64,000 nt of DNA from Methylacidimicrobium sp. B4 (GTDB lineage: Bacteria > Verrucomicrobiota > Verrucomicrobiia > Methylacidiphilales > Methylacidiphilaceae), in the NCBI RefSeq assembly GCF_017310545.1, contig NZ_CP066203.1, positions 1,426,001-1,490,000 on the forward strand. The letters run 5' to 3'. A program made the translations under genes and the position numbers. Under the pieces are notes generated by a model. The model was given only the letters and a program-made list of their open reading frames with translations. It was not told the origin of the DNA and made no database searches. Below are positions 1-64,000 of this stretch, piece by piece (the first letter of the stretch is position 1; the number at the start of each line of letters is the position of its first letter).

Positions 1-1073
1 CGATCGAGCTCCTGCCGGGTCGGCTCGGAAAGGGGGGCGAGCTCTCCACCGGAAAGAAGCAGGGCGTCGGTCGCCAAGACACCGGCCCCGCCGGCGTTCG
101 TCAGGATGGAGAGGCGGGGACCGGCGGGCCGGGCGTTGCCGCCCAGAGCCTCCGCCAAGGAAAAGAGCTCCTCCACCGTCTGGACGCGGATCACGCCGAC
201 CCGCCGGAAGGCCGCATCGAGTGCTTCGTCACTGCCGGCGAGCGACCCGGTATGCGAGAGAGCCGCCTGGGCCGCCGCCTTCGTCCTGCCGACCTTGAGG
301 ACGACGATCGGCTTTTGTCGGCCCATCGCCCGGGCGGCCGAAAGGAAGGAGGCCGGATCGCCAATCGACTCCATGTAGAGGACGACGCTGCGGGTCCTCG
401 GATCGTCCGCCAGGAAAAAGAGGACATCCCCCCAATCGACATCCGCCATCGAACCGAGGGAGAAGAAGGCGCTGAAGCCGATCTTTTCCTGAAGGCTCCA
501 ATCGAGGATGGCCGTCCCCACGGCACCGCTCTGGCTCAGGAAGGCGATGCTTCCGGGCAGAGCCGTCTTCGCGGCAAAGGTCGCGTTGAAATGCGCATGC
601 GGGAGCATGAGTCCCAGGCAGTTGGGTCCGATGAGCCGCATTCCCCTGGCTCGGGCGGTCGCGACCATTCGCTCTTCCCGCTCTTTCCCGGCCGGGCCCG
701 TCTCCTTGAAGCCCGCGGAAAGGATCAAGGCCGCCTTCACCCCCGATTCCGCGCACTCCTCGACGATTCCGGGAACGGTCGGTGCCGGAGTGGCGATGAC
801 GGCCAGGTCGGGAGCGGGCGAGAGATCCCGGACGCTCGGGTAAGCGGGGATGCCCAACACCTGGGTATGCCGGGGATTGACCGGAACCACCTTCGCGGCG
901 CCCTCCGACAGATTCTCCAGCACAGCCCGGCCGACACTCCCCGGTCGCTCGCTTGCTCCAATGACCGCCACCCGCTGGGGCGGAAGGAAGGCGGCCAACC
1001 CGTACGCACCCGCAGAGAGTTCTGAGGCCAGCCTCTCCTCTGCCCCGTCTTCTCCTTCTCCTCCCGCCGCCAT
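1..1073 (-). CDS. Acyl-CoA synthetase (ADP-forming) / protein acetyltransferase family, 3' end beyond the window
   Basis: The gene runs off the left edge; 357 codons are visible. The ATG at 1073 directly follows the ppsA stop (TAGATG), so the two are probably translationally coupled. The N-terminal CoA-binding Rossmann domain (VIGASERPGSVG near residue 38) is followed by a succinyl-CoA-ligase-like domain with the motif SHTGSLAGS. The His at residue 274 matches the phosphorylated His of ADP-forming acetyl-CoA synthetases. These enzymes convert an acyl-CoA, ADP and Pi into acid, CoA and ATP. Many bacterial members also carry an ATP-grasp and a GNAT acetyltransferase domain (Pat type), which would lie outside the window. 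Whether this is a metabolic ligase or a lysine acetyltransferase cannot be decided from the visible part. Confidence 0.85.
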   Translation of the reverse strand, partial: MAAGGEGEDGAEERLASELSAGAYGLAAFLPPQRVAVIGASERPGSVGRAVLENLSEGAAKVVPVNPRHTQVLGIPAYPSVRDLSPAPDLAVIATPAPTVPGIVEECAESGVKAALILSAGFKETGPAGKEREERMVATARARGMRLIGPNCLGLMLPHAHFNATFAAKTALPGSIAFLSQSGAVGTAILDWSLQEKIGFSAFFSLGSMADVDWGDVLFFLADDPRTRSVVLYMESIGDPASFLSAARAMGRQKPIVVLKVGRTKAAAQAALSHTGSLAGSDEALDAAFRRVGVIRVQTVEELFSLAEALGGNARPAGPRLSILTNAGGAGVLATDALLLSGGELAPLSEPTRQELD

Positions 1074-3521
1074 CTATCCTCGCCCCTGCAGAAGCTCTTT
1101 CTCTTTCTGGAGAACCAGCAGAGTGGTCTTGACCACCGTGTCGGGATTCAAGGAGATGCTATCGATCCCCTGCTCGACCAGGAACTCCGCGAATTCGGGA
1201 TAATCGCTCGGCGCCTGTCCGCAAATCCCGATCTTCCGCCCCTTTGCCTTGGCGGTCTGGATCACCTGCGCGATCATTCGTTTCACCGCTTCATTCCGCT
1301 CATCGAAGATGGGTGCAACGATCTCCGAATCCCGATCCACCCCGAGGACGAGCTGAGTGAGGTCATTGGAACCGATCGAGAACCCATCGAAGATCTCGGC
1401 AAACCGTTCCGCCAGGATGACGTTGCTCGGGACCTCGCACATCATGTAGACCTCGAGCCCGCGCTCCCCTCGCACCAGCCCGTTCTTCTCCATCTCGGAG
1501 AGGACCCGTCGTCCCTCCTCGACGGTTCGCACGACCGGCACCATGAGCTTGAGATTGGCCAGCCCCATCTCCTCGCGCACTCGCTTGGCGGCGGCACATT
1601 CGAGCGCAAAGCCTTCCTGGTAGCGGGGATTGTAGTATCGGGAGGCGCCCCGGAAGCCGACCATGGGATTGCGCTCCACGGGTTCAAACTGCTTGCCTCC
1701 GATCAGATTGGCGTACTCGTTGGTCTTGAAGTCCGAAAGCCGGAAGATGACGTCCTTGGGATAAAAGGCCGCGGTGATCATCCCGATCCCCTGGGCGAGC
1801 TTCTCGATGAAAAACTCCCGCTTGTCCCTGTAGCCGGCCGTCAGCCGCTCGATCTCGGCCCTCGCCTCCCGATCCTCCAGCCGATCGAAGTGGATCAGCG
1901 CCAAGGGATGGACCCGGACATAGGTTGTCAGGATGAACTCCATCCTCGCTAGCCCGACGCCATCGTTCGGAATGAAGGAGAGCGAAAATGCCTGCTCGGG
2001 ATTCCCCACGTTCATCAGGATCTTGGTCCTGGGCCGCGGCAGCTCCTGGAGGTCGACGCGCTCCACCGTGAAGGGGAGCTTCCCTTCGTAGATCGTCCCG
2101 ACCTCACCCTCGGCACAGGAGACCGTCACGGCCTGACCGTCGTGCAGGACCTCCGTGCCGTTGTCGGTTCCCACGACCGCCGGGACTCCGAGCTCCCGGC
2201 TCACGATGGCGGCATGGCAGGTGCGCCCGCCCCGGTTGGTGACAATCGCCGCGGCCCGCTTCATCACCGGCTCCCAATCGGGATCGGTCTTCTCGGTGAC
2301 GAGAATCTCCCCATCCCGAAAGTCATGCAGGAGCTGAACGCTCTGGATCACCCGCGCCCTGCCGCTGGCCACCTTCTCCCCGACGCTTCGCCCCCGGACA
2401 AGCGGCCTGCCCTCTTCCTGCAGCCGGTAGACCTCGAGAACGTTCCGATTTTTCTGGGATTGGACCGTCTCCGGCCGGGCCTGCAGGATGAAGAGCTCGC
2501 CCGTCAGCCCGTCCTTCCCCCACTCCATGTCCATCGGGGTGGGCTTCCCACGCTTCTTGCCGTAATGCTCCTCGATCACGCACGCCCACCGGGCGAGCTG
2601 CAGGATCTCCTCATCCGCGATCGCGTACCGCCGCCGCTCTTCGGGTGGAACCGGCACGTTCTTGACGAACTTCGAGCCGCCGAGATCGTAGACCAGCTTG
2701 AACTCCTTGGAACCTATCGTCTTTTGAAGGATCGGACGGAAGCCGTCCCGCAGGGTCGGCTTGAACACGTAGTACTCATCCGGGTTGATGGCCCCTTGGA
2801 CCACGTTTTCGCCGAGCCCGTAGGAGGCGTTGATCAGCACCGCGTTCGAAAATCCGCTCTCGGTGTCGATCGAAAACATGATGCCCGAGGCCGCCAGATC
2901 GGATCGGACCATTTTCTGGATCCCGATCGAAAGCGCGATCCGAAGAGGATCGAACCCCTTGTCGATCCGGTAGGAGATGGCCCGGTCGGTAAAGAGGGAG
3001 GCGAAGCAGCGCTTGCAAGCGACCAGCAGCTGGTCCTCCCCCTGGATGTTCAGATAGGTCTCCTGCTGGCCCGCGAAGCTCGCCGTCGGAAGGTCTTCGG
3101 CCGTGGCGCTGCTGCGGACGGCGACGTCCGCTGGTTGCCCGCCATTCCCATCGAGCTTCCGGTAGGCAGACCGGATCGACTCGGCCAGGTCCGCCGGGAT
3201 TTCCGCGGAGAGGATCGCCTGCCGCGCCTGCTTGCCTCGCCTGCGCAGGTCCTCCAAGTCACGACTGTTCACCTCCCGGAGAATTTCCTTGAGCCGCTGG
3301 TCGATCCCGGCCCTTTGCAGGAAGTAGCGGTAGGCTTCCGCCGTCGTCGCAAAGCCGTTGGGAACCTTGACCCCTTGGGGTGAAAGCTCTCGGAACATCT
3401 CCCCAAGCGACGCATTCTTTCCACCGACGCTCGGCACGTCGTCAATGCCGATCTCCGAAAACCAGCGGACGAAGGAATCTTGGGCGGCGGGCGTCTTGGG
3501 AGAGGACGGATCGGATTTCAT
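1074..3521 (-). CDS. ppsA: Phosphoenolpyruvate synthase
   Basis: It converts pyruvate, ATP and water into PEP, AMP and Pi, the entry step to gluconeogenesis from pyruvate. The 815-aa length fits PEP synthases (E. coli about 792). An N-terminal ATP-binding PPDK domain (GGKNASLGEM near residue 33; VRSSATAEDLP near 135) is followed by the swivelling phosphohistidine domain, where GGRTCHAAI places the catalytic His at residue 436. The C-terminal PEP/pyruvate-binding barrel has GSNDLTQLVLG and GICGQAPSDYPEF. The ATG at 3521 is the only sensible start. The ADP-forming acyl-CoA synthetase follows immediately, so both probably share one mRNA linking acetyl-CoA/acetate and PEP metabolism (inference). 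Confidence 0.97.
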   Translation of the reverse strand: MKSDPSSPKTPAAQDSFVRWFSEIGIDDVPSVGGKNASLGEMFRELSPQGVKVPNGFATTAEAYRYFLQRAGIDQRLKEILREVNSRDLEDLRRRGKQARQAILSAEIPADLAESIRSAYRKLDGNGGQPADVAVRSSATAEDLPTASFAGQQETYLNIQGEDQLLVACKRCFASLFTDRAISYRIDKGFDPLRIALSIGIQKMVRSDLAASGIMFSIDTESGFSNAVLINASYGLGENVVQGAINPDEYYVFKPTLRDGFRPILQKTIGSKEFKLVYDLGGSKFVKNVPVPPEERRRYAIADEEILQLARWACVIEEHYGKKRGKPTPMDMEWGKDGLTGELFILQARPETVQSQKNRNVLEVYRLQEEGRPLVRGRSVGEKVASGRARVIQSVQLLHDFRDGEILVTEKTDPDWEPVMKRAAAIVTNRGGRTCHAAIVSRELGVPAVVGTDNGTEVLHDGQAVTVSCAEGEVGTIYEGKLPFTVERVDLQELPRPRTKILMNVGNPEQAFSLSFIPNDGVGLARMEFILTTYVRVHPLALIHFDRLEDREARAEIERLTAGYRDKREFFIEKLAQGIGMITAAFYPKDVIFRLSDFKTNEYANLIGGKQFEPVERNPMVGFRGASRYYNPRYQEGFALECAAAKRVREEMGLANLKLMVPVVRTVEEGRRVLSEMEKNGLVRGERGLEVYMMCEVPSNVILAERFAEIFDGFSIGSNDLTQLVLGVDRDSEIVAPIFDERNEAVKRMIAQVIQTAKAKGRKIGICGQAPSDYPEFAEFLVEQGIDSISLNPDTVVKTTLLVLQKEKELLQGRG

Positions 3522-3707
3522 GAGAATCTCCTTTTGGTGCGAAGAATGGATTGGCGAAGATCGCGAGGAGGTTTCCCCGCGTCCCGCCCCATTCTACCGC
3601 CGAGCCTTCCGCGGCGGCAAGCTCTGCTCCGGGCGCCCGTTGTTTTGGCTCGTGAATGGACGTCCCCCTTCCTTATCGTTCTTTCCTGGGGAAGGGAGAC
3701 GCCGGCC

Positions 3708-5882
3708 ATGGCCATCGAGGAGGCGCAAAAGTCCACCCTGGCGTCCTCCGTCCAGGCGATCGCCAGGATCCTGGCCCGCTTCCTCTTCCGGGTGGAGGTC
3801 CGCGGCTCCTCGGAATTGCCCTCACGGGCCATTTACGTCGCAAATCACCTTTCCCTGATCGATGCCCCCATCCTCTTTCTTTTCCTCCCGATTCGGCCGG
3901 TGTTCGTGGTCTACGCAGGGCTTCTCCGCAACCCCTTTTACCGGTGGGTCATCGGTCAAGCCGACCGCTTTCTCATCGACGGAGGCCATCCGTTCGCCTT
4001 CAAGGAGCTCTTGGGCGTTCTGCGCCGCGGCCATTCGGTCCTGATCTTTCCCGAGGGACGCATGTCCCTTACGGGAAGCCTGATGAAGATTCAGGAGGGC
4101 GCTGCGTTCCTTGCTCTCCGCAGTGGAGCTCCCGTTGTTCCGCTGATCTTGCGGGGGACCGATCGCTTTCTTTGGGGCAGTCCCGCTCCGATCGCCAAAA
4201 GACTCTTTCCGAAAGTCTCGATCACGGTAGGCCGCCCCGTCCCGATCGAGGCTCGGGCCGGCGTCGGCCGTCGAAAAGCGCGTCGGCTCGCCTTCCTCCG
4301 CCTGCAGGAGATCATGGAGGCAGGCTTCTTCCAATGCACAGAGCTTCTTCCTCTCTTCGAGGGGGTGCAACGGGCGGCGCGACTTTCCGGGTTTTCCCGG
4401 ATCGCCCTCGAGGATCCGATCGTGGGCTCCTGCTCCTATGGCCGGCTCCTGACCCTATCCGCCCTGCTCGGCCGTTCCCTCGGCCGGCGCAGCAGGCCGG
4501 GAGAGAGGATCGGGATTCTGCTTCCCACGAGTATTGCCGGCGTGGCGACGGTTCTCGGGCTCTGCGGGCGGCGGAGAGTGGCGACCCTGCTGAACCCGGC
4601 CACAGGACCGGCCGGCCTTCGACACGCGGTGGCCATCGCCTCCCTGCGCCTGGTGGTGACCAGCCGGCGGATGCTCGCCGAGCGCGCGCTTGCCGGAGTA
4701 GCCGAAGACCTTTCGGCCATTTCCGGACTCTCGCTCCTCTTCCTCGAAGATCTGCAGGAAGAGATTCGACTCCCGGAGGCCCTTTTGGCTCGGCTCGAAA
4801 GCCATCTCGCTCCAGCCGGGACGAACAGGCCCCTGCTCGACGAGCCGGCGGTGATGCTCTTTACCTCCGGCTCCGAAGGTCCGTCCAAGGGAGTTCTGCT
4901 CAGCCACCGAGCCCTGGCAAGCAATGCCGCCCAATCTCTGGCCGTCGCGGGGGTAGGCGCTGGCGACAAGCTCTTCTCCCCGCTGCCCCTCTTTCATGCC
5001 TTTGGGCTCACCGTGGGAGCGCTCGTGCCCCTTCTCGGAGGCTTTCCCAGCTTTCTCTACCCTTGGGTTCTCCGCTCCCACGCCATCCCGCAGGCCTGCT
5101 ATGCTTCCGATGCGACGATTCTCCTCGGCACGAATACCCTTCTCTCCTACTGGGGCCGGTATGCGGCCCCCTTCGACTTCGCGCGGATCCGCATGGTCAT
5201 TGCGGGAGCGGAGGTGCTGCGCCCCGAAATACGGCGATTCTGGTCGGAGGAGCTGGGCTTGCGGCTCCTCGAAGGCTATGGGGTGACCGAAGCCGCTCCC
5301 ATGGTGGCCGGTAACACGGTGGCCCTCTCGAAAGTCGGCACCGTCGGGAGGCTCCTTCCCGGAATCGAAGCTCGCTTGGTCCGGATTGCGGAGATCCGCG
5401 AAGGCCAGGAACTCTGGATCCGGGGCCCGAACTTGATGACCGGCTATCTCCCGGAGGGAATCGCCGGAGGCGGCATCCGGGAAGGCTGGTATGCCACCGG
5501 CGATCTGGTCGAGCGGGACGACGAGGGCTTCCTCCGGATCGTCGGCCGGGTACGCCGCTTTGCCAAGATCGCAGGCGAAATGATCTCTCTCGACCTCTCC
5601 GAAGAGCTCGCACGGAAGATCGCTCCGCAATCGACCCATGCAGCGGTTGCTCTCTCGTCTCCGGATCGGGGGGAGGAAATCCTCCTGGTCACGACCGATC
5701 CCTCGATCACTCTCGCCGATCTGCGGCAAGCTGCGGACCGGCAGGGGGCGCCGCATCTCGCTCTCCCATCCCGACTTATTCGCCGGAATGCCCTGCCCCG
5801 CCTTCCCAACCAGAAGATCGATTACCCCGCCTTGAGCTCCTGGTTGAAGGAAGCCCTCGCCTCAGGCCCGGGGCATTCCTGA
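3708..5882 (+). CDS. 1-acyl-glycerophosphate acyltransferase / AMP-dependent acyl ligase fusion (Aas-like)
   Basis: A 724-aa two-domain protein. Residues about 20-200 form a PlsC-type acyltransferase with the HX4D box in NHLSLID and the acceptor-binding FPEGRMS. Residues about 270-724 form an adenylate-forming ligase with the P-loop TSGSEGPSKG, YGVTEAAP, and the ATGDLVERDD and GRVRRFAKIAGE hinge motifs. This is the arrangement of E. coli Aas, which recycles lysophospholipids by activating fatty acids and reacylating. No MFS flippase (LplT) domain is fused. The frame stays open upstream into the ppsA region, but the ATG at 3708 follows a GAAGGGAGA ribosome site and begins just before the acyltransferase homology, so it was preferred. 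A role in membrane lipid remodelling is inferred. Confidence 0.88.
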   Translation: MAIEEAQKSTLASSVQAIARILARFLFRVEVRGSSELPSRAIYVANHLSLIDAPILFLFLPIRPVFVVYAGLLRNPFYRWVIGQADRFLIDGGHPFAFKELLGVLRRGHSVLIFPEGRMSLTGSLMKIQEGAAFLALRSGAPVVPLILRGTDRFLWGSPAPIAKRLFPKVSITVGRPVPIEARAGVGRRKARRLAFLRLQEIMEAGFFQCTELLPLFEGVQRAARLSGFSRIALEDPIVGSCSYGRLLTLSALLGRSLGRRSRPGERIGILLPTSIAGVATVLGLCGRRRVATLLNPATGPAGLRHAVAIASLRLVVTSRRMLAERALAGVAEDLSAISGLSLLFLEDLQEEIRLPEALLARLESHLAPAGTNRPLLDEPAVMLFTSGSEGPSKGVLLSHRALASNAAQSLAVAGVGAGDKLFSPLPLFHAFGLTVGALVPLLGGFPSFLYPWVLRSHAIPQACYASDATILLGTNTLLSYWGRYAAPFDFARIRMVIAGAEVLRPEIRRFWSEELGLRLLEGYGVTEAAPMVAGNTVALSKVGTVGRLLPGIEARLVRIAEIREGQELWIRGPNLMTGYLPEGIAGGGIREGWYATGDLVERDDEGFLRIVGRVRRFAKIAGEMISLDLSEELARKIAPQSTHAAVALSSPDRGEEILLVTTDPSITLADLRQAADRQGAPHLALPSRLIRRNALPRLPNQKIDYPALSSWLKEALASGPGHS

Positions 5883-6002
5883 GACGCATCGACCGCCCCC
5901 GTCTGGTCGTGCTCCATCTTTCCACGGGTGCGTAGCGGAAGCTCCGCCCCTCCTTCGACACCGATGAAGCCAGCTCCCCCACTGACGCCGCTGCGGCTCC
6001 CA

Positions 6003-6641
6003 TCACCCCTGCCGCCGCAGGGCGCGCTCGACGAGCGCCTCGACCGCGCTGTACTCCTTGGGCTCGAGGTTCTGCCACCGGGCCAGCTCCATCCCGTAGC
6101 GGTCGTAGACTGTCGCCCGAAGGCGCCCACGGTCCGCCCGCCAGCCCAGGCTGCGGACCGTCCGTCCGTTAAAATCCGGAATGGCGCAGACGAACGGATG
6201 CCAGCCCGGATGACTCGTATCCTTCGCGCTCAGCATCTGCATCCGGGCCGCCTCTCGCCGGAGGTCCTCCTGCATCCGGCGCGACACAAACCCCGGCATC
6301 CAGGCGGCCACCGAGCCGTGCAAGTCGACCAGCACGATCAGCCGGAAGCCTGGCGTCGTCTGAAAATGGTCGAGCGCCCCGGCTGCTCTTCGCGTCGCCT
6401 GCTGCGTCTTCTCGGTCGAGCTCAAGACGACCGTCACGTAGCCGGGGGCATTGAGCACCACTTCGCGGCCAAAGGCATCGCGCGCCGCGATCGGGACGTT
6501 CGTCCGCGGGGCAGCGGCGCCGATCCCCCATTCCGAGGAGAGGAGGAGGCCGGCGAGGATGAGCGCCCCTCCGGTTCGGGAGAGGAGCCCCCGCGGTCGA
6601 AGCCGCCCGCCTGGCCGGATGGCCCCACATTGGCCGCGCAT
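6003..6641 (-). CDS. Secreted or membrane-anchored protein, possibly thioredoxin-like fold
   Basis: A 212-aa protein. An arginine-rich N-terminus is followed by a hydrophobic stretch (residues about 24-42, GGALILAGLLLSS) and an AAAP region that could be a signal-peptide cleavage site. The exported part starts with a segment like the redoxin pattern 'DAFGREV-L...GYVTVVL', and a second strand (RLIVLVDLHG) follows. This resembles thioredoxin-fold proteins of the YtfJ kind, but there is no CxxC motif and a redox role should not be assumed. It lies tail to tail with the acyltransferase fusion (120 nt apart) and 209 nt beyond the outer-membrane protein gene on the same strand. No function is assigned. 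Confidence 0.6.
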   Translation of the reverse strand: MRGQCGAIRPGGRLRPRGLLSRTGGALILAGLLLSSEWGIGAAAPRTNVPIAARDAFGREVVLNAPGYVTVVLSSTEKTQQATRRAAGALDHFQTTPGFRLIVLVDLHGSVAAWMPGFVSRRMQEDLRREAARMQMLSAKDTSHPGWHPFVCAIPDFNGRTVRSLGWRADRGRLRATVYDRYGMELARWQNLEPKEYSAVEALVERALRRQG

Positions 6642-6764
6642 TGCGCTAACCTAAACGGAGCCGCCTGGGGAGCGCAAGCACCGAGAAGGCGGCCGCTCTC
6701 CCTTCGGCCCTTCGTCCACGCACCAGCTCACGAGGAAAGTGGCCCGGGAACCGCAGCAAGCAGA

Positions 6765-6799
6765 GAGGGCGGCGAGCCCTTTTGAGGCCCGTCGCCCTC
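6765..6799. other. GC-rich inverted repeat downstream of the outer-membrane protein gene
   Basis: Arms GAGGGCG (6765-6771) and CGCCCTC (6793-6799) flank a 21-nt loop, about 50 nt past the stop codon of the outer-membrane protein gene. No clear U-run follows on either strand, so it is at best a weak or Rho-assisted transcription end. Nothing else is recognisable in the 209-nt gap. Confidence 0.3.
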
Positions 6800-6850
6800 T
6801 TCCCGCCACCACCCCACCGGGCGATGGCTTGTAACTCTTGTCTGTGTCCT

Positions 6851-7648
6851 TTAGAACGCGTAGCCAATCGTCATCATGACAATCGGCTCGTAGATATAGG
6901 AGCTGCCATTCGCAGTATTCACCGTATTTCCGCCCAGGTTCTGATTAAAGCCATTCATGTCGCCCAGGAAGACGAACAGGGCCTCCGCACCGATGAACCA
7001 GTGGCTATTCGGGATGAAGTAGCGCATGCCGACCGCAGGCGAGAACCAGTAGCCCCAGACATTCCCAAAGCTGCCGCCGTAGCCGTTCACGGTACCGCTG
7101 AGGTTACCGATCGCACCGCCACCGTAGAACCCGATGAAGGGCTCGAAGGACTTGGCGATCCGGTAACCGATCGTTCCGCCGAGACCGAGCAGGCCAATGT
7201 TTTCACCGGCGCTTGCGCTCAGGCTACCCGCTTGAGCGCTCACTGTGGCGCCGGTAAAGAGACCGATCGCCTCCGCACTGAAGCTCAGGTTGCCCCACTT
7301 GTCGGGATCATGCCAGTAGTAGCCGCCCTGCAGGCCGCCAGTAAAGACCTGATTCGCATTGGCGCCGAACTGGGTCCCGCCGATCGAACCATTGTCGAAC
7401 TGCGACCAGCCCATGCCTGCCGCACCGGCCAAGAACCAGGCTCCGGACTTGTGCTCTTCCTTCGGAGCCTCCTTCATCTGCTCCTTGGCCGCCTCGTAGG
7501 CCTCCTTATGGCCCTGGGGCACGGTCACTCCGTCTTCCTCGTTTTCCTGGGTAGCGGCCGTTCCCGCACGCAGCGGCAGAGCTCCCAGCGTCAGCAAGCA
7601 ACTCACCCCGGCGAGCAGGGCCGTCGCTTTCCATGTTCGTCGCTTCAT
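6851..7648 (-). CDS. Outer-membrane beta-barrel protein
   Basis: A 265-aa protein with a clear signal peptide (MKRRTWKATALLAGV, cleavage probably after LPLRAG near residue 28). A short Glu/Lys-rich linker (residues about 35-68) comes next. The remainder alternates Gly and aromatic residues (AGMGWSQFDNG, GYYWHDPDKW, GFYGGGAIGN) and ends in Phe, features of an outer-membrane beta-barrel. The frame is open further upstream, but the ATG at 7648 has an excellent AGGAGGAAAG ribosome site and begins the signal peptide. It has its own AT-rich promoter and is probably well expressed. It resembles general OmpA/porin-like barrels; a specific substrate cannot be read from the sequence. Confidence 0.85.
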   Translation of the reverse strand: MKRRTWKATALLAGVSCLLTLGALPLRAGTAATQENEEDGVTVPQGHKEAYEAAKEQMKEAPKEEHKSGAWFLAGAAGMGWSQFDNGSIGGTQFGANANQVFTGGLQGGYYWHDPDKWGNLSFSAEAIGLFTGATVSAQAGSLSASAGENIGLLGLGGTIGYRIAKSFEPFIGFYGGGAIGNLSGTVNGYGGSFGNVWGYWFSPAVGMRYFIPNSHWFIGAEALFVFLGDMNGFNQNLGGNTVNTANGSSYIYEPIVMMTIGYAF

Positions 7649-7754
7649 TTCTTTCCTCCTTCTTTCCCTCATCCTTCCGTTCGTCCGCTGGCTATTTCCA
7701 CCTGCGGCTTCGCATCGGCGAGCTCGATAGCCTCCGAGCGATTTGAGGGACACA

Positions 7755-7783
7755 ATTATATTTTCTTTGACCGCCGTCAATAA
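7755..7783 (-). promoter_or_regulatory. Sigma-70-like promoter of the outer-membrane protein gene
   Basis: On the minus strand a perfect TATAAT (7755-7760) lies 17 nt from TTATTG (7778-7783); an overlapping TTGACG (7775-7780) gives a 14-nt spacer. The block is strikingly AT-rich against its surroundings and leaves a 5' leader of about 100 nt before the ATG at 7648. The rest of the 300-nt gap between this gene and opgH shows nothing recognisable. Confidence 0.6.
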
Positions 7784-7948
7784 CAATTTTGCTAAGCCCT
7801 TCCCGCGCTCAGCAAGGGATCGGAGCGCCGCGACTCCCGCCCCGTCCTTGCCGCCGCCACCCTTCTTCCCATATCGTACAGGAGGGGCCACGCCTTGGGA
7901 AATCCGGAAGCGGCCCCGCGCGGCGGACCAAGGGATGCTTGCGCCATC

Positions 7949-10069
7949 TTAACAGGAAGAGGACCCGCTCCCCGGCGCGCGAGCCGGTCGCGGCGCAAAG
8001 GCCGTTCCCCAGAATGGATGGAGCCGGCTTCGTGGCCGCCTCCAGAGGCGGAAGTGCAAGGATCGGACGGAAGCCGGGTCGGAAAGGAGGGTGGCGAGCT
8101 CGCGGGGAGCCAGAGCCTCCGGGCCTTCTTCCAAGAGGCGCCTCTCCAAGGGCCGCAGGGCCTCCCTCACCCGCTCGGACCGTTTCCCCATCTTCCCCAG
8201 GAGAGCCAGGTGGAGGGCATTGGCAAAGGGATCGCCCACGAGGGAGAGGAGTGCCTGGGCATTGTCCCTCTCGGCCTCGTTCCCCAGCCGGTCGAGCCCG
8301 GCGAGCTCGGCGGGCGGAGTCGTCTCCTCCGGTGTGAGGAAGAGGCCCGCCTTCCGGGCAAGGTCCCCGAGGCGGGAGCCGCTGGTGAGCCATGCCAAGG
8401 GGGCCGCACAGAGCCAGGCAAAAAGAATGGGAAAGAGCGGCCAGAAGAAGAAGGGCATCCCCCAGCTGACCAGCCCGAGCGCGAGCCCCCCGGCCAAGCT
8501 GATGGCCCCGTAGTCTCGCGCCACCGCTCGGAGCGGCAGAGCCTCGGCCTCGCCGCGGCTCTGGGTCCGCCACGGAATCTGCCGCCCGAGGCTCGCGAGC
8601 AGGACAAACCGGCTGTAAAAGAGCATCAGGATGGGAGCGAGCAGTGCGGAGAAGCAGAGCTCCAGGAAGGCACTGGCAGTCAGGCGCAGGAATCCGCCGA
8701 AGCGTTTCCTTTGGAAGAGCCCGCGGATCAGCCCGAAGAGCTTGGGCAAGAAAAGGAGAAGGAGGGTAAGCCCCAGGAGCTCGGCGGTCGCCCGGTCGGC
8801 AAGGCTGCCGGAGCGGCGCACCAGCGCGCCCAAGGCGGCGAAGCGCTCCACGTCGTAGGCCTCCCAGGTCGTGAGCCCGAGAAAGAGGAGCCAGAGCGGG
8901 GAGCTCAGGTAGGAAAGGAGCCCTACATAGACGTGGATCCGGCTCGAGAAGCGGAGTCCGGGGGCAAAGAGGAACCAGAAGTGCTGGAGATTCCCCTGGC
9001 ACCAGCGCCGATCCCGCCCCAGGCTTTCGGTCAGGTGAGGGGGCCCTTCCTCATAGGAACCCTCCTGGGCATAGGCGAGCCAGGCCTGGTAGCCCGCCTT
9101 CCGCATCAGGGCGGCCTCCACGGTGTCGTGGCTCATGATGTGCAGCCGCAGCCTCCCGGGCCCGGGAAGATCGGGAAGCGCACAAGAGGCGATGAAGGGG
9201 GCCAGCCGGAGGATCGCGTTGTGGCCCCAGTAGGGTCCGCTCGCGAAGTGCCAGTAGTGGGAGCCCGCGGCGAAGATCGGCCCCATGAGGGATGCCGAAA
9301 ACTGCTGGATTCTCCGGAAGAGGGTCCGCCCATGCACCAGCCTGGGAACCGTCTGGATGATCCCCGCCTTGGGATTGGCCTCCATCGCCTCCACCAGCCA
9401 AGCCAAGAGCTTTCCCGAAAGAACGCTGTCCGCGTCGAGGACGATCATATATCGGTACTGGCTCCCCCATCGCCGGCAGAAGTCCGCGATGTTGCCGCTC
9501 TTCCCGTGGGTCGAGAGCCGTCGCTTCCGATAGAAGATCCTCCCAAAGGCATCCTCCTCCTTGCAGAGGGAAAACCATGCCTGTTCCTCGGCGGCCCAGG
9601 CTTCCGGGCTCCTCGAGTCGCTCAGCACGAAGAAGTCAAAGCCCCCGCTCTGGCCGCTAGCGGCCAGCGAGCGCCACATGTTCCGGATGGCGCCGAAGAC
9701 GCGGGCGACCGGCTCGTTGCAGATCGGCATCACGATCGCGGTGGCGGGCAAGGCCGGCTCACTTCCGGCGGATCCTCCACTCAAGAGCCGGGAGGGCTCG
9801 TAGGCGTCCCCGCCCCTCACCCACTCGAGAAAGCCAAAGAGGGCCAGGCAGCCGCCAAAGACGATCTGCGAAAAGAGGAAGACGAAGAGCCCCAGCAGGA
9901 GAAGACGCCGGAGGCTGAAGCCAGGCGCTCCCAGCGTTTCGAGCATGAGCCAGCTCCCGATGCCGACCAGCAGGAGGAAGAGTCCGAAGAAAAGGGCGCG
10001 TCGTACGGGCAGGACATCCCGGGGGACGAGCATGGCCGGGGAGGAGAAATCGTCGGGATGGCCATTCAT
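7949..10069 (-). CDS. opgH: Glucans biosynthesis glucosyltransferase OpgH
   Basis: An inner-membrane family-2 glycosyltransferase that polymerises UDP-glucose into the linear beta-glucan backbone of osmoregulated periplasmic glucans. At 706 aa it is within the family range. Two N-terminal membrane helices (residues about 25-85) are followed by the catalytic loop: LSDSRSP (Asp151), VLDADS (Asp212-Asp214), MSHDTVEAAL (Asp315) and the processivity motif RRWCQGN (354-360). Further membrane helices fill the C-terminus. The ATG at 10069 lies 7 nt after the upstream stop; no strong ribosome site is visible, which suggests coupling within opgG-X-opgH. Longer in-frame extensions overlap the upstream gene and were discarded. 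Confidence 0.93.
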   Translation of the reverse strand: MNGHPDDFSSPAMLVPRDVLPVRRALFFGLFLLLVGIGSWLMLETLGAPGFSLRRLLLLGLFVFLFSQIVFGGCLALFGFLEWVRGGDAYEPSRLLSGGSAGSEPALPATAIVMPICNEPVARVFGAIRNMWRSLAASGQSGGFDFFVLSDSRSPEAWAAEEQAWFSLCKEEDAFGRIFYRKRRLSTHGKSGNIADFCRRWGSQYRYMIVLDADSVLSGKLLAWLVEAMEANPKAGIIQTVPRLVHGRTLFRRIQQFSASLMGPIFAAGSHYWHFASGPYWGHNAILRLAPFIASCALPDLPGPGRLRLHIMSHDTVEAALMRKAGYQAWLAYAQEGSYEEGPPHLTESLGRDRRWCQGNLQHFWFLFAPGLRFSSRIHVYVGLLSYLSSPLWLLFLGLTTWEAYDVERFAALGALVRRSGSLADRATAELLGLTLLLLFLPKLFGLIRGLFQRKRFGGFLRLTASAFLELCFSALLAPILMLFYSRFVLLASLGRQIPWRTQSRGEAEALPLRAVARDYGAISLAGGLALGLVSWGMPFFFWPLFPILFAWLCAAPLAWLTSGSRLGDLARKAGLFLTPEETTPPAELAGLDRLGNEAERDNAQALLSLVGDPFANALHLALLGKMGKRSERVREALRPLERRLLEEGPEALAPRELATLLSDPASVRSLHFRLWRRPRSRLHPFWGTAFAPRPARAPGSGSSSC

Positions 10070-10076
10070 GGGGAAA

Positions 10077-10682
10077 TCACGACGCAAAGAAGAGAAAGTA
10101 GAGCGCGCAGGCCAGGCCGAAGAGGCCGATCCAGAAAACAAGGATCGCACCCACCTCTTTCCAGCCCACCTGCTCCCACGCTTCCCTGGCCAGCCGCGCG
10201 AAGGGACCGTAGTCGATCGGCCTCGAAACCATGTGCGAGATCCGGAGGGCCGGCCCGGCTTGAAAGACAGGCTCACGCAGCCGCTGGGCAAGCTCGGGCG
10301 GAATCTCCGGAGAGAGAAAGACGCGTGGCCACCGGTCCAAGCCATCCATCCGCGCAAGGCCCACGGCGGCAACGGCCGCCCGCTCGAGGCCTCCCTCCTC
10401 CGAGGCCGAAGGGAGCCCTTCGAGCCAGCTGGTCACCTTCTCCTGCGCAAGCTTGAGGGTGAGCTCGACGGGCGGATGGCCCGGGCTCCTCTCCTGCTCC
10501 CGGATCGCCAGCGCCAGGAGGCTGGCTCCCACGATCCGCTGGTAGAGCGGATCCGCAAGCCGCCAGCGAGCCAGGTAGGCATCGAGCCGCTCCGCCGCCT
10601 CTCGCCAATCGGCAAGGGACTCCCTCGGCAACCGAGCTGAATCGACGGCTTCCCGGGTCAGGGAAAGAAGGGGTAGATCCAT
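10077..10682 (-). CDS. Hypothetical membrane-anchored protein between opgG and opgH
   Basis: A 201-aa protein not recognised from any named family. The body (residues about 1-165) is mostly helical and charged, and the C-terminus is one strong membrane helix (VGAILVFWIGLFGLACALYF), so it looks like a tail-anchored inner-membrane protein facing the cytoplasm. The ATG at 10682 overlaps the 3' end of opgG by 25 nt and the stop is 7 nt before opgH, so it is made from the same mRNA. A role as an accessory subunit of glucan synthesis or export is inference from position only. A start 13 codons upstream is possible. Confidence 0.75.
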   Translation of the reverse strand: MDLPLLSLTREAVDSARLPRESLADWREAAERLDAYLARWRLADPLYQRIVGASLLALAIREQERSPGHPPVELTLKLAQEKVTSWLEGLPSASEEGGLERAAVAAVGLARMDGLDRWPRVFLSPEIPPELAQRLREPVFQAGPALRISHMVSRPIDYGPFARLAREAWEQVGWKEVGAILVFWIGLFGLACALYFLFFAS

Positions 10683-12187
10683 GTTTCGGTCAGCGTCTCT
10701 TGCTCGAGCTCGAGCCGGCACCGGAGCCGGACAGGCGAGGAGGAGCCGGGCCGCCCGGCGGTAAAGACCACCTGCCAGGACTGGTCGACCGCGTTTTTCA
10801 GGACATGGATTTCCCCGATCTCCGCCGAAGGATCGCTTTCTACAATGGCGCGCAGCGGAGCATCCTCCGCCAAGGCGCGGAGCCGGTTCCCGCTGAAATC
10901 AAGGACGAAGCGACGGAGCGGCTCCCCGGCGAGCCGCTCCACGCGGGTCGAGAGGCAGCGGCCCATGGGAGGAAGCTGCGGATGGTCCAGGAACCAGTGC
11001 AAGGTGTACCCCAAGGCAAACGGTTCGCGGGGCTTTGGCCGCTCCTCGGGAACGAAGTAGGCAACGATGTTGTCGAGGTTCGCATCGACGGTCGAGAGCT
11101 CGACCAGGCGGAGCTTGCCCGAAGGCCAGCTCCCCCCCGGCTCCACCCAGCAGCTCGGCCTCCGCTCGTAGCGCATGTCAAGGTCGTCGTAATGCGCAAA
11201 CTCCCGGTCGCGCTGGAGCAGTCCGAAGCCGCGCAGATCCTCCGCCGGAAAGTCGCTCACCCTTCGCTCCTTGCCCGATTCAAGCGGGCACCAATACCAG
11301 CGATCCTCTCCCTGCCCAAAGAGAAGACCGTCCGAATCATGAACCTCTGGGTGTCGGTTGCCGGCCGGGATGTCCGTATTCTCTCCGTACCAGAACATGC
11401 TGGTCAAGGGGGCGAGCCCGATCTCCTCGCGGTCCCGGCGCAGAAAGAGAACCGCCCGGACGTGGAGAAGGGTTTCGGCCCCCGGCTCGAGCTCAAACCG
11501 GTAGGCTCCCGTTACGGATGGTCCATCCAGGAGGGCGTAAAAGAGCAGGCTATGGGCCCTCGGCGCGGGCTCGCAGAGCCAGAAGCGGGTAAAGGCGGGG
11601 AACTCCTCGCGGCGCTTGGCCACCGTGTCGACCGCGAGCCCACGGGCCGAAAGCCCAAAAGCCATGTTCTTTCCGACCATCCGGAAGTAGCTCGCTCCCA
11701 GGAAGGAAGCTACTTCGGCCAAGCGATCGCGCTTCTCCAGGGGATAGTAGATACGAAACCCGGCATAGCCCAGGTTCGCGGGCAGCTTCTGCACGGGCAC
11801 CCCTCCGCCGAAATCGAAGAACCGCGGCAGGTAGGGGATCGGCTGCACTCCCTTCCGATCGACCTCGAAGCAGCGGATCGGCTGGTTGAAGAGATACCCG
11901 GGATGGAAAAACCCGATCTGGAAGGGCAGGGCGGCATCCCGCCAGAGGAGGTCCTCATCGCGCCAGCGGATCTGCCGGTACTGATCAAAGCTCAGCGCCG
12001 AGAGGAAGGCGGGCACGGTCGCCGCAGCATAGGGCTCTGAGCACTTTTTCCGGGCCTCCTCGATCACATCCTCGAAGCGCAGCGGTGGACGGTATCGGGT
12101 CTCCCGGACAATGAAGAGAAAGAGCAAGAGCGCGGCCGTTCCGAAGACCAAGTGGATCTTGACCGTCTTCCGGGAAAGGAGCGCCAT
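10658..12187 (-). CDS. opgG: Glucans biosynthesis protein OpgG/MdoG
   Basis: A 509-aa periplasmic protein of the OpgG/OpgD family, needed for backbone formation or branching of osmoregulated periplasmic glucans. The N-terminal hydrophobic segment (IHLVFGTAALLLFLFIV) is a signal peptide or anchor. The family pattern is clear: RFEDVIEEARKK, SFDQYRQIRWR, FFHPGYLFNQPI, ASYFRMVGKN, SMFWYGENT, HDSDGLL and RPSCWVEPGG. The start is uncertain: the ATG at 12187 was preferred to a TTG at 12256 because it leads straight into the hydrophobic segment. It is the first gene of the opgG-X-opgH unit; the 155 nt upstream show no clear promoter. Confidence 0.93.
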   Translation of the reverse strand: MALLSRKTVKIHLVFGTAALLLFLFIVRETRYRPPLRFEDVIEEARKKCSEPYAAATVPAFLSALSFDQYRQIRWRDEDLLWRDAALPFQIGFFHPGYLFNQPIRCFEVDRKGVQPIPYLPRFFDFGGGVPVQKLPANLGYAGFRIYYPLEKRDRLAEVASFLGASYFRMVGKNMAFGLSARGLAVDTVAKRREEFPAFTRFWLCEPAPRAHSLLFYALLDGPSVTGAYRFELEPGAETLLHVRAVLFLRRDREEIGLAPLTSMFWYGENTDIPAGNRHPEVHDSDGLLFGQGEDRWYWCPLESGKERRVSDFPAEDLRGFGLLQRDREFAHYDDLDMRYERRPSCWVEPGGSWPSGKLRLVELSTVDANLDNIVAYFVPEERPKPREPFALGYTLHWFLDHPQLPPMGRCLSTRVERLAGEPLRRFVLDFSGNRLRALAEDAPLRAIVESDPSAEIGEIHVLKNAVDQSWQVVFTAGRPGSSSPVRLRCRLELEQETLTETWIYPFFP

Positions 12188-12342
12188 CGTAATCGTGTCC
12201 GTTCGTGCGAGCCCGAAGGCTCCCAAGGGAGATGCCAGGAAAAAGGCCGCCGGCAAGAAGAAAATGACCGACTCCTCCCCCCTGGGCTCTTCCTCCGGCG
12301 GCCCAGCCCCTTTTTCAGATGGTTACCAGATCATCCCCGCGG

Positions 12343-13569
12343 CTACCTCCTCTCGACGAGGCACCCCTTGAGGTATTCGGTTTCCGGGATGGTGAGCACG
12401 ATCGGATGATCCGAAGACTGGCCGAGGGTTTTCCGAAGGCGAAGGGCCACATCGGCCTCCCAGGAAGCCCGGCCGATCATCTCCTTCCATTCGGCAAGAC
12501 CGAAGTGGTGGGAGCAGCAGAAGCTGGCCAGGACTCCGCCCGGAGCCAGCAACCGCAGGGCCCGCAGGTGGAGCTCGTGATAGCCCCGGAGTGCTGCGGC
12601 ACGTTGGACCTTGGTCTTCGTAAACGAAGGAGGATCGAGGGTGATCAGGTCGTACTGCTCCTTTGCCCGCAGCGCCCTTCGCAGCCAGTCGAAGACATTC
12701 TCCTGTACCCAGTCGATCGCCATGCCGGCCTTTTCGGCCGCCGCGCGGCCGGCCTGAAGGGCGGCATCCGACTGGTCGACCGCCGTGCAGGAAATCGCAC
12801 CCGCCATGGAGCAGAAAAGAGCGAAGGCCCCCTGGTAACAAAAGAGGTCAAGCACCCGCCGCCCCCCGGCCAACGCCCCGACTGCGGAATAGTTGGCCCT
12901 CTGATCCAGGTAGAGCCCAGTCTTTTGCCCCTCGAGGAGCCGCGCCGGCAGGCAAATCCCGTTTTGCCGGATCCAGAGCGGGTCGTCGTACCTCCCCGAG
13001 AGCACCTTCTTCTCGAGAGGAAGATTTTCCTGCAGCCGGACCGGTGCGTCATTGCGCAGGATGACGCGGGAGAGGCCCGTCTTTTCCTGGAGCAGGGAGA
13101 CGATCCCCTCGGCCCTCCGCTCCATGCCCGCGGTGAGAAACTGCACGACCAGCCAATCCTGATAGCGATCGACCACCAGCCCCGGAAGCCCGTCGGACTC
13201 CGACCAGACCAAGCGCGCCGCATCGGCGTCCTGCGGCTTCAAGAGGCCGAGCGCATTCCGAAAGGCGAGGGCGGCGTCGAGCCGCCGGGAAAGGAGAGGG
13301 CCGTCCAAGGGTTCCTCCCGAAGCGAATAGAGCCGGATCGAGATCTGCGAGCGGCCGCTCCAGATACCGCAACCGATCCGCTCCCCACGGGCGCTTTTGA
13401 CCTCGACGCAGTCCCCATCGGCGGGATCGCCCTCGATCTGGGCCAGCTCGCTCCGATAGATCCAGGGGTGCCCCTGAAGAGATCGGTGCGTCCCCTGCTG
13501 CTGGAGCAGGACTCGGCCAGAAATCCCCGAGGGAAGAGGAGGAGGGTTCGGCGACAAATCCACGGGCAC
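12343..13569 (-). CDS. rlmI: Class I SAM-dependent 23S rRNA methyltransferase, RlmI family
   Basis: It probably makes 5-methylcytosine in 23S rRNA (m5C1962 in E. coli). An N-terminal PUA-like domain (GHPWIYRSELAQI, residues about 20-90) precedes a central EEHEE-type region with SDGLPGLVVDRY. The Rossmann methyltransferase domain has TGLYLDQR, VLDLFCYQGAFAL, LDPPSFTK and the SFCCSHH catalytic-cysteine region. About 408 aa agrees with the family (about 396). The start was set at GTG 13569, 16 nt after the kamA stop with GAGGAAG upstream; the longer open frame lies inside kamA. The two genes are probably co-transcribed. The exact rRNA position is not provable here. Confidence 0.88.
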   Translation of the reverse strand: MPVDLSPNPPPLPSGISGRVLLQQQGTHRSLQGHPWIYRSELAQIEGDPADGDCVEVKSARGERIGCGIWSGRSQISIRLYSLREEPLDGPLLSRRLDAALAFRNALGLLKPQDADAARLVWSESDGLPGLVVDRYQDWLVVQFLTAGMERRAEGIVSLLQEKTGLSRVILRNDAPVRLQENLPLEKKVLSGRYDDPLWIRQNGICLPARLLEGQKTGLYLDQRANYSAVGALAGGRRVLDLFCYQGAFALFCSMAGAISCTAVDQSDAALQAGRAAAEKAGMAIDWVQENVFDWLRRALRAKEQYDLITLDPPSFTKTKVQRAAALRGYHELHLRALRLLAPGGVLASFCCSHHFGLAEWKEMIGRASWEADVALRLRKTLGQSSDHPIVLTIPETEYLKGCLVERR

Positions 13570-13585
13570 GAGTCTTCTTGCTTCC

Positions 13586-14860
13586 TCATCCGATCGGGGA
13601 ATGCGCGCTTGAGGAGGCGGGATTGGACCGGTTCTCTCCAAGAGCCTGCCGAGAGGAAGGGGGAGAAGGGTACCGATACTCTCTCCCCAGGAAATTCCGA
13701 AGCAGGATCTGCCCTCCCTCTTCCCCGACGATATATTCGGGGTTGAGCGGGATCTTTCCTCCGCCGCCCGGCCCATCGACGACGTACTGCGGGACGGCGA
13801 AGCCGGTCGTATATCCCCGAAGCTGGCGCACGATCCGGATGCCCTCCTCGACGGGCACGCGCAGGTGGTCGGTCCCCTCGATCAAATCGCACTGGTAGAG
13901 GTAGTAGGGACGGACCCGCGCCCGAATCAACTTATGAACGAGATCGCGGACGGCGTCGGCCGAGTCATTGACACCGCGCAGGAGAACCGACTGGTTGCCC
14001 AGGGGAATACCCGCATCCGCCAGACGCCCGAGCGCATCGCGGACCTCCGCGGTCAGCTCGGCGGCATGGTTGGCGTGAATGTTCATCCAGAGCGGATGAA
14101 AGCCCCGCAAGAGATCGCAAAGGTCTTGGGTCACGCGCTGCGGAAGGAAGATCGGGACCCGGGTGCCGATCCGCACGATCTCGATGTGGGGAATCTCTCG
14201 CAGGCGGCCGAGCAGATCCCGGAGCCGGGCGTCAGAGAGGAGCAGGGGATCCCCTCCGGAGAGCAGGACGTCCCGGACCTCCCGGTGCTCCCACAGGTAG
14301 GCCAGCGCCGCTTCGACGTCGACCGCCAGATGTTGTTCGCCCACGCCACTCACGATCCTCGAGCGCGTGCAGTAGCGGCAGTAGCTCGCGCAGCGATCGG
14401 TGACCAAGAAGAGAACCCGATCGGGATAGCGGTGGACGAGCCCCGGAGCCACCATGCTCCCATCCTCGCCGCAGGGATCGCTCATCTCGTAGGGAGCTCG
14501 GAGAAGCTCTTCGGCCCGCGGAATGACCTGTCGCCGGACGGGGCAGTCGGGATTGTCCGGGGAAAGGAGCGTGAAGAAATACGGGGTAATGGCCAGAGCC
14601 AGCTTTCTCGACGAAGCGAGCAGGATACCCTTCTTTTCGGAGTCGGTCAGCCTCAGGCGCCCGTCGATCTCCCCGAGCGACGTGAGCCGATGGCGCAGCT
14701 GCCACCGCCAATCGTTCCACTGCTCATCCGGAATGTCGGCCCAGAAACCTTTACCCGCCGATCGAAAGTCGCAATCGCGGCAGCTCAAGAGAAGGTCCTT
14801 CCGTACACAGAAGCCAAAGCTAAGTCTTTTAGCATCCTTGTCAACCGCCGGTTGCCTCAA
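13586..14860 (-). CDS. kamA: Lysine 2,3-aminomutase (radical SAM)
   Basis: A radical-SAM, PLP-dependent enzyme of the KamA/EpmB family that moves an amino group from C2 to C3 of lysine. The family tryptophans (WNDWRWQLRHR, near residue 48), the cluster motif CxxxCxxC (C157, C161, C164) and the PLP-lysine motif GGGGKIP (Lys369) are all present. The Asp residues in GVNDS (D299) and YQCDLIEG (D325) match positions that hold the lysine side chain in clostridial LAM, favouring KamA over the elongation-factor-P modifier EpmB. No efp or epmA is in the window. The start is uncertain: TTG 14860 gives 424 aa, and TTG 14788 has the better ribosome site (GGAAGGA). An N-terminal CRDC motif is unusual. Confidence 0.85.
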   Translation of the reverse strand: MRQPAVDKDAKRLSFGFCVRKDLLLSCRDCDFRSAGKGFWADIPDEQWNDWRWQLRHRLTSLGEIDGRLRLTDSEKKGILLASSRKLALAITPYFFTLLSPDNPDCPVRRQVIPRAEELLRAPYEMSDPCGEDGSMVAPGLVHRYPDRVLFLVTDRCASYCRYCTRSRIVSGVGEQHLAVDVEAALAYLWEHREVRDVLLSGGDPLLLSDARLRDLLGRLREIPHIEIVRIGTRVPIFLPQRVTQDLCDLLRGFHPLWMNIHANHAAELTAEVRDALGRLADAGIPLGNQSVLLRGVNDSADAVRDLVHKLIRARVRPYYLYQCDLIEGTDHLRVPVEEGIRIVRQLRGYTTGFAVPQYVVDGPGGGGKIPLNPEYIVGEEGGQILLRNFLGREYRYPSPPSSRQALGENRSNPASSSAHSPIG

Positions 14861-15057
14861 AAAGGCGGGGCTGGTCGCTTCGTGTCAGGGCGTCGGCGGC
14901 AACAGAGACCCAAGGAACCCACGCCCGGAGGAGGAGGGAGCGGAATGGCGCCGACCCCTTCTTCCTCCTTGCCAACCCGATGCCAAGGTGCTTTGCTTAC
15001 CCCCTATCGCTTGGGGGGAGAGGGGATCCACCGTCTTCTTTTCTCCTTCGGCAAGAC

Positions 15058-15140
15058 GGGCAGATACCGAAGCGGCCAAACGGGGCAGACTGTAAATCTG
15101 CTGGCTCACGCCTTCGCTGGTTCGAATCCAGCTCTGCCCA
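15058..15140 (+). tRNA. tRNA-Tyr (anticodon GTA)
   Basis: An 83-nt class II tRNA. The acceptor stem pairs GGGCAGA (15058-15064) with TCTGCCC (15133-15139), and the discriminator is A15140. The anticodon loop CTGTAAA has GTA at 15092-15094. A long variable arm and the T-arm GCTGG-TTCGAAT-CCAGC follow. The 3' CCA is not directly encoded, as A-ACCA follows. It is on the plus strand in the 298-nt gap between kamA and pssA, both on the minus strand. Confidence 0.95.
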
Positions 15141-15158
15141 ACCAACGATCGCCGCTCA

Positions 15159-15980
15159 TCATTCCGAGGAAGCTTCCCGTTCCTCGGTCTCTTCCTCTAA
15201 AGCTCGTCTCCAGTGCGGGGAAAGGAGCGGTCGGACGATTCCGAAGAGAAAGTAGGCGAGGAAGTCCACAGCGAGCATCCACTTATAATAGACGACCGTC
15301 AGCGCGACGATCGTCAAGACCAGCAGGAATTTCGGCATCGAATGCTGGGTCCGCAGTCCCACCCCCTTGAAGCTCGGGTAGCGGAGCTTGCTGAACATCA
15401 TGAAGGAGAGGAGGAGGAGCAGGCCGGCCAGAACATAACGACCCCACCCTTGCTTGAGATCCCGATCGGTTTCGGAGAGGGAGAGCAGGAAGAGGGTGAG
15501 GGAGGAGACCAGACCCGCTGCGGCGGGGATCGGAAAGCCCGTGAACACCTCCTTGCTCTCCTCGGCCTGCGCGGCATGAACGTTGAAACGGGCCAGGCGA
15601 AGCGCGCCGCAGACGAGGTAGGTGGCCGCGACGATCCATCCGAGCCGATGAGGAAACTGGTAGAGGACGATCTCAAAGACCAGCAGAGCTGGGGCCACTC
15701 CGAAGGAAATCAAGTCGGCCAGGGAATCGAACTCGCGCCCGAATGCACTCTCCTTGCCGCCGAGGCGAGCGACCCGTCCGTCGAGCAGGTCGAAGACGAA
15801 GGCGGCCAGGATGAAGTCGAGGCTCGTCTTGTAGGTGTGAATCCAGCCGGAAAGCTCGCTGTCGCGCAGGATGCTTCCTTCCAGGATCTTGAGGATGGCA
15901 AGAAACCCGCAAAGCAGGTTCCCTGCGGTCATGAGGCTCGGCAGCAGATAGAGCTTGCCCTCGTTTTCGTGCTCTTTCAC
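15159..15980 (-). CDS. pssA: CDP-diacylglycerol--serine O-phosphatidyltransferase
   Basis: An integral membrane enzyme that joins CDP-diacylglycerol and serine to give phosphatidylserine. The CDP-alcohol phosphatidyltransferase signature DG..AR(8)G...D...D is complete (DGRVAR, then GREFDSLAD). Several membrane helices follow (LVFEIVLYQFPH, LVSSLTLFLLSL, YVLAGLLLLLSFMMF). The GTG at 15980 overlaps the psd stop by 4 nt (GTGA), so the product is made coupled to Psd; 273 aa. The longer upstream frame is inside psd and was dropped. Together with Psd it makes phosphatidylethanolamine. A charged Glu/Arg-rich tail ends the protein. Confidence 0.95.
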   Translation of the reverse strand: MKEHENEGKLYLLPSLMTAGNLLCGFLAILKILEGSILRDSELSGWIHTYKTSLDFILAAFVFDLLDGRVARLGGKESAFGREFDSLADLISFGVAPALLVFEIVLYQFPHRLGWIVAATYLVCGALRLARFNVHAAQAEESKEVFTGFPIPAAAGLVSSLTLFLLSLSETDRDLKQGWGRYVLAGLLLLLSFMMFSKLRYPSFKGVGLRTQHSMPKFLLVLTIVALTVVYYKWMLAVDFLAYFLFGIVRPLLSPHWRRALEEETEEREASSE

Positions 15981-16618
15981 GGCCACCGGCCTACCACGGT
16001 CTCGCCTGCATGAACGACATTTCCCGGTTCGACGAGAACGTGGCACTCCTCGGGCAAGTAGAGCTCCGTGCGGGAGCCGAACCGGATCATCCCGATCCTC
16101 TCCCCCGCCCGCACCGAATCTCCCTGGCCGACCCAGCGGACGATCCGGCGAGCTACCAAGCCCGCGATCTGGCGCACTCCGACCGTTCCACGTGGGGTTT
16201 CGATCCACCAGTCCTGTCGCTCATTGCGCTCCGCCGCCTCTTTCCGGCGCGCATCCAGGAAGCTTCCTCGGGCGTACTCGATCTTCGTCACCCTTCCTGC
16301 CGACGGGGCCCGATTCACGTGCACATCGAAGACCGAGAGAAAGATCGCGACTCGGCGCATGGGCCGGGAGGAAAACGGGCACTCCGGGACGATGTCGACC
16401 ACGACCACCTTCCCGTCGGCAGGCGCAAGGATCGCGTGCGGATCCCGACTCGGCCGCCGTTCCGGATCCCGGAAGAAGAAGACGATGAAGCCGAGCAGGA
16501 GAAGAAGCAGGCTTCCGCAAAGCCGGCTCCAGCGGAAGGGGAGAACGAGAAAGAACCCCGTCGCAGCGGCCGCGATCCCCAGGAGCGGCAATGCGTCTCT
16601 GAGCGCAGGGGGAAGCAT
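15977..16618 (-). CDS. psd: Phosphatidylserine decarboxylase proenzyme (short form)
   Basis: It decarboxylates phosphatidylserine to phosphatidylethanolamine using a pyruvoyl group formed by self-cleavage. About 213 aa is the short form of the family. Two N-terminal membrane helices (residues about 10-50, LLGIAAAATGFFLVL and GSLLLLLLGFIVFFF) precede FFRDPERRP, LAPADGKVV and FDVHVNRAP. The self-cleavage site is FGSRTELYLP near the C-terminus, the Ser becoming the pyruvoyl. ATG 16618 was preferred to a TTG at 16654. It lies between cdsA and pssA in the phospholipid operon and overlaps pssA by 4 nt. Confidence 0.93.
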   Translation of the reverse strand: MLPPALRDALPLLGIAAAATGFFLVLPFRWSRLCGSLLLLLLGFIVFFFRDPERRPSRDPHAILAPADGKVVVVDIVPECPFSSRPMRRVAIFLSVFDVHVNRAPSAGRVTKIEYARGSFLDARRKEAAERNERQDWWIETPRGTVGVRQIAGLVARRIVRWVGQGDSVRAGERIGMIRFGSRTELYLPEECHVLVEPGNVVHAGETVVGRWP

Positions 16619-16658
16619 GATATTCGTCTCTTCTTCTCTCCGCTCGTCTTCCAAATGC

Positions 16659-17549
16659 CTATCGGGGAATCCACGACGCCGCGGCTCCGCCGAATCGCGC
16701 CAAGCCGTAAAAGTAGAACGCCGGCGCCGCGAAGAGCAAGCTGTCGACGAGGTCGAGCGCTCCCCCGATCCCCGGGATCCAGCGGCCCGAATCCTTTACC
16801 TGCGCATCGCGCTTGGCCGCGCTCTTTGCCAGATCGCCCAAGACGCCGAGGAAACCGAGACCCAAGCCCAGGAAGACCGCATCGAGCAGACGAAAGCGGA
16901 CGAGACCGCCGCAGAGGGAGACGATGGCCAGGCTGGCCAGAAGCGCTGCCATGACGCCGCCCACCAGACCCTCCCACGTCTTCTGAGGACTGATCCGAGG
17001 GAGAAGTCGATGCCTCCCCAGAAGCGAGCCGGCGACGAACGCCCCGGTATCCCCAAGCTTGGTGACCAGCATCACGAAGAGCACAGCCGCTCGCGGATCG
17101 GCGTAGTTGTTCGGCTCCAGGGCAATCCTGCACAAGAAGCTAAACAAGAAAGGGATGTAGACTACTCCCAAGAGGGTGAGGCCTCCGGTCTCCAAGGGCA
17201 AGAGACTTCCCTCGGAACCCAAGACGACTCGGAAGAGCAGTGCCACGACCGTCAGCACGAAGAGCGCCTCCTCCCAGGCCAGGAACGTCTTTGCCGCCTC
17301 GGGGAAGGCGACCCAGCAAAACCAGAGGATCGCGTAAAACAAGAGCCCGGCGATGATCCCCAGGCGTTTGAAGACAATGGCCCCCTTCTGCTCCTGCATG
17401 CGGTAGAATTCCCACTGAGCGATCATCGAGAAGGCGGCGACGATGAGGATCTCCCCCGTGCGCCATCCGAGCAGGACGGTGCCGAGCGCAACACTCCAGA
17501 GGACGACGGACGAGCTGATTCGGGCAAGCCAGCCGGGTCGCCGGTTCAT
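16659..17549 (-). CDS. cdsA: Phosphatidate cytidylyltransferase
   Basis: It makes CDP-diacylglycerol from CTP and phosphatidic acid and so supplies the substrate of PssA downstream. At 296 aa it has about eight membrane helices and the family signature near the C-terminus: KRDAQVKDSGRWIPGIGG then LDLVDS. The ATG at 17549 overlaps the uppS stop by 4 nt (ATGA). A much longer open frame exists but its upstream part is a shadow of uppS. The gene order uppS-cdsA is widespread; the following psd and pssA genes complete the route to phosphatidylethanolamine on one transcript. Confidence 0.94.
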   Translation of the reverse strand: MNRRPGWLARISSSVVLWSVALGTVLLGWRTGEILIVAAFSMIAQWEFYRMQEQKGAIVFKRLGIIAGLLFYAILWFCWVAFPEAAKTFLAWEEALFVLTVVALLFRVVLGSEGSLLPLETGGLTLLGVVYIPFLFSFLCRIALEPNNYADPRAAVLFVMLVTKLGDTGAFVAGSLLGRHRLLPRISPQKTWEGLVGGVMAALLASLAIVSLCGGLVRFRLLDAVFLGLGLGFLGVLGDLAKSAAKRDAQVKDSGRWIPGIGGALDLVDSLLFAAPAFYFYGLARFGGAAASWIPR

Positions 17550-18298
17550 TCGAGAGGCTCCCTCTCCTCGAGGCGACCGAAGCGCCGCTGTCTGCGCCCG
17601 TATTCTTCCAGGGCCCGCAAGAATGCCTCTCGACGGAAGTCGGGCCAGAGAATGTCGGTGAAATAGATCTCGGAGTAGGAGATCTGCCACAAGAGAAAGT
17701 TGCTGATCCTCATCTCCCCGCTCGTTCGAATCAGCAGGTCGGGATCGGGCTCCTCGCCCGTATAAAGATATCGGCGGAACAAGGCCTCGTCGATCTCCTC
17801 CAGTTGCAGGCTCCCCTGCAAGACCTCCCGGGCCATCCGCCGGGCTGCCGTCACGATCTCGATTCGACCGCTGTAGCTGAGGGCGAGCGAAAGGGTAAGC
17901 TTGCGGTTTTGGGCTGTTCGGCGGCCCACCTCTTCGATCTTTTCCCGCAAGCCCGCCGGCAGATCGGCGAGCCGTCCGATCACCTTCAGGCGGATATCGT
18001 TTTTGAGCAGATCGGCTTCCGCCTCCTCGACAAAGCTGTTCAAGAGATCCATCAAGGCGTTGACCTCCTCGGGCGGCCGTTTCCAATTCTCCACCGAAAA
18101 CGCATAGAGAGTGAGGAACGCGACGCCGAGCTCGGCCGCCGTGCGCACGACCTCCCGAGCCGCCTCGAAGCCCGCTCGATGTCCTTCGACGCGGGGCAGG
18201 CTCCGTGCACGGGCCCACCGGCCGTTTCCGTCCATGATGATGGCCACGTGGGTCGGCGGTTTTACAAGCTCGCCCGACCTCGTCTTTCTATTCGACAA
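17546..18298 (-). CDS. uppS: Isoprenyl transferase (undecaprenyl diphosphate synthase family)
   Basis: A cis-prenyltransferase that extends farnesyl diphosphate to the C55 lipid carrier for peptidoglycan and polysaccharide. The Mg-binding MDGNGRWA motif (residues about 22-29), GHRAG, YAFSVENWKRP and the C-terminal RTSGEMRISNFLLWQ are all present; 250 aa is standard. The start is TTG at 18298, 11 nt inside the purA end; the next in-frame GTG and ATG fall within the conserved VAIIMDG strand and would truncate the fold. It overlaps cdsA by 4 nt. Confidence 0.95.
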   Translation of the reverse strand: MSNRKTRSGELVKPPTHVAIIMDGNGRWARARSLPRVEGHRAGFEAAREVVRTAAELGVAFLTLYAFSVENWKRPPEEVNALMDLLNSFVEEAEADLLKNDIRLKVIGRLADLPAGLREKIEEVGRRTAQNRKLTLSLALSYSGRIEIVTAARRMAREVLQGSLQLEEIDEALFRRYLYTGEEPDPDLLIRTSGEMRISNFLLWQISYSEIYFTDILWPDFRREAFLRALEEYGRRQRRFGRLEEREPLE

Positions 18299-19565
18299 GG
18301 AACGTCTGCTCCCTTCCTGCTCCCACGGAGACCAGGTGGACCGGAGACCCGGTCAACTCGGAGAGCGCATCCAGATATTCTTTGGCGAGATCCGGCAAGT
18401 CGGCAAAGCGCCGGACACCGGACGTCGGTTGTTGCCATCCGGGAAATTCCTTGTAGACGGGAGAGCATTCCTGCCAGTGTGCGGCGGAGGTCGGCGGATG
18501 GGAAAGGCGTCGACCCCGCCACTCGTAGGCGACGCAGACCGGGATCGTCGCGAGGGTATCGAGGCCGTCCAGATTCGTTACCGCGAGCTCATCGAAGCCG
18601 TTGATCAAGCAAGCATAATGGCTCATCACCCCGTCGAACCAGCCGCACCTCCGCGCCCGGCCCGTAGTGGACCCGTATTCCCGCCCGCTCCGATGGAGCA
18701 GATCCGCCAGCTCGGCGGACTCCACCGGCATCGGCCCTGCGCCGACGCGCGTCGTATAGGCCTTGAGGCAGCCGACGACCCGGTCGATCCGATGCGGGGG
18801 CACGCCAGTTCCGGTGACCGCTCCTCCGGCCGTCGTATTGGAGGAGGTGACGTAGGGATAGGTGCCGAAATCGATATCCAAGAAGGTGCCTTGGGCGCTT
18901 TCGAAGAGCATGTCTTTGCCCTCCCGGATCGCATCGGCCAGCCAGATCGCCGTATTCACGATCATCTCCCGTAGGAACTCCGCCGCCTCGCAGCAGCGAT
19001 GAACCACCTCCTCGGAGTCGATCGGCTGCCCGCCAAGAAAAGAAAGCAGCCGATTCTTCTCCTCGATTCTCACCTCGAGCTTGCTGCGAAGCTCCTTCGG
19101 TTCCAGGAGATCGTGAACGCGGAGCCCGGTACGGTTAACCTTGTCGACGTAGGCCGGTCCGACACCACGACCGGTCGTTCCCAGCTTCCCCTTGCCGCGC
19201 AGGCTTTCCAGCTGCTCGTCCATGCGCCGGTGGTACGGAAGCACCAAGTGGGCCGAGTCCGAAACGAAGAGCCTGCCCTTGGGCGCGATCCCTCGAGCGG
19301 CCAAACCCTCGATCTCGCTTACGAGCGAAGTCGGGTCGATGACCATCCCGTTCCCCAGGACGCATTCCTTTTCGGGCCGGAGGATGCCGGAAGGAATCAG
19401 GTGGACGACAAACTTTTCGCCTTCCACCTTCACCGTATGGCCGGCGTTGTCCCCCCCTTGGCAGCGGACGACCACGTTGGCATTCTCGGTGAGGAAATCG
19501 ATGATCTTCCCTTTGCCCTCATCCCCCCATTGCGCCCCGACAATAACCGTATTCACTCCGCTCAC
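18288..19565 (-). CDS. purA: Adenylosuccinate synthetase
   Basis: It joins IMP and aspartate with GTP, the first committed step to AMP. The 425-aa protein has the N-terminal P-loop QWGDEGKGK (residues 12-20), GGDNAGHTV with the catalytic His, the IMP-binding TTGRGVGPAY region and the C-terminal GTP-binding HLVSVGAG. The start is GTG 19565, 9 nt after the ugd stop; a second GTG three codons later is possible. It sits upstream of uppS with an 11-nt overlap, so it heads or joins the lipid operon. Confidence 0.97.
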   Translation of the reverse strand: MSGVNTVIVGAQWGDEGKGKIIDFLTENANVVVRCQGGDNAGHTVKVEGEKFVVHLIPSGILRPEKECVLGNGMVIDPTSLVSEIEGLAARGIAPKGRLFVSDSAHLVLPYHRRMDEQLESLRGKGKLGTTGRGVGPAYVDKVNRTGLRVHDLLEPKELRSKLEVRIEEKNRLLSFLGGQPIDSEEVVHRCCEAAEFLREMIVNTAIWLADAIREGKDMLFESAQGTFLDIDFGTYPYVTSSNTTAGGAVTGTGVPPHRIDRVVGCLKAYTTRVGAGPMPVESAELADLLHRSGREYGSTTGRARRCGWFDGVMSHYACLINGFDELAVTNLDGLDTLATIPVCVAYEWRGRRLSHPPTSAAHWQECSPVYKEFPGWQQPTSGVRRFADLPDLAKEYLDALSELTGSPVHLVSVGAGREQTFLVE

Positions 19566-19574
19566 CGACCCCCG

Positions 19575-20864
19575 TCATCGACCGATGCCGCGATAAGCAA
19601 ACCCCCAGGCGGCCATCTTTTCCCGGTCCAGAAGGTTGCGTCCATCGAAAACCAGCGGGCTCACCATCCGCTTTTTCATGGAGAGCCAGTCGAGCTCGCG
19701 GAACTCTTCCCATTCGGTCGCTACGACGACGCAATCCGCTCCCTGAGCTACCTCCTCTCCCTTCGAGCAGAGGTGGAGCTTCGGAAGAGCCTCCTTTGCC
19801 TTCGCCATTGCCCTGGGATCGAAGGCGCGAACCACGGCACCTTCCTGGAGAAAGCTCTCCGCTAAGGCCATGGCGACGCTTTGTCGCGTATCGTCGGTAT
19901 TGTTCTTGAACGCCAGCCCGAGCAGGCCGATCGTCTTGTCCCGCAGGAGCCAGATCTCCTCTCGAATCTTCTTCAAGAAGCGTTCCCTCTGCTGTCGGTT
20001 GATCGAAGCGGCCTCCTTGAGCAGGCGGAAGTCGCAGCCGAGCTCCTCGGCGATCCGAATGAAGGCCGAGACATCCTTGGGGAAGCAGGAACCGCCCCAT
20101 CCTACTCCCGCCTGCAGAAAGGAGCGGCCGATCCGGCGGTCGAGACCCATCCCCTCCGCGACGAGAAGCACGTCGGCCTTCGAAGCCTCGCAGATCTGAG
20201 CAATCATGTTGATGTAGGAGATCTTCACTGCAAGGAAGCTGTTAGACGCATGCTTGATGAGCTCGGCGGAGTTCAAATCGGTGAGCAGCATCGGCGTCCG
20301 AAAAGGCTCGTAAATCTCCTTCATGATCGCAGTCGCTCGATCCGAAGAAGCTCCGATCACGATCCGATCGGGGTTCATCAGATCGCCGATCGCCGAGCCT
20401 TCCCGGAGAAACTCGGGGTTGCTCACCACGTCGAATTGCGCCTTCTGCCTGCCGTAGCGTTCGATCGTCTGCGCCACCTTCTCTCCGGTTCTTACGGGGA
20501 CCGTGCTCTTATCCACGATGACCCGGTACTCCTGCAGAGCCCCAGCAATCTCCCGGGCCACCCTCTCCACGTAATGCAGGTCGACGCTCCCGTCCTCATG
20601 AGGCGGGGTCGGTACGGCGATGAAAAGGGCAAGGCAGCTCTCCACCGCTTCCGCTACCGACTCCCCGAACCGGAGTCGGCCCGCCGCCACGTTCCGCGAA
20701 ATCATGGCTTCCAAGCCCGGCTCGTAAAAGGGGACACTGCCTCCGCGCAGGCTCTTCACCTTCGCCTGATCACTATCCACGCAGAGCACGTCATGGCCGA
20801 CTTCGGCGAAACACGCCCCGGTCGTGAGACCCACATACCCGGAACCGATGATCGCAATTTTCAT
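19575..20864 (-). CDS. ugd: UDP-glucose 6-dehydrogenase
   Basis: It oxidises UDP-glucose twice with NAD to UDP-glucuronate, a precursor of surface polysaccharides. The 429-aa protein has the Rossmann GSGYVGLTTG at residues 7-16, the family VPTPPHEDGSVD, the linker helix with ELIKHASNSFLAVKIS, and the catalytic Cys in GWGGSCFPKD (Cys260). The C-terminal domain keeps GLAFKNNTDDTRQS. ATG 20864 starts exactly at the Rossmann strand. A 215-nt spacer separates it from nadA; nothing clear was seen there. purA follows after 9 nt. Confidence 0.95.
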   Translation of the reverse strand: MKIAIIGSGYVGLTTGACFAEVGHDVLCVDSDQAKVKSLRGGSVPFYEPGLEAMISRNVAAGRLRFGESVAEAVESCLALFIAVPTPPHEDGSVDLHYVERVAREIAGALQEYRVIVDKSTVPVRTGEKVAQTIERYGRQKAQFDVVSNPEFLREGSAIGDLMNPDRIVIGASSDRATAIMKEIYEPFRTPMLLTDLNSAELIKHASNSFLAVKISYINMIAQICEASKADVLLVAEGMGLDRRIGRSFLQAGVGWGGSCFPKDVSAFIRIAEELGCDFRLLKEAASINRQQRERFLKKIREEIWLLRDKTIGLLGLAFKNNTDDTRQSVAMALAESFLQEGAVVRAFDPRAMAKAKEALPKLHLCSKGEEVAQGADCVVVATEWEEFRELDWLSMKKRMVSPLVFDGRNLLDREKMAAWGFAYRGIGR

Positions 20865-21079
20865 AGTAGGAAGCGAAAGTCCCCGCCGGCTGGCCGGGAC
20901 GCGACGCTCCAGCCCCTCCCTGGGAGAGATTATCTCCTCTCGTTTACCTCATCCTGTCCTTCCGGCCCGGCGGACTTCCGCTGCCGCGCCCCCGCCCCCT
21001 CCTGCCGGCGGCTCCCTGCCGGAAGGCTTCGTCCTGCCCAAGAGGGCCAAACCCCAGGGAGCGGTAGAGTCGATCTCCC

Positions 21080-22009
21080 TTACGTGGCGCTCCAATCGAG
21101 CATCCGCTGGATCGGCAGGCGGGCCCGCTCCGCGATCTCCCGAGGCACGACAATTTCCGGCTCGCCAGATTGCAGGCTTCGACAGACCTTTTCCAGCGTA
21201 ATTTTTTTCATGAAAAGGCAGTTGGCGCAGGCGCACCGCTCGGTGGGAGCGGGGAGGAACGCTTTATCCGGAATCTCGCGGCCCAGGCGGTGGAGCATTC
21301 CCGACTCGGTAGCGATAATGAAGCTCTTGGCGGGACTCTTGCGGCAGAAGTCCACCATCTTCTCGGTCGAGCAGATCTCGTCGGCGAGCATCCGGACGGC
21401 CGCATCGCATTCGGGATGGGCGACCACCGGTGCTCCCGGATGAAGCTGCCGCATCCGCACGAGGCTCGCATGGGTAAATTCCACATGGACGTAGCAATGC
21501 CCCTGCCAGAGACGCATCTTCCGTCCGGTCCGCTGCTTCACCCACTCCCCGAGGTTTTGATCCGGGACAAAAAGGATCTCATACTCGGGAGGGATCCGGT
21601 TGACGATCGTCACCGCGTTCCCGGAGGTGCAGACCACATCACTCAGTGCTTTCACCGAGGCGGTCGAATTGACATAGGTGACGACGAAGAGGCGATCGGA
21701 AGTCCGGCGAACCTCGGCAAGTTCTTCGGCGCTGCAGGAATCGGCAAGAGAGCAACCGGCTTCCAGATCGGGAAGAAGAACCTTCTTCTCCGGGTTGAGG
21801 ATCTTCGCGGTCTCCGCCATGAAGTGAACGCCGCAAAAGACGATCCAGTCGGCTCCAGTTCGGTGAGCCTGGTAGGCAAGGCCGAGCGAATCACCCACGA
21901 AGTCGGCGACCTCTTGCACCTCCCGCACCTGATAGTTGTGCGCCAGGATGACGGCGTTCCGCTCCCTCTTGAGGCATCGAACCTCTTCCTGTAGCTCTTT
22001 TGTGTCCAT
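21080..22009 (-). CDS. nadA: Quinolinate synthase
   Basis: A 4Fe-4S enzyme that condenses iminoaspartate and dihydroxyacetone phosphate to quinolinate for NAD synthesis. At 309 aa it has the triple-repeat fold with ILAHNYQV, DLEAGCSLAD (C86), YVNSTASVKA, VVCTSGNA, WQGHCYVH (C172) and the C-terminal CACANC (C259-C264). C86, C172 and one of the last group are the expected cluster ligands. It is transcribed divergently from the glutamine-synthetase-family gene; the 216-nt spacer has an AT-richer centre (near 22160) but no convincing promoter could be picked. nadB and nadC are not in the window. Confidence 0.95.
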   Translation of the reverse strand: MDTKELQEEVRCLKRERNAVILAHNYQVREVQEVADFVGDSLGLAYQAHRTGADWIVFCGVHFMAETAKILNPEKKVLLPDLEAGCSLADSCSAEELAEVRRTSDRLFVVTYVNSTASVKALSDVVCTSGNAVTIVNRIPPEYEILFVPDQNLGEWVKQRTGRKMRLWQGHCYVHVEFTHASLVRMRQLHPGAPVVAHPECDAAVRMLADEICSTEKMVDFCRKSPAKSFIIATESGMLHRLGREIPDKAFLPAPTERCACANCLFMKKITLEKVCRSLQSGEPEIVVPREIAERARLPIQRMLDWSAT

Positions 22010-22225
22010 CGTGGAGGGGCAGGCTCTCGTCCCCTCTACTCTGTCCGCTCCAGGAAAGCTTGTCTAGCCGACATCTTTCGCGGGTGCGCCCGCAGCGTCT
22101 TTCGCATCGGATCTTCCCTTCGACCTGGATGGCGCACTTTTCCGCTTTGCGGACCGAAGAATGAATACAAATTCACCGCGATTTCGTCTCCTCTTCATGT
22201 TTGCGGGAGAGGATGAGGCAAGCTC

Positions 22226-23641
22226 ATGCCCGCCTCGCAGAGCGGGGCTCTGCCGATGATCTTTCTCCACGCAGCCATGCATCTACCTTCGAAAACCCAA
22301 GAAATCCGAGAGGCATTCCAACGCAGGAGCATCCGCTACTTCCTGCCCGCCTTCGTCGATATCCATGGCGTACCCAAGGGGAAGCTTCTGCCTCTTTCTG
22401 CCATCGAGCGATCGATCCGTCGACGCGAGCTTTTTTCCGGCCACGCGCTCGACGGCCTGGGTTCCCACCCGGAAGACGGAGAAGTAGCTGTGGCACCCGA
22501 CTGGGAGCGTGGCTTTCCTGTGCCCTGGAGACCGGAACAGGCCTGGGTCCCTTCCCATCTCACCTTCGCGAACGCTCCGTTTCCGGCCTGTACGCGGGCG
22601 GCCTTGAAGCGATCTCTGGAGAAGGCCCAGGATCGAGGCTTCCAGCTTCGGCTCGGCATTGAGTGCGAGTTCTATTTTCTTCGCCGAGGCGACTCCGGAT
22701 GTCTTCACGTTCCTCATGCGCGGGAAATCCTGACAAAAGGAAGTTATGACGCCGGAAGGCTCTTCGACGGCTCGAGCCTCATCGACTCGATCTTGGAGGC
22801 GCTCGAGCAGCTCGGCTGGGAGGTCTTCTCGGTACAACACGAAGACGGACGGTCTCAATTCGAATTGGTCTTCAGCCATTGTGAGGCGCTCGAGATGGCC
22901 GATCGGTTCGTCTTTTTCCGCTGCCTGGCTGGACGGATTGCTGCGCAGCAGGGCCTGACAGCTGTCTTCATGCCGAAACCGTTCACCGACCAGCCGGGGA
23001 ATGGCGCCCACTTCCACCTGTCGCTTGCCGACTCCCGCACCGGAGCCAACCTCTTTTCGGTGGAGCCGGGCGACGACCCGCACGGGCTGGGGCTTTCCTC
23101 CGTGGGGTACTCTTTTCTTGGCGGCCTGCTCCGGCACGGCCGGTCGCTCTGCGCAGGATTCGCCCCCACGGTCAACAGCTATAAGCGCCTGATCAAGAAG
23201 GGAGCGATGAAGTTCTATTCCTGGGCTCCCGTCTTCAACTCGCTCGGTCAAAACAATCGCACACACGCCTTCCGGGTTCCACTAGGCGGCGGCCAATGCG
23301 AAATCCGGATTCCGGATGCTTCGTGCAACCCCTATCTTGCGGCGGCCCTTGCCCTGGAAGCCGGCCTTGAAGGCGTTCGACAAAAGCTCGATCCGGGCTT
23401 ACCGGAACCGGAGAGCATCTATTCCTGGGAGGAACGCCGGGAGAACTGGCGACCGCACGAAGCCCTGCTCCCCCGGTCGCTGGGAGAGGCGCTATTGGAG
23501 TTCGCCGCTGACCCGCTCGTCGAAAGCGCATTGGGCCCGGCTCTGCGGGAAGAGTTCCTTCGGTGCAAATTCGCCGAATGGGATGAATTCAACACTGAGA
23601 TCACCCAGTGGGAGCTCAATCGCTATGCCTCCCTCTTCTAG
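22226..23641 (+). CDS. Glutamine-synthetase-family ligase (GlnT / gamma-glutamylmethylamide synthetase type)
   Basis: A 471-aa ATP-dependent gamma-glutamyl ligase. The glutamine synthetase fold is clear: FVDIHGVPKGK (beta-grasp), the metal-binding IECEFYF and GNGAHFHLSL, the ATP/ammonia region APTVNSYKRL, NNRTHAFRVP, and RIPDASCNPYLAAALALE. Its length and NNRTHAFRV pattern fit the GlnT/type-III-like subfamily, which includes gamma-glutamylmethylamide synthetase of methylamine users and glutamine synthetases proper; the substrate (ammonia or an amine) cannot be settled. The adenylylation Tyr of GlnA-I is not recognisable. ATG 22226 has GAGG upstream; ATG 22256 and 22277 are alternatives. hisC overlaps its end by 17 nt. 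Confidence 0.85.
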   Translation: MPASQSGALPMIFLHAAMHLPSKTQEIREAFQRRSIRYFLPAFVDIHGVPKGKLLPLSAIERSIRRRELFSGHALDGLGSHPEDGEVAVAPDWERGFPVPWRPEQAWVPSHLTFANAPFPACTRAALKRSLEKAQDRGFQLRLGIECEFYFLRRGDSGCLHVPHAREILTKGSYDAGRLFDGSSLIDSILEALEQLGWEVFSVQHEDGRSQFELVFSHCEALEMADRFVFFRCLAGRIAAQQGLTAVFMPKPFTDQPGNGAHFHLSLADSRTGANLFSVEPGDDPHGLGLSSVGYSFLGGLLRHGRSLCAGFAPTVNSYKRLIKKGAMKFYSWAPVFNSLGQNNRTHAFRVPLGGGQCEIRIPDASCNPYLAAALALEAGLEGVRQKLDPGLPEPESIYSWEERRENWRPHEALLPRSLGEALLEFAADPLVESALGPALREEFLRCKFAEWDEFNTEITQWELNRYASLF

Positions 23642-24809
23642 CTCGCGACGAAGAGAGCCGCGGCCCGAAAAGCCGCCGGGCCCCCTCTCTCCCAACCCTT
23701 GGATTCTCAAGCTTCTGTTTTCTTCGTACCGCGAGCTCTGTCCCCTCCAAGATCTCCTGCCCCGCCATCTCTCTCTTGTCCGACTCGACGCCAACGAAAA
23801 CCCTTTGGGGCCCTCCCCGCTGGCGCGGGAAGCGATTCGCCGCGCGGCTGAAGAGTCTCACCGCTATCCCGAGATTGCCGGTGCAGGACTCCGAGAGCTC
23901 GTCGCGGCAGAGCTTGGGGTCAGCCCGGAGCAGATTGTCTTCGGCAGCGGCTCGACGGAACTGCTCGAGCTACTCTTTCATGTTTTTCTCCGGAGCCGAC
24001 GTGACGAGGTCGTGGTACCGCGACACTCGTTCCCTTTGTATGAAATGCTCGCACAACGCTTTGGATGCCGAGCGCGTGTGGCACCGGACCGAAACTTTGT
24101 CGTAGACCTCGAGAGTCTCCATGCCGCCATCACGCCCCGTACCCGACTCATCTTTCTCGCCAACCCGAACAATCCGACGGGAACTTACGTGGACAATACA
24201 GCCCTGCTCGATTTTGCGCGGCGTCTTCCCGCGCATGTTCTCTTGGCGCTCGACGAGGCCTACGCCGACTACCTGGAGGATCCGCCGCATCTGGCCTCGG
24301 CCATTCGGGACGGAGCTCCCATCGTGGCTCTGCGGACCTTTTCCAAGCTACATGGCTTGGCGAGCCTCCGGATCGGCTACGCTCTGGCATCCCCTGCAAT
24401 GGCTCATGCCCTCCAAAAGGCCGCTCTTCCCACCAATACGAGCGGGATTGCTCAGGGAGCCGCAGCCGCCGCGCTCAAGGATCGGCGACACCAGCAAGAG
24501 TCGAAGAAGGTGGTTCAGGAGGGGCGGCTTCTTCTCGAACGGTCTTTCCAGGAATCCGGTCTCACTTGGGTGCCCTCAAGCGCCAACTTCGTGATGGTCC
24601 GCCTTCTCCACGCGGAGCAAGTCTGGAAGGCGCTGGTCCGGAGAGGCGTTCTCGTTCGCAGCCTGGATAGCTGGGGCCTGCCCGGCTGGCTGCGCGTGAC
24701 CGCAGGACGTCCGCACGAGCTCCTTCAGTTTGCCGGCGGCCTTCACGCTACGCTCCGTGAGCTTCACGGGAAACCGCCTTCTCCAGCGCAAGAGGTGGGA
24801 GTCGCCTAG
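23625..24809 (+). CDS. hisC: Histidinol-phosphate aminotransferase
   Basis: A fold-type-I PLP aminotransferase that converts imidazole-acetol phosphate and glutamate to histidinol phosphate. Motifs are RLDANENPLGPSP, the PLP-phosphate GSGSTELLELL, FLANPNNPTGT, DEAYADY, the PLP-lysine TFSKLHGLASLRIGY and the terminal WLRVTAG. The ATG at 23625 overlaps the preceding gene; the longer frame is in its interior. 394 aa is slightly long for HisC because of about 40 extra N-terminal residues. Pairing with a glutamine-synthetase-family gene links amino-group donor supply and transamination. Related enzymes act on aromatic amino acids, so the substrate is likely but not proven. Confidence 0.88.
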   Translation: MPPSSSSRRREPRPEKPPGPLSPNPWILKLLFSSYRELCPLQDLLPRHLSLVRLDANENPLGPSPLAREAIRRAAEESHRYPEIAGAGLRELVAAELGVSPEQIVFGSGSTELLELLFHVFLRSRRDEVVVPRHSFPLYEMLAQRFGCRARVAPDRNFVVDLESLHAAITPRTRLIFLANPNNPTGTYVDNTALLDFARRLPAHVLLALDEAYADYLEDPPHLASAIRDGAPIVALRTFSKLHGLASLRIGYALASPAMAHALQKAALPTNTSGIAQGAAAAALKDRRHQQESKKVVQEGRLLLERSFQESGLTWVPSSANFVMVRLLHAEQVWKALVRRGVLVRSLDSWGLPGWLRVTAGRPHELLQFAGGLHATLRELHGKPPSPAQEVGVA

Positions 24810-24818
24810 CCGGCTGGA

Positions 24819-26567
24819 ATGAGGAGAAGACATTCGGCTGCTGCTGACCTGGAGACGCTCTGGCTCTATCTCTGCCTTGGATTCGGGCTTTGTGTCCTGG
24901 CCGTTCCCCTCCTGGCGGCGGAAGAGGCCGGAGATCAGCGTCTCTTCCTTCCGGAGAAGGGAGCCGACTCTCACGGTCGAAAGCGTTGGTACGACTATGT
25001 CATGGATCCCGATCCGGGATCTTGCACCGTCTGGACCAGCCCGGATTTCGCCGAGCGCGCTCCTCGCCGGATCGCCGTACTTCCCTTCATCGACGAGGGA
25101 GCGGGGAATTATGTCCTCAACGAGATCCAGTGGCCTGGCCGGAAAGGAGAGGCCTTGGACGTGTGGCGGTGGACGCACTCTCAACGGCTGCGTCGCATGG
25201 TCCACGGCTATCTCGCCGCGAGGGAGTTCGATCTGATTCCAGTCGCCTTGGTCGATTCCATGCTCGCCGCGCACAAGATCTCGTCGGATCGTGTTCTCAA
25301 GAGCACCGAACCTCAGATCCTGGGCCGTTTCCTGGATGCGGATGCCCTAGTTTACGGCTCGGTCTCCGTCTATCGCAGCTATTACCTGCTTCTGGCGGCG
25401 GGATGGCGGGTGAAGCTGGCAATCCGGATGTTCTCGGCGATCACCGGCCGCGAGATGCTTACCGGGACCGCCACCCGCAACATCCTGGGCCTCCGCATTG
25501 CGACCAACCCCGTCGATCTTGCCATCGCCTCGATCGGCAACCTGGTCCATCTGCGTGACGTGACGCTGCGGCGCGGGGAAGACGAAGCCTGTCGCGAGCT
25601 CGTCCTCCGCGTGCCACATCCCCCGCGAACGGCGCGTGCAGAGCCTCGCGGGATTCCAAGGGCACTCCCAGTGGCGACCGCTCCCGCGCTCTCCCCGGAG
25701 GAGCGGGCGCTTCCGCCCGCCGCCTTCACCCTTCCTTTCCGGCCGAGGCCGCCCGCTCCCCATCAGAACCTTCCCCCGGAGCGCTTCTTCCTCCCCGAGC
25801 AGGAGGAATCGACCCATGGGAAAAAGAATGCCCTGGACTATCTTATCGATCTGGATCCGTCCCGATTCGAGACGGTCGCCTCCCCCAGTCTGGCAACCGA
25901 ACGCCCATTCCAACTCTCCGTCCTCCCTTTCGTCGACAACGCGACCAGAGGGCACTTTCTCCTCGATGGAGTCCCGGCAACGCCGCGTTCTCGCGAGGAG
26001 CGGGAGCGATGGCGGTGGACGACCGCCAACCGCCTTCGGCGGGGAATGGCAGCCTATCTGGCGCAACGTGACTTCTGGTTGCAGAGCCCTGCCCTCACGG
26101 ACAAGATTTTGCAGGAAATGGGCTGGCGAACTTCGGCGGACCTCTCCCGCGAGAAAGCAGAACGGGTGGCCGACTGGCTCGGCGTCGACGCACTCGTCTA
26201 CGGAGAGGTTCAGGACTCGGTAGCGATCTATGCCTTTCTCTATGCCGCTTGGCGGGTCGGGCTGAGGCTGCGGATCAGATCCGGACGGACCGGACGCTCC
26301 CTCATCGAGGTGAGCGGCCAGCGGCAGGATGCGACGCTCCTTCCCGCCTTCTTCCCACTCGATATTGCGATCTCATCGGTCATGGCCGCCGGATTCCTTC
26401 GCGACATCACGCTCAAGAGAGCGGAAGACGAGCTCTGCCGAGAGATTGCTCTCCGCATCCCCATCCCGACGCCTCCCCCATTTGCCTCCACGACCGAAAG
26501 CGTCCGGACGGCCTCTCCTCCCCCTCTGCCCGCCCCAGCGCAGAACGACCCCGCCAAGACCGACTAA
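24819..26567 (+). CDS. Secreted protein with two tandem GNA1162/DUF799-like repeats
   Basis: A 582-aa protein with an N-terminal signal segment (LCLGFGLCVLAVPLLAAEE) and no evident lipobox. Residues 43-266 and 324-548 are clearly repeats of each other: FLPE...HG(R/K)K...DY..D.DP, VLPF(I/V)D, WRWT...RLRR, DALVYG, AAGWRV/AAWRV, LDIA, LRD(V/I)TL(R)KR.EDE.CRE. Each half follows the DUF799/GNA1162 pattern of periplasmic lipoproteins (VLPF, IPVALVD, DADALVYGSV), usually a single about 220-aa domain encoded beside CsgG-like and DUF4810 lipoproteins. A Pro/Ala-rich linker (267-322) joins the halves and a Pro-rich tail ends it. It begins 9 nt after hisC. Function is unknown; an envelope role is inferred. 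Confidence 0.7.
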   Translation: MRRRHSAAADLETLWLYLCLGFGLCVLAVPLLAAEEAGDQRLFLPEKGADSHGRKRWYDYVMDPDPGSCTVWTSPDFAERAPRRIAVLPFIDEGAGNYVLNEIQWPGRKGEALDVWRWTHSQRLRRMVHGYLAAREFDLIPVALVDSMLAAHKISSDRVLKSTEPQILGRFLDADALVYGSVSVYRSYYLLLAAGWRVKLAIRMFSAITGREMLTGTATRNILGLRIATNPVDLAIASIGNLVHLRDVTLRRGEDEACRELVLRVPHPPRTARAEPRGIPRALPVATAPALSPEERALPPAAFTLPFRPRPPAPHQNLPPERFFLPEQEESTHGKKNALDYLIDLDPSRFETVASPSLATERPFQLSVLPFVDNATRGHFLLDGVPATPRSREERERWRWTTANRLRRGMAAYLAQRDFWLQSPALTDKILQEMGWRTSADLSREKAERVADWLGVDALVYGEVQDSVAIYAFLYAAWRVGLRLRIRSGRTGRSLIEVSGQRQDATLLPAFFPLDIAISSVMAAGFLRDITLKRAEDELCREIALRIPIPTPPPFASTTESVRTASPPPLPAPAQNDPAKTD

Positions 26568-26619
26568 GCGGATCGACCCGCGCGGGAGGCTTGCGCCAGC
26601 TTCGGTTCCTTGCGCGAAG

Positions 26620-28029
26620 CTACGCCCGTGCCGAAGAGGAGGCAGACGGCGCGTCGCCGACTCTCTCGGTGAGCGGATGGGCGGACGAGGCTTTCCCCTT
26701 TGGGAGCCAGACCGTGAAGCGATTCCAGCCTTCGGTCGGATTGTCATACTGAATTTCCCCTCCGTGGGCAGCAACGATCTCCCGACAGAGGCTCAAGCCG
26801 AGCCCGCTGCCCTTTGCATGGCTCCCCCTGGCGCTCTGCACCCGGTAGAACCGCCGAAAAATTTCTCTCTGGTCCTCCTTCTGGATCGTCGGTCCCGTGT
26901 TGGCGACGCTCAAGGCGATCCAAGGACCCTCCTCCAGAAGCGTAATCCAGATGAAGCCGCCTGGGGTATTATATTTGACTGCGTTATCCACCAGATTCCA
27001 GAGCAAGCGCATCAGCAGATCGCTGTCCCCATGAATCCATTGATCCGGAAGGATTGAGGTAGCGACTGAGAGCCCTCCCGGAATCGCGAGAAGCCGGGCA
27101 TCCTCCACCACCTCCTCTACCATTCCGCTCCACGCTAGGGCTTCTACTCGGAGACGAAGCTGACCGCTTTCCGCATGAGAGAGAAACAGAAGATTTTCGG
27201 TGATCGTGCTCAACCGTTTGACTTGCTCCAGAAGGGAAAGAAACACTTCTTCCTCGGGGGATTGCCGATTTTTGGCTTCGGCCAAAGCCGCCTCCAGCTG
27301 GTTTCGGAGGATCGTGAGCGGCGTTCGAAGCTCGTGGGAAGCATCGGCAGTTAGCCGCTTCTCATGTTGAAACGCCTGCTCGATTCTCTCCCACATCGCG
27401 TTCAGGATTTGCGCTAAACGCGCAAGATCCGGATCCTCCGACGGAACCTCGACTCGACCCTGAAGCGCGTGGGGGCCGATCTTCTCGGCTGCCGCAGCGA
27501 TTGCCCTCACCGGTCGCAAGGCGTAGCCCGAAACGAGCCATCCCCCCCACACCGAGACAACCAGTGCGAGAGGAAAGGAAAGCAGGTAGGCGAATTCCGC
27601 CTTCCGCAGGATCTCTTTCAGCCGGCGCGTGTCTCGAGCAAGGACGAGTCGTTGCCCGTCCTGACTCTTCACCAAGACGCGAAAGGTTCGTTTGCCCAGG
27701 GAGAAATAAAGGAAGCCGTCCTTGGAGAGGCGATTGCTCGCTTGAAGGAATGGCGCCCGATAGAGGGTCCTCCCTCCCACGCGATCGACCTCCCAGATGC
27801 TGCTCTCCTCGCTCTCCAAACCCTCAGGAAGGCGGCCCGGCGAGAGCGCCCGCACCTTCTTCAAAGCGCCAAAGATTTCCCGCGCATCCGAGATCATCTG
27901 GAGATCGGCCTCCTGAGCGAGCTGCCGATCGAGGGTCCAGCCAGCTAGCGCTCCGATTAGCGTGAGTGCGAGCCCTACGGTCATCCCGGCCAGAAAGGCG
28001 AGCTTCCAGCGCAGAGGAATGCGTTTCAT
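26620..28029 (-). CDS. Sensor histidine kinase
   Basis: A 469-aa membrane kinase. Helices at about 13-32 and 145-170 flank a periplasmic sensor of about 110 residues; a HAMP segment (about 171-225) follows. The dimerisation/phospho-acceptor motif is DASHELRTPLT (His232), then LVDNAVKYN (N box), FRRFYR and GSGLGLSLC (G boxes). The architecture is like CusS/PhoQ-type sensors, which respond to metals, cations or envelope stress; the signal is not identifiable. Its ATG overlaps the response regulator stop by 4 nt (ATGA), so the pair is coupled. It lies tail to tail with the DUF799-like gene. Confidence 0.93.
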   Translation of the reverse strand: MKRIPLRWKLAFLAGMTVGLALTLIGALAGWTLDRQLAQEADLQMISDAREIFGALKKVRALSPGRLPEGLESEESSIWEVDRVGGRTLYRAPFLQASNRLSKDGFLYFSLGKRTFRVLVKSQDGQRLVLARDTRRLKEILRKAEFAYLLSFPLALVVSVWGGWLVSGYALRPVRAIAAAAEKIGPHALQGRVEVPSEDPDLARLAQILNAMWERIEQAFQHEKRLTADASHELRTPLTILRNQLEAALAEAKNRQSPEEEVFLSLLEQVKRLSTITENLLFLSHAESGQLRLRVEALAWSGMVEEVVEDARLLAIPGGLSVATSILPDQWIHGDSDLLMRLLWNLVDNAVKYNTPGGFIWITLLEEGPWIALSVANTGPTIQKEDQREIFRRFYRVQSARGSHAKGSGLGLSLCREIVAAHGGEIQYDNPTEGWNRFTVWLPKGKASSAHPLTERVGDAPSASSSARA

Positions 28030-28700
28030 GAGGCCCCCTCGATCTTGTACCCAATGCCTCGGACCGTTTGAATGAGCCTCCGGCTCTCTCCCTCATCGAC
28101 CTTCTTCCTCAATTTCTGAATGTAGACATCGACGAGATTGGTTCCAGGGTCGAAATGGAAGTTCCAGACATGCTCACAGATCTCGGTTCTTGTAAAAACC
28201 TTTCCGGGAGAACGCATCAAGAGCTCCAGGAGCGAAAACTCCCGTCCCGTCAGCTCGATTTTCCTCTCCCGCCTCACCGCAACCCGGCTCACCAAGTTGA
28301 GCGTAAGGTCGCCTACTTGGTAGAGAGAAAGCCCGACCCCAGCGGCTCTTCGAAGGAGCGCACGCAACCGCGCAACGAGCTCCTCCATCGCGAACGGCTT
28401 GGGGAGGTAGTCATCGGCCCCGCTCTCGAGCCCTTCCACCCGTTCGTAGAGCTCGCCCCTGGCAGTCAACAAGAGCACCGGGAGATGGATCCCACGTCGC
28501 CGAACGGCTCGAAGCACGCTAAGACCATCGCGACCGGGCAGAAAAACATCAAGGATCGCCGCGTCATATGGTTGGTTGACGAGGGCAAGGAGCGCCTGGT
28601 CCCCGCGGGCCAGCGTGTCGACGGCAAGCCCTTGCTCGTGCAAGCCCTTTCGAACAAAGGTCGCAATCTTCTCTTCGTCTTCGACAACCAATATGCGCAT
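28026..28700 (-). CDS. OmpR/PhoB-family response regulator
   Basis: A 224-aa two-domain transcription factor. The receiver domain has the acidic pair EDEE (residues 7-10), the phospho-acceptor in AAILDVFLPG (Asp51), LLLTARG and the Lys of LPKPF. The C-terminal winged helix shows LTGREFSLLELLMRSPGKVF and DVYIQKLRKKVD. ATG 28700 begins exactly at the receiver strand MRILVVEDE; a longer frame upstream has no support. It is coupled to the kinase downstream and follows lspA by 72 nt. Targets are not evident; the outer-membrane protein or glucan genes are possible but unproven. Confidence 0.94.
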   Translation of the reverse strand: MRILVVEDEEKIATFVRKGLHEQGLAVDTLARGDQALLALVNQPYDAAILDVFLPGRDGLSVLRAVRRRGIHLPVLLLTARGELYERVEGLESGADDYLPKPFAMEELVARLRALLRRAAGVGLSLYQVGDLTLNLVSRVAVRRERKIELTGREFSLLELLMRSPGKVFTRTEICEHVWNFHFDPGTNLVDVYIQKLRKKVDEGESRRLIQTVRGIGYKIEGAS

Positions 28701-28772
28701 GGGAGGATCGGCTTGCCGATAGGGTCGAGGAAGAGAAATCAACGTTCTTCTCCTCGGCCCATCCCGCCGGGA

Positions 28773-29339
28773 TCAAGGCCTACTCTTAGGAACGATCACC
28801 CATCGAAAAATGATCCAGAGCGAAGCGACACAGAGGCAGCTGTCGGCGACGTTGAAGCTCGGCCAGTGCCATGACCCGACATAGGCGTCGATGAAGTCGA
28901 CGACGAATCCATGAACGACCCGATCGATGATATTTCCCGTCGCACCCGCCGCTAGAAGGGCGGCGATCACATTGGTCTCCCGCCGGCTCCAGTCGAGGCT
29001 TTTCCCAACCAGGAATCCGGCAAGCAGAAAGGAGGCGCCCACCCCGATCCATAGCCAGTTATGCCCCGCGAAGAGACCGAAGACGATTCCCGTATTCCGA
29101 ACGGAAACAACATTCAGGAGCCCAGGAACCAGAGAGAGCGGAAGATCCATTCCGTGCTCGAGGATCCACCCTTTCGACCCCTGATCGAAAAGAAGCAAGG
29201 CGAGGAAGAGCCCCCAGAACAATGGCCGCGGCGCCCTCCGTCGCAAAAGTCCCGGGCTTTTCCACAGCGCCTCCGGCTCTCCTTCTCTCGGCGAAAGGGC
29301 TCCAGGAGAAGCGCTGCTCAGGCGGGGAAGCGACCTCAT
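28773..29339 (-). CDS. lspA: Lipoprotein signal peptidase (signal peptidase II)
   Basis: An aspartyl protease of the inner membrane that cleaves signal peptides of diacylglyceryl-modified lipoproteins. It has four membrane helices, with the first motif LLLFDQGSKG and the two catalytic Asp in GNIIDRVVHG and FNVADSCL. At 188 aa it is a little long, as about 40 N-terminal residues precede the first helix. The ATG at 29339 overlaps the stop of the preceding small gene (ATGA). Unusually it stands in the dnaA-dnaN series. Confidence 0.95.
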   Translation of the reverse strand: MRSLPRLSSASPGALSPREGEPEALWKSPGLLRRRAPRPLFWGLFLALLLFDQGSKGWILEHGMDLPLSLVPGLLNVVSVRNTGIVFGLFAGHNWLWIGVGASFLLAGFLVGKSLDWSRRETNVIAALLAAGATGNIIDRVVHGFVVDFIDAYVGSWHWPSFNVADSCLCVASLWIIFRWVIVPKSRP

Positions 29340-29725
29340 AAGATCCCTTCCTGCTCCAACTCCGTTAAGCGCGCTTCATTCTTCTCATCGATGATTTCGT
29401 GAATCCGTGGGAGCTCGAGCAGGACCTCCAGGCAAAAAGGAATTCCGGACGTCGAAAACCCGGTGGTCTCGACGCTCTTCCGGCGCAGGGAGAGATAGAC
29501 CCAGGTAAAAGCGTCTCCCTCGGTGATTCGGAACTGGGGATATTCCTCCCAGAAAATATCCGAAGCCCGGTGGATTTCCATCGTCGCCGTCCCTCCTCTT
29601 TCGCCTACGGGCAGAGCCTGCTCGACCCTTTCGAATCGGGCAATCCAGTGAGCAACCATCTCCTCGACCCCTTCCCGGTCGAGCGGTTCCTCGAACAGAG
29701 CGACGAATCCGGATCTCTCAGGCAT
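29336..29725 (-). CDS. Small conserved-looking hypothetical protein in the dnaN-lspA interval
   Basis: A 129-aa acidic soluble protein, not recognised. It has no signal peptide or membrane helix. Alternating strand- and helix-like stretches (GTATMEIHR, AFTWVYLSLRRK, IPFCLEVLLELPRIHEII) suggest a small alpha/beta fold. It overlaps dnaN by 8 nt at its start and lspA by 4 nt at its end, strong evidence that it is a real gene translated from the same mRNA. Its function cannot be inferred beyond its co-expression with the beta clamp. Confidence 0.75.
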   Translation of the reverse strand: MPERSGFVALFEEPLDREGVEEMVAHWIARFERVEQALPVGERGGTATMEIHRASDIFWEEYPQFRITEGDAFTWVYLSLRRKSVETTGFSTSGIPFCLEVLLELPRIHEIIDEKNEARLTELEQEGIL

Positions 29726-30818
29726 TGCGCATCGGCATCACTACGTAAAGGAACGTTTCCTCATCCTGGAAGATACAGGGTCCGGAGGCTTCCCCGACCT
29801 GAAGAGTGATTTCGTCGGCCGTGCTCTCTCGTAGCGGATCCATGAGATAGGCGACATTGAAGGCTGCTCGGATTTCCTCTCCTCCATAGCGGATCGAAAT
29901 CGTCTCCTTGGCCTCCCCGATTTCCGCGGAGCTGCACGACAGCTCGAGCTCGTTCTTCTGGAAATGGAGGCGTACGGGAACGACCTTTTCACCGGCAACA
30001 ATGGAGACCCGCCTCAATCCCGACAAGAGCGCCTCTCGCGACACGTACATCTTTTCCCGGGCACCTTCCGGAATTGCCGCACGATAGTTGGGATATTTTC
30101 CGTCGACGAGCTTCGAAGAAAACACGAGGTCTCCGGATTGGAGAAGGAGCCGGTTCGACTCGAGCCATACGGTCAGTTTCCTCTCATCGGTCCCCAGAAT
30201 CCGCAGCAGCTCGGTAATCGCCCGTGCGGGGACGATCCCCTGGATCTCCTCTTCTGCCTTCTCCGCAACCGGCGCGGTCATAAGAGCCAGCCGCTTCCCA
30301 TCTGTCGCCACCACGGTGAGGGTTTCTCCTTTCCAACAGAAGAGCGCTCCGTTGAGGACGTAGCGCATCTCGTCGTTCGACATCGCATAGGCCGTTCGGC
30401 GAAGCAGCTGGACGAACGAATCTTGTGGAATATCGAACGAGCGGGAATCGCTTGAAGCCGGGGGAGCCGGGTAATCGGCAGCCGGCAATCCGAAGAGACG
30501 AAAAGAGGAGCGGCCACCCATGACGGTGCTTTCCTCTTTCTCATTGCAGCTCAAGGCCAGCTCCTTGGCCGATACCTCCTTGGCGATGGCAAAGAGGCGG
30601 CGAGCCGGCAGGGTCGTCCGTCCTGCTTCCTTCACATCGGCGTCGATGCGGAGCTGGAGCGTCGTCTGAAGATCACTGGCGAACAGGGAGAGCTTGCCCG
30701 CCGGATCGGCCTCGAGAAGGACATTGTTCAAGATCGGCAACGTGGTTCGGCTGCCGACGACGCTTTGTGCAAGGCCAAGAGCGTCCAGGAAGGAGGTTCG
30801 AACGATTTCGCACTGCAT
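29718..30818 (-). CDS. dnaN: DNA polymerase III beta subunit (sliding clamp)
   Basis: The ring-shaped clamp that tethers the replicative polymerase to DNA. At 366 aa it has the three repeated clamp domains with SRTTLPILNNVLLEA, LPARRLFAI, MSNDEMRYVLNG, VVATDGKRLA, FSSKLVDGKYPNYRA and the terminal YVVMPMRN (usually MPMRL at the end). The ATG at 30818 is clear. It lies 215 nt beyond dnaA on the same strand; recF and gyrB do not follow, replaced by a small hypothetical, lspA and a two-component system. Confidence 0.97.
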   Translation of the reverse strand: MQCEIVRTSFLDALGLAQSVVGSRTTLPILNNVLLEADPAGKLSLFASDLQTTLQLRIDADVKEAGRTTLPARRLFAIAKEVSAKELALSCNEKEESTVMGGRSSFRLFGLPAADYPAPPASSDSRSFDIPQDSFVQLLRRTAYAMSNDEMRYVLNGALFCWKGETLTVVATDGKRLALMTAPVAEKAEEEIQGIVPARAITELLRILGTDERKLTVWLESNRLLLQSGDLVFSSKLVDGKYPNYRAAIPEGAREKMYVSREALLSGLRRVSIVAGEKVVPVRLHFQKNELELSCSSAEIGEAKETISIRYGGEEIRAAFNVAYLMDPLRESTADEITLQVGEASGPCIFQDEETFLYVVMPMRNA

Positions 30819-31033
30819 GGCTGTGGTCAGTTTATAGGAAGGACAGAGAGAAGCTCATCATCTTCTTCTTATCTCCCAGCAGAGAGTAAAAAAAACCCAT
30901 AACCCATTGGAATAGAGTTTATTGTGTTGTGAATTAAATTGTGAACAACCGATGGCGTCTCGCCGACAGACCTGGCGAAAGAATCTGGTCTCAAGAAAAT
31001 CGGCCGCGTTATTCACCGTTCCTCTTCGCCTGT
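30819..31033. other. dnaA-dnaN spacer with DnaA-box-like sequences
   Basis: An AT-rich block (about 30885-30950) in a GC-rich region holds TGTGAATTA (30928-30936) and TGTGAACAA (30940-30948). These are reverse-strand matches to TAATTCACA and TTGTTCACA, one or two changes from the DnaA box TTATNCACA. TTATTCACC lies at 31009-31017. The same TTGTTCACA word recurs at the dnaA start. The spacer may be part of oriC or bind DnaA for autoregulation. Confidence 0.45.
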
Positions 31034-32407
31034 TTAACTGGGGTTCTCCAGTTTTTCAATCAACTCGCGAACCATCGTTTCAAAACGCGGTTCCGATTGC
31101 AGCTTCTCCGCAACCACCCGTTGGGCGTGCAGAACCGTGCCGTGATCTCGCCCGCCGAAGTTTTCGCCGATTTCCGCGAGAGAACAGGTGGTGAGCTTCC
31201 GGCTCAAGTACATGGCGACCATACGCGGAAGGGTAATATGAGCCAAGCGGCGTTTGCTTGTCATGTCGGCGAGACGAATGTCGAAGGTTTCGGCAACCTG
31301 CTTCTGGATCGAATCGATCGTGACGCCCTGGGCCGAATTACTGCGGAAGAGATCCTTGAGAAGAAGCTGCACTTGTCCCGAAGTCAGCTTTTCCGGATGG
31401 AGCGCGGCGAAAGCCGCGACGCGATTGAGGGCGCCCTCGAGTTGGCGGACGTTGTTCTGAATCCGCTCCGCAATCGTGGAGAGGATTTCGTCGGGTACGA
31501 CGATCGATAGGCCCCGCATCTTGTGACGCAGAATCGCTAACCTCGTTTCTAATTGAGGAGGAAGAACTTCTGCAGTCAGCCCCCATTCGAATCGCGAGGT
31601 GAGTCGTTTTTCCAGCGTCTGCATGGCGCTTGGAACCGCGTCGCTGGTCAAGACGATCTGCTTGCTCCCATCAAAGAGGCAGTTGAAGGTATGGAAAAAT
31701 TCTTCCTGCGACCGCTCCTTCCCCGCCAGGAACTGGACGTCGTCGAGAAGGAGAACGTCGACCTCCCTGTACTTCTTGCGAAAGCGGAGCAGGGAGCCCT
31801 TTTGGATGGCGTCGATGAACTCGTTGGTGAACTGCTCGCAAGTCACATACTGCACGTGAAGGGAACGCTGGAGCCGGCGGATCTCATTGCCGATGGCCTG
31901 CATGAGATGCGTCTTTCCGAGGCCGACCTTCCCGTAAAAGAAGACGGGATTATAGGCTCGGGCGGGCGCGTTGGCCACGGCGTGCGCCGCTGCGTAGGCA
32001 AATTCGCTGTTGGCTCCGACGATGAAGGTCTCGAACGTGTACCGGGGATTCAAGCCGCCGGAGGGGAGCCCTTCGCCATTACCATTCGCCCGCAGCTCCG
32101 TCTTTGCTTCCTTTGCAGGACGCTCTGGAGTACCCGCCTTGCTGCCAGGCTGGGAGCCAGGGAAGCCGACTCGGACCTGCCGCCCAAGGATCTTCGCCAG
32201 TGCGCTCGTAAGCTGGGGGAGGTAGTTTTCCTCGATCCAATAGCGATAGATCGAGTCGGGAGCTTCCAGAGCGACCTCCTCCTCGGAGAGTGCGAGGATT
32301 CGGAGCGGGGAAAACCAGCGTTCGACGGCATCCCGTGAGGCGATGGTTTGCATCTCCGCGCAAACTCTTTCCCAGATCCAGCCAAGATCAACGGACGAGT
32401 TGTTCAC
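31034..32407 (-). CDS. dnaA: Chromosomal replication initiator DnaA
   Basis: The AAA+ initiator that opens oriC and loads the helicase. 457 aa in the usual four domains: the N-terminal interaction domain (about 1-85), a variable linker (about 86-125), the AAA+ module with NPVFFYGKVGLGKTHLM, VLLLDDVQFLAGK and SRFEWGL, and the C-terminal helix-turn-helix ending in GGRDHGTVLHA. The start is GTG 32407, inside a DnaA-box-like TTGTTCACA, which suggests self-repression. dnaN follows at 215 nt. Confidence 0.98.
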   Translation of the reverse strand: MNNSSVDLGWIWERVCAEMQTIASRDAVERWFSPLRILALSEEEVALEAPDSIYRYWIEENYLPQLTSALAKILGRQVRVGFPGSQPGSKAGTPERPAKEAKTELRANGNGEGLPSGGLNPRYTFETFIVGANSEFAYAAAHAVANAPARAYNPVFFYGKVGLGKTHLMQAIGNEIRRLQRSLHVQYVTCEQFTNEFIDAIQKGSLLRFRKKYREVDVLLLDDVQFLAGKERSQEEFFHTFNCLFDGSKQIVLTSDAVPSAMQTLEKRLTSRFEWGLTAEVLPPQLETRLAILRHKMRGLSIVVPDEILSTIAERIQNNVRQLEGALNRVAAFAALHPEKLTSGQVQLLLKDLFRSNSAQGVTIDSIQKQVAETFDIRLADMTSKRRLAHITLPRMVAMYLSRKLTTCSLAEIGENFGGRDHGTVLHAQRVVAEKLQSEPRFETMVRELIEKLENPS

Positions 32408-32757
32408 AAGTTATTCACAGAAAACGTCTCTTTCTCGCTCTTCTTGCAGCGAGAATTGCAAGTGATTGATAGCAAGTAAATTCTCAGCTTAGAAACGGCC
32501 AAGAGGAGCCGGGGCGAATCGAAGAGAGTGCTCAGATTGGGCTTGGTTATTCACGGCGGTAGAAAAGCCGGTTTGATTCGGCTCTCGTAAGAAAATGGAT
32601 CGTAAAAGTTGAAAGGGCATCGGACAAGGGAATCCCCCAATCGGGAAACTTTTTTTCCTTTCCGTTGACGATCGAATTTTTCGTGCTCCTGCTCTGTGCG
32701 AAAGGGAGAGGAAATCCCCTCACCTGGAGCCGGACGCGAGGACGGTGCTGCGCTCCC
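32400..32757. other. Region upstream of dnaA, candidate replication origin
   Basis: The 350-nt non-coding stretch has TTGTTCACA (32400-32408, covering the dnaA start), a perfect TTATNCACA match TTATTCACA (32411-32419) and TTATTCACG (32547-32555). Several AT-rich runs follow (for example 32465-32485 and near 32650). Together with the dnaA-dnaN spacer this is the likeliest oriC of the window. A T7 run at 32650-32656 follows only a weak hairpin. No gene is seen here. Confidence 0.5.
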
Positions 32758-33675
32758 TCACCGGACAGGTCCTTCCCGCTTGCGAGCCGAGAGGGCGGCG
32801 GCGAGCGCCTCGCGCATGAGGGAGAGCGGGGCGGGAGTGGACGTCCAGAGCTCGAAAGCCAGCGCGGCTTGGTGGAGAAGCATTCCGAGCCCGTTCGCGC
32901 TCCGGGCTCCCCGTTCCCGGGCGGCTTCGAGCAGAGGCAACTCGGGAGGCCAATAGCGCAGGTCCAAGACGAAAAGACCGGGACGAAGGAGATGGTCGAG
33001 GAAGCTCGAATCTCTTAAGAAGGGAGGATCCTCGGCGAGAGAGGAGACGAGAAGGTCAGCGTTCGAAGCCGCTCGAAGAAGGGCAGCTTCCTCCCAGGGG
33101 ACCAGCTCGACTCGCGCTCGCGAGTCGAGCTCTCTGGCAACGGAGAGTGCGGTCGCAGCCGTACGGTTCGCAAGATGAAGGAGAGGGCAGCCTTCCCAGG
33201 ACGCTTGGCGCGCTAGTGCCGCACCCGCGCCGCCGAGCCCCAGGAAAAGAACGCGCAAGTCCGAGAGGGAGACCGAAAAGGCCTCCTCCACGGCGAGCAC
33301 CCATCCTCGCCCGTCGGTGTTGTGGCCCTCGAGAACTCCCTTCTCGTGTCGCACCGTGTTGACGGAGCCAAGCCGGATCGCCGTCGTTTCCCGCCGATCG
33401 CAGAGCCGAAACATCTCCCGCTTGAGAGGAGCGGTACAGTTCCATCCAGCAAAGCCCAAGGTCTTCAGATGATCGACGACGGGTCCGAGCCTGGCGATGT
33501 CCACCTCGACGCGGCCGTATCCCCCGGGCCAGCCGATCGCGGCAAACGCGGCTCGATGGATGGCCGGGGAGAACGAATGGGCGATCGGGAAGCCGAGAAC
33601 CGCATAGGATTTCGGCCACGGGAGCACCCGAGGGAGGCTAGGGGGACGCCAAATTGCGCTTGCGACGTCGGCCAT
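32758..33675 (-). CDS. aroE: Shikimate dehydrogenase
   Basis: It reduces 3-dehydroshikimate to shikimate with NADPH in the aromatic amino acid pathway. The 305-aa protein has the substrate loop GFPIAHSFSPAIH near residue 30, the catalytic Lys in NCTAPLKREM, the GHNTDGRGW region with catalytic Asp, the Rossmann LGLGGAGAA and the C-terminal NGLGMLLHQAALAFELW. The usual SP..HN reads SPAIHR here, a change next to the substrate loop. ATG 33675 has GAGGA upstream; a TTG 15 codons earlier is less likely. It is divergent from cysE, 156 nt away; no clear promoter was seen between them. Confidence 0.93.
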   Translation of the reverse strand: MADVASAIWRPPSLPRVLPWPKSYAVLGFPIAHSFSPAIHRAAFAAIGWPGGYGRVEVDIARLGPVVDHLKTLGFAGWNCTAPLKREMFRLCDRRETTAIRLGSVNTVRHEKGVLEGHNTDGRGWVLAVEEAFSVSLSDLRVLFLGLGGAGAALARQASWEGCPLLHLANRTAATALSVARELDSRARVELVPWEEAALLRAASNADLLVSSLAEDPPFLRDSSFLDHLLRPGLFVLDLRYWPPELPLLEAARERGARSANGLGMLLHQAALAFELWTSTPAPLSLMREALAAALSARKREGPVR

Positions 33676-33831
33676 ATGGGGGAATCCTCTGACTGTAGGG
33701 GAGAAGAGAGGGATCGACAACGGTCTCTCGCCGAAAATGTCCGAGCATTCGCGCAGTCCGGGCCGGCGGGCAGGGCCCCAGAAAAGAAGGAAATCCGTTG
33801 GAGGGACGAAGCAAGGCTCGTCCGATCGGTG

Positions 33832-34719
33832 ATGCCACTTCCGGGAATTTCCGAAGCGCTGCTCCGCTCCTACGAGAAGGATGGCGGAATTAATCGGGCC
33901 GATCGCGCGAATTTTCCTTCCAAGCCAGCGGTCGCACGGATGATGGAGGATCTGCTAGCTCTGCTCTTCCCCGGATTCCATTCTCCTCCTCCCCGCTCCT
34001 CCCGCGAACTCTCGGACTTCGTCGAGGAGCGGCTGGCACGCCTCCATCGGAGCTTGACCGAGGAACTTCGCAAGAGCCTGGGCCCAAGGGCCCGAGACGG
34101 TGGGGAAGATGAAGCGGTGGCTACGTGGTTTCTGGCTCGGCTTGCCGAAACGCGGGAGCGGCTCGCCACCGATGTAGAAGCGACATTTTCGGGAGACCCG
34201 GCCGCGGCAAGCACCGAGGAAGTCTTGCTCGCCTATCCCGGAGTCGAAGCCATCGCCACCCACCGGCTGGCGCATCTTCTCTACTTGCGCGGGGTGCCGC
34301 TGCTCCCGCGCATGATGACCGAGTGGGCCCACGGGCGGACCGGAATCGATATCCATCCCGGAGCGGAGATTGGTCCCTATTTTTTTATCGACCACGGCAC
34401 GGGCATCGTGATCGGTGAGACCTGCCGGATTGGCAAGGCCGTAAAGATCTATCATGGCGTTACCCTTGGCGCCCGGTCGACGGCCGGGGGGAGAAAGCTT
34501 CAGGGGAGCAAGAGGCATCCGACCATTGAGGATCACGTGACGATCTACCCCGGCGCTACGATCCTCGGAGGCGAAACGGTCATCGGAGCGCACAGCGTGA
34601 TCGGAGGCAATGTCTGGCTCACCGAGGCGGTACCGCCCTATTCCGTGGTGACGTTGCTCCAGCAGGAGGCCCAAGTGCGGAAACGGGGATCGGATCCTGG
34701 AGCCTCCGCCAGCGCATGA
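33832..34719 (+). CDS. cysE: Serine O-acetyltransferase
   Basis: It acetylates serine with acetyl-CoA, the first step of cysteine synthesis. The 295-aa protein has an N-terminal helical domain (about 1-150, including LAYPGVEAIATHRLAHLLY) and the left-handed beta-helix with hexapeptide repeats GIDIHPGAEIGPYFFIDHGTG, ETCRIGKAVKIYHG and HVTIYPGATILGG. The start is uncertain: ATG 33832 or GTG 33829; upstream sequence is antisense to aroE. The stop overlaps the cysteine desulfurase start by 4 nt (ATGA), coupling cysteine production to its use as sulfur donor. Confidence 0.92.
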   Translation: MPLPGISEALLRSYEKDGGINRADRANFPSKPAVARMMEDLLALLFPGFHSPPPRSSRELSDFVEERLARLHRSLTEELRKSLGPRARDGGEDEAVATWFLARLAETRERLATDVEATFSGDPAAASTEEVLLAYPGVEAIATHRLAHLLYLRGVPLLPRMMTEWAHGRTGIDIHPGAEIGPYFFIDHGTGIVIGETCRIGKAVKIYHGVTLGARSTAGGRKLQGSKRHPTIEDHVTIYPGATILGGETVIGAHSVIGGNVWLTEAVPPYSVVTLLQQEAQVRKRGSDPGASASA

Positions 34720-35852
34720 AGCGGATCTACCTCGACTATAATGCGACCGCCCCGCTCGATTCGCGGGCCAGAACAGCGATGGAGCCCTACCTCGATCTGC
34801 GCGGGAATCCGTCGAGCTTACATGCGGAGGGAAGAAGGGCGCGCGCCGCGATCGATCTGGCTCGCGAACGCATTGCCACCCTGTTACGGGTGAGGCCGAG
34901 GGAGATCATTTTCGTGTCGAGCGGCAGCCAGAGCGACTCCTTGGGCATCGTCGGGCTGGCACGCGCGCTGCGAAAGAAGGGCAGTCACCTGATCTGCTCA
35001 GCGATCGAGCATCCCGCGGTGGCAAAATCGATGGCATTCCTGGAAACGGAGGGATTTTCCGTGTCGAGAGCGCCGGTCGATCGATTTGGGAGGGTCGATC
35101 TGGAGTGGTTGAAAGCAAGCTTTCGGCCAGAGACGACCCTGGTCTCCATTCTCTCGGCCAGCAATGAGACCGGCACGCGTCAGCCGATGCGGGCGATCGG
35201 GCGGCTCTGCGCGGAAAGAGGGGTCGTATTCCATAGCGATGTCGTCCAGAGTGCCGGAAAGGAAGAGCTCTGCTTTGCGGAGTGGGGAGTTTCTTCTGCC
35301 AGCTTGGCGGCTCATAAATTCGGAGGGCCGCTGGGAGCGGCCTTGCTCTACGTGCGCGCTGGCCTCTCCCTTGAGCGCATCGTCTTCGGAGGGGAGCAGG
35401 AAGAAGGCCGCTGGCCGGGAACGGAGAACGTCGCGGCGATCGTCGGCATGGCGGAAGCGCTGGGCCGGGCCGAGGAAGAGCGAGAGGGCGAATCGGCGCG
35501 CCAGCGGGAACTCACGGAGCGGCTTTGGCAGGGGATTGCGGACCTTCCCGGCATCCGGAGATGGGGCCATCCGATTGAGAGATTGCCCAACACTCTGGCG
35601 ATCGGCTTTTCGGCGTTGGACGGAGAAAGCCTACTGATTGGCCTCGACCTGGAGGGCATTGCCGTTTCGGGAGGGTCCGCATGCTCCTCCGGCGCCTTGC
35701 AACCCTCTCCCGCTCTCTTGGCGATGGGGGCAAGCGAGGCGCAAGCCCGTTCGATGGTCCGCTTTTCCCTCGGAAAGGGGGTCGGCTGGGAGGAGATCGA
35801 GGAGACGATTGCTCGGTTCCGCAGAGTCGTCCGGAATCTGGCCTCCAACTAG
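34716..35852 (+). CDS. Cysteine desulfurase (IscS/NifS class)
   Basis: A PLP enzyme that turns cysteine into alanine and an enzyme-bound persulfide for Fe-S cluster, tRNA and cofactor synthesis. The 378-aa protein shows YLDYNATAPL, GNPSSLH, SGSQSDSLGI, SNETGT, HSDVVQ, the PLP-Lys in AAHKFGGP (Lys201) and the persulfide Cys in GSACSSGALQPS (Cys323). The loop is of the class-I IscS/NifS type, not SufS. It is coupled to cysE upstream and is the only desulfurase seen, so it could feed the sufCBDT genes 4 kb away (inference). Its end overlaps the convergent epimerase gene by 4 nt. Confidence 0.95.
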   Translation: MKRIYLDYNATAPLDSRARTAMEPYLDLRGNPSSLHAEGRRARAAIDLARERIATLLRVRPREIIFVSSGSQSDSLGIVGLARALRKKGSHLICSAIEHPAVAKSMAFLETEGFSVSRAPVDRFGRVDLEWLKASFRPETTLVSILSASNETGTRQPMRAIGRLCAERGVVFHSDVVQSAGKEELCFAEWGVSSASLAAHKFGGPLGAALLYVRAGLSLERIVFGGEQEEGRWPGTENVAAIVGMAEALGRAEEEREGESARQRELTERLWQGIADLPGIRRWGHPIERLPNTLAIGFSALDGESLLIGLDLEGIAVSGGSACSSGALQPSPALLAMGASEAQARSMVRFSLGKGVGWEEIEETIARFRRVVRNLASN

Positions 35853-36952
35853 AGCGCTTCTTCCCCGCTCCAGAGGAAGCTCAAGAGGCCTTCCCGGAAC
35901 GGCAGGAACTCGATGCCCAGGTCCCTGGCGGCGAGGGACGGATCGCCGATGTTCCCTTCCTCGAGCATGAGAAGCGGCTCGCGCCCGATGGGCAGGTTCG
36001 AGGGAAGCCCTTCTGCGAAACGCGCCAGGGTGCGTGCGAGCGGCCAGGGAACGGGAAGGAAAAGGATTGGACGCGGGCGAAGGCTCAGCAAGCCCATGCC
36101 GCCCCAAGTGGTGAGGAGGACGCTCCACCCCTCTGGAGGGAAGCCGCCGGCCAGTCCGAGGAGGGCAGAGAGGGGAAAGAGGAAGAAGATCGTTGCGAAG
36201 AGGAGAAGGCGCGAGCCGAGCCGAGCCGGGGAGGGGACAGAGCAGACCGGCTGGTGCCCACTTTTCAACAGAAGGGAGCAGATCTCCGAAAGGCTCACTC
36301 GATCCGGTCCGCAGATCACATATTCCCTTCCGATCGTTTGCGGGAGAATCAATGCCCGGGTGAACGCTGTGACGACATCCTCTACAGCGACCGGTTGGAG
36401 AGGGCTCGCTCCGCCTCCGGGAAGGGGAAGGATTCCGAAGTACCGAAAGAGAGGCCGAGACAAGAGATCCCGGAAGACGCTTAAAAATTGATCACCCGGC
36501 CCGTACACGATCGAAGGCCGAAAGATCGTCCAGTGAAGATCGCTCGATCGCACCAGCTCTTCGGCGGTCCACTTGGTCTGGTGATAACGGGAGGGTGCGT
36601 AAGGACGCGAGCCCAAGGCGCTCATGTGGAGCCAGCGGCGCACGCCGTTTTCCTTGGCCGCCGCCAGGAGGAGCCGGGTGGTCTGGACATGCGCTTCCCG
36701 GTAAGAGCTGCCCCGGCTCTCCCTCAGGATCCCAATGAGGTGAATGACCGCATCGATTCCCTGGGTCGCCCGGCGGCAGGCATCCGGATCGAGCGGGTTG
36801 CCTTCGATGATCGTGCAGCGTTGCAAGGGAAGACCCCTTTTGTGACCAGTCCCGCGAGTGAGGACCCGGACTTGGTATCCGAGCTCGACGAGGCGACGGA
36901 CCAGGCGGCTCCCGACGAAGCCGGTGCCTCCGGTAACGAGAATGGTGGCCAT
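35849..36952 (-). CDS. NAD(P)-binding epimerase-like protein, complex-I-NDUFA9 type, with membrane tail
   Basis: A 367-aa atypical short-chain dehydrogenase. The N-terminal TGGTGFVG dinucleotide motif (residues 7-14) is followed by VIHLIGILRE, the YHQTKW stretch (Y...K) and YGPGDQFL. This pattern matches the NDUFA9-like/YbjT group acting on quinone, lipid or sugar substrates. Unlike most members, the C-terminal part contains hydrophobic segments (LLLFATIFFLFPLSALLGLA) that could anchor it in the membrane. ATG 36952 begins the Rossmann strand; the longer open frame is unsupported. Its 3' end overlaps the desulfurase gene tail to tail. The substrate is unknown. Confidence 0.82.
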   Translation of the reverse strand: MATILVTGGTGFVGSRLVRRLVELGYQVRVLTRGTGHKRGLPLQRCTIIEGNPLDPDACRRATQGIDAVIHLIGILRESRGSSYREAHVQTTRLLLAAAKENGVRRWLHMSALGSRPYAPSRYHQTKWTAEELVRSSDLHWTIFRPSIVYGPGDQFLSVFRDLLSRPLFRYFGILPLPGGGASPLQPVAVEDVVTAFTRALILPQTIGREYVICGPDRVSLSEICSLLLKSGHQPVCSVPSPARLGSRLLLFATIFFLFPLSALLGLAGGFPPEGWSVLLTTWGGMGLLSLRPRPILFLPVPWPLARTLARFAEGLPSNLPIGREPLLMLEEGNIGDPSLAARDLGIEFLPFREGLLSFLWSGEEAL

Positions 36953-37213
36953 CTTCTTGCCTGCTCGAGCTGCCCAGAAGGAAAGCCCGCCGCGGTTTCT
37001 CAGCGAACGGCCTCGGCGGCTAGGAGCTTCGGTACCCCCGGACCCGCCCCGCTGGCAAGCGAGAAACTCGGGTTCTTGCGGAGACGGAGTCGGCACGTCT
37101 CGCCCATTTCACGGCGCAGGGTCGGACGCCACGGGCAGGAGGAGGCCGGCAAGAAAGGCAAATCGGAAAGGAGGTTTGCGAAGGAGGTCGATTTTCGCTA
37201 TTGGGCAGATTCT

Positions 37214-37834
37214 ATGAAACGACAGTTTGTCCTGATCACTGCGTGCATTCTTCTTGCGCAGATGGATTCCTTTGCCAAAGCCCCGCAGGCCCCCATGCGG
37301 AACAGGGATGCAGCGCCGACGGCTTTTTCGGCGCTCCCGGTAGCACAACAGTATGCCCCGGAGGGGTCGCAAGCCAAGATGCTCGCCATTATCGGCCCGC
37401 GCAGCCGGACCGCCCTCACCCCGACGACTTGGGAGTTCCTCTATTGGAACCCGGGCGGATGGAAGAACCTCAAGCGGGTCACGGTCATCGGCGGCCAAGT
37501 ACGCGACGTGCGGGAGGGCGTTATCGAGATCGGACGGCGGGGCCTGGTTCGCTACAAGGAGTCGCAAGCTTTCGATCCGAGCCGGTTAAAGGTTGACTCA
37601 GACCGTGCCCTACAGGTTATCCTCAGGACGGGAGCGGTCGGGAAGGCCACTTTGAGCACCGTGCTCTTCGAGCTCGCTCGAACCGGAGACGAAGGCGAAC
37701 CGAGTTGGCAGATGCGTTTCTACGCGGATCGCCGGGGAGTGGAGGCGGACATTGGAGTGGCGCGCGTGGGAGCCGTTTCCGGAAAGATTCTCGAATTGCG
37801 CTTGAATCCAAGCCGAGCAACGGACGGAGCATAG
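37214..37834 (+). CDS. Secreted hypothetical protein
   Basis: A 206-aa protein with a signal peptide (MKRQFVLITACILLAQ, cleavage probably near DSFAKA, residue 22). The mature part has TPTTWEFLYWNP, RVTVIGGQVRDV, DSDRALQVILR and STVLFELAR, a rhythm like PepSY-type domains, though this is a low-confidence resemblance. It starts 261 nt after the epimerase start (divergent), and the amidase follows 80 nt later on the same strand, so both may be exported from one mRNA. No function is assigned. Confidence 0.65.
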   Translation: MKRQFVLITACILLAQMDSFAKAPQAPMRNRDAAPTAFSALPVAQQYAPEGSQAKMLAIIGPRSRTALTPTTWEFLYWNPGGWKNLKRVTVIGGQVRDVREGVIEIGRRGLVRYKESQAFDPSRLKVDSDRALQVILRTGAVGKATLSTVLFELARTGDEGEPSWQMRFYADRRGVEADIGVARVGAVSGKILELRLNPSRATDGA

Positions 37835-37914
37835 TCGCACGACGAAGGGCGAGCGGCCCCGGAACGCCTGGGTGCGCGCACGTCAAGCGAGCTCCGGGGG
37901 CGAAGACGGCAAGA

Positions 37915-39207
37915 ATGAACTCGATCGTACGAAGTCTCGCATTCGCGGGAGTCGCCCTCATCGTGTGCCTCTCTCCTCTTGCCTCGCAGGCGGAATTGAG
38001 CCCGCTGGCGCCCGATCCCGATTGGAGTGCCTTGGATGCCTTCCAGGAAACGATGACGCGAGAGGAGTTTGTTCATTGGATCAACACGCTCTTCTGTCCG
38101 GATGGCTCCTTTTGGAAGTTCACGGTCATCAACGGCAACGAGGTCACTCTCTTCGGAGACACGGAGCACACGCGCCTTCTCTATCGGCTCCGGTTGGCAC
38201 CGGATCTGGACTCGCAGCTTCCGCTGCGAGCCACGACGGTGAGCGGCTGGAAGCTTTCCAAAGCCGGGACGTCGAGCGCGAAACCGCTGCGGGGCTTGGT
38301 GATCTGCCTCGATCCGGGACACATCGGGGGTCGTTGGGCGAAGATGGAGGAACGATTCTTCCAGATTGGCTCGGATCCCCCGGTGATCGAGGCGAACCTC
38401 AACATGCTTGCCGCCCGGCATGCAGCCAAGCTCTTGGAGACCGCAGGCGCCACAGTGGTCTGGACCAAGCGATTCTTTGAACCGGTCACGACGATTCGCC
38501 CGGCCGGCCTACGCGAGGAAGCGCTCGCCTCCCTCTATCCCTCCGGCGGGCCCGCCGCTCTGCCCGCGAGCTTTTCCCCGGAGCTGGAGCAACGGGTGGT
38601 CCGGGAAGAAGAGCGTCTCTTCTATCGAAACGCCGAAATTCGGGCGCGCGCGGAGCTGGTGGCGAAGCTCAATCCCGATCTGACCCTCTGCATTCATTTC
38701 AATGCGGACAAGTGGTCGAGCCATCCGACGCGTACCGAGCTCATCCCGCAGAGCCGCCTCGTGGCGTTCGTCCACGGCAATTACTCCGAGGAGGAGTTGC
38801 GGTGCGACGACCAGAAGTGGGATCTCCTCTACAAGCTCCTCTCCCGCACGAGCATTCCGGAAGCCGAGGCGGCGGAATCGATTGCCAAGCAGATGGAAGC
38901 GACGTGGAACTTCCCGCCGGAGAGCTACTCCAATTGGGCTGCGGCTCGGCGGGTGGGGCCAAGCCCCTATGTGTTCGCACGGAATCTCCTGGCAAACCGA
39001 ATTTATCACGGGCCGGTCGTTTTTGTCGAAGGCCCCTACATGAATGCCCAGGACTCCTATGACCGGATTATCGCGGGCGATTATGAGGGAACACGGATCA
39101 TTGGGGGGCGGGCGTATCGGAGCCTCTTCGCCGAGTTCGGCGAGATCCTGGCGCGGGGCGTCACCGCCTGGGCGGGCGGATCGACCTCGACCGTAGTGAA
39201 TCACTGA
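37915..39207 (+). CDS. N-acetylmuramoyl-L-alanine amidase-like exported zinc hydrolase (Amidase_3 type)
   Basis: A 430-aa exported protein (signal peptide MNSIVRSLAFAGVALIVCL, cleavage near SQAE). The catalytic domain from about residue 125 has ICLDPGHIGG (first Zn-His), a Glu in VIEANLNMLAARHAAKLL and the second His in CIHFNADKW, the classical zinc pattern of cell-wall amidases that cut the lactyl-peptide bond. A large insertion (about 190-240) and a further C-terminal segment (GPVVFVEGPYMNAQDSYDRI) follow, making it longer than simple amidases. The N-terminal about 90 residues are of unknown fold. It probably acts on peptidoglycan in the periplasm. Confidence 0.78.
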   Translation: MNSIVRSLAFAGVALIVCLSPLASQAELSPLAPDPDWSALDAFQETMTREEFVHWINTLFCPDGSFWKFTVINGNEVTLFGDTEHTRLLYRLRLAPDLDSQLPLRATTVSGWKLSKAGTSSAKPLRGLVICLDPGHIGGRWAKMEERFFQIGSDPPVIEANLNMLAARHAAKLLETAGATVVWTKRFFEPVTTIRPAGLREEALASLYPSGGPAALPASFSPELEQRVVREEERLFYRNAEIRARAELVAKLNPDLTLCIHFNADKWSSHPTRTELIPQSRLVAFVHGNYSEEELRCDDQKWDLLYKLLSRTSIPEAEAAESIAKQMEATWNFPPESYSNWAAARRVGPSPYVFARNLLANRIYHGPVVFVEGPYMNAQDSYDRIIAGDYEGTRIIGGRAYRSLFAEFGEILARGVTAWAGGSTSTVVNH

Positions 39208-39283
39208 GGCTGGGCCCCGGCGACCGCAGAGCTTTCGGAGGTCTCCCAGCCGCAGGAAAGAGACGGTCAGGGATGGCAGGAGG

Positions 39284-39832
39284 CTAGATCAGCCCGAGCT
39301 GCATCTTGCCCTGCTCGCTGATCATGCCGGGATTCCAGGGGGGGTCCCAAACGAGATCGACGCGAGCCTCGGTTACGTTGGGAATCTGTCGGATCCGGGA
39401 TTGAGCATCCTGCGCGATGACGACGCCCATGCCGCAGCCGGGAGCGGTGAGAGTCATCTTGACCACGACCTCGAAGGCACCCTCCTCGCGAGGCAAAACC
39501 TGGCAATCGTAGATCAATCCCAAATCGACGACGTTGACCGGGATTTCCGGGTCGAAAACCTGTCGGAGCCGGTTGTAAACCATCTCCTCGTCGACGTGCG
39601 CGCCGGGGGACGGCTGCTCGGACAAGCCCGCGACGGGAGAGAGTTGGCCGATCGCGTCGGCATCCTTGGCATCCAATCGGACTAGGCAGCGAGAATCGTA
39701 CAACAGGGTGTACGATCCTCCGAGCGATTGCGTAATCACCACGGGTCTGTCCTTTTCCAGCTGGATCGGAGCCCCGCTCGGGATCTGCACTGCGTCGACG
39801 GAACGAGTTAAGAGGATAGACTCTTGTGCCAT
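39284..39832 (-). CDS. sufT: Fe-S cluster assembly protein SufT (MIP18/DUF59 domain)
   Basis: A maturation factor for Fe-S proteins. The N-terminal about 75 residues are the SufT-specific part (VVITQSLGGSYTLLYD), and residues about 80-180 are the MIP18/DUF59 domain with DPEIPVNVVDLGLIY, MTLTAPGCGMG and DLVWDPPWNPGMIS. The Cys in TAPGCGM is the conserved DUF59 one. It is the last gene after sufD with a 148-nt gap, so it is probably the same regulon. At 182 aa it is complete. Confidence 0.93.
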   Translation of the reverse strand: MAQESILLTRSVDAVQIPSGAPIQLEKDRPVVITQSLGGSYTLLYDSRCLVRLDAKDADAIGQLSPVAGLSEQPSPGAHVDEEMVYNRLRQVFDPEIPVNVVDLGLIYDCQVLPREEGAFEVVVKMTLTAPGCGMGVVIAQDAQSRIRQIPNVTEARVDLVWDPPWNPGMISEQGKMQLGLI

Positions 39833-39980
39833 AGTTTCCCTTGCTCCTCCAATCGTGCCTTAACCGAGGGGCTGCCCATCCCTCTCCCTCGCTTGCTGCA
39901 GGCTACCTTCTCTGCCGGCGGGACGCAAGGATCAAGGGACGAGCATTGCCGAGGTCCCGGACACGTGGCGAAGGATGCGG

Positions 39981-41276
39981 CTACCGCAGGGAAGCCTCCA
40001 GCTCCTCGGTGAGGGCTCCTTTGGTGGGCCCATCGTCGAGACGATCGAAGACGTCGGTTAAAAAGCCGAGCACAAAGAGGCGCTGAGCCGCTGCGAGCGG
40101 GATGCCGCGCTGCAGGCAGTAAAAGAGCTCTTCCGGATCGACCTGCCCGACCGTTGAGCCGTGGGTACAGCGAACGTCATTGGCCAAAATCTCAAGGCCG
40201 GGCAGCGAGTTGGCTTCGGCATCAGGACTCAAGATGAGATTGCGGTTACTCTGGTAAGCATCCGTCCGTTGCGCCGCGGGATCGACATCGATCATGCCGG
40301 CGAAGATCGTACGGGAGGCGTCATACAAGGCGCTTTTGTAGAGAAGGTCGCTCTTCGTGTCGGGTGCGACGTGTTCTTGGAAGGAACGCTGATCGAATTC
40401 CTGCCGACCACGTGCCAGGGTGGCCGAGAGCATCACGCTCCGGGCACCAGGCCCGAGCAAGCGGCTTCGGCTTTCCGTTCGCGTGTAGCTTCCTCCTTGA
40501 TTCAGCTGGAAGGTCGTGGCGCTCGCGTCGCGAGAGAGGCGAACGGAGGCGAGGTCGAAGGAGCAGACTCCTTCGGCCCAGTTCCGGTGGGTCAACAGGT
40601 CGAGCCTGGCTCCAGGTCCAAGGAAGAGCTCTTGCACCGAGCAGGCAAAGCCACCCCGGGGGTTGGTGGAGCCGAAGCGGAGGTGGATCCGGGCGCGAGC
40701 GTTCTCGTGGAGGATGACGAGGATGTGGGGGAAGGTCGCGGCATGCGCCTCCGTCATCCAGAAAGAGAGCTCGACCGGCTGCGTCAGCTCTACTCCGGCA
40801 GGGACGGAGAGGACGGCTCCGGCGGTCGCACAGGCGCGATGGAGGGATTCGAGCTTTTCCGCCCCGAGGCCGACTCGTTCCTCGAAGAGGTGACCTCGGA
40901 CCCGATCTGCCTCCCGGCTCGCTGCTTCGAGGAGTGGGGCAAAGACGACCCCCTTTTCGTTCGCCTCCCGGGAAAGGCCCCGGGAAAAGAGAAGAGTATC
41001 ATTGGCAAAGAGCAGGGAGGGCGCCTCTCCGGCGGCAAAATACCCTTGGAGGCTGGCAAGCGCGGGCTTGCCGACCGGGACTCCCGCCGTGCAGCCGTTG
41101 AGAGCCACCTTGCTCAAGTCGCTGAAGCGCCACCCCTCGTCCTTTCGGCTCGGCATGGGCAGGCGCTCATAGTCGACCCACGCGGCATCCTGTATCTCTT
41201 TCCACCAGGCGGGAAGAGCCGCCGCCTTCTCGCCCTGGTTCGGAGCCTCCGTGATCACTCGTTTTGGCAGATCCAC
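39981..41276 (-). CDS. sufD: Fe-S cluster assembly protein SufD
   Basis: A 431-aa subunit of the SufBCD scaffold. The C-terminal beta-helix shows LARGRQEFDQRSFQEHVAP, ASRTIFAGMIDVDP, NLILSPDAEANSLPGLEIL and CTHGSTVGQVDPEELFYCLQRG, the canonical SufD core with the conserved His. The N-terminal part (about 1-120) is poorly conserved, as usual. The start is GTG 41276 with GGAGG six nt upstream, 20 nt after the sufB stop. Confidence 0.96.
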   Translation of the reverse strand: MDLPKRVITEAPNQGEKAAALPAWWKEIQDAAWVDYERLPMPSRKDEGWRFSDLSKVALNGCTAGVPVGKPALASLQGYFAAGEAPSLLFANDTLLFSRGLSREANEKGVVFAPLLEAASREADRVRGHLFEERVGLGAEKLESLHRACATAGAVLSVPAGVELTQPVELSFWMTEAHAATFPHILVILHENARARIHLRFGSTNPRGGFACSVQELFLGPGARLDLLTHRNWAEGVCSFDLASVRLSRDASATTFQLNQGGSYTRTESRSRLLGPGARSVMLSATLARGRQEFDQRSFQEHVAPDTKSDLLYKSALYDASRTIFAGMIDVDPAAQRTDAYQSNRNLILSPDAEANSLPGLEILANDVRCTHGSTVGQVDPEELFYCLQRGIPLAAAQRLFVLGFLTDVFDRLDDGPTKGALTEELEASLR

Positions 41277-41296
41277 TTCTCCTCCATGGGCACCGG

Positions 41297-42721
41297 TCAG
41301 CCGACAGAACCTTCCATTTCCAGATCGATCAACCGCTTGAGCTCCACACTGTATTCCATCGGGAACTCGCGGACGAGGTCGTTGATGAATCCATTCACGC
41401 TCAAGCTCATGGCTTCAGATTCCGGCAGCCCGCGCTGCTGCATGTAGAAGATCTGCTCGGCGCTGATCTTGCTTACGCTGGCTTCGTGTTGGACGGCACT
41501 CCGGTTCCCGCGCAGCGTGATGGCCGGATAGGTGTCGGTGCGCGAAGTCGTGTTGATGAGGAGGGCGTCGCACTCGGTGTTGTTCTTGCAACCCTTGAGG
41601 TGGCTGGGAATCGTCACCTGGCCGCGATAACTGGAACGTCCCTCGCCGATGCTGATGCTCTTGGCAATGATGTTGCTGGTGGTCTCGTCAGCGAGGTGGA
41701 TCATCTTTGCCCCGGTATCCTGGTGCTGGCCGCTGTTGGCCAGCGCAATGCTCAGCACCTCTCCGCGCGCCTTGCGGCCGCGCAGAATCACGGCAGGATA
41801 TTTCATCGTCAGGCGCGAGCCGATGTTGCAGTCGATCCAGCGGATCTCCGCATTTTCCATGGCTGTCCCCCTCTTGGTGACGAGGTTGAAGACGTTCGGG
41901 CTCCAGTTTTGGACCGTGATATACTGGATTTTCGCTCCGGCGAGAGCCACCAACTCCACGACGGCGCTGTGAAGCGTGGCCGAATCGAAGCGCGGAGCGG
42001 TGCAGCCCTCCATATAGGTCACCTCCGCTCCCTCGTCGGCGATGATAAGGGTGCGCTCGAACTGGCCGAAACTTTCCGCATTGATCCGGAAGTAGGCCTG
42101 CAGCGGGTGGCTCACCTTGACCCCGGGAGGGACGTAGATGAAGCTTCCGCCGCTGAACACCGCGCTGTTGAGCGCAGCAAATTTGTTGTCCCCGGGAGGG
42201 ATGACCTTGCCGAACCATTTGCGAAAGATTTCGGGGTGCTTGTGAAGCCCCTCGGTGCTCCCGACGAAGATGACCCCCTGGTCGCGAAGCGCGTCCTTCA
42301 TATGGGAATAGGCCGCTTCGCTGTCGAACTGGGCCTCCACTCCCGCGAGAAACTTGCGCTCTTGCTCCGGTACGCCGAGGCGTTCGAAGGTCCGCTTCAC
42401 CTCCTCCGGGACCTCTTCCCAAGTCCTGCCCGCCCGCTGCCCATGCGCCAAGTAGTAGCGGATTTGCGAGAAGTCGATTTCCTCTAATTGCTTGCTTGCC
42501 CAATGGGTGGGCAAAGGCTCGCGAAGAAAGATGGCCAAAGCGCGTTTGCGAAAGGCGCGAAGCCATTCCGGATCTCCCTTGGCCTCGCAGATGTAGTCGA
42601 TCGTCTGCTCGGAAAGGCCCGTTCCGGCGTCGAAGGCGTACTTTACATCATAGTGAAAATCGCCCAGGTTTCGGTCGAGCTGGAGCAGATCCGTTCCAGC
42701 GATGGCTTGCTCTTCTGTCAT
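41297..42721 (-). CDS. sufB: Fe-S cluster assembly protein SufB
   Basis: The main scaffold subunit that builds the nascent Fe-S cluster with SufC and SufD. The 474-aa protein has [17 protein letters not shown] near residue 37, [17 protein letters not shown]-like ([12 protein letters not shown]), [20 protein letters not shown] with the conserved Cys, and [20 protein letters not shown]. The ATG at 42721 has a good GGAG site. It follows sufC by 30 nt. Confidence 0.97.
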
Positions 42722-42751
42722 GATCGCGTCTCCTTCTTCGATAACCTACGC

Positions 42752-43534
42752 CTAGGCTCCCGTCTCCGCCAGGGGAGAAAGGTTCGGGGACCCGTATCGT
42801 TCCTCCAGGGAGCCGTACCCGCGCCGCTCGAGCTCCTGGGCGAGCTCCGGTCCACCGCTCTGGACGATTCGTCCTGCCACCATGACATGAACGAAGTCCG
42901 GCGCGACGTAATCGAGGAGCCTTTGATAATGCGTGATGATCAGAAAACCCACTTCGGGGCCCCGCAGACGGTTGACTCCATTCGCAACGACCTTGAGGGC
43001 GTCGATGTCGAGACCGCTGTCGGTCTCGTCCAGGATGCCATACCGGGGGTGGAGCATCGCCATTTGCAGGACTTCCGCGCGTTTCTTCTCCCCTCCCGAA
43101 AAGCCGGCGTTCAAGGGGCGCGAGCTGAATTGGCGTTGCATCCCGAGAGCATCCATTTCGTGATAGAGCTTCTGATAAAACTCGGTCACAGAGAGAGATT
43201 CTCCTTCGGGGAGCCGCGCCTGCACCGCTGCCCGCAGGAAGTTGGCGATGCTCACCCCGGGGATTTCGCAGGGGTATTGAAAAGCGAGGAAGAGGCCCAT
43301 CCGGGCGCGCTCATCGGGCTCGCGATCAAGAAGCGGGACGCCGTCGAGCGAGACGGAACCCTGAGTCACGTCGTAATCGGGATGGCCGGCGAGCACCTTG
43401 GCCAGCGTGCTCTTCCCCGACCCGTTGGGTCCCATGATGGCATGAGTCTCTCCCGGCCGAATCTCCAGGGAAATGCCCCGCAGAATTTCCCGTTCGACTA
43501 TCCTTGCATGCAGGTCGCAGATTTGAAGGCTCAT
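42752..43534 (-). CDS. sufC: Fe-S cluster assembly ATPase SufC
   Basis: The ABC-type ATPase of the SufBCD complex. The 260-aa protein has the Walker [11 protein letters not shown]-loop [13 protein letters not shown], signature [12 protein letters not shown] and Walker [15 protein letters not shown]; the EE to DET pattern is typical of SufC. The ATG at 43534 was preferred to one 14 codons upstream because it begins the first strand. It heads the order sufC-sufB-sufD-sufT; no SufS, SufU or SufE is present. A 229-nt gap to tRNA-Pro holds its promoter, but no site could be chosen with confidence. Confidence 0.97.
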
Positions 43535-43763
43535 GACTCGCGTTGTCGTTTCCTGTTCTCTCGTCGCATGGAGCAAAAACTGTGCCGACTGGGCTTCTCC
43601 GGGAATTCCCGATCGCTCTCGGAGAAAATGCTACACTTTGTCGGAAGAGAAACATGGCAAAAAGAAGCGGGGGCAGCAATGTGTCTTTTTTTATGCCACG
43701 GATGGGCTATGGTTGGATGCAGATCCGCCGCCGGGATTCGGAAGGCGGCTTCGGCCGGCAATA

Positions 43764-43838
43764 CGGAGTGTAGCTCAGCCTGGTCAGAGCGCTTGCTTTG
43801 GGAGCAAGAAGTCGCAGGTTCGAATCCTGCCACTCCGA
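43764..43838 (+). tRNA. tRNA-Pro (anticodon TGG)
   Basis: A 75-nt cloverleaf. The acceptor stem pairs CGGAGTG (43764-43770) with CACTCCG (43831-43837), discriminator A43838. The D-arm GCTC...GAGC and the anticodon stem CTTGC/GCAAG with loop TTTGGGA and TGG at 43799-43801 follow, then the T-arm GCAGG-TTCGAAT-CCTGC. CCA is not encoded. It is divergent from sufC and convergent with the ATPase gene 23 nt away. Confidence 0.96.
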
Positions 43839-43861
43839 GTGCGGGCGAACGGGTCGGTTCC

Positions 43862-44989
43862 CTAATGCTTTGACACGAGGCCACCCGCCAGCCCGGTATC
43901 GAGCCGGGCAAGGAAGCGCTCCTTGTCCCGAGCATGCCCAAAGGCCTCCTGGGCGCCGACGATCCCGGAGTGACAGAGATCCCACAAGGCATCGTCAACG
44001 TGCTTGCCTCCCTCCGATCCCACTTGGACGAACTCTTTGAGGGTGGAGAGGGATCCGCCCCGAATCGCTGCCGCCACGGCAGGATGGACAGGAAGGGTTT
44101 CGTAGAGAACGGCGACTCCCCTCCCGTCGAGGCGTGGCAGGACGGTTGGGGACAGGACCAGCCGCAGCATCGCGGCCACGCGCTCCGCACCCGTATTCGT
44201 TTCGCTTTGCCGCAGGGTGCGGAGCAAGCTTGCCACTCCGTCCGCCGCTCCCTCGGCTTCATGGGTCGCGAGCACAAGCTTTCCTGATTCGGCCAAATCG
44301 AGAGCCGCCTCGATCGCCGGGGTTTCGCGCAGGGGATCGATGGCCACCATGTCTGCGTCGCGAGCGAGGGGTGAGCCGAGTGCCCTCGCCATGTCGGGGA
44401 AGTCCCGAGGAGTCTCCCAACGGCTGATCCAGCTCCGTCCGGGTGGATAGGAGAAGCGGGCGGGCTCTTCCTCCAGTGCGAGGATGTGCCAGCACTCGAT
44501 GTTGCCCAACCAGGCAACGAGGCTTGCAAGGAGGGTGCTCTTCCCTGCGGCGATTCCGCCGGCAAGCAGGACCAGTCCCCGGAGGGCGCCCAAATGGCGA
44601 AGAGGGGGAGGAGCGGCCCGCGGGCTGAACGGGGGAGGAGGAAGGAGGGGGAAGAGGATCATGCCGGCTGGCGGCTTTCCCGCGGAGAAGCGACCGCGAA
44701 AGAGGATGCCGCCGGGGCCCGGGTAGCATGGGATCCGGCCGCTCCCTACGCGCTCTGCTGCGCTCCAGTCATCTCTCCGGGCCAGGGATTGTAACCAACG
44801 GTTCGCTTGCTCGGGAGAAACGGGAGGGAAGGGCAAGGGGCCGAGCTTCCCGTTCACCCGCGCCGCAGGCGCCTCGCCCCCGAAGAGATGAACGGCGGTC
44901 GCTCCGTTCGCAAGAGCCGATGCGAGAATCTTGTGGAGATCGTTCACAAAACGCCAGGATAGTCGGGTGCGTGCATCCTCGCTACCCAT
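43862..44989 (-). CDS. Divergent PilT-like secretion/retraction ATPase (second of a tandem pair)
   Basis: A 375-aa protein with the layout of PilT/PilU: an N-terminal PAS-like part (ATAVHLFGG.APAARVNGKL near residue 31) and a RecA-like domain with Walker A GGIAAGKST (residues 144-152). The Asp-box region reads ILALEEEPARF, and the Walker B position reads DADMVAIDPLRE where PilT has DPDVILVGEMRDLE, so the Walker B Glu is lost while ATHEA keeps a His-box-like His. ATG 44989 overlaps the partner gene by 46 nt. Type IV pilus retraction or a regulatory role are possible; no pil structural gene is in the window. Confidence 0.78.
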   Translation of the reverse strand: MGSEDARTRLSWRFVNDLHKILASALANGATAVHLFGGEAPAARVNGKLGPLPFPPVSPEQANRWLQSLARRDDWSAAERVGSGRIPCYPGPGGILFRGRFSAGKPPAGMILFPLLPPPPFSPRAAPPPLRHLGALRGLVLLAGGIAAGKSTLLASLVAWLGNIECWHILALEEEPARFSYPPGRSWISRWETPRDFPDMARALGSPLARDADMVAIDPLRETPAIEAALDLAESGKLVLATHEAEGAADGVASLLRTLRQSETNTGAERVAAMLRLVLSPTVLPRLDGRGVAVLYETLPVHPAVAAAIRGGSLSTLKEFVQVGSEGGKHVDDALWDLCHSGIVGAQEAFGHARDKERFLARLDTGLAGGLVSKH

Positions 44990-46236
44990 CGCGGTCGATA
45001 TCGAGCGCGCGCATAGGCCGCCTCCATCGTGATGCGGCTCTCTTGAAACAACCGCCACAGAGAGTCGTCGATCGGCTGAAAATGCCTTCCTTCGCCGACG
45101 TCGAGAACGCTCTCGATCCGCTCCGGCCTCGCGCTCGTCAAGGAAGCCGCGGCCGCCGGAACGTTCCGGAAGAGCTCGGTCGCGGCCACGCGCTCCTTGC
45201 CGGTGGCTCCAGGGACCAGCTCGAGCGCGATGATGGCCCGCAGCGTTCGAACGAGCAAGGAGCGGCTCGCCTCTTGGGGCATCTCAGCGCAGAGGCTCCG
45301 CAGTACCTCCGCCACCCCGCGAAGGCCGAGGGTCGCCATTACCAGCGCACCGCTGCGAGCCGTCTCCTCCACCAATAGCGGGAGAGTGCTCGGGCCTACG
45401 GAGACATCCAGAAGCAAGACGTCCGGATCCATGGCAAAGGCTGCGCGAAGCACTTCATCCCTCTCTCCGTGGAGCTCGGCGAAGGCGATGCGGACGGGTC
45501 GAGGTGGGTCGTCCTCCCAAGCGTGCTCCGGCAGATCCTCCAGAATGACGACCCGCCCGGGCCTCGAACGGCGGACTTGCCGGGCGAGTGCGGCAAGGAG
45601 CGTTGATTTTCCTTGGCCGGAGCCGCCGGCCACGAGGATCAGCCCCGAGGGAATCGTTGCCAACGGCATGGCTTCTTCCATTCCGAGATCGCGTAGCTCG
45701 GGTGCATGAGGAAAAAGGAGGCGAAAGCTAAGAAAATAGCCGGTTGCATCCCGGCCCACGGTCAGCCGGGTACGCAGCCGACCTCCGGCGTACGGGAGGG
45801 AAGCCCACCCCTGTCGGGCCAGCGCTTCTCTGCCGCAGGCCGGGAGGGTCCGCTCGACGATCTCCGCAATGTGCCGGACGGAGAGAGCGCTCCAGCCTCC
45901 GCCCAGGCTCCGGAGCCGTCCCTGGCGACGGCAGAGAGGAGGATGATTCGGGGCCAAATGGAGGTCTGAGCATCCCTGCAGAGCGGCTTCCCTCAGGCAT
46001 TGATCCACAAAGGGTTCCCCAGGAGCTCCGTGCGGCTCGCTTGTCTCTTGCCGCCGCAGCCAAGCCCTCTGAGTCGAATCGATCAATCCCTGCTCATGCA
46101 GGAGATCCGCCGCGTTCGCCTCGGGGAGGGTCGCCAAAGCGGCGCGTATCGCGGGAAGACGAGCCTCTTCGAGCCAGCGATGGCCGATGGCGGTCGCGAG
46201 AATGCGCTCGTTGCCTGAATCTTCCACGGTGGGCAT
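44944..46236 (-). CDS. Divergent PilT/GspE-like ATPase (first of a tandem pair)
   Basis: A 430-aa protein. An N-terminal segment resembles the T2SSE_N helices (NAADLLHEQGLIDSTQRAWL). The PilT-like SDLHLAPNHPP.CRRQGRL (residues about 91-108) and a RecA domain follow, with Walker A GGSGQGKST (204-212) and an Asp-box ILEDLPEHAW. The Walker B region is MDPDVLLLDVSVG (269-281), without the VGEMRD signature, and the His box is ATLGL in place of ATLHT. The Walker A is intact, so ATP binding is likely; hydrolysis is uncertain. ATG 46236 is divergent from hisB. The second ATPase overlaps its end. Confidence 0.78.
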   Translation of the reverse strand: MPTVEDSGNERILATAIGHRWLEEARLPAIRAALATLPEANAADLLHEQGLIDSTQRAWLRRQETSEPHGAPGEPFVDQCLREAALQGCSDLHLAPNHPPLCRRQGRLRSLGGGWSALSVRHIAEIVERTLPACGREALARQGWASLPYAGGRLRTRLTVGRDATGYFLSFRLLFPHAPELRDLGMEEAMPLATIPSGLILVAGGSGQGKSTLLAALARQVRRSRPGRVVILEDLPEHAWEDDPPRPVRIAFAELHGERDEVLRAAFAMDPDVLLLDVSVGPSTLPLLVEETARSGALVMATLGLRGVAEVLRSLCAEMPQEASRSLLVRTLRAIIALELVPGATGKERVAATELFRNVPAAAASLTSARPERIESVLDVGEGRHFQPIDDSLWRLFQESRITMEAAYARARYRPRWVARMHAPDYPGVL

Positions 46237-46374
46237 CCGACTCCGAACTCTAGCGGAGCGAGCAACCGATTCCAAGGCTGCGGCGGGGCCGAGGGGATGC
46301 GGCAAGAGCAGGGACCTGGGTCGCCTCGCCCGAAGACCATTGTTCTTTGCGGGGGAGGCGCCTTCTGCTACGGA

Positions 46375-46986
46375 ATGGGTGTGGCACCCCATCGAACAGC
46401 AAGGATTGAGCGATCGACGAAGGAGACGGAAATTTCCCTCTCGCTCGATCTGGATGGTTGCGGAAGAGGCGAGATCGGGACGGGCATTCCCTTCTTCGAC
46501 CACATGCTTGCGCTTTTTGCCCGCCACGGGCTCCTCGATCTCCAGGTGCGCGCCCGTGGCGATCGAGAGGTAGACTTCCATCACACGGTAGAGGATGTCG
46601 GCATCTGCCTTGGCCAGGCTGTGGAAGCGGCGCTCGGCGACAAAATTGGCATTCGCCGCTATGGATTCGCCTTGGTGCCGATGGACGAGGCATTGGCGCA
46701 GGCGGCGATCGACGTGAGCGGCAGGCCGTTCTTGGCCCTGAGAACACCCGATCTCCCCCCCCTCGCCCTTCTCCACGCGGGCGCATTTCCCGCGCAGCTG
46801 CTCGAGGAATTTCTCCGCGCAGTGACCGTGCACGGCATGCTGACGCTCCATCTGGAGATCCGGGCCGCCCGGGATCCGCATCACCTGCTGGAAGCGTCAT
46901 TCAAGGCCGTGGCGCGTGCGCTTGCCATGAGCGTGGAAAAAGACGGACGGATCGTCGACGTCCCAAGCACCAAGGGGGTCTTGTAG
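46375..46986 (+). CDS. hisB: Imidazoleglycerol-phosphate dehydratase
   Basis: It dehydrates imidazole glycerol phosphate to imidazole acetol phosphate, the step before HisC. The 203-aa protein has the two Mn-binding repeats: GIPFFDHMLALFARH with EVDFHHTVEDVGI, and later LHAGAFPAQLLEEFLRA with DPHHLLEASFKAVARAL. ATG 46375 precedes the conserved ARIERSTKETEI strand; an upstream ATG (46297) lacks homology. It is separate from hisC (23 kb away), so the his genes are scattered. The DHPS-like gene follows after 24 nt. Confidence 0.96.
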   Translation: MGVAPHRTARIERSTKETEISLSLDLDGCGRGEIGTGIPFFDHMLALFARHGLLDLQVRARGDREVDFHHTVEDVGICLGQAVEAALGDKIGIRRYGFALVPMDEALAQAAIDVSGRPFLALRTPDLPPLALLHAGAFPAQLLEEFLRAVTVHGMLTLHLEIRAARDPHHLLEASFKAVARALAMSVEKDGRIVDVPSTKGVL

Positions 46987-47010
46987 CGGAAAGGGGGAAA
47001 GGATCCGGCC

Positions 47011-47955
47011 GTGCTCTCGTTGCGTGATTTGGGCGCTCTGGCCAGCCGCCACGCTCCGCTGCTCGATCGGCCATCCCACGAGTTCGAGCTCCGGGGTCGG
47101 ACCTTCGGAGGCCGAGACGCAGCCGCTTGCCCCCAGCTCATGGGGGTGATCAATCTCTCTCCCGACTCCTGGTATCGCGAGAGCGTCGTGCTCACGCCCG
47201 AAGCCGCGATTCGGCGCGGGCAGCTCTTGGCCGATACGGGGGCCGTCCTTCTCGACGTCGGGACCGAGTCTTCCCTGGATTACGCCGCTCGAGTTGCGCC
47301 CGAAGATCAGATTCGCAAATTGATGCCAGTCATCGAAGGCCTGGTCGCCCGGCAGCTCCTGGTTTCGATCGAAACCTACCACCCTCTGGTGGCGCAAGCC
47401 GCCCTTCGCGCGGGGGCGGCGGTCATCAACTTCACCGGAAGAGAAGGTCTGGATGAGCTCCTTCCGCTCGTGGCAAAGGAAGACGCGGGGTTGATCCTCA
47501 ACTTTGTGGAAGGCGCCCATGTGCGCGACCCTCGTGCCGTCCGCTTATCGCACGATGCAGTCGGCGACTTGATGCCGTATTTCGCAGAGCGTTGCCGCCT
47601 CGCCGAAAGGGCCGGGGTACGCAGGCTCTGGATCGATCCGGGCCTCGGGTTTTACTATCCGAACCTTCAAGACGGGGCGGTGCGGATCGAGCGGCAGATG
47701 GAGATTTTCCTGGGAAGCTTCCGCCTGCACGAGCTGGGATGGCCGGTCTGCCATGCCCTGCCACACGCCTTCGAATGTTTCGAGGAGGAGGTCCGTTGCG
47801 CGGAACCGTTTTTCGCAGTTCTCGCCATTCTGGGACAGACCGATCTGCTCCGCACTCATGAAGTTGCCCGAGTGCTGGGGGTCGTTCGCGCGATGAGGCT
47901 TTTCAGCACTGGGCGGATGTCGGATCCTTCTCGTCGGGCAGGCTTCCCAGGATGA
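47011..47955 (+). CDS. Dihydropteroate-synthase-like pterin-binding protein with altered active site
   Basis: A 314-aa TIM-barrel protein of the pterin-binding family. Typical DHPS joins pABA to hydroxymethyl-dihydropterin pyrophosphate in folate synthesis. Here MGVINLSPDSWY (N48, PDS 51-53) matches the N-T-PDSF loop and DPGLGF (209-214) keeps the pterin Asp. But GGESTRPG reads GTESSLDY (84-91), the pterin Asp of 'VDTY' is Glu121 in SIETY, and the Lys of V-S-R-K is absent (HALPHAF, 248-254). R282 and H284 near the C-terminus are kept. Whether it still makes folate is uncertain. The start is GTG 47011; it follows hisB by 24 nt and overlaps ilvB tail to tail by 53 nt. Confidence 0.75.
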   Translation: MLSLRDLGALASRHAPLLDRPSHEFELRGRTFGGRDAAACPQLMGVINLSPDSWYRESVVLTPEAAIRRGQLLADTGAVLLDVGTESSLDYAARVAPEDQIRKLMPVIEGLVARQLLVSIETYHPLVAQAALRAGAAVINFTGREGLDELLPLVAKEDAGLILNFVEGAHVRDPRAVRLSHDAVGDLMPYFAERCRLAERAGVRRLWIDPGLGFYYPNLQDGAVRIERQMEIFLGSFRLHELGWPVCHALPHAFECFEEEVRCAEPFFAVLAILGQTDLLRTHEVARVLGVVRAMRLFSTGRMSDPSRRAGFPG

Positions 47956-49732
47956 TGTCATGCACGGTCATGCCCGCCGGGATCATCGGCAAGACATGTT
48001 CGGTGTAGGGCACGTGAACGTCGACGACGTAGGGGGTTTCGGCCGCCAGGAGGCGCTCAAGGGCGGGGCGAAGCTCTTCGGGCCGGCGAACTTCTTCTGC
48101 GGGAACGCCAAAGCCTTCGCAGATCCGATGGTAGCTCGGATAATGCCGCTCCACGTTCCGGGGATCGCCGAGAAAGGTGTGGGCGCGATTCCCGGCGAAG
48201 AAACGATCCTCCCATTGGACCACCATGCCCAGATGCTGGTTGTTCAGGATGACCGCCTTTGCCGGGATGCCCTCGGTAACGGCCGTGGCCAGCTCTTGGA
48301 TGTTCATCAAGAAGCTTCCGTCGCCGTCGATATCGATTACCTGTCGGTCCGGAAAGGCCACCTTTGCCCCTAAGGCCGCGGGGAATCCGAAACCCATCGT
48401 GCCCAGGCCTGAAGAGGAAAGAAAGCTGCGCGGCTGGATAAATTGGTAGAATTGAGCTGCCCACATCTGGTGTTGCCCCACACCCGTGGTGATGATCGCC
48501 TCGCCCTTCGTCAGGCGGAAGAGCTCCTCGACGACCTGCTGCGGCAGGATGGCGCCGGGCACGGCCCGGTAAGAGAAGGGATAGCGCGCCTTCCACTGGG
48601 CGATTTGCGCATGCCAGGGCTTACGATCCTTTTGCGGGTGCCGCTCGGCCTCGAGCATCGTGTTGAGACGCTCCAGAGCATCCCGGACATCGCCGAGAAT
48701 CGGTAGATCGGCTCTCTTGTTCTTATTGAGCTCGGAGCTGTCGACGTCCAGGTGGATGATGGTCGCGCGCTTGGCGAACTCCTCCACGTTGCCGGTCACC
48801 CGGTCATCGAATCGGACGCCCATGGCCAAGAGAAGGTCGCAGGCGTCGGCAGCGTAGTTCGCATAGACCGTTCCGTGCATGCCCAACCAACGGAGCGACA
48901 ATTCGTGCGTTTCGGGAAAGCAGCCGATTCCCATGAGGGTCGTTGCCACTGGCACACCGGTCCGTTCCGCGAAGCGCCGGAGCACTTCCCAAGCCTCGCC
49001 GGAGAGAATGCCGCCCCCGACGTAGAGCAACGGGCGCTCGGCTCTTTCCAGGGCAACCAAGATCGCCTCCAGCTCCTCGTCGGAAGCCCGTGGCACCGGC
49101 TTGCGTCCGCCGAAGGTTCCTTCGCGCGCCCTCGGCTGAACGGAGGCTTGCTGCACATCTTTCGGGATGTCGAGAAGAACCGGGCCGGGCCTCCCGGTCC
49201 GCGCGAGCAGAACCGCCTCCTGGACGATCGACGGAATATCATCCGCGGAGATGACCAGGTAGCTATGCTTGACGATCGGAAGCGTGAGCCCGAAGACATC
49301 GGTCTCCTGGAAGGCACCCCTTCCGATCATCTCCCGCTTCACCTGACCCGTAATCGCAACGAGCGGCACGGAGTCCATGTACGCATCCGCAATTCCGGTC
49401 ACGAGGTTGGTGGCGCCCGGGCCACTGGTCGCCATGCAGACCCCCACTCTCCCGCTGGCGCGAGCGTAACCCTCGGCCATGAAGGCCCCGCCTTGCTCAT
49501 GGCGGGGCAAAATCGTGCGAATCTTTCGGGAACGGGTCAGCGACTGATGGAGCACCATGCTCGCCCCGCCTGGATAGGCAAATACGGTATCGACCCCCAC
49601 TTTTTCTAACGCGGCGACGACGGCGTCGGCGCCGTTCTTGTAGCTTGCTCCAGCAAGCGCTGCCGGATGGGGAGAGAGGTTGCTGTGAGGGGAGGTCTTC
49701 TCCAAGTCCTTGCGGCTCATGATTAGGTCCAT
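47903..49732 (-). CDS. ilvB: Acetolactate synthase large subunit
   Basis: The ThDP enzyme that starts branched-chain amino acid synthesis by condensing pyruvate with pyruvate or 2-oxobutyrate. The 609-aa protein has the catalytic Glu in LPRHEQGGAFMAEGYAR, SGPGATNLVTGIADAY, the FAD domain and the ThDP motif GDGSFLMNIQELATAV with NNQHLGMVVQWE. The ATG at 49732 has AGGAG further upstream; ATG 49720 is an alternative start. No small subunit (ilvN) or ilvC is next to it. The 5' leader has a promoter and a perfect inverted repeat (49761-49780), suggesting regulated expression. Confidence 0.96.
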   Translation of the reverse strand: MDLIMSRKDLEKTSPHSNLSPHPAALAGASYKNGADAVVAALEKVGVDTVFAYPGGASMVLHQSLTRSRKIRTILPRHEQGGAFMAEGYARASGRVGVCMATSGPGATNLVTGIADAYMDSVPLVAITGQVKREMIGRGAFQETDVFGLTLPIVKHSYLVISADDIPSIVQEAVLLARTGRPGPVLLDIPKDVQQASVQPRAREGTFGGRKPVPRASDEELEAILVALERAERPLLYVGGGILSGEAWEVLRRFAERTGVPVATTLMGIGCFPETHELSLRWLGMHGTVYANYAADACDLLLAMGVRFDDRVTGNVEEFAKRATIIHLDVDSSELNKNKRADLPILGDVRDALERLNTMLEAERHPQKDRKPWHAQIAQWKARYPFSYRAVPGAILPQQVVEELFRLTKGEAIITTGVGQHQMWAAQFYQFIQPRSFLSSSGLGTMGFGFPAALGAKVAFPDRQVIDIDGDGSFLMNIQELATAVTEGIPAKAVILNNQHLGMVVQWEDRFFAGNRAHTFLGDPRNVERHYPSYHRICEGFGVPAEEVRRPEELRPALERLLAAETPYVVDVHVPYTEHVLPMIPAGMTVHDIILGSLPDEKDPTSAQC

Positions 49733-49760
49733 CCCGAAGGATCTGATTCTCCTGACATGT

Positions 49761-49780
49761 TTTCTTTCCGGGGAAAGAAA
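49761..49780. repeat. Perfect 9-bp inverted repeat at the likely ilvB transcription start
   Basis: TTTCTTTCC (49761-49769) and GGAAAGAAA (49772-49780) are separated by two bases. The palindrome sits just downstream of the proposed ilvB -10 element (49786-49791) and 28 nt before the ATG. It could be an operator for a repressor or a hairpin in the leader. Confidence 0.5.
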
Positions 49781-49785
49781 TGGCT

Positions 49786-49815
49786 ATATTAAGCGCGAAA
49801 TTGTTCTCCGTCCAG
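49786..49815 (-). promoter_or_regulatory. Predicted ilvB promoter
   Basis: On the minus strand CTGGAC (49810-49815) and TAATAT (49786-49791) are 18 nt apart. The -10 element is a fair match, the -35 weak. Transcription would start about 50 nt before the ilvB ATG, at the edge of the inverted repeat 49761-49780. Confidence 0.45.
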
Positions 49816-49877
49816 GCCGGACTTTTGCGGAAGGTCGGCTCACCGGAAGGGGAGAGGGAAAAGGCGGCGGATCGCCC

Positions 49878-49906
49878 TTGACAAACATTCCGGTGTTCCC
49901 TAGGGT
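49878..49906 (+). promoter_or_regulatory. Strong -35 and weak -10 promoter of rplM
   Basis: A consensus TTGACA (49878-49883) is 17 nt before TAGGGT (49901-49906). The expected start point (about 49913) is only a few nt before the rplM GTG at 49917, which implies an almost leaderless mRNA. It lies back to back with the ilvB promoter. Confidence 0.55.
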
Positions 49907-49916
49907 TTTCCTTCCC

Positions 49917-50348
49917 GTGAAAACGTTCAGTGCGAAACCCGCCGAAGTTCGGCGTTCTTGGTATGTCATCGATGCGGCGGGCCAGCCGGTTGGCCGGGTC
50001 GCCATGCGAGCGGCGGTCTTGCTCCGCGGCAAGCACAAGGCGGAATATACCTCCCATATCGACACCGGCGATCATGTGGTGGTGATCAATGCTGCGAGGG
50101 CGGTTTTTACCGGGAAGAAGGATGTGACGAAAACCTATATGCGGTATTCAGGCTTCATTGGCGGGCATCATTCCGATACGGTTCGGGAAGTCCGGGAGAA
50201 GAAGCCCGCGTTCTTGATCGAGCACGCCGTCAAAGGGATGATCCCTCACAATCGTCTCGGGAGAAGAGTCTTCCAGAAGCTCCACGTCTACCCGGGACCG
50301 GAACACCCGCATGCCGCCCAGCAGCCTCTGGCTGCGCCCAATTCGTAA
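49917..50348 (+). CDS. rplM: 50S ribosomal protein L13
   Basis: The assembly-initiating protein of the large subunit. The 143-aa protein has WYVIDAAGQPVGRVA near residue 15, GDHVVVINAARAVFTGKK, YSGFIGG, IEHAVKGMIPHNRLGR and LHVYPGPEHPHAAQQP. It starts at GTG 49917 (typical sequence VKTFSAKPAEV); the open frame upstream is not conserved. The start is only a few bases after the predicted transcription start. rpsI follows after 7 nt. Confidence 0.97.
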   Translation: MKTFSAKPAEVRRSWYVIDAAGQPVGRVAMRAAVLLRGKHKAEYTSHIDTGDHVVVINAARAVFTGKKDVTKTYMRYSGFIGGHHSDTVREVREKKPAFLIEHAVKGMIPHNRLGRRVFQKLHVYPGPEHPHAAQQPLAAPNS

Positions 50349-50355
50349 GCACCCT

Positions 50356-50751
50356 ATGACGACGCAAAGTGAATGGAAGGCGACAGGTCGACGGAAAACG
50401 GCCGTTGCCTCAGTGAGGCTCCTTGCGGGGACGGGAACATTTCAGGTGAATCGACGGGCGCTGGAGGACTATTTTCCGGAGGCGGCTCAGCGCTTGGCGG
50501 TCTACAGGCCGCTGGAGATCAGCGAAACGCTCAAGAAGTTCGACCTTGAAGCGCGCGTGCGCGGCGGTGGCCTGACCGGCCAGGCCCATGCCTTGAGCTT
50601 GGCGCTGAGTCGGGCGCTCGTTCGCTGGCAGCCCGAGATCCGCCCGAAGCTCAAGGAGGCCTCTCTCCTGACCCGAGATCCTCGGATGAAGGAGAGAAAG
50701 AAGTCCGGCCAGCCGGGCGCTCGGAAGCGGTTTCAATTTTCCAAACGGTAG
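50356..50751 (+). CDS. rpsI: 30S ribosomal protein S9
   Basis: The small-subunit protein whose C-terminal tail reaches the P-site tRNA. The 131-aa protein shows the typical ATGRRKTAVASVRL, the core GGGLTGQAHALSLALSRALV, and the basic tail ending in FQFSKR (usually SKR). It is 7 nt beyond rplM, the usual L13-S9 pair. ATG 50356 is the first in-frame ATG after rplM. Confidence 0.97.
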   Translation: MTTQSEWKATGRRKTAVASVRLLAGTGTFQVNRRALEDYFPEAAQRLAVYRPLEISETLKKFDLEARVRGGGLTGQAHALSLALSRALVRWQPEIRPKLKEASLLTRDPRMKERKKSGQPGARKRFQFSKR

Positions 50752-50819
50752 GGCGGGTCGGCTTTGCCGAACACGCCTGGGCGGGAGGCTCCTGCCGCGG
50801 TTGCGAAACGGATGGCATC

Positions 50820-51851
50820 ATGGGTTCGTGCCGAGTCGCCGTAGTTGGTGCGGCCGGGTATGCGGGGGAGGAGCTCGTACGGCTGCTGTCCCGCCATCCA
50901 GGGATTACTCTCTCGCTCTTGACCTCCCGAATGCATCAGGGAGAGCGGGCGAACGAGGTGATTTCCGGGCTTCCCGACTCGGCCGGGGAACTCGTGTTCG
51001 AGGAGCCGGAGGTTCGTCGCCTGTGCGAGGCCGACGTGATCTTCTTGGCCCTGCCGCATGGGGCTGCTGCGGAATATGTCATTCCGCTTCGGGAAAAGGG
51101 CAGGATCGTCGTCGACCTGAGCGCGGATTTCCGGTTGCGCAATCCGCGCCACTACGAGACGGACTACGGTTGGGCTCACCCTGCGCCCGCACTCCTTTCC
51201 GGGGCGGTTTACGCTTTACCGGAGCTCCATCGGGAGGAGATCCGGCGGGCGGATCTGCTCGCGGTGCCGGGCTGTTATCCGACGAGCGTCCTCCTGGGCC
51301 TCTACCCCGCGCTCACCGCCGATTGGCTGCGCGAGGAGGACATCGTGGCGAACTCCCTTAGCGGCACATCGGGGGCGGGCAGGCGGCCGGAAGTGGCGCT
51401 TCTCTTCAGCGAAATGAGCGAAAATGCCCGCCCTTATGGGGTCCCACGGCACCGCCATGTGGCCGAAATGGAACAGGAGCTCGATCGATTGGCGGGCAGG
51501 AAGGTCGGACTTGCCTTCATCCCACACCTGATTCCGCTCGCCCGCGGCATGCTTTCGACCATCGTCTGTCCGTTGCGAGCCGGAATCGGAGCCGAGGAGG
51601 CCCATGCGCATTATGCTTCCCTCTATCAGGGTGATGCGTTCGTTCACGTGTTGCCTCTGGGGACGCTTCCCGCCGTCCGAGATGTCGTTCGGACCAATCG
51701 TGCGGATATCGCCGTGCAATGCGATGAGGCTGGAGCCCGGCTGCTCGTGTTTTGCGCCATCGATAATCTCGGGAAAGGGGCTGCCGGACAGGCGGTGCAA
51801 GGGATGAATCTCCGGCTCGGGCTTCCCGAGGAAGAGGGGCTCTTGCGGTGA
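50820..51851 (+). CDS. argC: N-acetyl-gamma-glutamyl-phosphate reductase
   Basis: It reduces N-acetylglutamyl phosphate to the semialdehyde with NADPH. The 343-aa protein has the dinucleotide motif VVGAAGYAGEELVRLL, FLALPHG, DLSADFRL, and the catalytic Cys in AVPGCYPTSV (Cys152). The His of the HRHVAEMEQEL region is present. It opens the arginine gene series after rpsI (68 nt) and overlaps argJ by 4 nt. Confidence 0.97.
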   Translation: MGSCRVAVVGAAGYAGEELVRLLSRHPGITLSLLTSRMHQGERANEVISGLPDSAGELVFEEPEVRRLCEADVIFLALPHGAAAEYVIPLREKGRIVVDLSADFRLRNPRHYETDYGWAHPAPALLSGAVYALPELHREEIRRADLLAVPGCYPTSVLLGLYPALTADWLREEDIVANSLSGTSGAGRRPEVALLFSEMSENARPYGVPRHRHVAEMEQELDRLAGRKVGLAFIPHLIPLARGMLSTIVCPLRAGIGAEEAHAHYASLYQGDAFVHVLPLGTLPAVRDVVRTNRADIAVQCDEAGARLLVFCAIDNLGKGAAGQAVQGMNLRLGLPEEEGLLR

Positions 51852-53059
51852 AGGAAGACATTGCGCCGGTGGAAGGGGGGGGCGTAACGACACCCAGAGG
51901 GTTTCTCGCCTCGGGAGTGGCCTGTGGAATCAAGGCTGGCGGGGAGAAGGATCTGTCGCTGATCTGCTCCGAGCGGGCCGGGCACGTCGTCGGGCTCTTC
52001 ACCGAGAACCGGGTTCCGGCGGCACCCGTGGTGCTCTCGCGGCGTCATGCGGCGCTGGGGAATGGGCGCGCCGTCGTCATCAACTCCGGGAATGCGAATG
52101 CTTGCACCGGTCCCGCGGGGATGGCCAACGCGACCGAGATGGTCAATCGGGTAGCTGCCGGAATCGGCTGTCCCCCCGAGGAGGTCTTCGTCTGCTCGAC
52201 GGGACGCATCGGGATCCCCTTGCCGATGGCGAAGGTCCGCAAGGGTATCGATCTGGCGCTCGGTCGGTTGAGCCCGCAAGGCGGGAAGGATGCGGCCCTG
52301 GGAATTCTCACGACCGACACCTATCCCAAGACGATGGGGCTCCGAGTCAGCTTGGGAGAGCAGGAACTCTTCCTGGGCGGGATGGCCAAGGGTGCGGGGA
52401 TGATCGATCCTCGTCTAGCGACGATGCTCTGCGTCGTTACGACCGATGCGGACGTCTCGGACGAGGCCTTCACCCTTGCCGCGCGTCGGTCGGTGGCCGA
52501 GAGCTTCAATCGGATCAGCATCGACGGGGATTGCTCGACCAACGACACCGTGCTGGTATTCGCCAACGGCTTGGCGCGCAATCGTACCTTGACGCCGGAG
52601 AGCGGAGAGTTTCGCCTGTTCCAATCAGCCCTTTCGCTGCTGATGGGCCGATTGGCCCGCATGATCGTAGAGGACGGCGAAGGAATCTCCAAGGTGGTCG
52701 AGGTTCTGGTTCAGGGAGCTGCCGATGAAGAGGACGCGGAACGAGCGGCGCGCGCGGTGGCTCATTCGCTTCTCGTCAAATGTTCGTGGTATGGCGAAGA
52801 TCCCAATTGGGGCCGAATCCTCGCCGCCATTGGCTATTCGGGGGCGTCGGTGGACGGGAATCGCGTGGACATCTTCTACAACGGAGTGCAGGCCGTGGCG
52901 GCCGGCACGCGCGCTCGCACGTCGGCACGGCTTGTGCAGGAGGCCGTGCGTTTGCCGCAATTTACGATTCTCATCGATCTGGGGATCGGTTCCGGCCATT
53001 GTCGGCTCCTGACCTCCGATCTGACCGAACGGTACGTTCGTCTCAACAAAGGGGAATAG
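51848..53059 (+). CDS. argJ: Glutamate N-acetyltransferase / ornithine acetyltransferase
   Basis: An autoprocessed transferase that recycles the acetyl group from N-acetylornithine to glutamate. The 403-aa proenzyme should cleave itself before Thr192 in GMIDPRLATML to give alpha and beta chains; Thr is the nucleophile. GNANACTG and FNRISIDGDCSTNDTVL are also typical. It starts at GTG 51848, overlapping argC (GTGA). The presence of ArgJ makes the pathway cyclic, so argE is not needed. Some ArgJ also make N-acetylglutamate from acetyl-CoA; this cannot be told from the sequence. Confidence 0.96.
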   Translation: MKEDIAPVEGGGVTTPRGFLASGVACGIKAGGEKDLSLICSERAGHVVGLFTENRVPAAPVVLSRRHAALGNGRAVVINSGNANACTGPAGMANATEMVNRVAAGIGCPPEEVFVCSTGRIGIPLPMAKVRKGIDLALGRLSPQGGKDAALGILTTDTYPKTMGLRVSLGEQELFLGGMAKGAGMIDPRLATMLCVVTTDADVSDEAFTLAARRSVAESFNRISIDGDCSTNDTVLVFANGLARNRTLTPESGEFRLFQSALSLLMGRLARMIVEDGEGISKVVEVLVQGAADEEDAERAARAVAHSLLVKCSWYGEDPNWGRILAAIGYSGASVDGNRVDIFYNGVQAVAAGTRARTSARLVQEAVRLPQFTILIDLGIGSGHCRLLTSDLTERYVRLNKGE

Positions 53060-53129
53060 CTGCTGCTTTTTCTTGTGAGGAGCGGGCTCCGTTACTACGG
53101 TAATCGCGCGCCGCTTTTGGAACGACTCT

Positions 53130-53996
53130 ATGACACCCGCGGACAAAGCCAAAATTTTTCTGGAAGCGCTCCCCTACGTGCAGCGCTTTCGCGACGCCTG
53201 CTTTGTCGTCAAATATGGCGGGGCGGCCATGGACGATACCGAGCTCGTGCGCCATACCCTTCGCGATGTGGTTCTTCTGGAGGCGGTGGGGATTCACGTG
53301 GTCCTGATTCATGGCGGGGGCCCTGCGATCGGTCGGGCGTTGAAGGAAGCGGGCATTTCCTCGTCGTTCGTCGACGGCCTGCGGATCACGGATGCAGCGA
53401 CCCTGCGGGTGATCGAACGGGTGCTTTCGGGAGAGGTCGGCCCCGCAATCGTAGAGATTCTCGAGGGCCTGGGCGGGCGGGCGCAACAAGTTCTCGGTCA
53501 AGGGGTGTTTGAGGTCAAGCCCCTTGCGGCGACTGCCTCCTTGGCCGGCAAGGGGTCCTTGGGATTCGTAGGCGAGCCGACTTCCATCGATGGGCAAGCC
53601 ATTCAAGCGCTTCTGGCGGAACGCGTCATTCCGGTCGTCTCTCCGATCGGACGAGGCGAGGATGGGCAGCTGTACAACATCAACGCCGACATTGCGGCCG
53701 GCTGCCTGGCGGGAGCCTTGCGGGCCGAAAAGCTGGTCTACCTGACCGATGTCAACGGCGTGCTTCGGGACCCGCAAGATCCAAAATCGACGATCTCGGT
53801 GTTGACCCCCAAGGACGTGTCCGTCCTCCAGGACCGTGGAGTCCTGCAAGGAGGGATGTTGCCCAAGGTCCAGTCGGCCTTGTCGGCCCTCCGGGCCGGA
53901 GTCGGCAAAGTCCACCTCCTGGATGGACGAATCCCCCATGCCCTTCTTCTGGAAGTATTCACCGATTCCGGGGTTGGCACGGAACTGGTCCTGTGA
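53130..53996 (+). CDS. argB: Acetylglutamate kinase
   Basis: It phosphorylates N-acetylglutamate, usually the arginine-inhibited step. The 288-aa protein of the amino-acid kinase family has FVVKYGGAAMDD, LIHGGGPAIGRAL, DGLRITD, NINADIAAGCLAGALRAEKLVYLTD and the terminal GGMLPKVQSAL. Its N-terminal helix (about 1-20, MTPADKAKIFLEALPYVQRF) is like the allosteric hexameric forms that bind arginine. It follows argJ by 70 nt. Confidence 0.96.
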   Translation: MTPADKAKIFLEALPYVQRFRDACFVVKYGGAAMDDTELVRHTLRDVVLLEAVGIHVVLIHGGGPAIGRALKEAGISSSFVDGLRITDAATLRVIERVLSGEVGPAIVEILEGLGGRAQQVLGQGVFEVKPLAATASLAGKGSLGFVGEPTSIDGQAIQALLAERVIPVVSPIGRGEDGQLYNINADIAAGCLAGALRAEKLVYLTDVNGVLRDPQDPKSTISVLTPKDVSVLQDRGVLQGGMLPKVQSALSALRAGVGKVHLLDGRIPHALLLEVFTDSGVGTELVL

Positions 53997-54042
53997 GGGA
54001 GGCCTTCGCCGCACCGGTGCTTGCTTGGCCGGATTTCGTCTC

Positions 54043-55281
54043 ATGACCGACCGCCGATCCAGTCCGGGTACCGCGGAGATCCTGGAGGGCTATCGCCAGT
54101 ATGTCGTCCCTTCTTACGCCCGTTTCCCCGTGGCCTTCGTGCGGGGAAAGGGCTCCTACGTTTGGGACGCGGAAGATCGTCGCTATCTCGACTTTTGCTG
54201 CGGGATCGCGGTGAACGTTTTGGGCCATGCGAGCCCCGTCATCGCCCAGGCGCTGGAAGAGGCGGCAGGGCGGTTGATTCATTGCTCGAATCTCTACTAT
54301 CACCCGATGGGAGCGGAGCTCGCGGAAACCCTCGTGCGCTGGATCGGAGCGGGAAAGGTGTTTTTCTCGAACAGCGGTGCGGAAGCCAATGAGTGCCTGT
54401 TCAAGCTCGCCAGGCGTTTCGGCGAACCGCGCGGCGCCTTCGAAATTTTGACGGCGCAGGGCTCCTTCCACGGGCGGACGTTGGCGGCCATGGCGGCGAC
54501 TGGACAGGACAAGGTCAGGCGCGGATTCGGCCCGCCGATTCCGGGCTTTCGGCACGTTCCCTTCCTCGACCTGGCGGAGATGGAGCGGGCAATCGGGCCG
54601 GCGACGGCGGCCATTCTCGTAGAGCCGATCCAGGGGGAAGGCGGGGTTCGTGCCGCGACCCGGCCGTATCTGCAAGGCTTACGTGAGATCTGTGATCGGC
54701 ATGGTCTTCTCCTGTTTTTCGATGAGGTGCAAACGGGCGTCTTCCGCTCCGGGCGCTTCTTGGCCTTTCAGCGGCTCATGGAGGGCTGCGAGGAGGAGGT
54801 GGGTTTCCTGCCGGACGGGATTGCGATGGCAAAGGGACTGGCGGGAGGGTTTCCCATCGGGGCGACCTGGATTCGCGATCCGTATGCGGATCTGCTAGGC
54901 CCGGGCTCCCACGCGTCGACTTTCGGCGGATCGCCGCTGGCGTGCACGGTGGCCTGCGCCGTTCTCCATCATTTGGAAAAAGAGGAACTCGGCAGGCAGA
55001 TCCGGGAAAAGGGCGAACGGCTCAGTCTCGAGCTGCAGGCAGCGGCTTCTCCGGATCGGGGATGGATCGAATCGATTTCCGGAGTCGGGGGGCTTTTGGG
55101 GGTGCACGTTCGGCGGGATGCGCGTTCCCTCGCCCATGAGTTGTTGGCTCAGGGGCTGCTGGTCGCACCCGCGGGAGAACGCGTGGTCCGGCTGCTTCCC
55201 CCGCTCAACGTAGCTTCGGAAGAAATCTCGGAGGCAATTGCGATCCTCCGCGCAGCGAATGAAAGGGAGGCCACCCCTTGA
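54043..55281 (+). CDS. argD: Acetylornithine aminotransferase
   Basis: A class-III PLP aminotransferase that makes N-acetylornithine from the semialdehyde and glutamate. The 412-aa protein has DFCCGIAVNVLGH, NSGAEANECLFKLAR, GSFHGRTLAAMAATGQDK, EPIQGEGGV, FFDEVQTGVFRSG and the PLP-Lys in IAMAKGLAGGFPIGA (Lys264). ATG 54043 is 46 nt after argB. Members can also use succinyldiaminopimelate (DapC activity), so a role in lysine synthesis is possible. Confidence 0.95.
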   Translation: MTDRRSSPGTAEILEGYRQYVVPSYARFPVAFVRGKGSYVWDAEDRRYLDFCCGIAVNVLGHASPVIAQALEEAAGRLIHCSNLYYHPMGAELAETLVRWIGAGKVFFSNSGAEANECLFKLARRFGEPRGAFEILTAQGSFHGRTLAAMAATGQDKVRRGFGPPIPGFRHVPFLDLAEMERAIGPATAAILVEPIQGEGGVRAATRPYLQGLREICDRHGLLLFFDEVQTGVFRSGRFLAFQRLMEGCEEEVGFLPDGIAMAKGLAGGFPIGATWIRDPYADLLGPGSHASTFGGSPLACTVACAVLHHLEKEELGRQIREKGERLSLELQAAASPDRGWIESISGVGGLLGVHVRRDARSLAHELLAQGLLVAPAGERVVRLLPPLNVASEEISEAIAILRAANEREATP

Positions 55282-55421
55282 TCCACTCGTGGTGGAGTTG
55301 GCGCCTGGCCGGGGCATCCAAGTGCGGACCAATCGGAGCGGGACGCGATGGGCTGCGGAAAGACGTCGGCCGGCGGATGGCGGGCGCGGGACGCAAGCAA
55401 CCCACATAATGTAACGCGATC

Positions 55422-56330
55422 ATGGCATCATCCCTTCCTCCCCGTCATCTCCTTTCTGTTACCGACATCAGCGAGGCCGCAGCCCATGCTGTTTTCGAAA
55501 AAGTGAAGCTCCAGAAGAGGAGCCTGGGGAAGAGCGGCAGTGACGATCTGCCGTTGCGGGGGCAAGTATGGGCGCTTCTCTTCCGCAAGCCATCCACTCG
55601 CACCCGGGTCTCCTTCGAGCTTGCGGTCCGTCAGCTGGGCGGCTCCGCCCTCTTTCTGAGCGCGACCGAGCTGCAGCTGAGCCGTGGGGAACCCATGGAG
55701 GACACGGCGCGCGTCCTGGGTCGGATGGTCCAGGGTGCAGTGATCCGGACATTTGCTCAGGAGGAGGTTGCGGCATTCGCCCGTTCCAGCGGCATCCCCA
55801 CGGTGAACGCGCTGACCGATCAGGAGCATCCCTGCCAGGTATTGGCGGATATCTTCACCTTTGAGGAAAAGCGCGGTCCGCTCGCGGGCAAAACAGTCGC
55901 CTTCCTGGGAGATGCTTCCTGCAATGTGGCAAGATCGTGGGCGCTGGCTGCACCAATCTTCCGCTTTCATCTGCGATTGGGTGCCCCTCGTGCGTTCTTC
56001 TGCGACGTGGAAAATCCGTGGATCGTGCAAACCGAATCTTCCGAAGAGGCGGTCCGCGGAGCAGATCTCCTCTACACCGATGTGTGGATCTCCATGGGAA
56101 GGGAAGAAGAAGGCGTTCTCCGGGAAAGGGCCTTTTCCCCGTATCAGCTCAATCGCCAGCTCGTCGAGCGGGCGAATCCCGAGGCGTTGGTGCTCCACTG
56201 CTTGCCGGCCTACCGGGGCAAGGAGATCGATGGAGAGCTGTTTGAGGAGAGGGCCCAGGACATTTTCGACCAAGCGGAAAATCGCCTTCACGTCCAAAAG
56301 GGCCTCCTTCGCTGGCTCGTGAACGGGTAG
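55422..56330 (+). CDS. argF: Ornithine carbamoyltransferase
   Basis: It makes citrulline from ornithine and carbamoyl phosphate. The 302-aa protein has the carbamoyl-phosphate motif FRKPSTRTRVSFE, the ornithine loop FAQEEVAAFA, DQEHPCQVLAD and the late HCLPAYRGKEID. The ATG at 55422 comes after a 140-nt gap; CATAAT at 55405-55410 could be a -10 element, but no -35 was found. It is the last arg gene; argG and argH are not in the window. Confidence 0.95.
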   Translation: MASSLPPRHLLSVTDISEAAAHAVFEKVKLQKRSLGKSGSDDLPLRGQVWALLFRKPSTRTRVSFELAVRQLGGSALFLSATELQLSRGEPMEDTARVLGRMVQGAVIRTFAQEEVAAFARSSGIPTVNALTDQEHPCQVLADIFTFEEKRGPLAGKTVAFLGDASCNVARSWALAAPIFRFHLRLGAPRAFFCDVENPWIVQTESSEEAVRGADLLYTDVWISMGREEEGVLRERAFSPYQLNRQLVERANPEALVLHCLPAYRGKEIDGELFEERAQDIFDQAENRLHVQKGLLRWLVNG

Positions 56331-56340
56331 CGAGGAGAGC

Positions 56341-56943
56341 TCAGGCGCGCTCGGGGAGAGGTTTGCCAATCTGGGCGGCCACGTAGCGGGCGAGGATATC
56401 CACCTCAAGGTTGAGCAGATCGCCCTGCCGCTTACCCGGAAGATTGGTTGCCTGCCAGGTGAAGGGGGTGATCCAGACCGAGAACCGGTCTTCCCGGACG
56501 ACGCCGACCGTCAGGCTGATGCCATCGAGGGCGATGCTCCCCTTCGGAACGATCAGCGTCTCCCATTCCTTGCCGCGTTCGAACCAGAGTTCATGCTCGG
56601 CCCCCGGGTTTCGAATCTCCAAGAGCCGTGAGAGCCCATCCACGTGCCCGGTAACGAAGTGGCCGTCGATACGGGATCCGACGGCGACGGAGCGCTCCAG
56701 GTTCACGAGATCGCCCTTCTCGAGGCGGCCGACGTTGGTTCGTCTCCGGGTTTCTTCGAGAGTGTCGAACCGGAGTGAGGTCGCTTTCCTTTCCGTAACC
56801 GTGAGACAACAGCCGTTGACGGCCAAGCTGTCTCCCGGCCGAAGGGTTTCCGCGAGCGCCCCTCCGTCAATCCAGAGGAGGGGACGATCCGGCATGGGCT
56901 GCTCTTGCACCCTCCCTAGCGCTTCCACGATGCCCGTGAACAT
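56341..56943 (-). CDS. ribE: Riboflavin synthase alpha chain
   Basis: It joins two lumazine molecules to riboflavin plus a pyrimidine. The 200-aa protein has the two repeated lumazine-binding domains: MFTGIVEALGRV with DSLAVNGCCLTVTE and later GHFVTGHVDG with GSIALDGISLTVG. The ATG at 56943 is 10 nt after the SDR gene on the same strand, so the pair is probably co-transcribed. It is convergent with argF (10 nt gap). Confidence 0.96.
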   Translation of the reverse strand: MFTGIVEALGRVQEQPMPDRPLLWIDGGALAETLRPGDSLAVNGCCLTVTERKATSLRFDTLEETRRRTNVGRLEKGDLVNLERSVAVGSRIDGHFVTGHVDGLSRLLEIRNPGAEHELWFERGKEWETLIVPKGSIALDGISLTVGVVREDRFSVWITPFTWQATNLPGKRQGDLLNLEVDILARYVAAQIGKPLPERA

Positions 56944-56953
56944 GGGTTGGCTC

Positions 56954-57688
56954 CTATCGGAGGTTCCACCCGCCGCTGACGATGATGTGAGAACCGGTGA
57001 CGTAGCTGCTTCCTTCATCAATGAGGAACTGGATGGCTTGCCATAGATCCTCGTCGGTGCCGAAACGGCCCGCCGGGATCTTGGAGGGCGGGGGAAGGTT
57101 GACGCTCTCCTCGAGGTAGCCGGGAGAGACGACATTCACGGTAAGGCCGTGGCGGGCCTCTTCCCGGGCAAAGGAGCGGGAGAGGAGGTAGACACCGATC
57201 TTTCCAATGTGATAGCTCAGCGCCATCTCCCGTGCGCCGAGCCGGTCACAGGCCGAGTCGCCGATGTTCACGATTCTTCCCGCACCGGAAGCTCGAAGCA
57301 GGGGCAGGGCCGCCAGGGTCGTGAAAAGCATCGCTGTCGCCGTTGTCTGCCACCCGAGCTGCCAGTCCTCCTCACGAGTCTCGAGGAGGCCGACCGGCGG
57401 GTAGATGCCCGAGTTGTTAATCAGGAGCCGCAAACCGCCGAAACGCTTCTCCACCTCCTGCAAGAGGCGTTCGGCTTCGGCTTGACGTCGCAGATCCGCT
57501 CGGAACGGCTCGGCATCTCCGCCCTCCGCTATCAGGTGCTGGACGAGCTCCTGAGCGCCCTCCACGCTTGCGTGGTAGTGCACGGCGACCGACCAGCCCT
57601 CATGGCCCAGTCTGCGAGCCAGAGCCGCCCCGAGGCCGCGTCCGGCTCCGGTCACAAGCGCCACCTTTTTGCGTTGCGATCCTTCCAT
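56954..57688 (-). CDS. Short-chain dehydrogenase/reductase
   Basis: A 244-aa classical SDR: the cofactor motif TGAGRGLGAALA (residues 14-25), LINNSGIY, Ser in NIGDSA and the catalytic YHIGK (Tyr...Lys). The ATG at 57688 has an AGGAGA site. Classical members act on sugars, pteridines (FolM, PTR1-type) or fatty acids; its place before riboflavin synthase hints at a pteridine or flavin-precursor role, but this is context only. It is divergent from the EgtD-like gene. Confidence 0.88.
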   Translation of the reverse strand: MEGSQRKKVALVTGAGRGLGAALARRLGHEGWSVAVHYHASVEGAQELVQHLIAEGGDAEPFRADLRRQAEAERLLQEVEKRFGGLRLLINNSGIYPPVGLLETREEDWQLGWQTTATAMLFTTLAALPLLRASGAGRIVNIGDSACDRLGAREMALSYHIGKIGVYLLSRSFAREEARHGLTVNVVSPGYLEESVNLPPPSKIPAGRFGTDEDLWQAIQFLIDEGSSYVTGSHIIVSGGWNLR

Positions 57689-57726
57689 TCTCCTGCGCAG
57701 CTTCTTATAGAAAGGGGAAAAGTGCC

Positions 57727-58731
57727 ATGAAAAACGGGTTCACCAAGATCGAGGTTGCCGAGTCGCATCTGCCCTCGGCGTGGCTGGATGCCAAGCGCGC
57801 CTCCCTCGAAAAGGGGGAGATTGCCCCACCCTTCCACTACGCGACGGCCAGGCAAGCCAATCTCTGGATGGCCCTCTTCCACCGCTACTCTCCCTTTTCT
57901 GCGCAAGAGGGGAAGGCGCTCTACCTCCGCATGGCTCGGGATGCGTCGACTCTCCTCGCGGAAACACCCGCCCAACTGGTTTCTCTGGGTTGCGGGACCG
58001 CGGAAAAGGATCTGCTCCTGTACGGGGCGCTTCGCGCTCGATCCTGGAGACCGGATTGGATCTGCGTCGATGGCAGTCTCTCCCTGCTGCTCGAGGCGGG
58101 ACGCGTGAGTCGATCCGACGGAGAAGGGGCCCGACTCATTTTAGCGGATGTCTTCCTCCCGGCTCTTTTCGATCGGCTGGGACGGCCGGAGGGAAGGCCG
58201 CGCCTGGTGACCGCGTTTGGCTTGATTCCGAATGTCTCTCCCGAGCTCTTTTTGCAAGGGCTGCGGGCCCAGCTCCTCCCTTGCGATCGACTTCTCTTGG
58301 GCGCGAATCTCGCTCCGGTTGCGACGGAGAGCACCCAAGCCTATCGGGAGTCGGCCGAGCGAATCCTGCCGCAATATGCGAACCGCTCGACCGAGCTCTG
58401 GTTGACGGAGCTCCTGCGGGATTGGGGCCTGCGCGAGCGGGTCGAGGGCTATGCCATGGGCGCGGTCGAACGGGATGGATGGATCCGGTATGAGGCGACG
58501 GTCCGATGGAAGAGAAGCGGGAAGGTGCCACTCGAAGATGGTTCTTCGCTGCCCGTTCGGGCGGGGTCGATCCTTCGGCTCTTTTCGAGCTACCGCTTCA
58601 CCCGGGAAGGAATCGGCCGGCTTCTCCGGACGAATGGATTCGAGTCTCTCTCCTACTGGACGGTTCCCTCGGGCGAGGAGGGAGTCTGGTTGGTAGCCCC
58701 TTCCTCCTCTGGAACGGGGCGGATGGGATAG
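57727..58731 (+). CDS. EgtD-like SAM-dependent methyltransferase (histidine-methyltransferase family)
   Basis: A 334-aa protein of the Methyltransf_33/EgtD family. SLGCGTAEKDLLL (86-98) is the SAM loop, FGLIPN (164-169) keeps the Asn that in EgtD binds the substrate alpha-amino group, and a C-terminal beta region (WIRYEATVRW...) follows. At the place where mycobacterial EgtD has E-I-S for imidazole binding, this protein has L285-F286-S287, so the substrate may not be histidine (alignment from memory). EgtB, the usual partner, is absent. ATG 57727 has AAAGGGG upstream. Its end overlaps convergent comEC by 79 nt. Confidence 0.72.
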   Translation: MKNGFTKIEVAESHLPSAWLDAKRASLEKGEIAPPFHYATARQANLWMALFHRYSPFSAQEGKALYLRMARDASTLLAETPAQLVSLGCGTAEKDLLLYGALRARSWRPDWICVDGSLSLLLEAGRVSRSDGEGARLILADVFLPALFDRLGRPEGRPRLVTAFGLIPNVSPELFLQGLRAQLLPCDRLLLGANLAPVATESTQAYRESAERILPQYANRSTELWLTELLRDWGLRERVEGYAMGAVERDGWIRYEATVRWKRSGKVPLEDGSSLPVRAGSILRLFSSYRFTREGIGRLLRTNGFESLSYWTVPSGEEGVWLVAPSSSGTGRMG

Positions 58732-60908
58732 GAGATGGGCTCTCCTCGATAGGGCCGAAAGTCGATTTGATCGAGACCGAGCCGAACCTCGATGGCCGAG
58801 TCGCCTAGCCTGCGCACGCTTCCGGGTTGGTTCCTCGAGCGCGGGTTCCCAAGCCATGCCCCACCTGGCTTCAAGGCGAGGCAAAGGCGCTCTGTGGGGC
58901 TCTCCTTCGTCGGGCGGATGAAAAGATTCATCGTGGCTTGCGGAGTCGCTCCGCCGGAGGGCGAGGTGAGAGCGAGAGCAAGAAGAGGCAGGCGCTCTGC
59001 CACGATGAGCAGTACCGAGGATGCATCGCTCCACTCTTCCCTTTGGGCAGCATCGAAGATGGGCTGCAGGCAAAGAGACGCCGTCGGGCAGAGTTGCTCG
59101 AAGGGCACGAGGGGCCGCCCGCTCCCCCACGGCCGCCGCGGGGCGGCCACCCAGCTCTCCCCCTCTCCTCGCAGCTCCCCATCGAGCCAGTTCCACCCGT
59201 AGAAGCGGCGGATCGGTTCGACTTTGGTGAGGCAAACTCGGCTCTCGCCTCCATGAACCAGGAAGACCCGTCCTTCGGAACGGATCAGGCAGGCCGAGCC
59301 GAGTGGGATCGCCGGAAAGAGGAGGTGGAGGCGCGAAGATCGGGACAGGAGGGTGCTGGGGTCCGCGGTGGCGATGCCTGCTGCGGGGAGGTGCGAAGCG
59401 AAGGCCACGGTGGCCAGGAGGCTGCGAGCGAAGAGCCAGTTGGCATTGTTGAGGAGCGCGCTCAGCGTGGACCAGAGGCTGCCGAAGCAGAGGGAGAGCG
59501 TTCCCGCGGTTACGGCTAGCTCCGCCAGGGGGACTACAAGCAAGTTGGCGAGGGGGCCTACGAGGCTCACAAAATGGAAATGGATGACCTCAAAGGGAAA
59601 AGCGCCCAAGGACGCGGCAAGGGACGGCGCCAGGAGGAAGGCCGAGCCCGCTCCGAGGCCCTCCATGACCCGGGCGGTGCGGGGAAGGAGGATGCGGGGG
59701 ATCAATGGATCTGGCCGGAATGGAGCCGCCATCCATCGCGAGAGCGGAGCGCTTAGCAAGAGGAGCGCCAAGACGACGCCAAAGGAGAGTTGGAGGCTGA
59801 CGTCTCCGACGGAAAGCGGATCGAGGGTGAGGAAGAGGAGGAGAGAGAGCCCCCAAAGGTTGAGGAGATGGATCGGGCGGCGCAGCAGCCAGGCAATCAG
59901 GACGAGGGAGGAGAGGAGGGCCGCCCTCCCCACGCTGGCGGAGCCGCCGGAAAGAAGCGCGTAGGAAATGACGACAGGCAAGAGCGCCCAACCCCATCTC
60001 CATCGGGAGACTCTTCCTGCCTCGAACAAAGCGAGGCCTACGGCGAGGACCGCGCCGACATTTTGTCCGCTGACCGCGAAGATGTGATAGGCGCCGGCCA
60101 GCCGAAATTCTTCCTCGGTTTTCGCGGGCAAGCCGCCCGTTTGGCCGTAGATCATGCCGGCAAGCAGGGCCGCGGCTTCGGGATCCCCTTCGATGCCGGT
60201 CCGCAAGAGCCGGGAGGCCCACCGCCTTGCCGCCGCGATTTCCCGCCCGAGCCAGCTACCGGTATCGAGCGGCTGGACCTCGCTCCAAGAAGCCCTCAGG
60301 CGGTAAGCAATGTGGCGGACCGAGAGGATCTTGCGCCAATCGGGGTCTCCTGGATTGCGCGGTTCGCCGGGTCGTCTCAGGCTTCCCCGAACGCAGAGGC
60401 TCTGCGAGAGGACGATCGCACCGGCGGGAGCGGAACGGACCTCGAGGAGTACTCGTCCGGAGGCGGGCCTCCAGGTTCCGGAGATCCATACGCGGCGAAT
60501 GGCGAGGATCGCCGTCGTGGCCGATGCCCCTTCCCGCTCCTTTTCGACGGGCACGCTCTGGATCGTCCCTTGCCAGCGGCACTCCGCTCTGAACTTCGCC
60601 TGGGGGAGACGACGAAGATCGTCGACGGGTCTCCATCCCAGATGGAACGAGGCAGCAGCGACGCCCAGGAAGAGGACGGTGCCGAGGAAGGGGAGGAGGG
60701 AACTTCCTCTCCGACGGAAGCGAACCCAAAGGGCGCCCAGGAAGGCGGTCATCGCGAGGCCGGGCAGGAAAAGGCTGGTTGAGCTGGAACCGCAGGCGCA
60801 ACCCGTGGCGAAGACGAGGGCGGGAACGAGGAGGGGGGCTCGAACGAAGAGCCTGGGGCGGCTTACGGAGGGAGAGAGCGAAGATTCGGCGAGCCGGTGT
60901 TCCCGCAT
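58653..60908 (-). CDS. comEC: ComEC/Rec2-family DNA-uptake membrane protein
   Basis: A 751-aa integral membrane protein. An N-terminal DUF4131-like part with membrane helices and a soluble OB-like region (ECRWQGTIQSVPV) precedes the competence domain: EAAALLAGMIYGQTGGLP, AGAYHIFAVSGQNVG, and a set of helices (ALLPVVISYALLSG, VGRAALLSSLVLIAWLL, VSLQLSFGVVLALLLL). The metallo-beta-lactamase-like C-terminus (from about residue 520) lacks a recognisable HxHxDH motif, so the nuclease-like domain is probably degenerate. Other competence genes are not adjacent. The long overlap with the EgtD-like gene suggests the last residues are poorly constrained. Confidence 0.88.
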   Translation of the reverse strand: MREHRLAESSLSPSVSRPRLFVRAPLLVPALVFATGCACGSSSTSLFLPGLAMTAFLGALWVRFRRRGSSLLPFLGTVLFLGVAAASFHLGWRPVDDLRRLPQAKFRAECRWQGTIQSVPVEKEREGASATTAILAIRRVWISGTWRPASGRVLLEVRSAPAGAIVLSQSLCVRGSLRRPGEPRNPGDPDWRKILSVRHIAYRLRASWSEVQPLDTGSWLGREIAAARRWASRLLRTGIEGDPEAAALLAGMIYGQTGGLPAKTEEEFRLAGAYHIFAVSGQNVGAVLAVGLALFEAGRVSRWRWGWALLPVVISYALLSGGSASVGRAALLSSLVLIAWLLRRPIHLLNLWGLSLLLFLTLDPLSVGDVSLQLSFGVVLALLLLSAPLSRWMAAPFRPDPLIPRILLPRTARVMEGLGAGSAFLLAPSLAASLGAFPFEVIHFHFVSLVGPLANLLVVPLAELAVTAGTLSLCFGSLWSTLSALLNNANWLFARSLLATVAFASHLPAAGIATADPSTLLSRSSRLHLLFPAIPLGSACLIRSEGRVFLVHGGESRVCLTKVEPIRRFYGWNWLDGELRGEGESWVAAPRRPWGSGRPLVPFEQLCPTASLCLQPIFDAAQREEWSDASSVLLIVAERLPLLALALTSPSGGATPQATMNLFIRPTKESPTERLCLALKPGGAWLGNPRSRNQPGSVRRLGDSAIEVRLGLDQIDFRPYRGEPISYPIRPVPEEEGATNQTPSSPEGTVQ

Positions 60909-60975
60909 CCCATCCCCAGGTTACGTGCGAAGGCTGGTCCGCATCCGCATCGGGTGTGGTGTCTTGAGCGGGCCC

Positions 60976-61674
60976 TCACGGATCCTCCGCTGGCTCCGGA
61001 GGCTTGCGGCGTTGGAGAGTCCGAATGTTGAACTCGCGGATCGCGTGATCGCTCGGCCATGAGGGGCCGAGCGCTCTCCGCAGTTGGGTTATGACTTCCG
61101 CGTCTGATCCGGCGGCAAGGACGATCTGCTCCATGGTCTGCGGGTCAACGCAGAGAAACTCCATGACTGCGCGATCCTCTTTGCGCACGAAGGGAGCGAT
61201 GGAGGGGGCGAATCCCGCGGAGAACTGCCGGATCGAGTCGATGAGATGGGGAAGCTGCGCGATCCCTGCCAGACGCTCGTCAGGCCGGCGGCAGGCGGGG
61301 AAGGCCCCGGCCTCGACCGGAAGTCCCGCGTTGTGCCATGCCTCCCAGCCGCCAGCGAGGGAATGAGCGGTTGCGAAGCCCATTTGCACGAGCCAATCCG
61401 CGGCGAGGAGGGATCGGTCACCGACGCGGCTGTAGCAGAGGATCGGGACCTCTCCTTTCGGGAGTTTCGACTCGATTTCTCCGGGAAACTGGCCGAACTC
61501 CCAGTGGATCGCCTTTGGGAGATGTCCAGCGATCCATTGGCGTGGGTGGCGCAGGTCGATGCAGATCCCCCTCCCCTCCCGCACCCAGTGGAAGGCTTGC
61601 GCTGGGGAGAGCTCCGGGATGCGTTGCCGCAGAGAGTCGAGGAGGAGTCGATAGCGGGGAGCCATGACCATCAT
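60976..61674 (-). CDS. Rhodanese-like domain fused to DUF5069
   Basis: A 232-aa protein. Residues about 20-115 are a rhodanese-like domain: [22 protein letters not shown], then [11 protein letters not shown] (78-88) and [13 protein letters not shown]. In active rhodaneses the loop reads C-R-x-G-x-R-S; here the aligned position is Ser82, and the only nearby Cys (Cys80) lies two residues earlier, so sulfurtransfer is probably lost. Residues about 130-205 match DUF5069 ([32 protein letters not shown]). The ATG overlaps the mnmG stop (ATGA). It may be a scaffold or thiol binder near tRNA wobble-uridine modification (inference). Confidence 0.78.
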
Positions 61675-63566
61675 CCGCCGCTGGAAAGGCTTACCGTGGG
61701 TGCGGAAGCTCCGTGGGGATTCCCTTTCTTCAGGGCGACCATCAGCACCGCGAGGTCGGCAGGGTTGACCCCGGGAATCCGGGCGGCTTGCCCCAAGGTC
61801 GCCGGACGGATCTGTTGCAGCTTCTCCCTTGCTTCCTGCTTTAGGCCCGAGACCTGCTGAAAATCGATCCAGGGAGGAAGAATCGCTTCTTCCATCGAGC
61901 GGGTTCGTTCGATCTGCTGTCGTTCTCGATCGATGTAGCCCGCATATTTGACTTCGCATTCGATGTGCGCGGCGATCTCCGGTTCGACATTCCGGAAAGG
62001 CTCTGGCAGATCCACCCAGGCAAAATCAGGACGGCGAAGCCATCCCAGGAGCGTGCTTCCTTCCTTTCTGGCTTCGTGCAGAGCCCTTCTGAGCTCTTCG
62101 ATTCGCCGCATTTTCGCAAGCCACTTCTTGTGCCGCTGCGGAGAAAGAGTGCCGACGGCGAAGCCGATCTCGGAAAGGCGGACATCCGCGTTGTCCTGAC
62201 GCAAAACGAGGCGATGCTCCGCTCGCGCGGTGAACATGCGATAAGGTTCCCGGATAGGGCGAGTGACCAGGTCGTCGATCAAGACTCCGATGTACGCTTG
62301 GTCGCGCCGCAGCAGGACCGGCGGCTCGCCGCGCACGGTACGGGCGGCGTTGATTCCCGCGATGATCCCCTGAGCCGCCGCCTCCTCGTAACCGGAAGTC
62401 CCATTGATCTGGCCGGCCAGGAAGAGACGTCCGATTCGCTTGGTTTCCAGGGAAGGGGAGAGCTGCGTCGCGGGGCAATAGTCATATTCCACCGCATAAC
62501 CGGGCCGCAGGATGTGAGCCTTTTCGAGCCCGGGGATCGTCTGAAGGAAGGTGCATTGGACCGAAAAAGGGAGGCTGGTCGAAGCGCCATTGACGTAGAA
62601 CTCTTGGGTCTGTCTTCCCTCGGGCTCAAGAAAAATCTGGTGGCGTTCGCGCTCGGCAAAACGGACAACCTTGTCCTCGATCGAAGGGCAGTAGCGCGGG
62701 CCTACGCCTTCGATTTTTCCGGAGTACATGGCGGAGAGATGGAGATTGTCTCGGATCACCCGATGGGTGTCCGTTGTCGTATGGGTGATCCAGCAAGGTA
62801 ATTGTTCCACGTGGAACCATCGACCATCCCACCGGTTGAGGGTGAATGGCTCTCCCTCTCTTCCGAACAGCTCGTCGGGAAAAAGAGAAAACGTGGGCGG
62901 AGGGACATCTCCAGGCTGTCGCTCGCAGGCTCCGAAGTCGATCGTCCGTCCGTTCACGCGCGGCGGGGTTCCGGTCTTCAGGCGACCGATCTCAAACCCC
63001 AGCCTCTTCAGCTCGAGCGACAAGCCGCTGCTGCCCTCTCCCGCCCTCCCGCCGGGACGCTGCTCCGATCCCACATGGATCAGCCCACGAAGAAACGTCC
63101 CTGTAGTAATGACAAGTGCCCTTCCCAGGAACTCGACGCCGAGGTCGGTGACCAGACCCACCACGGCATCGTCCTTTACGCAAAGTTTTGCGACCGAGCC
63201 CTGCTGGAGGTCCAAGCCGGGCATCGACTCGCAGATCGCCTTCAGCCGGAACTGGTAGGCCTTTTTGTCGCACTGGGCTCGGGGAGACTGTACGCTCGGT
63301 CCTTTTCGGCGATTGAGCATACGAAACTGAATGCCAGTCGCATCGGTGTTTTGCGCCATGACGCCGCCCAGCGCATCGATCTCCCGAACCAATATCCCTT
63401 TTGCCACCCCGCCGATCGAGGGATTGCACGACATTTGACCGATCGCATCGAGCTGGAGGGTCAGGAGCAGGACGTCACACCCGATCCGAGCCGCCGCCAG
63501 GGCCGCTTCCACGCCCGCGTGCCCGCCCCCGACCACAATCACATCGTATTCCTTGGGCCAACGCAT
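61671..63566 (-). CDS. mnmG: tRNA uridine-5-carboxymethylaminomethyl(34) synthesis enzyme MnmG (GidA)
   Basis: An FAD enzyme that, with MnmE, adds the cmnm5/nm5 group to wobble U34. The 631-aa protein has the FAD motif [12 protein letters not shown] near residue 11, SCNPSIGG, the MnmG signature [10 protein letters not shown]-like [25 protein letters not shown] and [15 protein letters not shown] with its C-terminal helical domain ending in [19 protein letters not shown] 63566 has GGGGAAAAG upstream. The rhodanese-DUF5069 gene follows by a 4-nt overlap. It is divergent from dnaB, 68 nt away. Confidence 0.97.
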
Positions 63567-63634
63567 TCTTTTCCCCGGGGCTGAAAGAGAGTTTCGCTCT
63601 CGGTGCCGCCGTCCCTCTCTGTTATCCTGGCCTT

Positions 63635-64000
63635 GTGTCCCGAGCCAAGGCCGCCGTCAATGAGTTTCCGTCCGATGCCTCCCTCCCTGCCATTCTCTAT
63701 AGCGCAGAGGCGGAGCGAGCCGTTCTCGGCTCTCTCCTCCTCCACCCGGATCTCGTACTTAATCAAGCTTTCGAGACTCTCTCCTCTGACGACTTCTTCG
63801 TCCCCGCACACCGGGTGCTCTTCGACCTCTTCCGATCGATGGACGCGCGTCATCAAGCGATCGACGTGCTCACCGTTCACCAGAGCCTCGTCGATACCAA
63901 CCTTGCCGCCGAGGTCGGAAGCCCCGCGCTCCTTGCGGAATTAACGGCCTCCTTTTCGAGCCATCTCAACATTGGCACCTACCTTCAGCTGGTCAAAGAC
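63635..64000 (+). CDS. dnaB: Replicative DNA helicase DnaB (N-terminal part; cut by window end)
   Basis: 122 codons of a DnaB helicase. After about 20 residues the N-terminal domain follows with [45 protein letters not shown] and [20 protein letters not shown], the typical helical-hairpin domain used for hexamer and primase contacts. The start is GTG 63635, the best available; no clear ribosome site precedes it. The RecA-like motor domain is beyond the window. It is divergent from mnmG. Confidence 0.93.

Follow-up and report, generated by a model that had tools for sequence, protein, structure and literature searches.

An old, lineage-specific tandem fusion of two GNA1162-like domains in an exported protein of Methylacidimicrobium sp. 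B4

Methylacidimicrobium sp. B4 is an acid-loving methane consumer. One gene in the window (the whole 64-kb stretch of DNA that was analysed) appeared from its sequence to encode an exported protein in which a GNA1162-like envelope domain, formerly DUF799, occurs twice. This raises the questions of whether the repeat is a true duplication within that family, how it arose, and what such a fused protein might do. GNA1162-like lipoproteins are usually single-domain proteins with a lipobox cysteine, encoded beside CsgG and DUF4810 genes, whereas the protein studied here has two domains, lacks a lipobox as judged by eye, and is encoded among other neighbours. The structure of GNA1162, an antigen of the meningococcus, has been solved while its function is not known; a role in transport or translocation was proposed from structural comparison with TolB and LptE (PMC6497663). 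Among the papers found, none establishes a function for a GNA1162 protein.

The open reading frame, henceforth referred to as gene A, begins with the ATG at 24819 and its stop codon ends at 26567, exactly as first annotated. It has a single evident start because an in-frame TAG lies just upstream at 24807-24809. The features of the gene and its upstream neighbours are collected in Table 1.

Table 1 Features of gene A and its upstream neighbourhood (positions are those of the window).
Feature	Position	Strand	Basis
Gene A, exported tandem GNA1162-like protein, 582 aa	24819..26567	+	ORF; PF05643 matched twice, 50 bits, E=3.3e-13
Signal peptide region, residues 1-37, without lipobox, plausible SPI site VPLLAA/EE	24819..24929	+	By eye
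N-terminal GNA1162-like domain, residues 38-266	24930..25616	+	Half-half alignment, PF05643, dN/dS 0.08-0.16
Linker, 52 residues, Pro/Ala/Arg-rich, 14 Pro	25617..25772	+	Sequence composition
C-terminal GNA1162-like domain, residues 319-549	25773..26465	+	Alignment, PF05643, structure model, dN/dS 0.09-0.12
C-terminal tail, Pro-rich, plus stop codon	26466..26567	+	Sequence composition
Glutamine-synthetase-family gene, upstream, in conserved neighbourhood	22226..23641	+	Synteny
Aminotransferase class I/II gene (HisC-like), 9 bp upstream of gene A	23718..24809	+	Synteny

The first-pass annotation had described a tandem duplication with repeats at residues 43-266 and 324-548, and self-comparison of the protein confirmed it. 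The two halves (residues 38-266 and 319-549) align significantly from end to end with 39% identity over 228 aa and one 1-residue gap (140 bits, E=9e-46). Chance likeness was ruled out by shuffling: over 1000 randomisations of the C-half residue order no score exceeded 24.3 bits, against 139 bits for the real pair. The duplicated unit spans ~230 residues, and the part recognised by Pfam is shorter, covering roughly profile positions 37-130 of 185.

Assignment to the GNA1162/DUF799 family (PF05643) also held. In addition to the two matches in the whole protein, the C half alone scored 28.4 bits, above the curated cut-off of 25.9 bits, and the N half alone scored 25.3 bits (E=1.3e-5), slightly under it. 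No match for the protein was found in NCBIfam. A profile of the halves searched against the PDB gave meningococcal GNA1162 (4hrv) as its sole meaningful match (E=7.7e-9). An AlphaFold model of the C half, with an overall pLDDT of 52 and values of ~60-85 for residues 41-150 apart from a dip at 61-80, returned the same structure as best match both in Foldseek (E=1.2e-8, TMt 0.70, for this model of pLDDT 52) and in VIA-align (Z 12.1, 142 residues, rmsd 3.3 A). Gene A thus resembles the GNA1162-like lipoproteins in family HMM, fold and best PDB match, and the structure search yielded the GNA1162 fold rather than another one. A full-length model, built with five close orthologs, was of low confidence (pLDDT 32, pTM 0.22) and was set aside.

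Structural matches of the C-half model below 4hrv were PelC (Z 10.5), FlgT (9.6), LpoB (8.6), TolB (8.4) and CsgG (7.5), together with HpaA and an LPHT-ring chain. On these computations, family and fold are those of GNA1162, which belongs with CsgG, PelC, LpoB and TolB-N to a broader set of alpha/beta domains associated with the outer membrane. PelC (5t10, 5t0z, 9h80) may share its fold with the predicted C half, at Z 9.5-10.5 and ranking below 4hrv, and no sequence-level match between PelC and the gene A protein was found. CsgG (PF03783) has a related fold, yet gives no family match to the protein; the gene A ortholog of the second genus described below scores 18.5 bits against PF03783, under the cut-off of 20.8. 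A pore-forming segment was not identified in the gene A protein.

The LpoB and TolB matches, together with the extended Pro-rich linker and tail, bear on one alternative: that the protein is a periplasmic regulator of the LpoB/TolB-N kind, acting on peptidoglycan synthesis or in a Tol-Pal type system and reaching between membranes through those Pro-rich segments. This is considered quite improbable, as GNA1162 ranks well above LpoB and TolB, LpoB (PF13036) has no match in the gene A protein or anywhere in the genome, and the gene has been lost in one congener.

Export without an evident lipobox, as initially proposed, was borne out by inspection: the N-terminus is hydrophobic and followed by a plausible SPI site. 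Cys19 and Cys25 lie within the hydrophobic stretch in non-lipobox contexts (LYL-C and FGL-C), and no lipobox was seen by eye in the gene A protein or its orthologs. The window also contains a gene that, going by its sequence, is lspA-like (signal peptidase II); the unlipidated state of the gene A protein is therefore not due to an absent lipidation pathway. An abundant lipoprotein of Methylacidiphilum fumariolicum (PMC10260701) was considered as a possible gene A product and rejected, being 139 aa long.

The tandem gene was found at the same site in five other Methylacidimicrobium genomes, in one of them as a disrupted copy. This conserved site, close to lspA-dnaN-dnaA, is flanked by the glutamine synthetase-HisC pair on one side and by a convergent two-component system on the other. 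In each of five genomes from a second, sister genus, probably Methylacidiphilum, two proteins of tandem architecture are encoded, one orthologous to A (46%) and the other, B, paralogous to it (about 40%). B is a single 650-aa ORF (e.g. L027:4713-6665), and the possibility that its halves are separate genes was accordingly rejected. It shares with A an architecture from the same duplication and differs from A in having an N-terminal Cys (..GCSG), a longer linker, Ser or Ala in place of a Cys pair, and a HlyD-type neighbour.

In a tree of the single domains, every N half falls in one clade and every C half in a second (support 98/96), with A and B represented in each; a long-branch warning touches joins inside the N clade and not the N/C split. 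The tree therefore indicates one duplication-fusion older than the A/B split. After that split, B may have been lost in Methylacidimicrobium or, alternatively, acquired by transfer in the second genus. No further tandem GNA1162 protein was detected in 387 Verrucomicrobiota genomes searched with PF05643 and the half profile, nor in 188 genomes drawn from the class searched with the half profile; other Verrucomicrobiota PF05643 members that were seen have one match per protein. Gene A is thus a real, old, lineage-specific tandem fusion inside a known family without established function. The suggestion that it represents a derived form is supported by this single old duplication, by its occurrence, in the genomes searched, in a single bacterial family, and by the pairing of an unlipidated A with a putatively lipidated B.

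Within that bacterial family, the tandem gene was not found in one genome (G028). Across the two genera it is intact with two exceptions. No copy was found in one genome, whose completeness is 83%, and in the Methylacidimicrobium genome G021 the ortholog (L029:6257-9954), interrupted by a DDE transposase gene and with its frame broken at another point as well, is a pseudogene. The presence of the transposase gene between the two parts excluded assembly fragmentation as the cause of the split. Gene A is therefore dispensable in that genome. Between species, the N half gave dN/dS values of 0.08-0.16 and the C half values of 0.09-0.12, with dS near 1. Values of about 0.1 in both halves show that each is under purifying selection and so matters, even in a gene that can be lost. 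They also weigh, along with the intact copies in the remaining genomes of two genera, against the view that the protein is a paralog peculiar to the lineage, nearly or wholly functionless today and kept by chance. Such retention would agree with the disrupted copy in G021 and with the gene not being found in G028, and is regarded as very improbable.

The neighbours of gene A are the glutamine-synthetase-family gene, the aminotransferase gene and the two-component system. No terminator-like site was found between the aminotransferase gene and gene A, and the two are probably co-transcribed. The glutamine-synthetase-family and aminotransferase genes (22226-24809) form a conserved pair ahead of a gene for an envelope protein.

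CsgG-like partners were absent from the locus, as first observed, and a search of the 2.37-Mb genome for CsgG (PF03783), LpoB-like and DUF4810 genes elsewhere gave no family match. The usual cluster does occur elsewhere in the phylum, in L037, where CsgG (PF03783) is accompanied by DUF4810, by a small lipoprotein and by a GNA1162 lipoprotein with one domain. In the sister genus, an exported TPR gene follows A and a HlyD-type adaptor (membrane-fusion) gene directly follows B (L027:3686-6665), each in 5/5 genomes. The neighbourhoods of A differ between both genera, and the ortholog of the TPR gene in Methylacidimicrobium sp. B4 is located elsewhere and not by gene A. The TPR and HlyD-type neighbours thus suggest a link between gene A and envelope transport. 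It was hypothesised at the outset that the product is self-sufficient. The absence of CsgG and DUF4810 from the genome fits this proposal, and other partners, such as TPR or HlyD-type proteins as in the sister genus, are possible.

The favoured reading, held with moderate confidence, is that the gene A product is a Sec-exported, soluble periplasmic covalent pseudo-dimer that serves as an accessory or assembly factor of the envelope. Its two copies of the GNA1162 fold would reach the periplasm through Sec and be soluble there. On this view the ancestral domain functioned in a dimer or as part of a ring, and its duplication would have produced a covalent pseudo-dimer whose two faces have diverged and can no longer replace each other. 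The product may assist in the assembly or gating of a complex for transport or export close to the outer membrane.

In a rival reading, the protein belongs to the secretion components that form rings in the outer membrane, as PelC and CsgG do; one chain would then stand for two adjacent subunits and the ring would need half as many chains. Second among the structural matches is PelC, a single-domain lipoprotein whose dodecameric ring is part of the Pel exopolysaccharide exporter, with FlgT, the LPHT-ring chain and CsgG below it, and the TPR and HlyD-type genes adjoining A and B in the sister genus could be read in the same way. A common fold alone, however, shows no function; the genome holds no CsgG family match, and A has no lipid anchor, unlike PelC and CsgG. 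A ring component is possible and, on balance, unlikely.

B proteins have a short hydrophobic N-terminal stretch and a conserved Cys (LFGCSG, CVGCSG, GFGCSG) in a loose lipobox fit. In the accessory-factor reading, the lipid anchor would have been either lost in A or gained in B. Cys258 and Cys540 (codons 25590-25592 and 26436-26438) occupy equivalent positions in the two halves and are kept in all A proteins of two genera, with Ser or Ala in B. In A, partner binding may stand in for the anchor, possibly aided by this cysteine pair. The A/B pattern, taken from sequence, would suggest a disulfide that replaces the lipid anchor. A fused form stabilised as a covalent pseudo-dimer by the Cys258/Cys540 pair in place of lipid anchoring is doubtful and distinctly unlikely. 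If it were true, a lipoprotein module would have become a soluble factor of the periplasm that needs no partner and is adapted to acidic surroundings.

A natural tandem fusion that two genera maintain in the absence of its customary partners CsgG and DUF4810 reveals which surfaces are retained once both domains are joined in one chain. Comparing the diverged halves with each other, and anchored B with unanchored A, offers a way to test what the functional unit of the GNA1162 family is. Elsewhere in the Verrucomicrobiota, another genome encodes a single-domain GNA1162-like lipoprotein (L038:184-1287) with an apparent C-terminal PDZ-like segment, as judged by eye.
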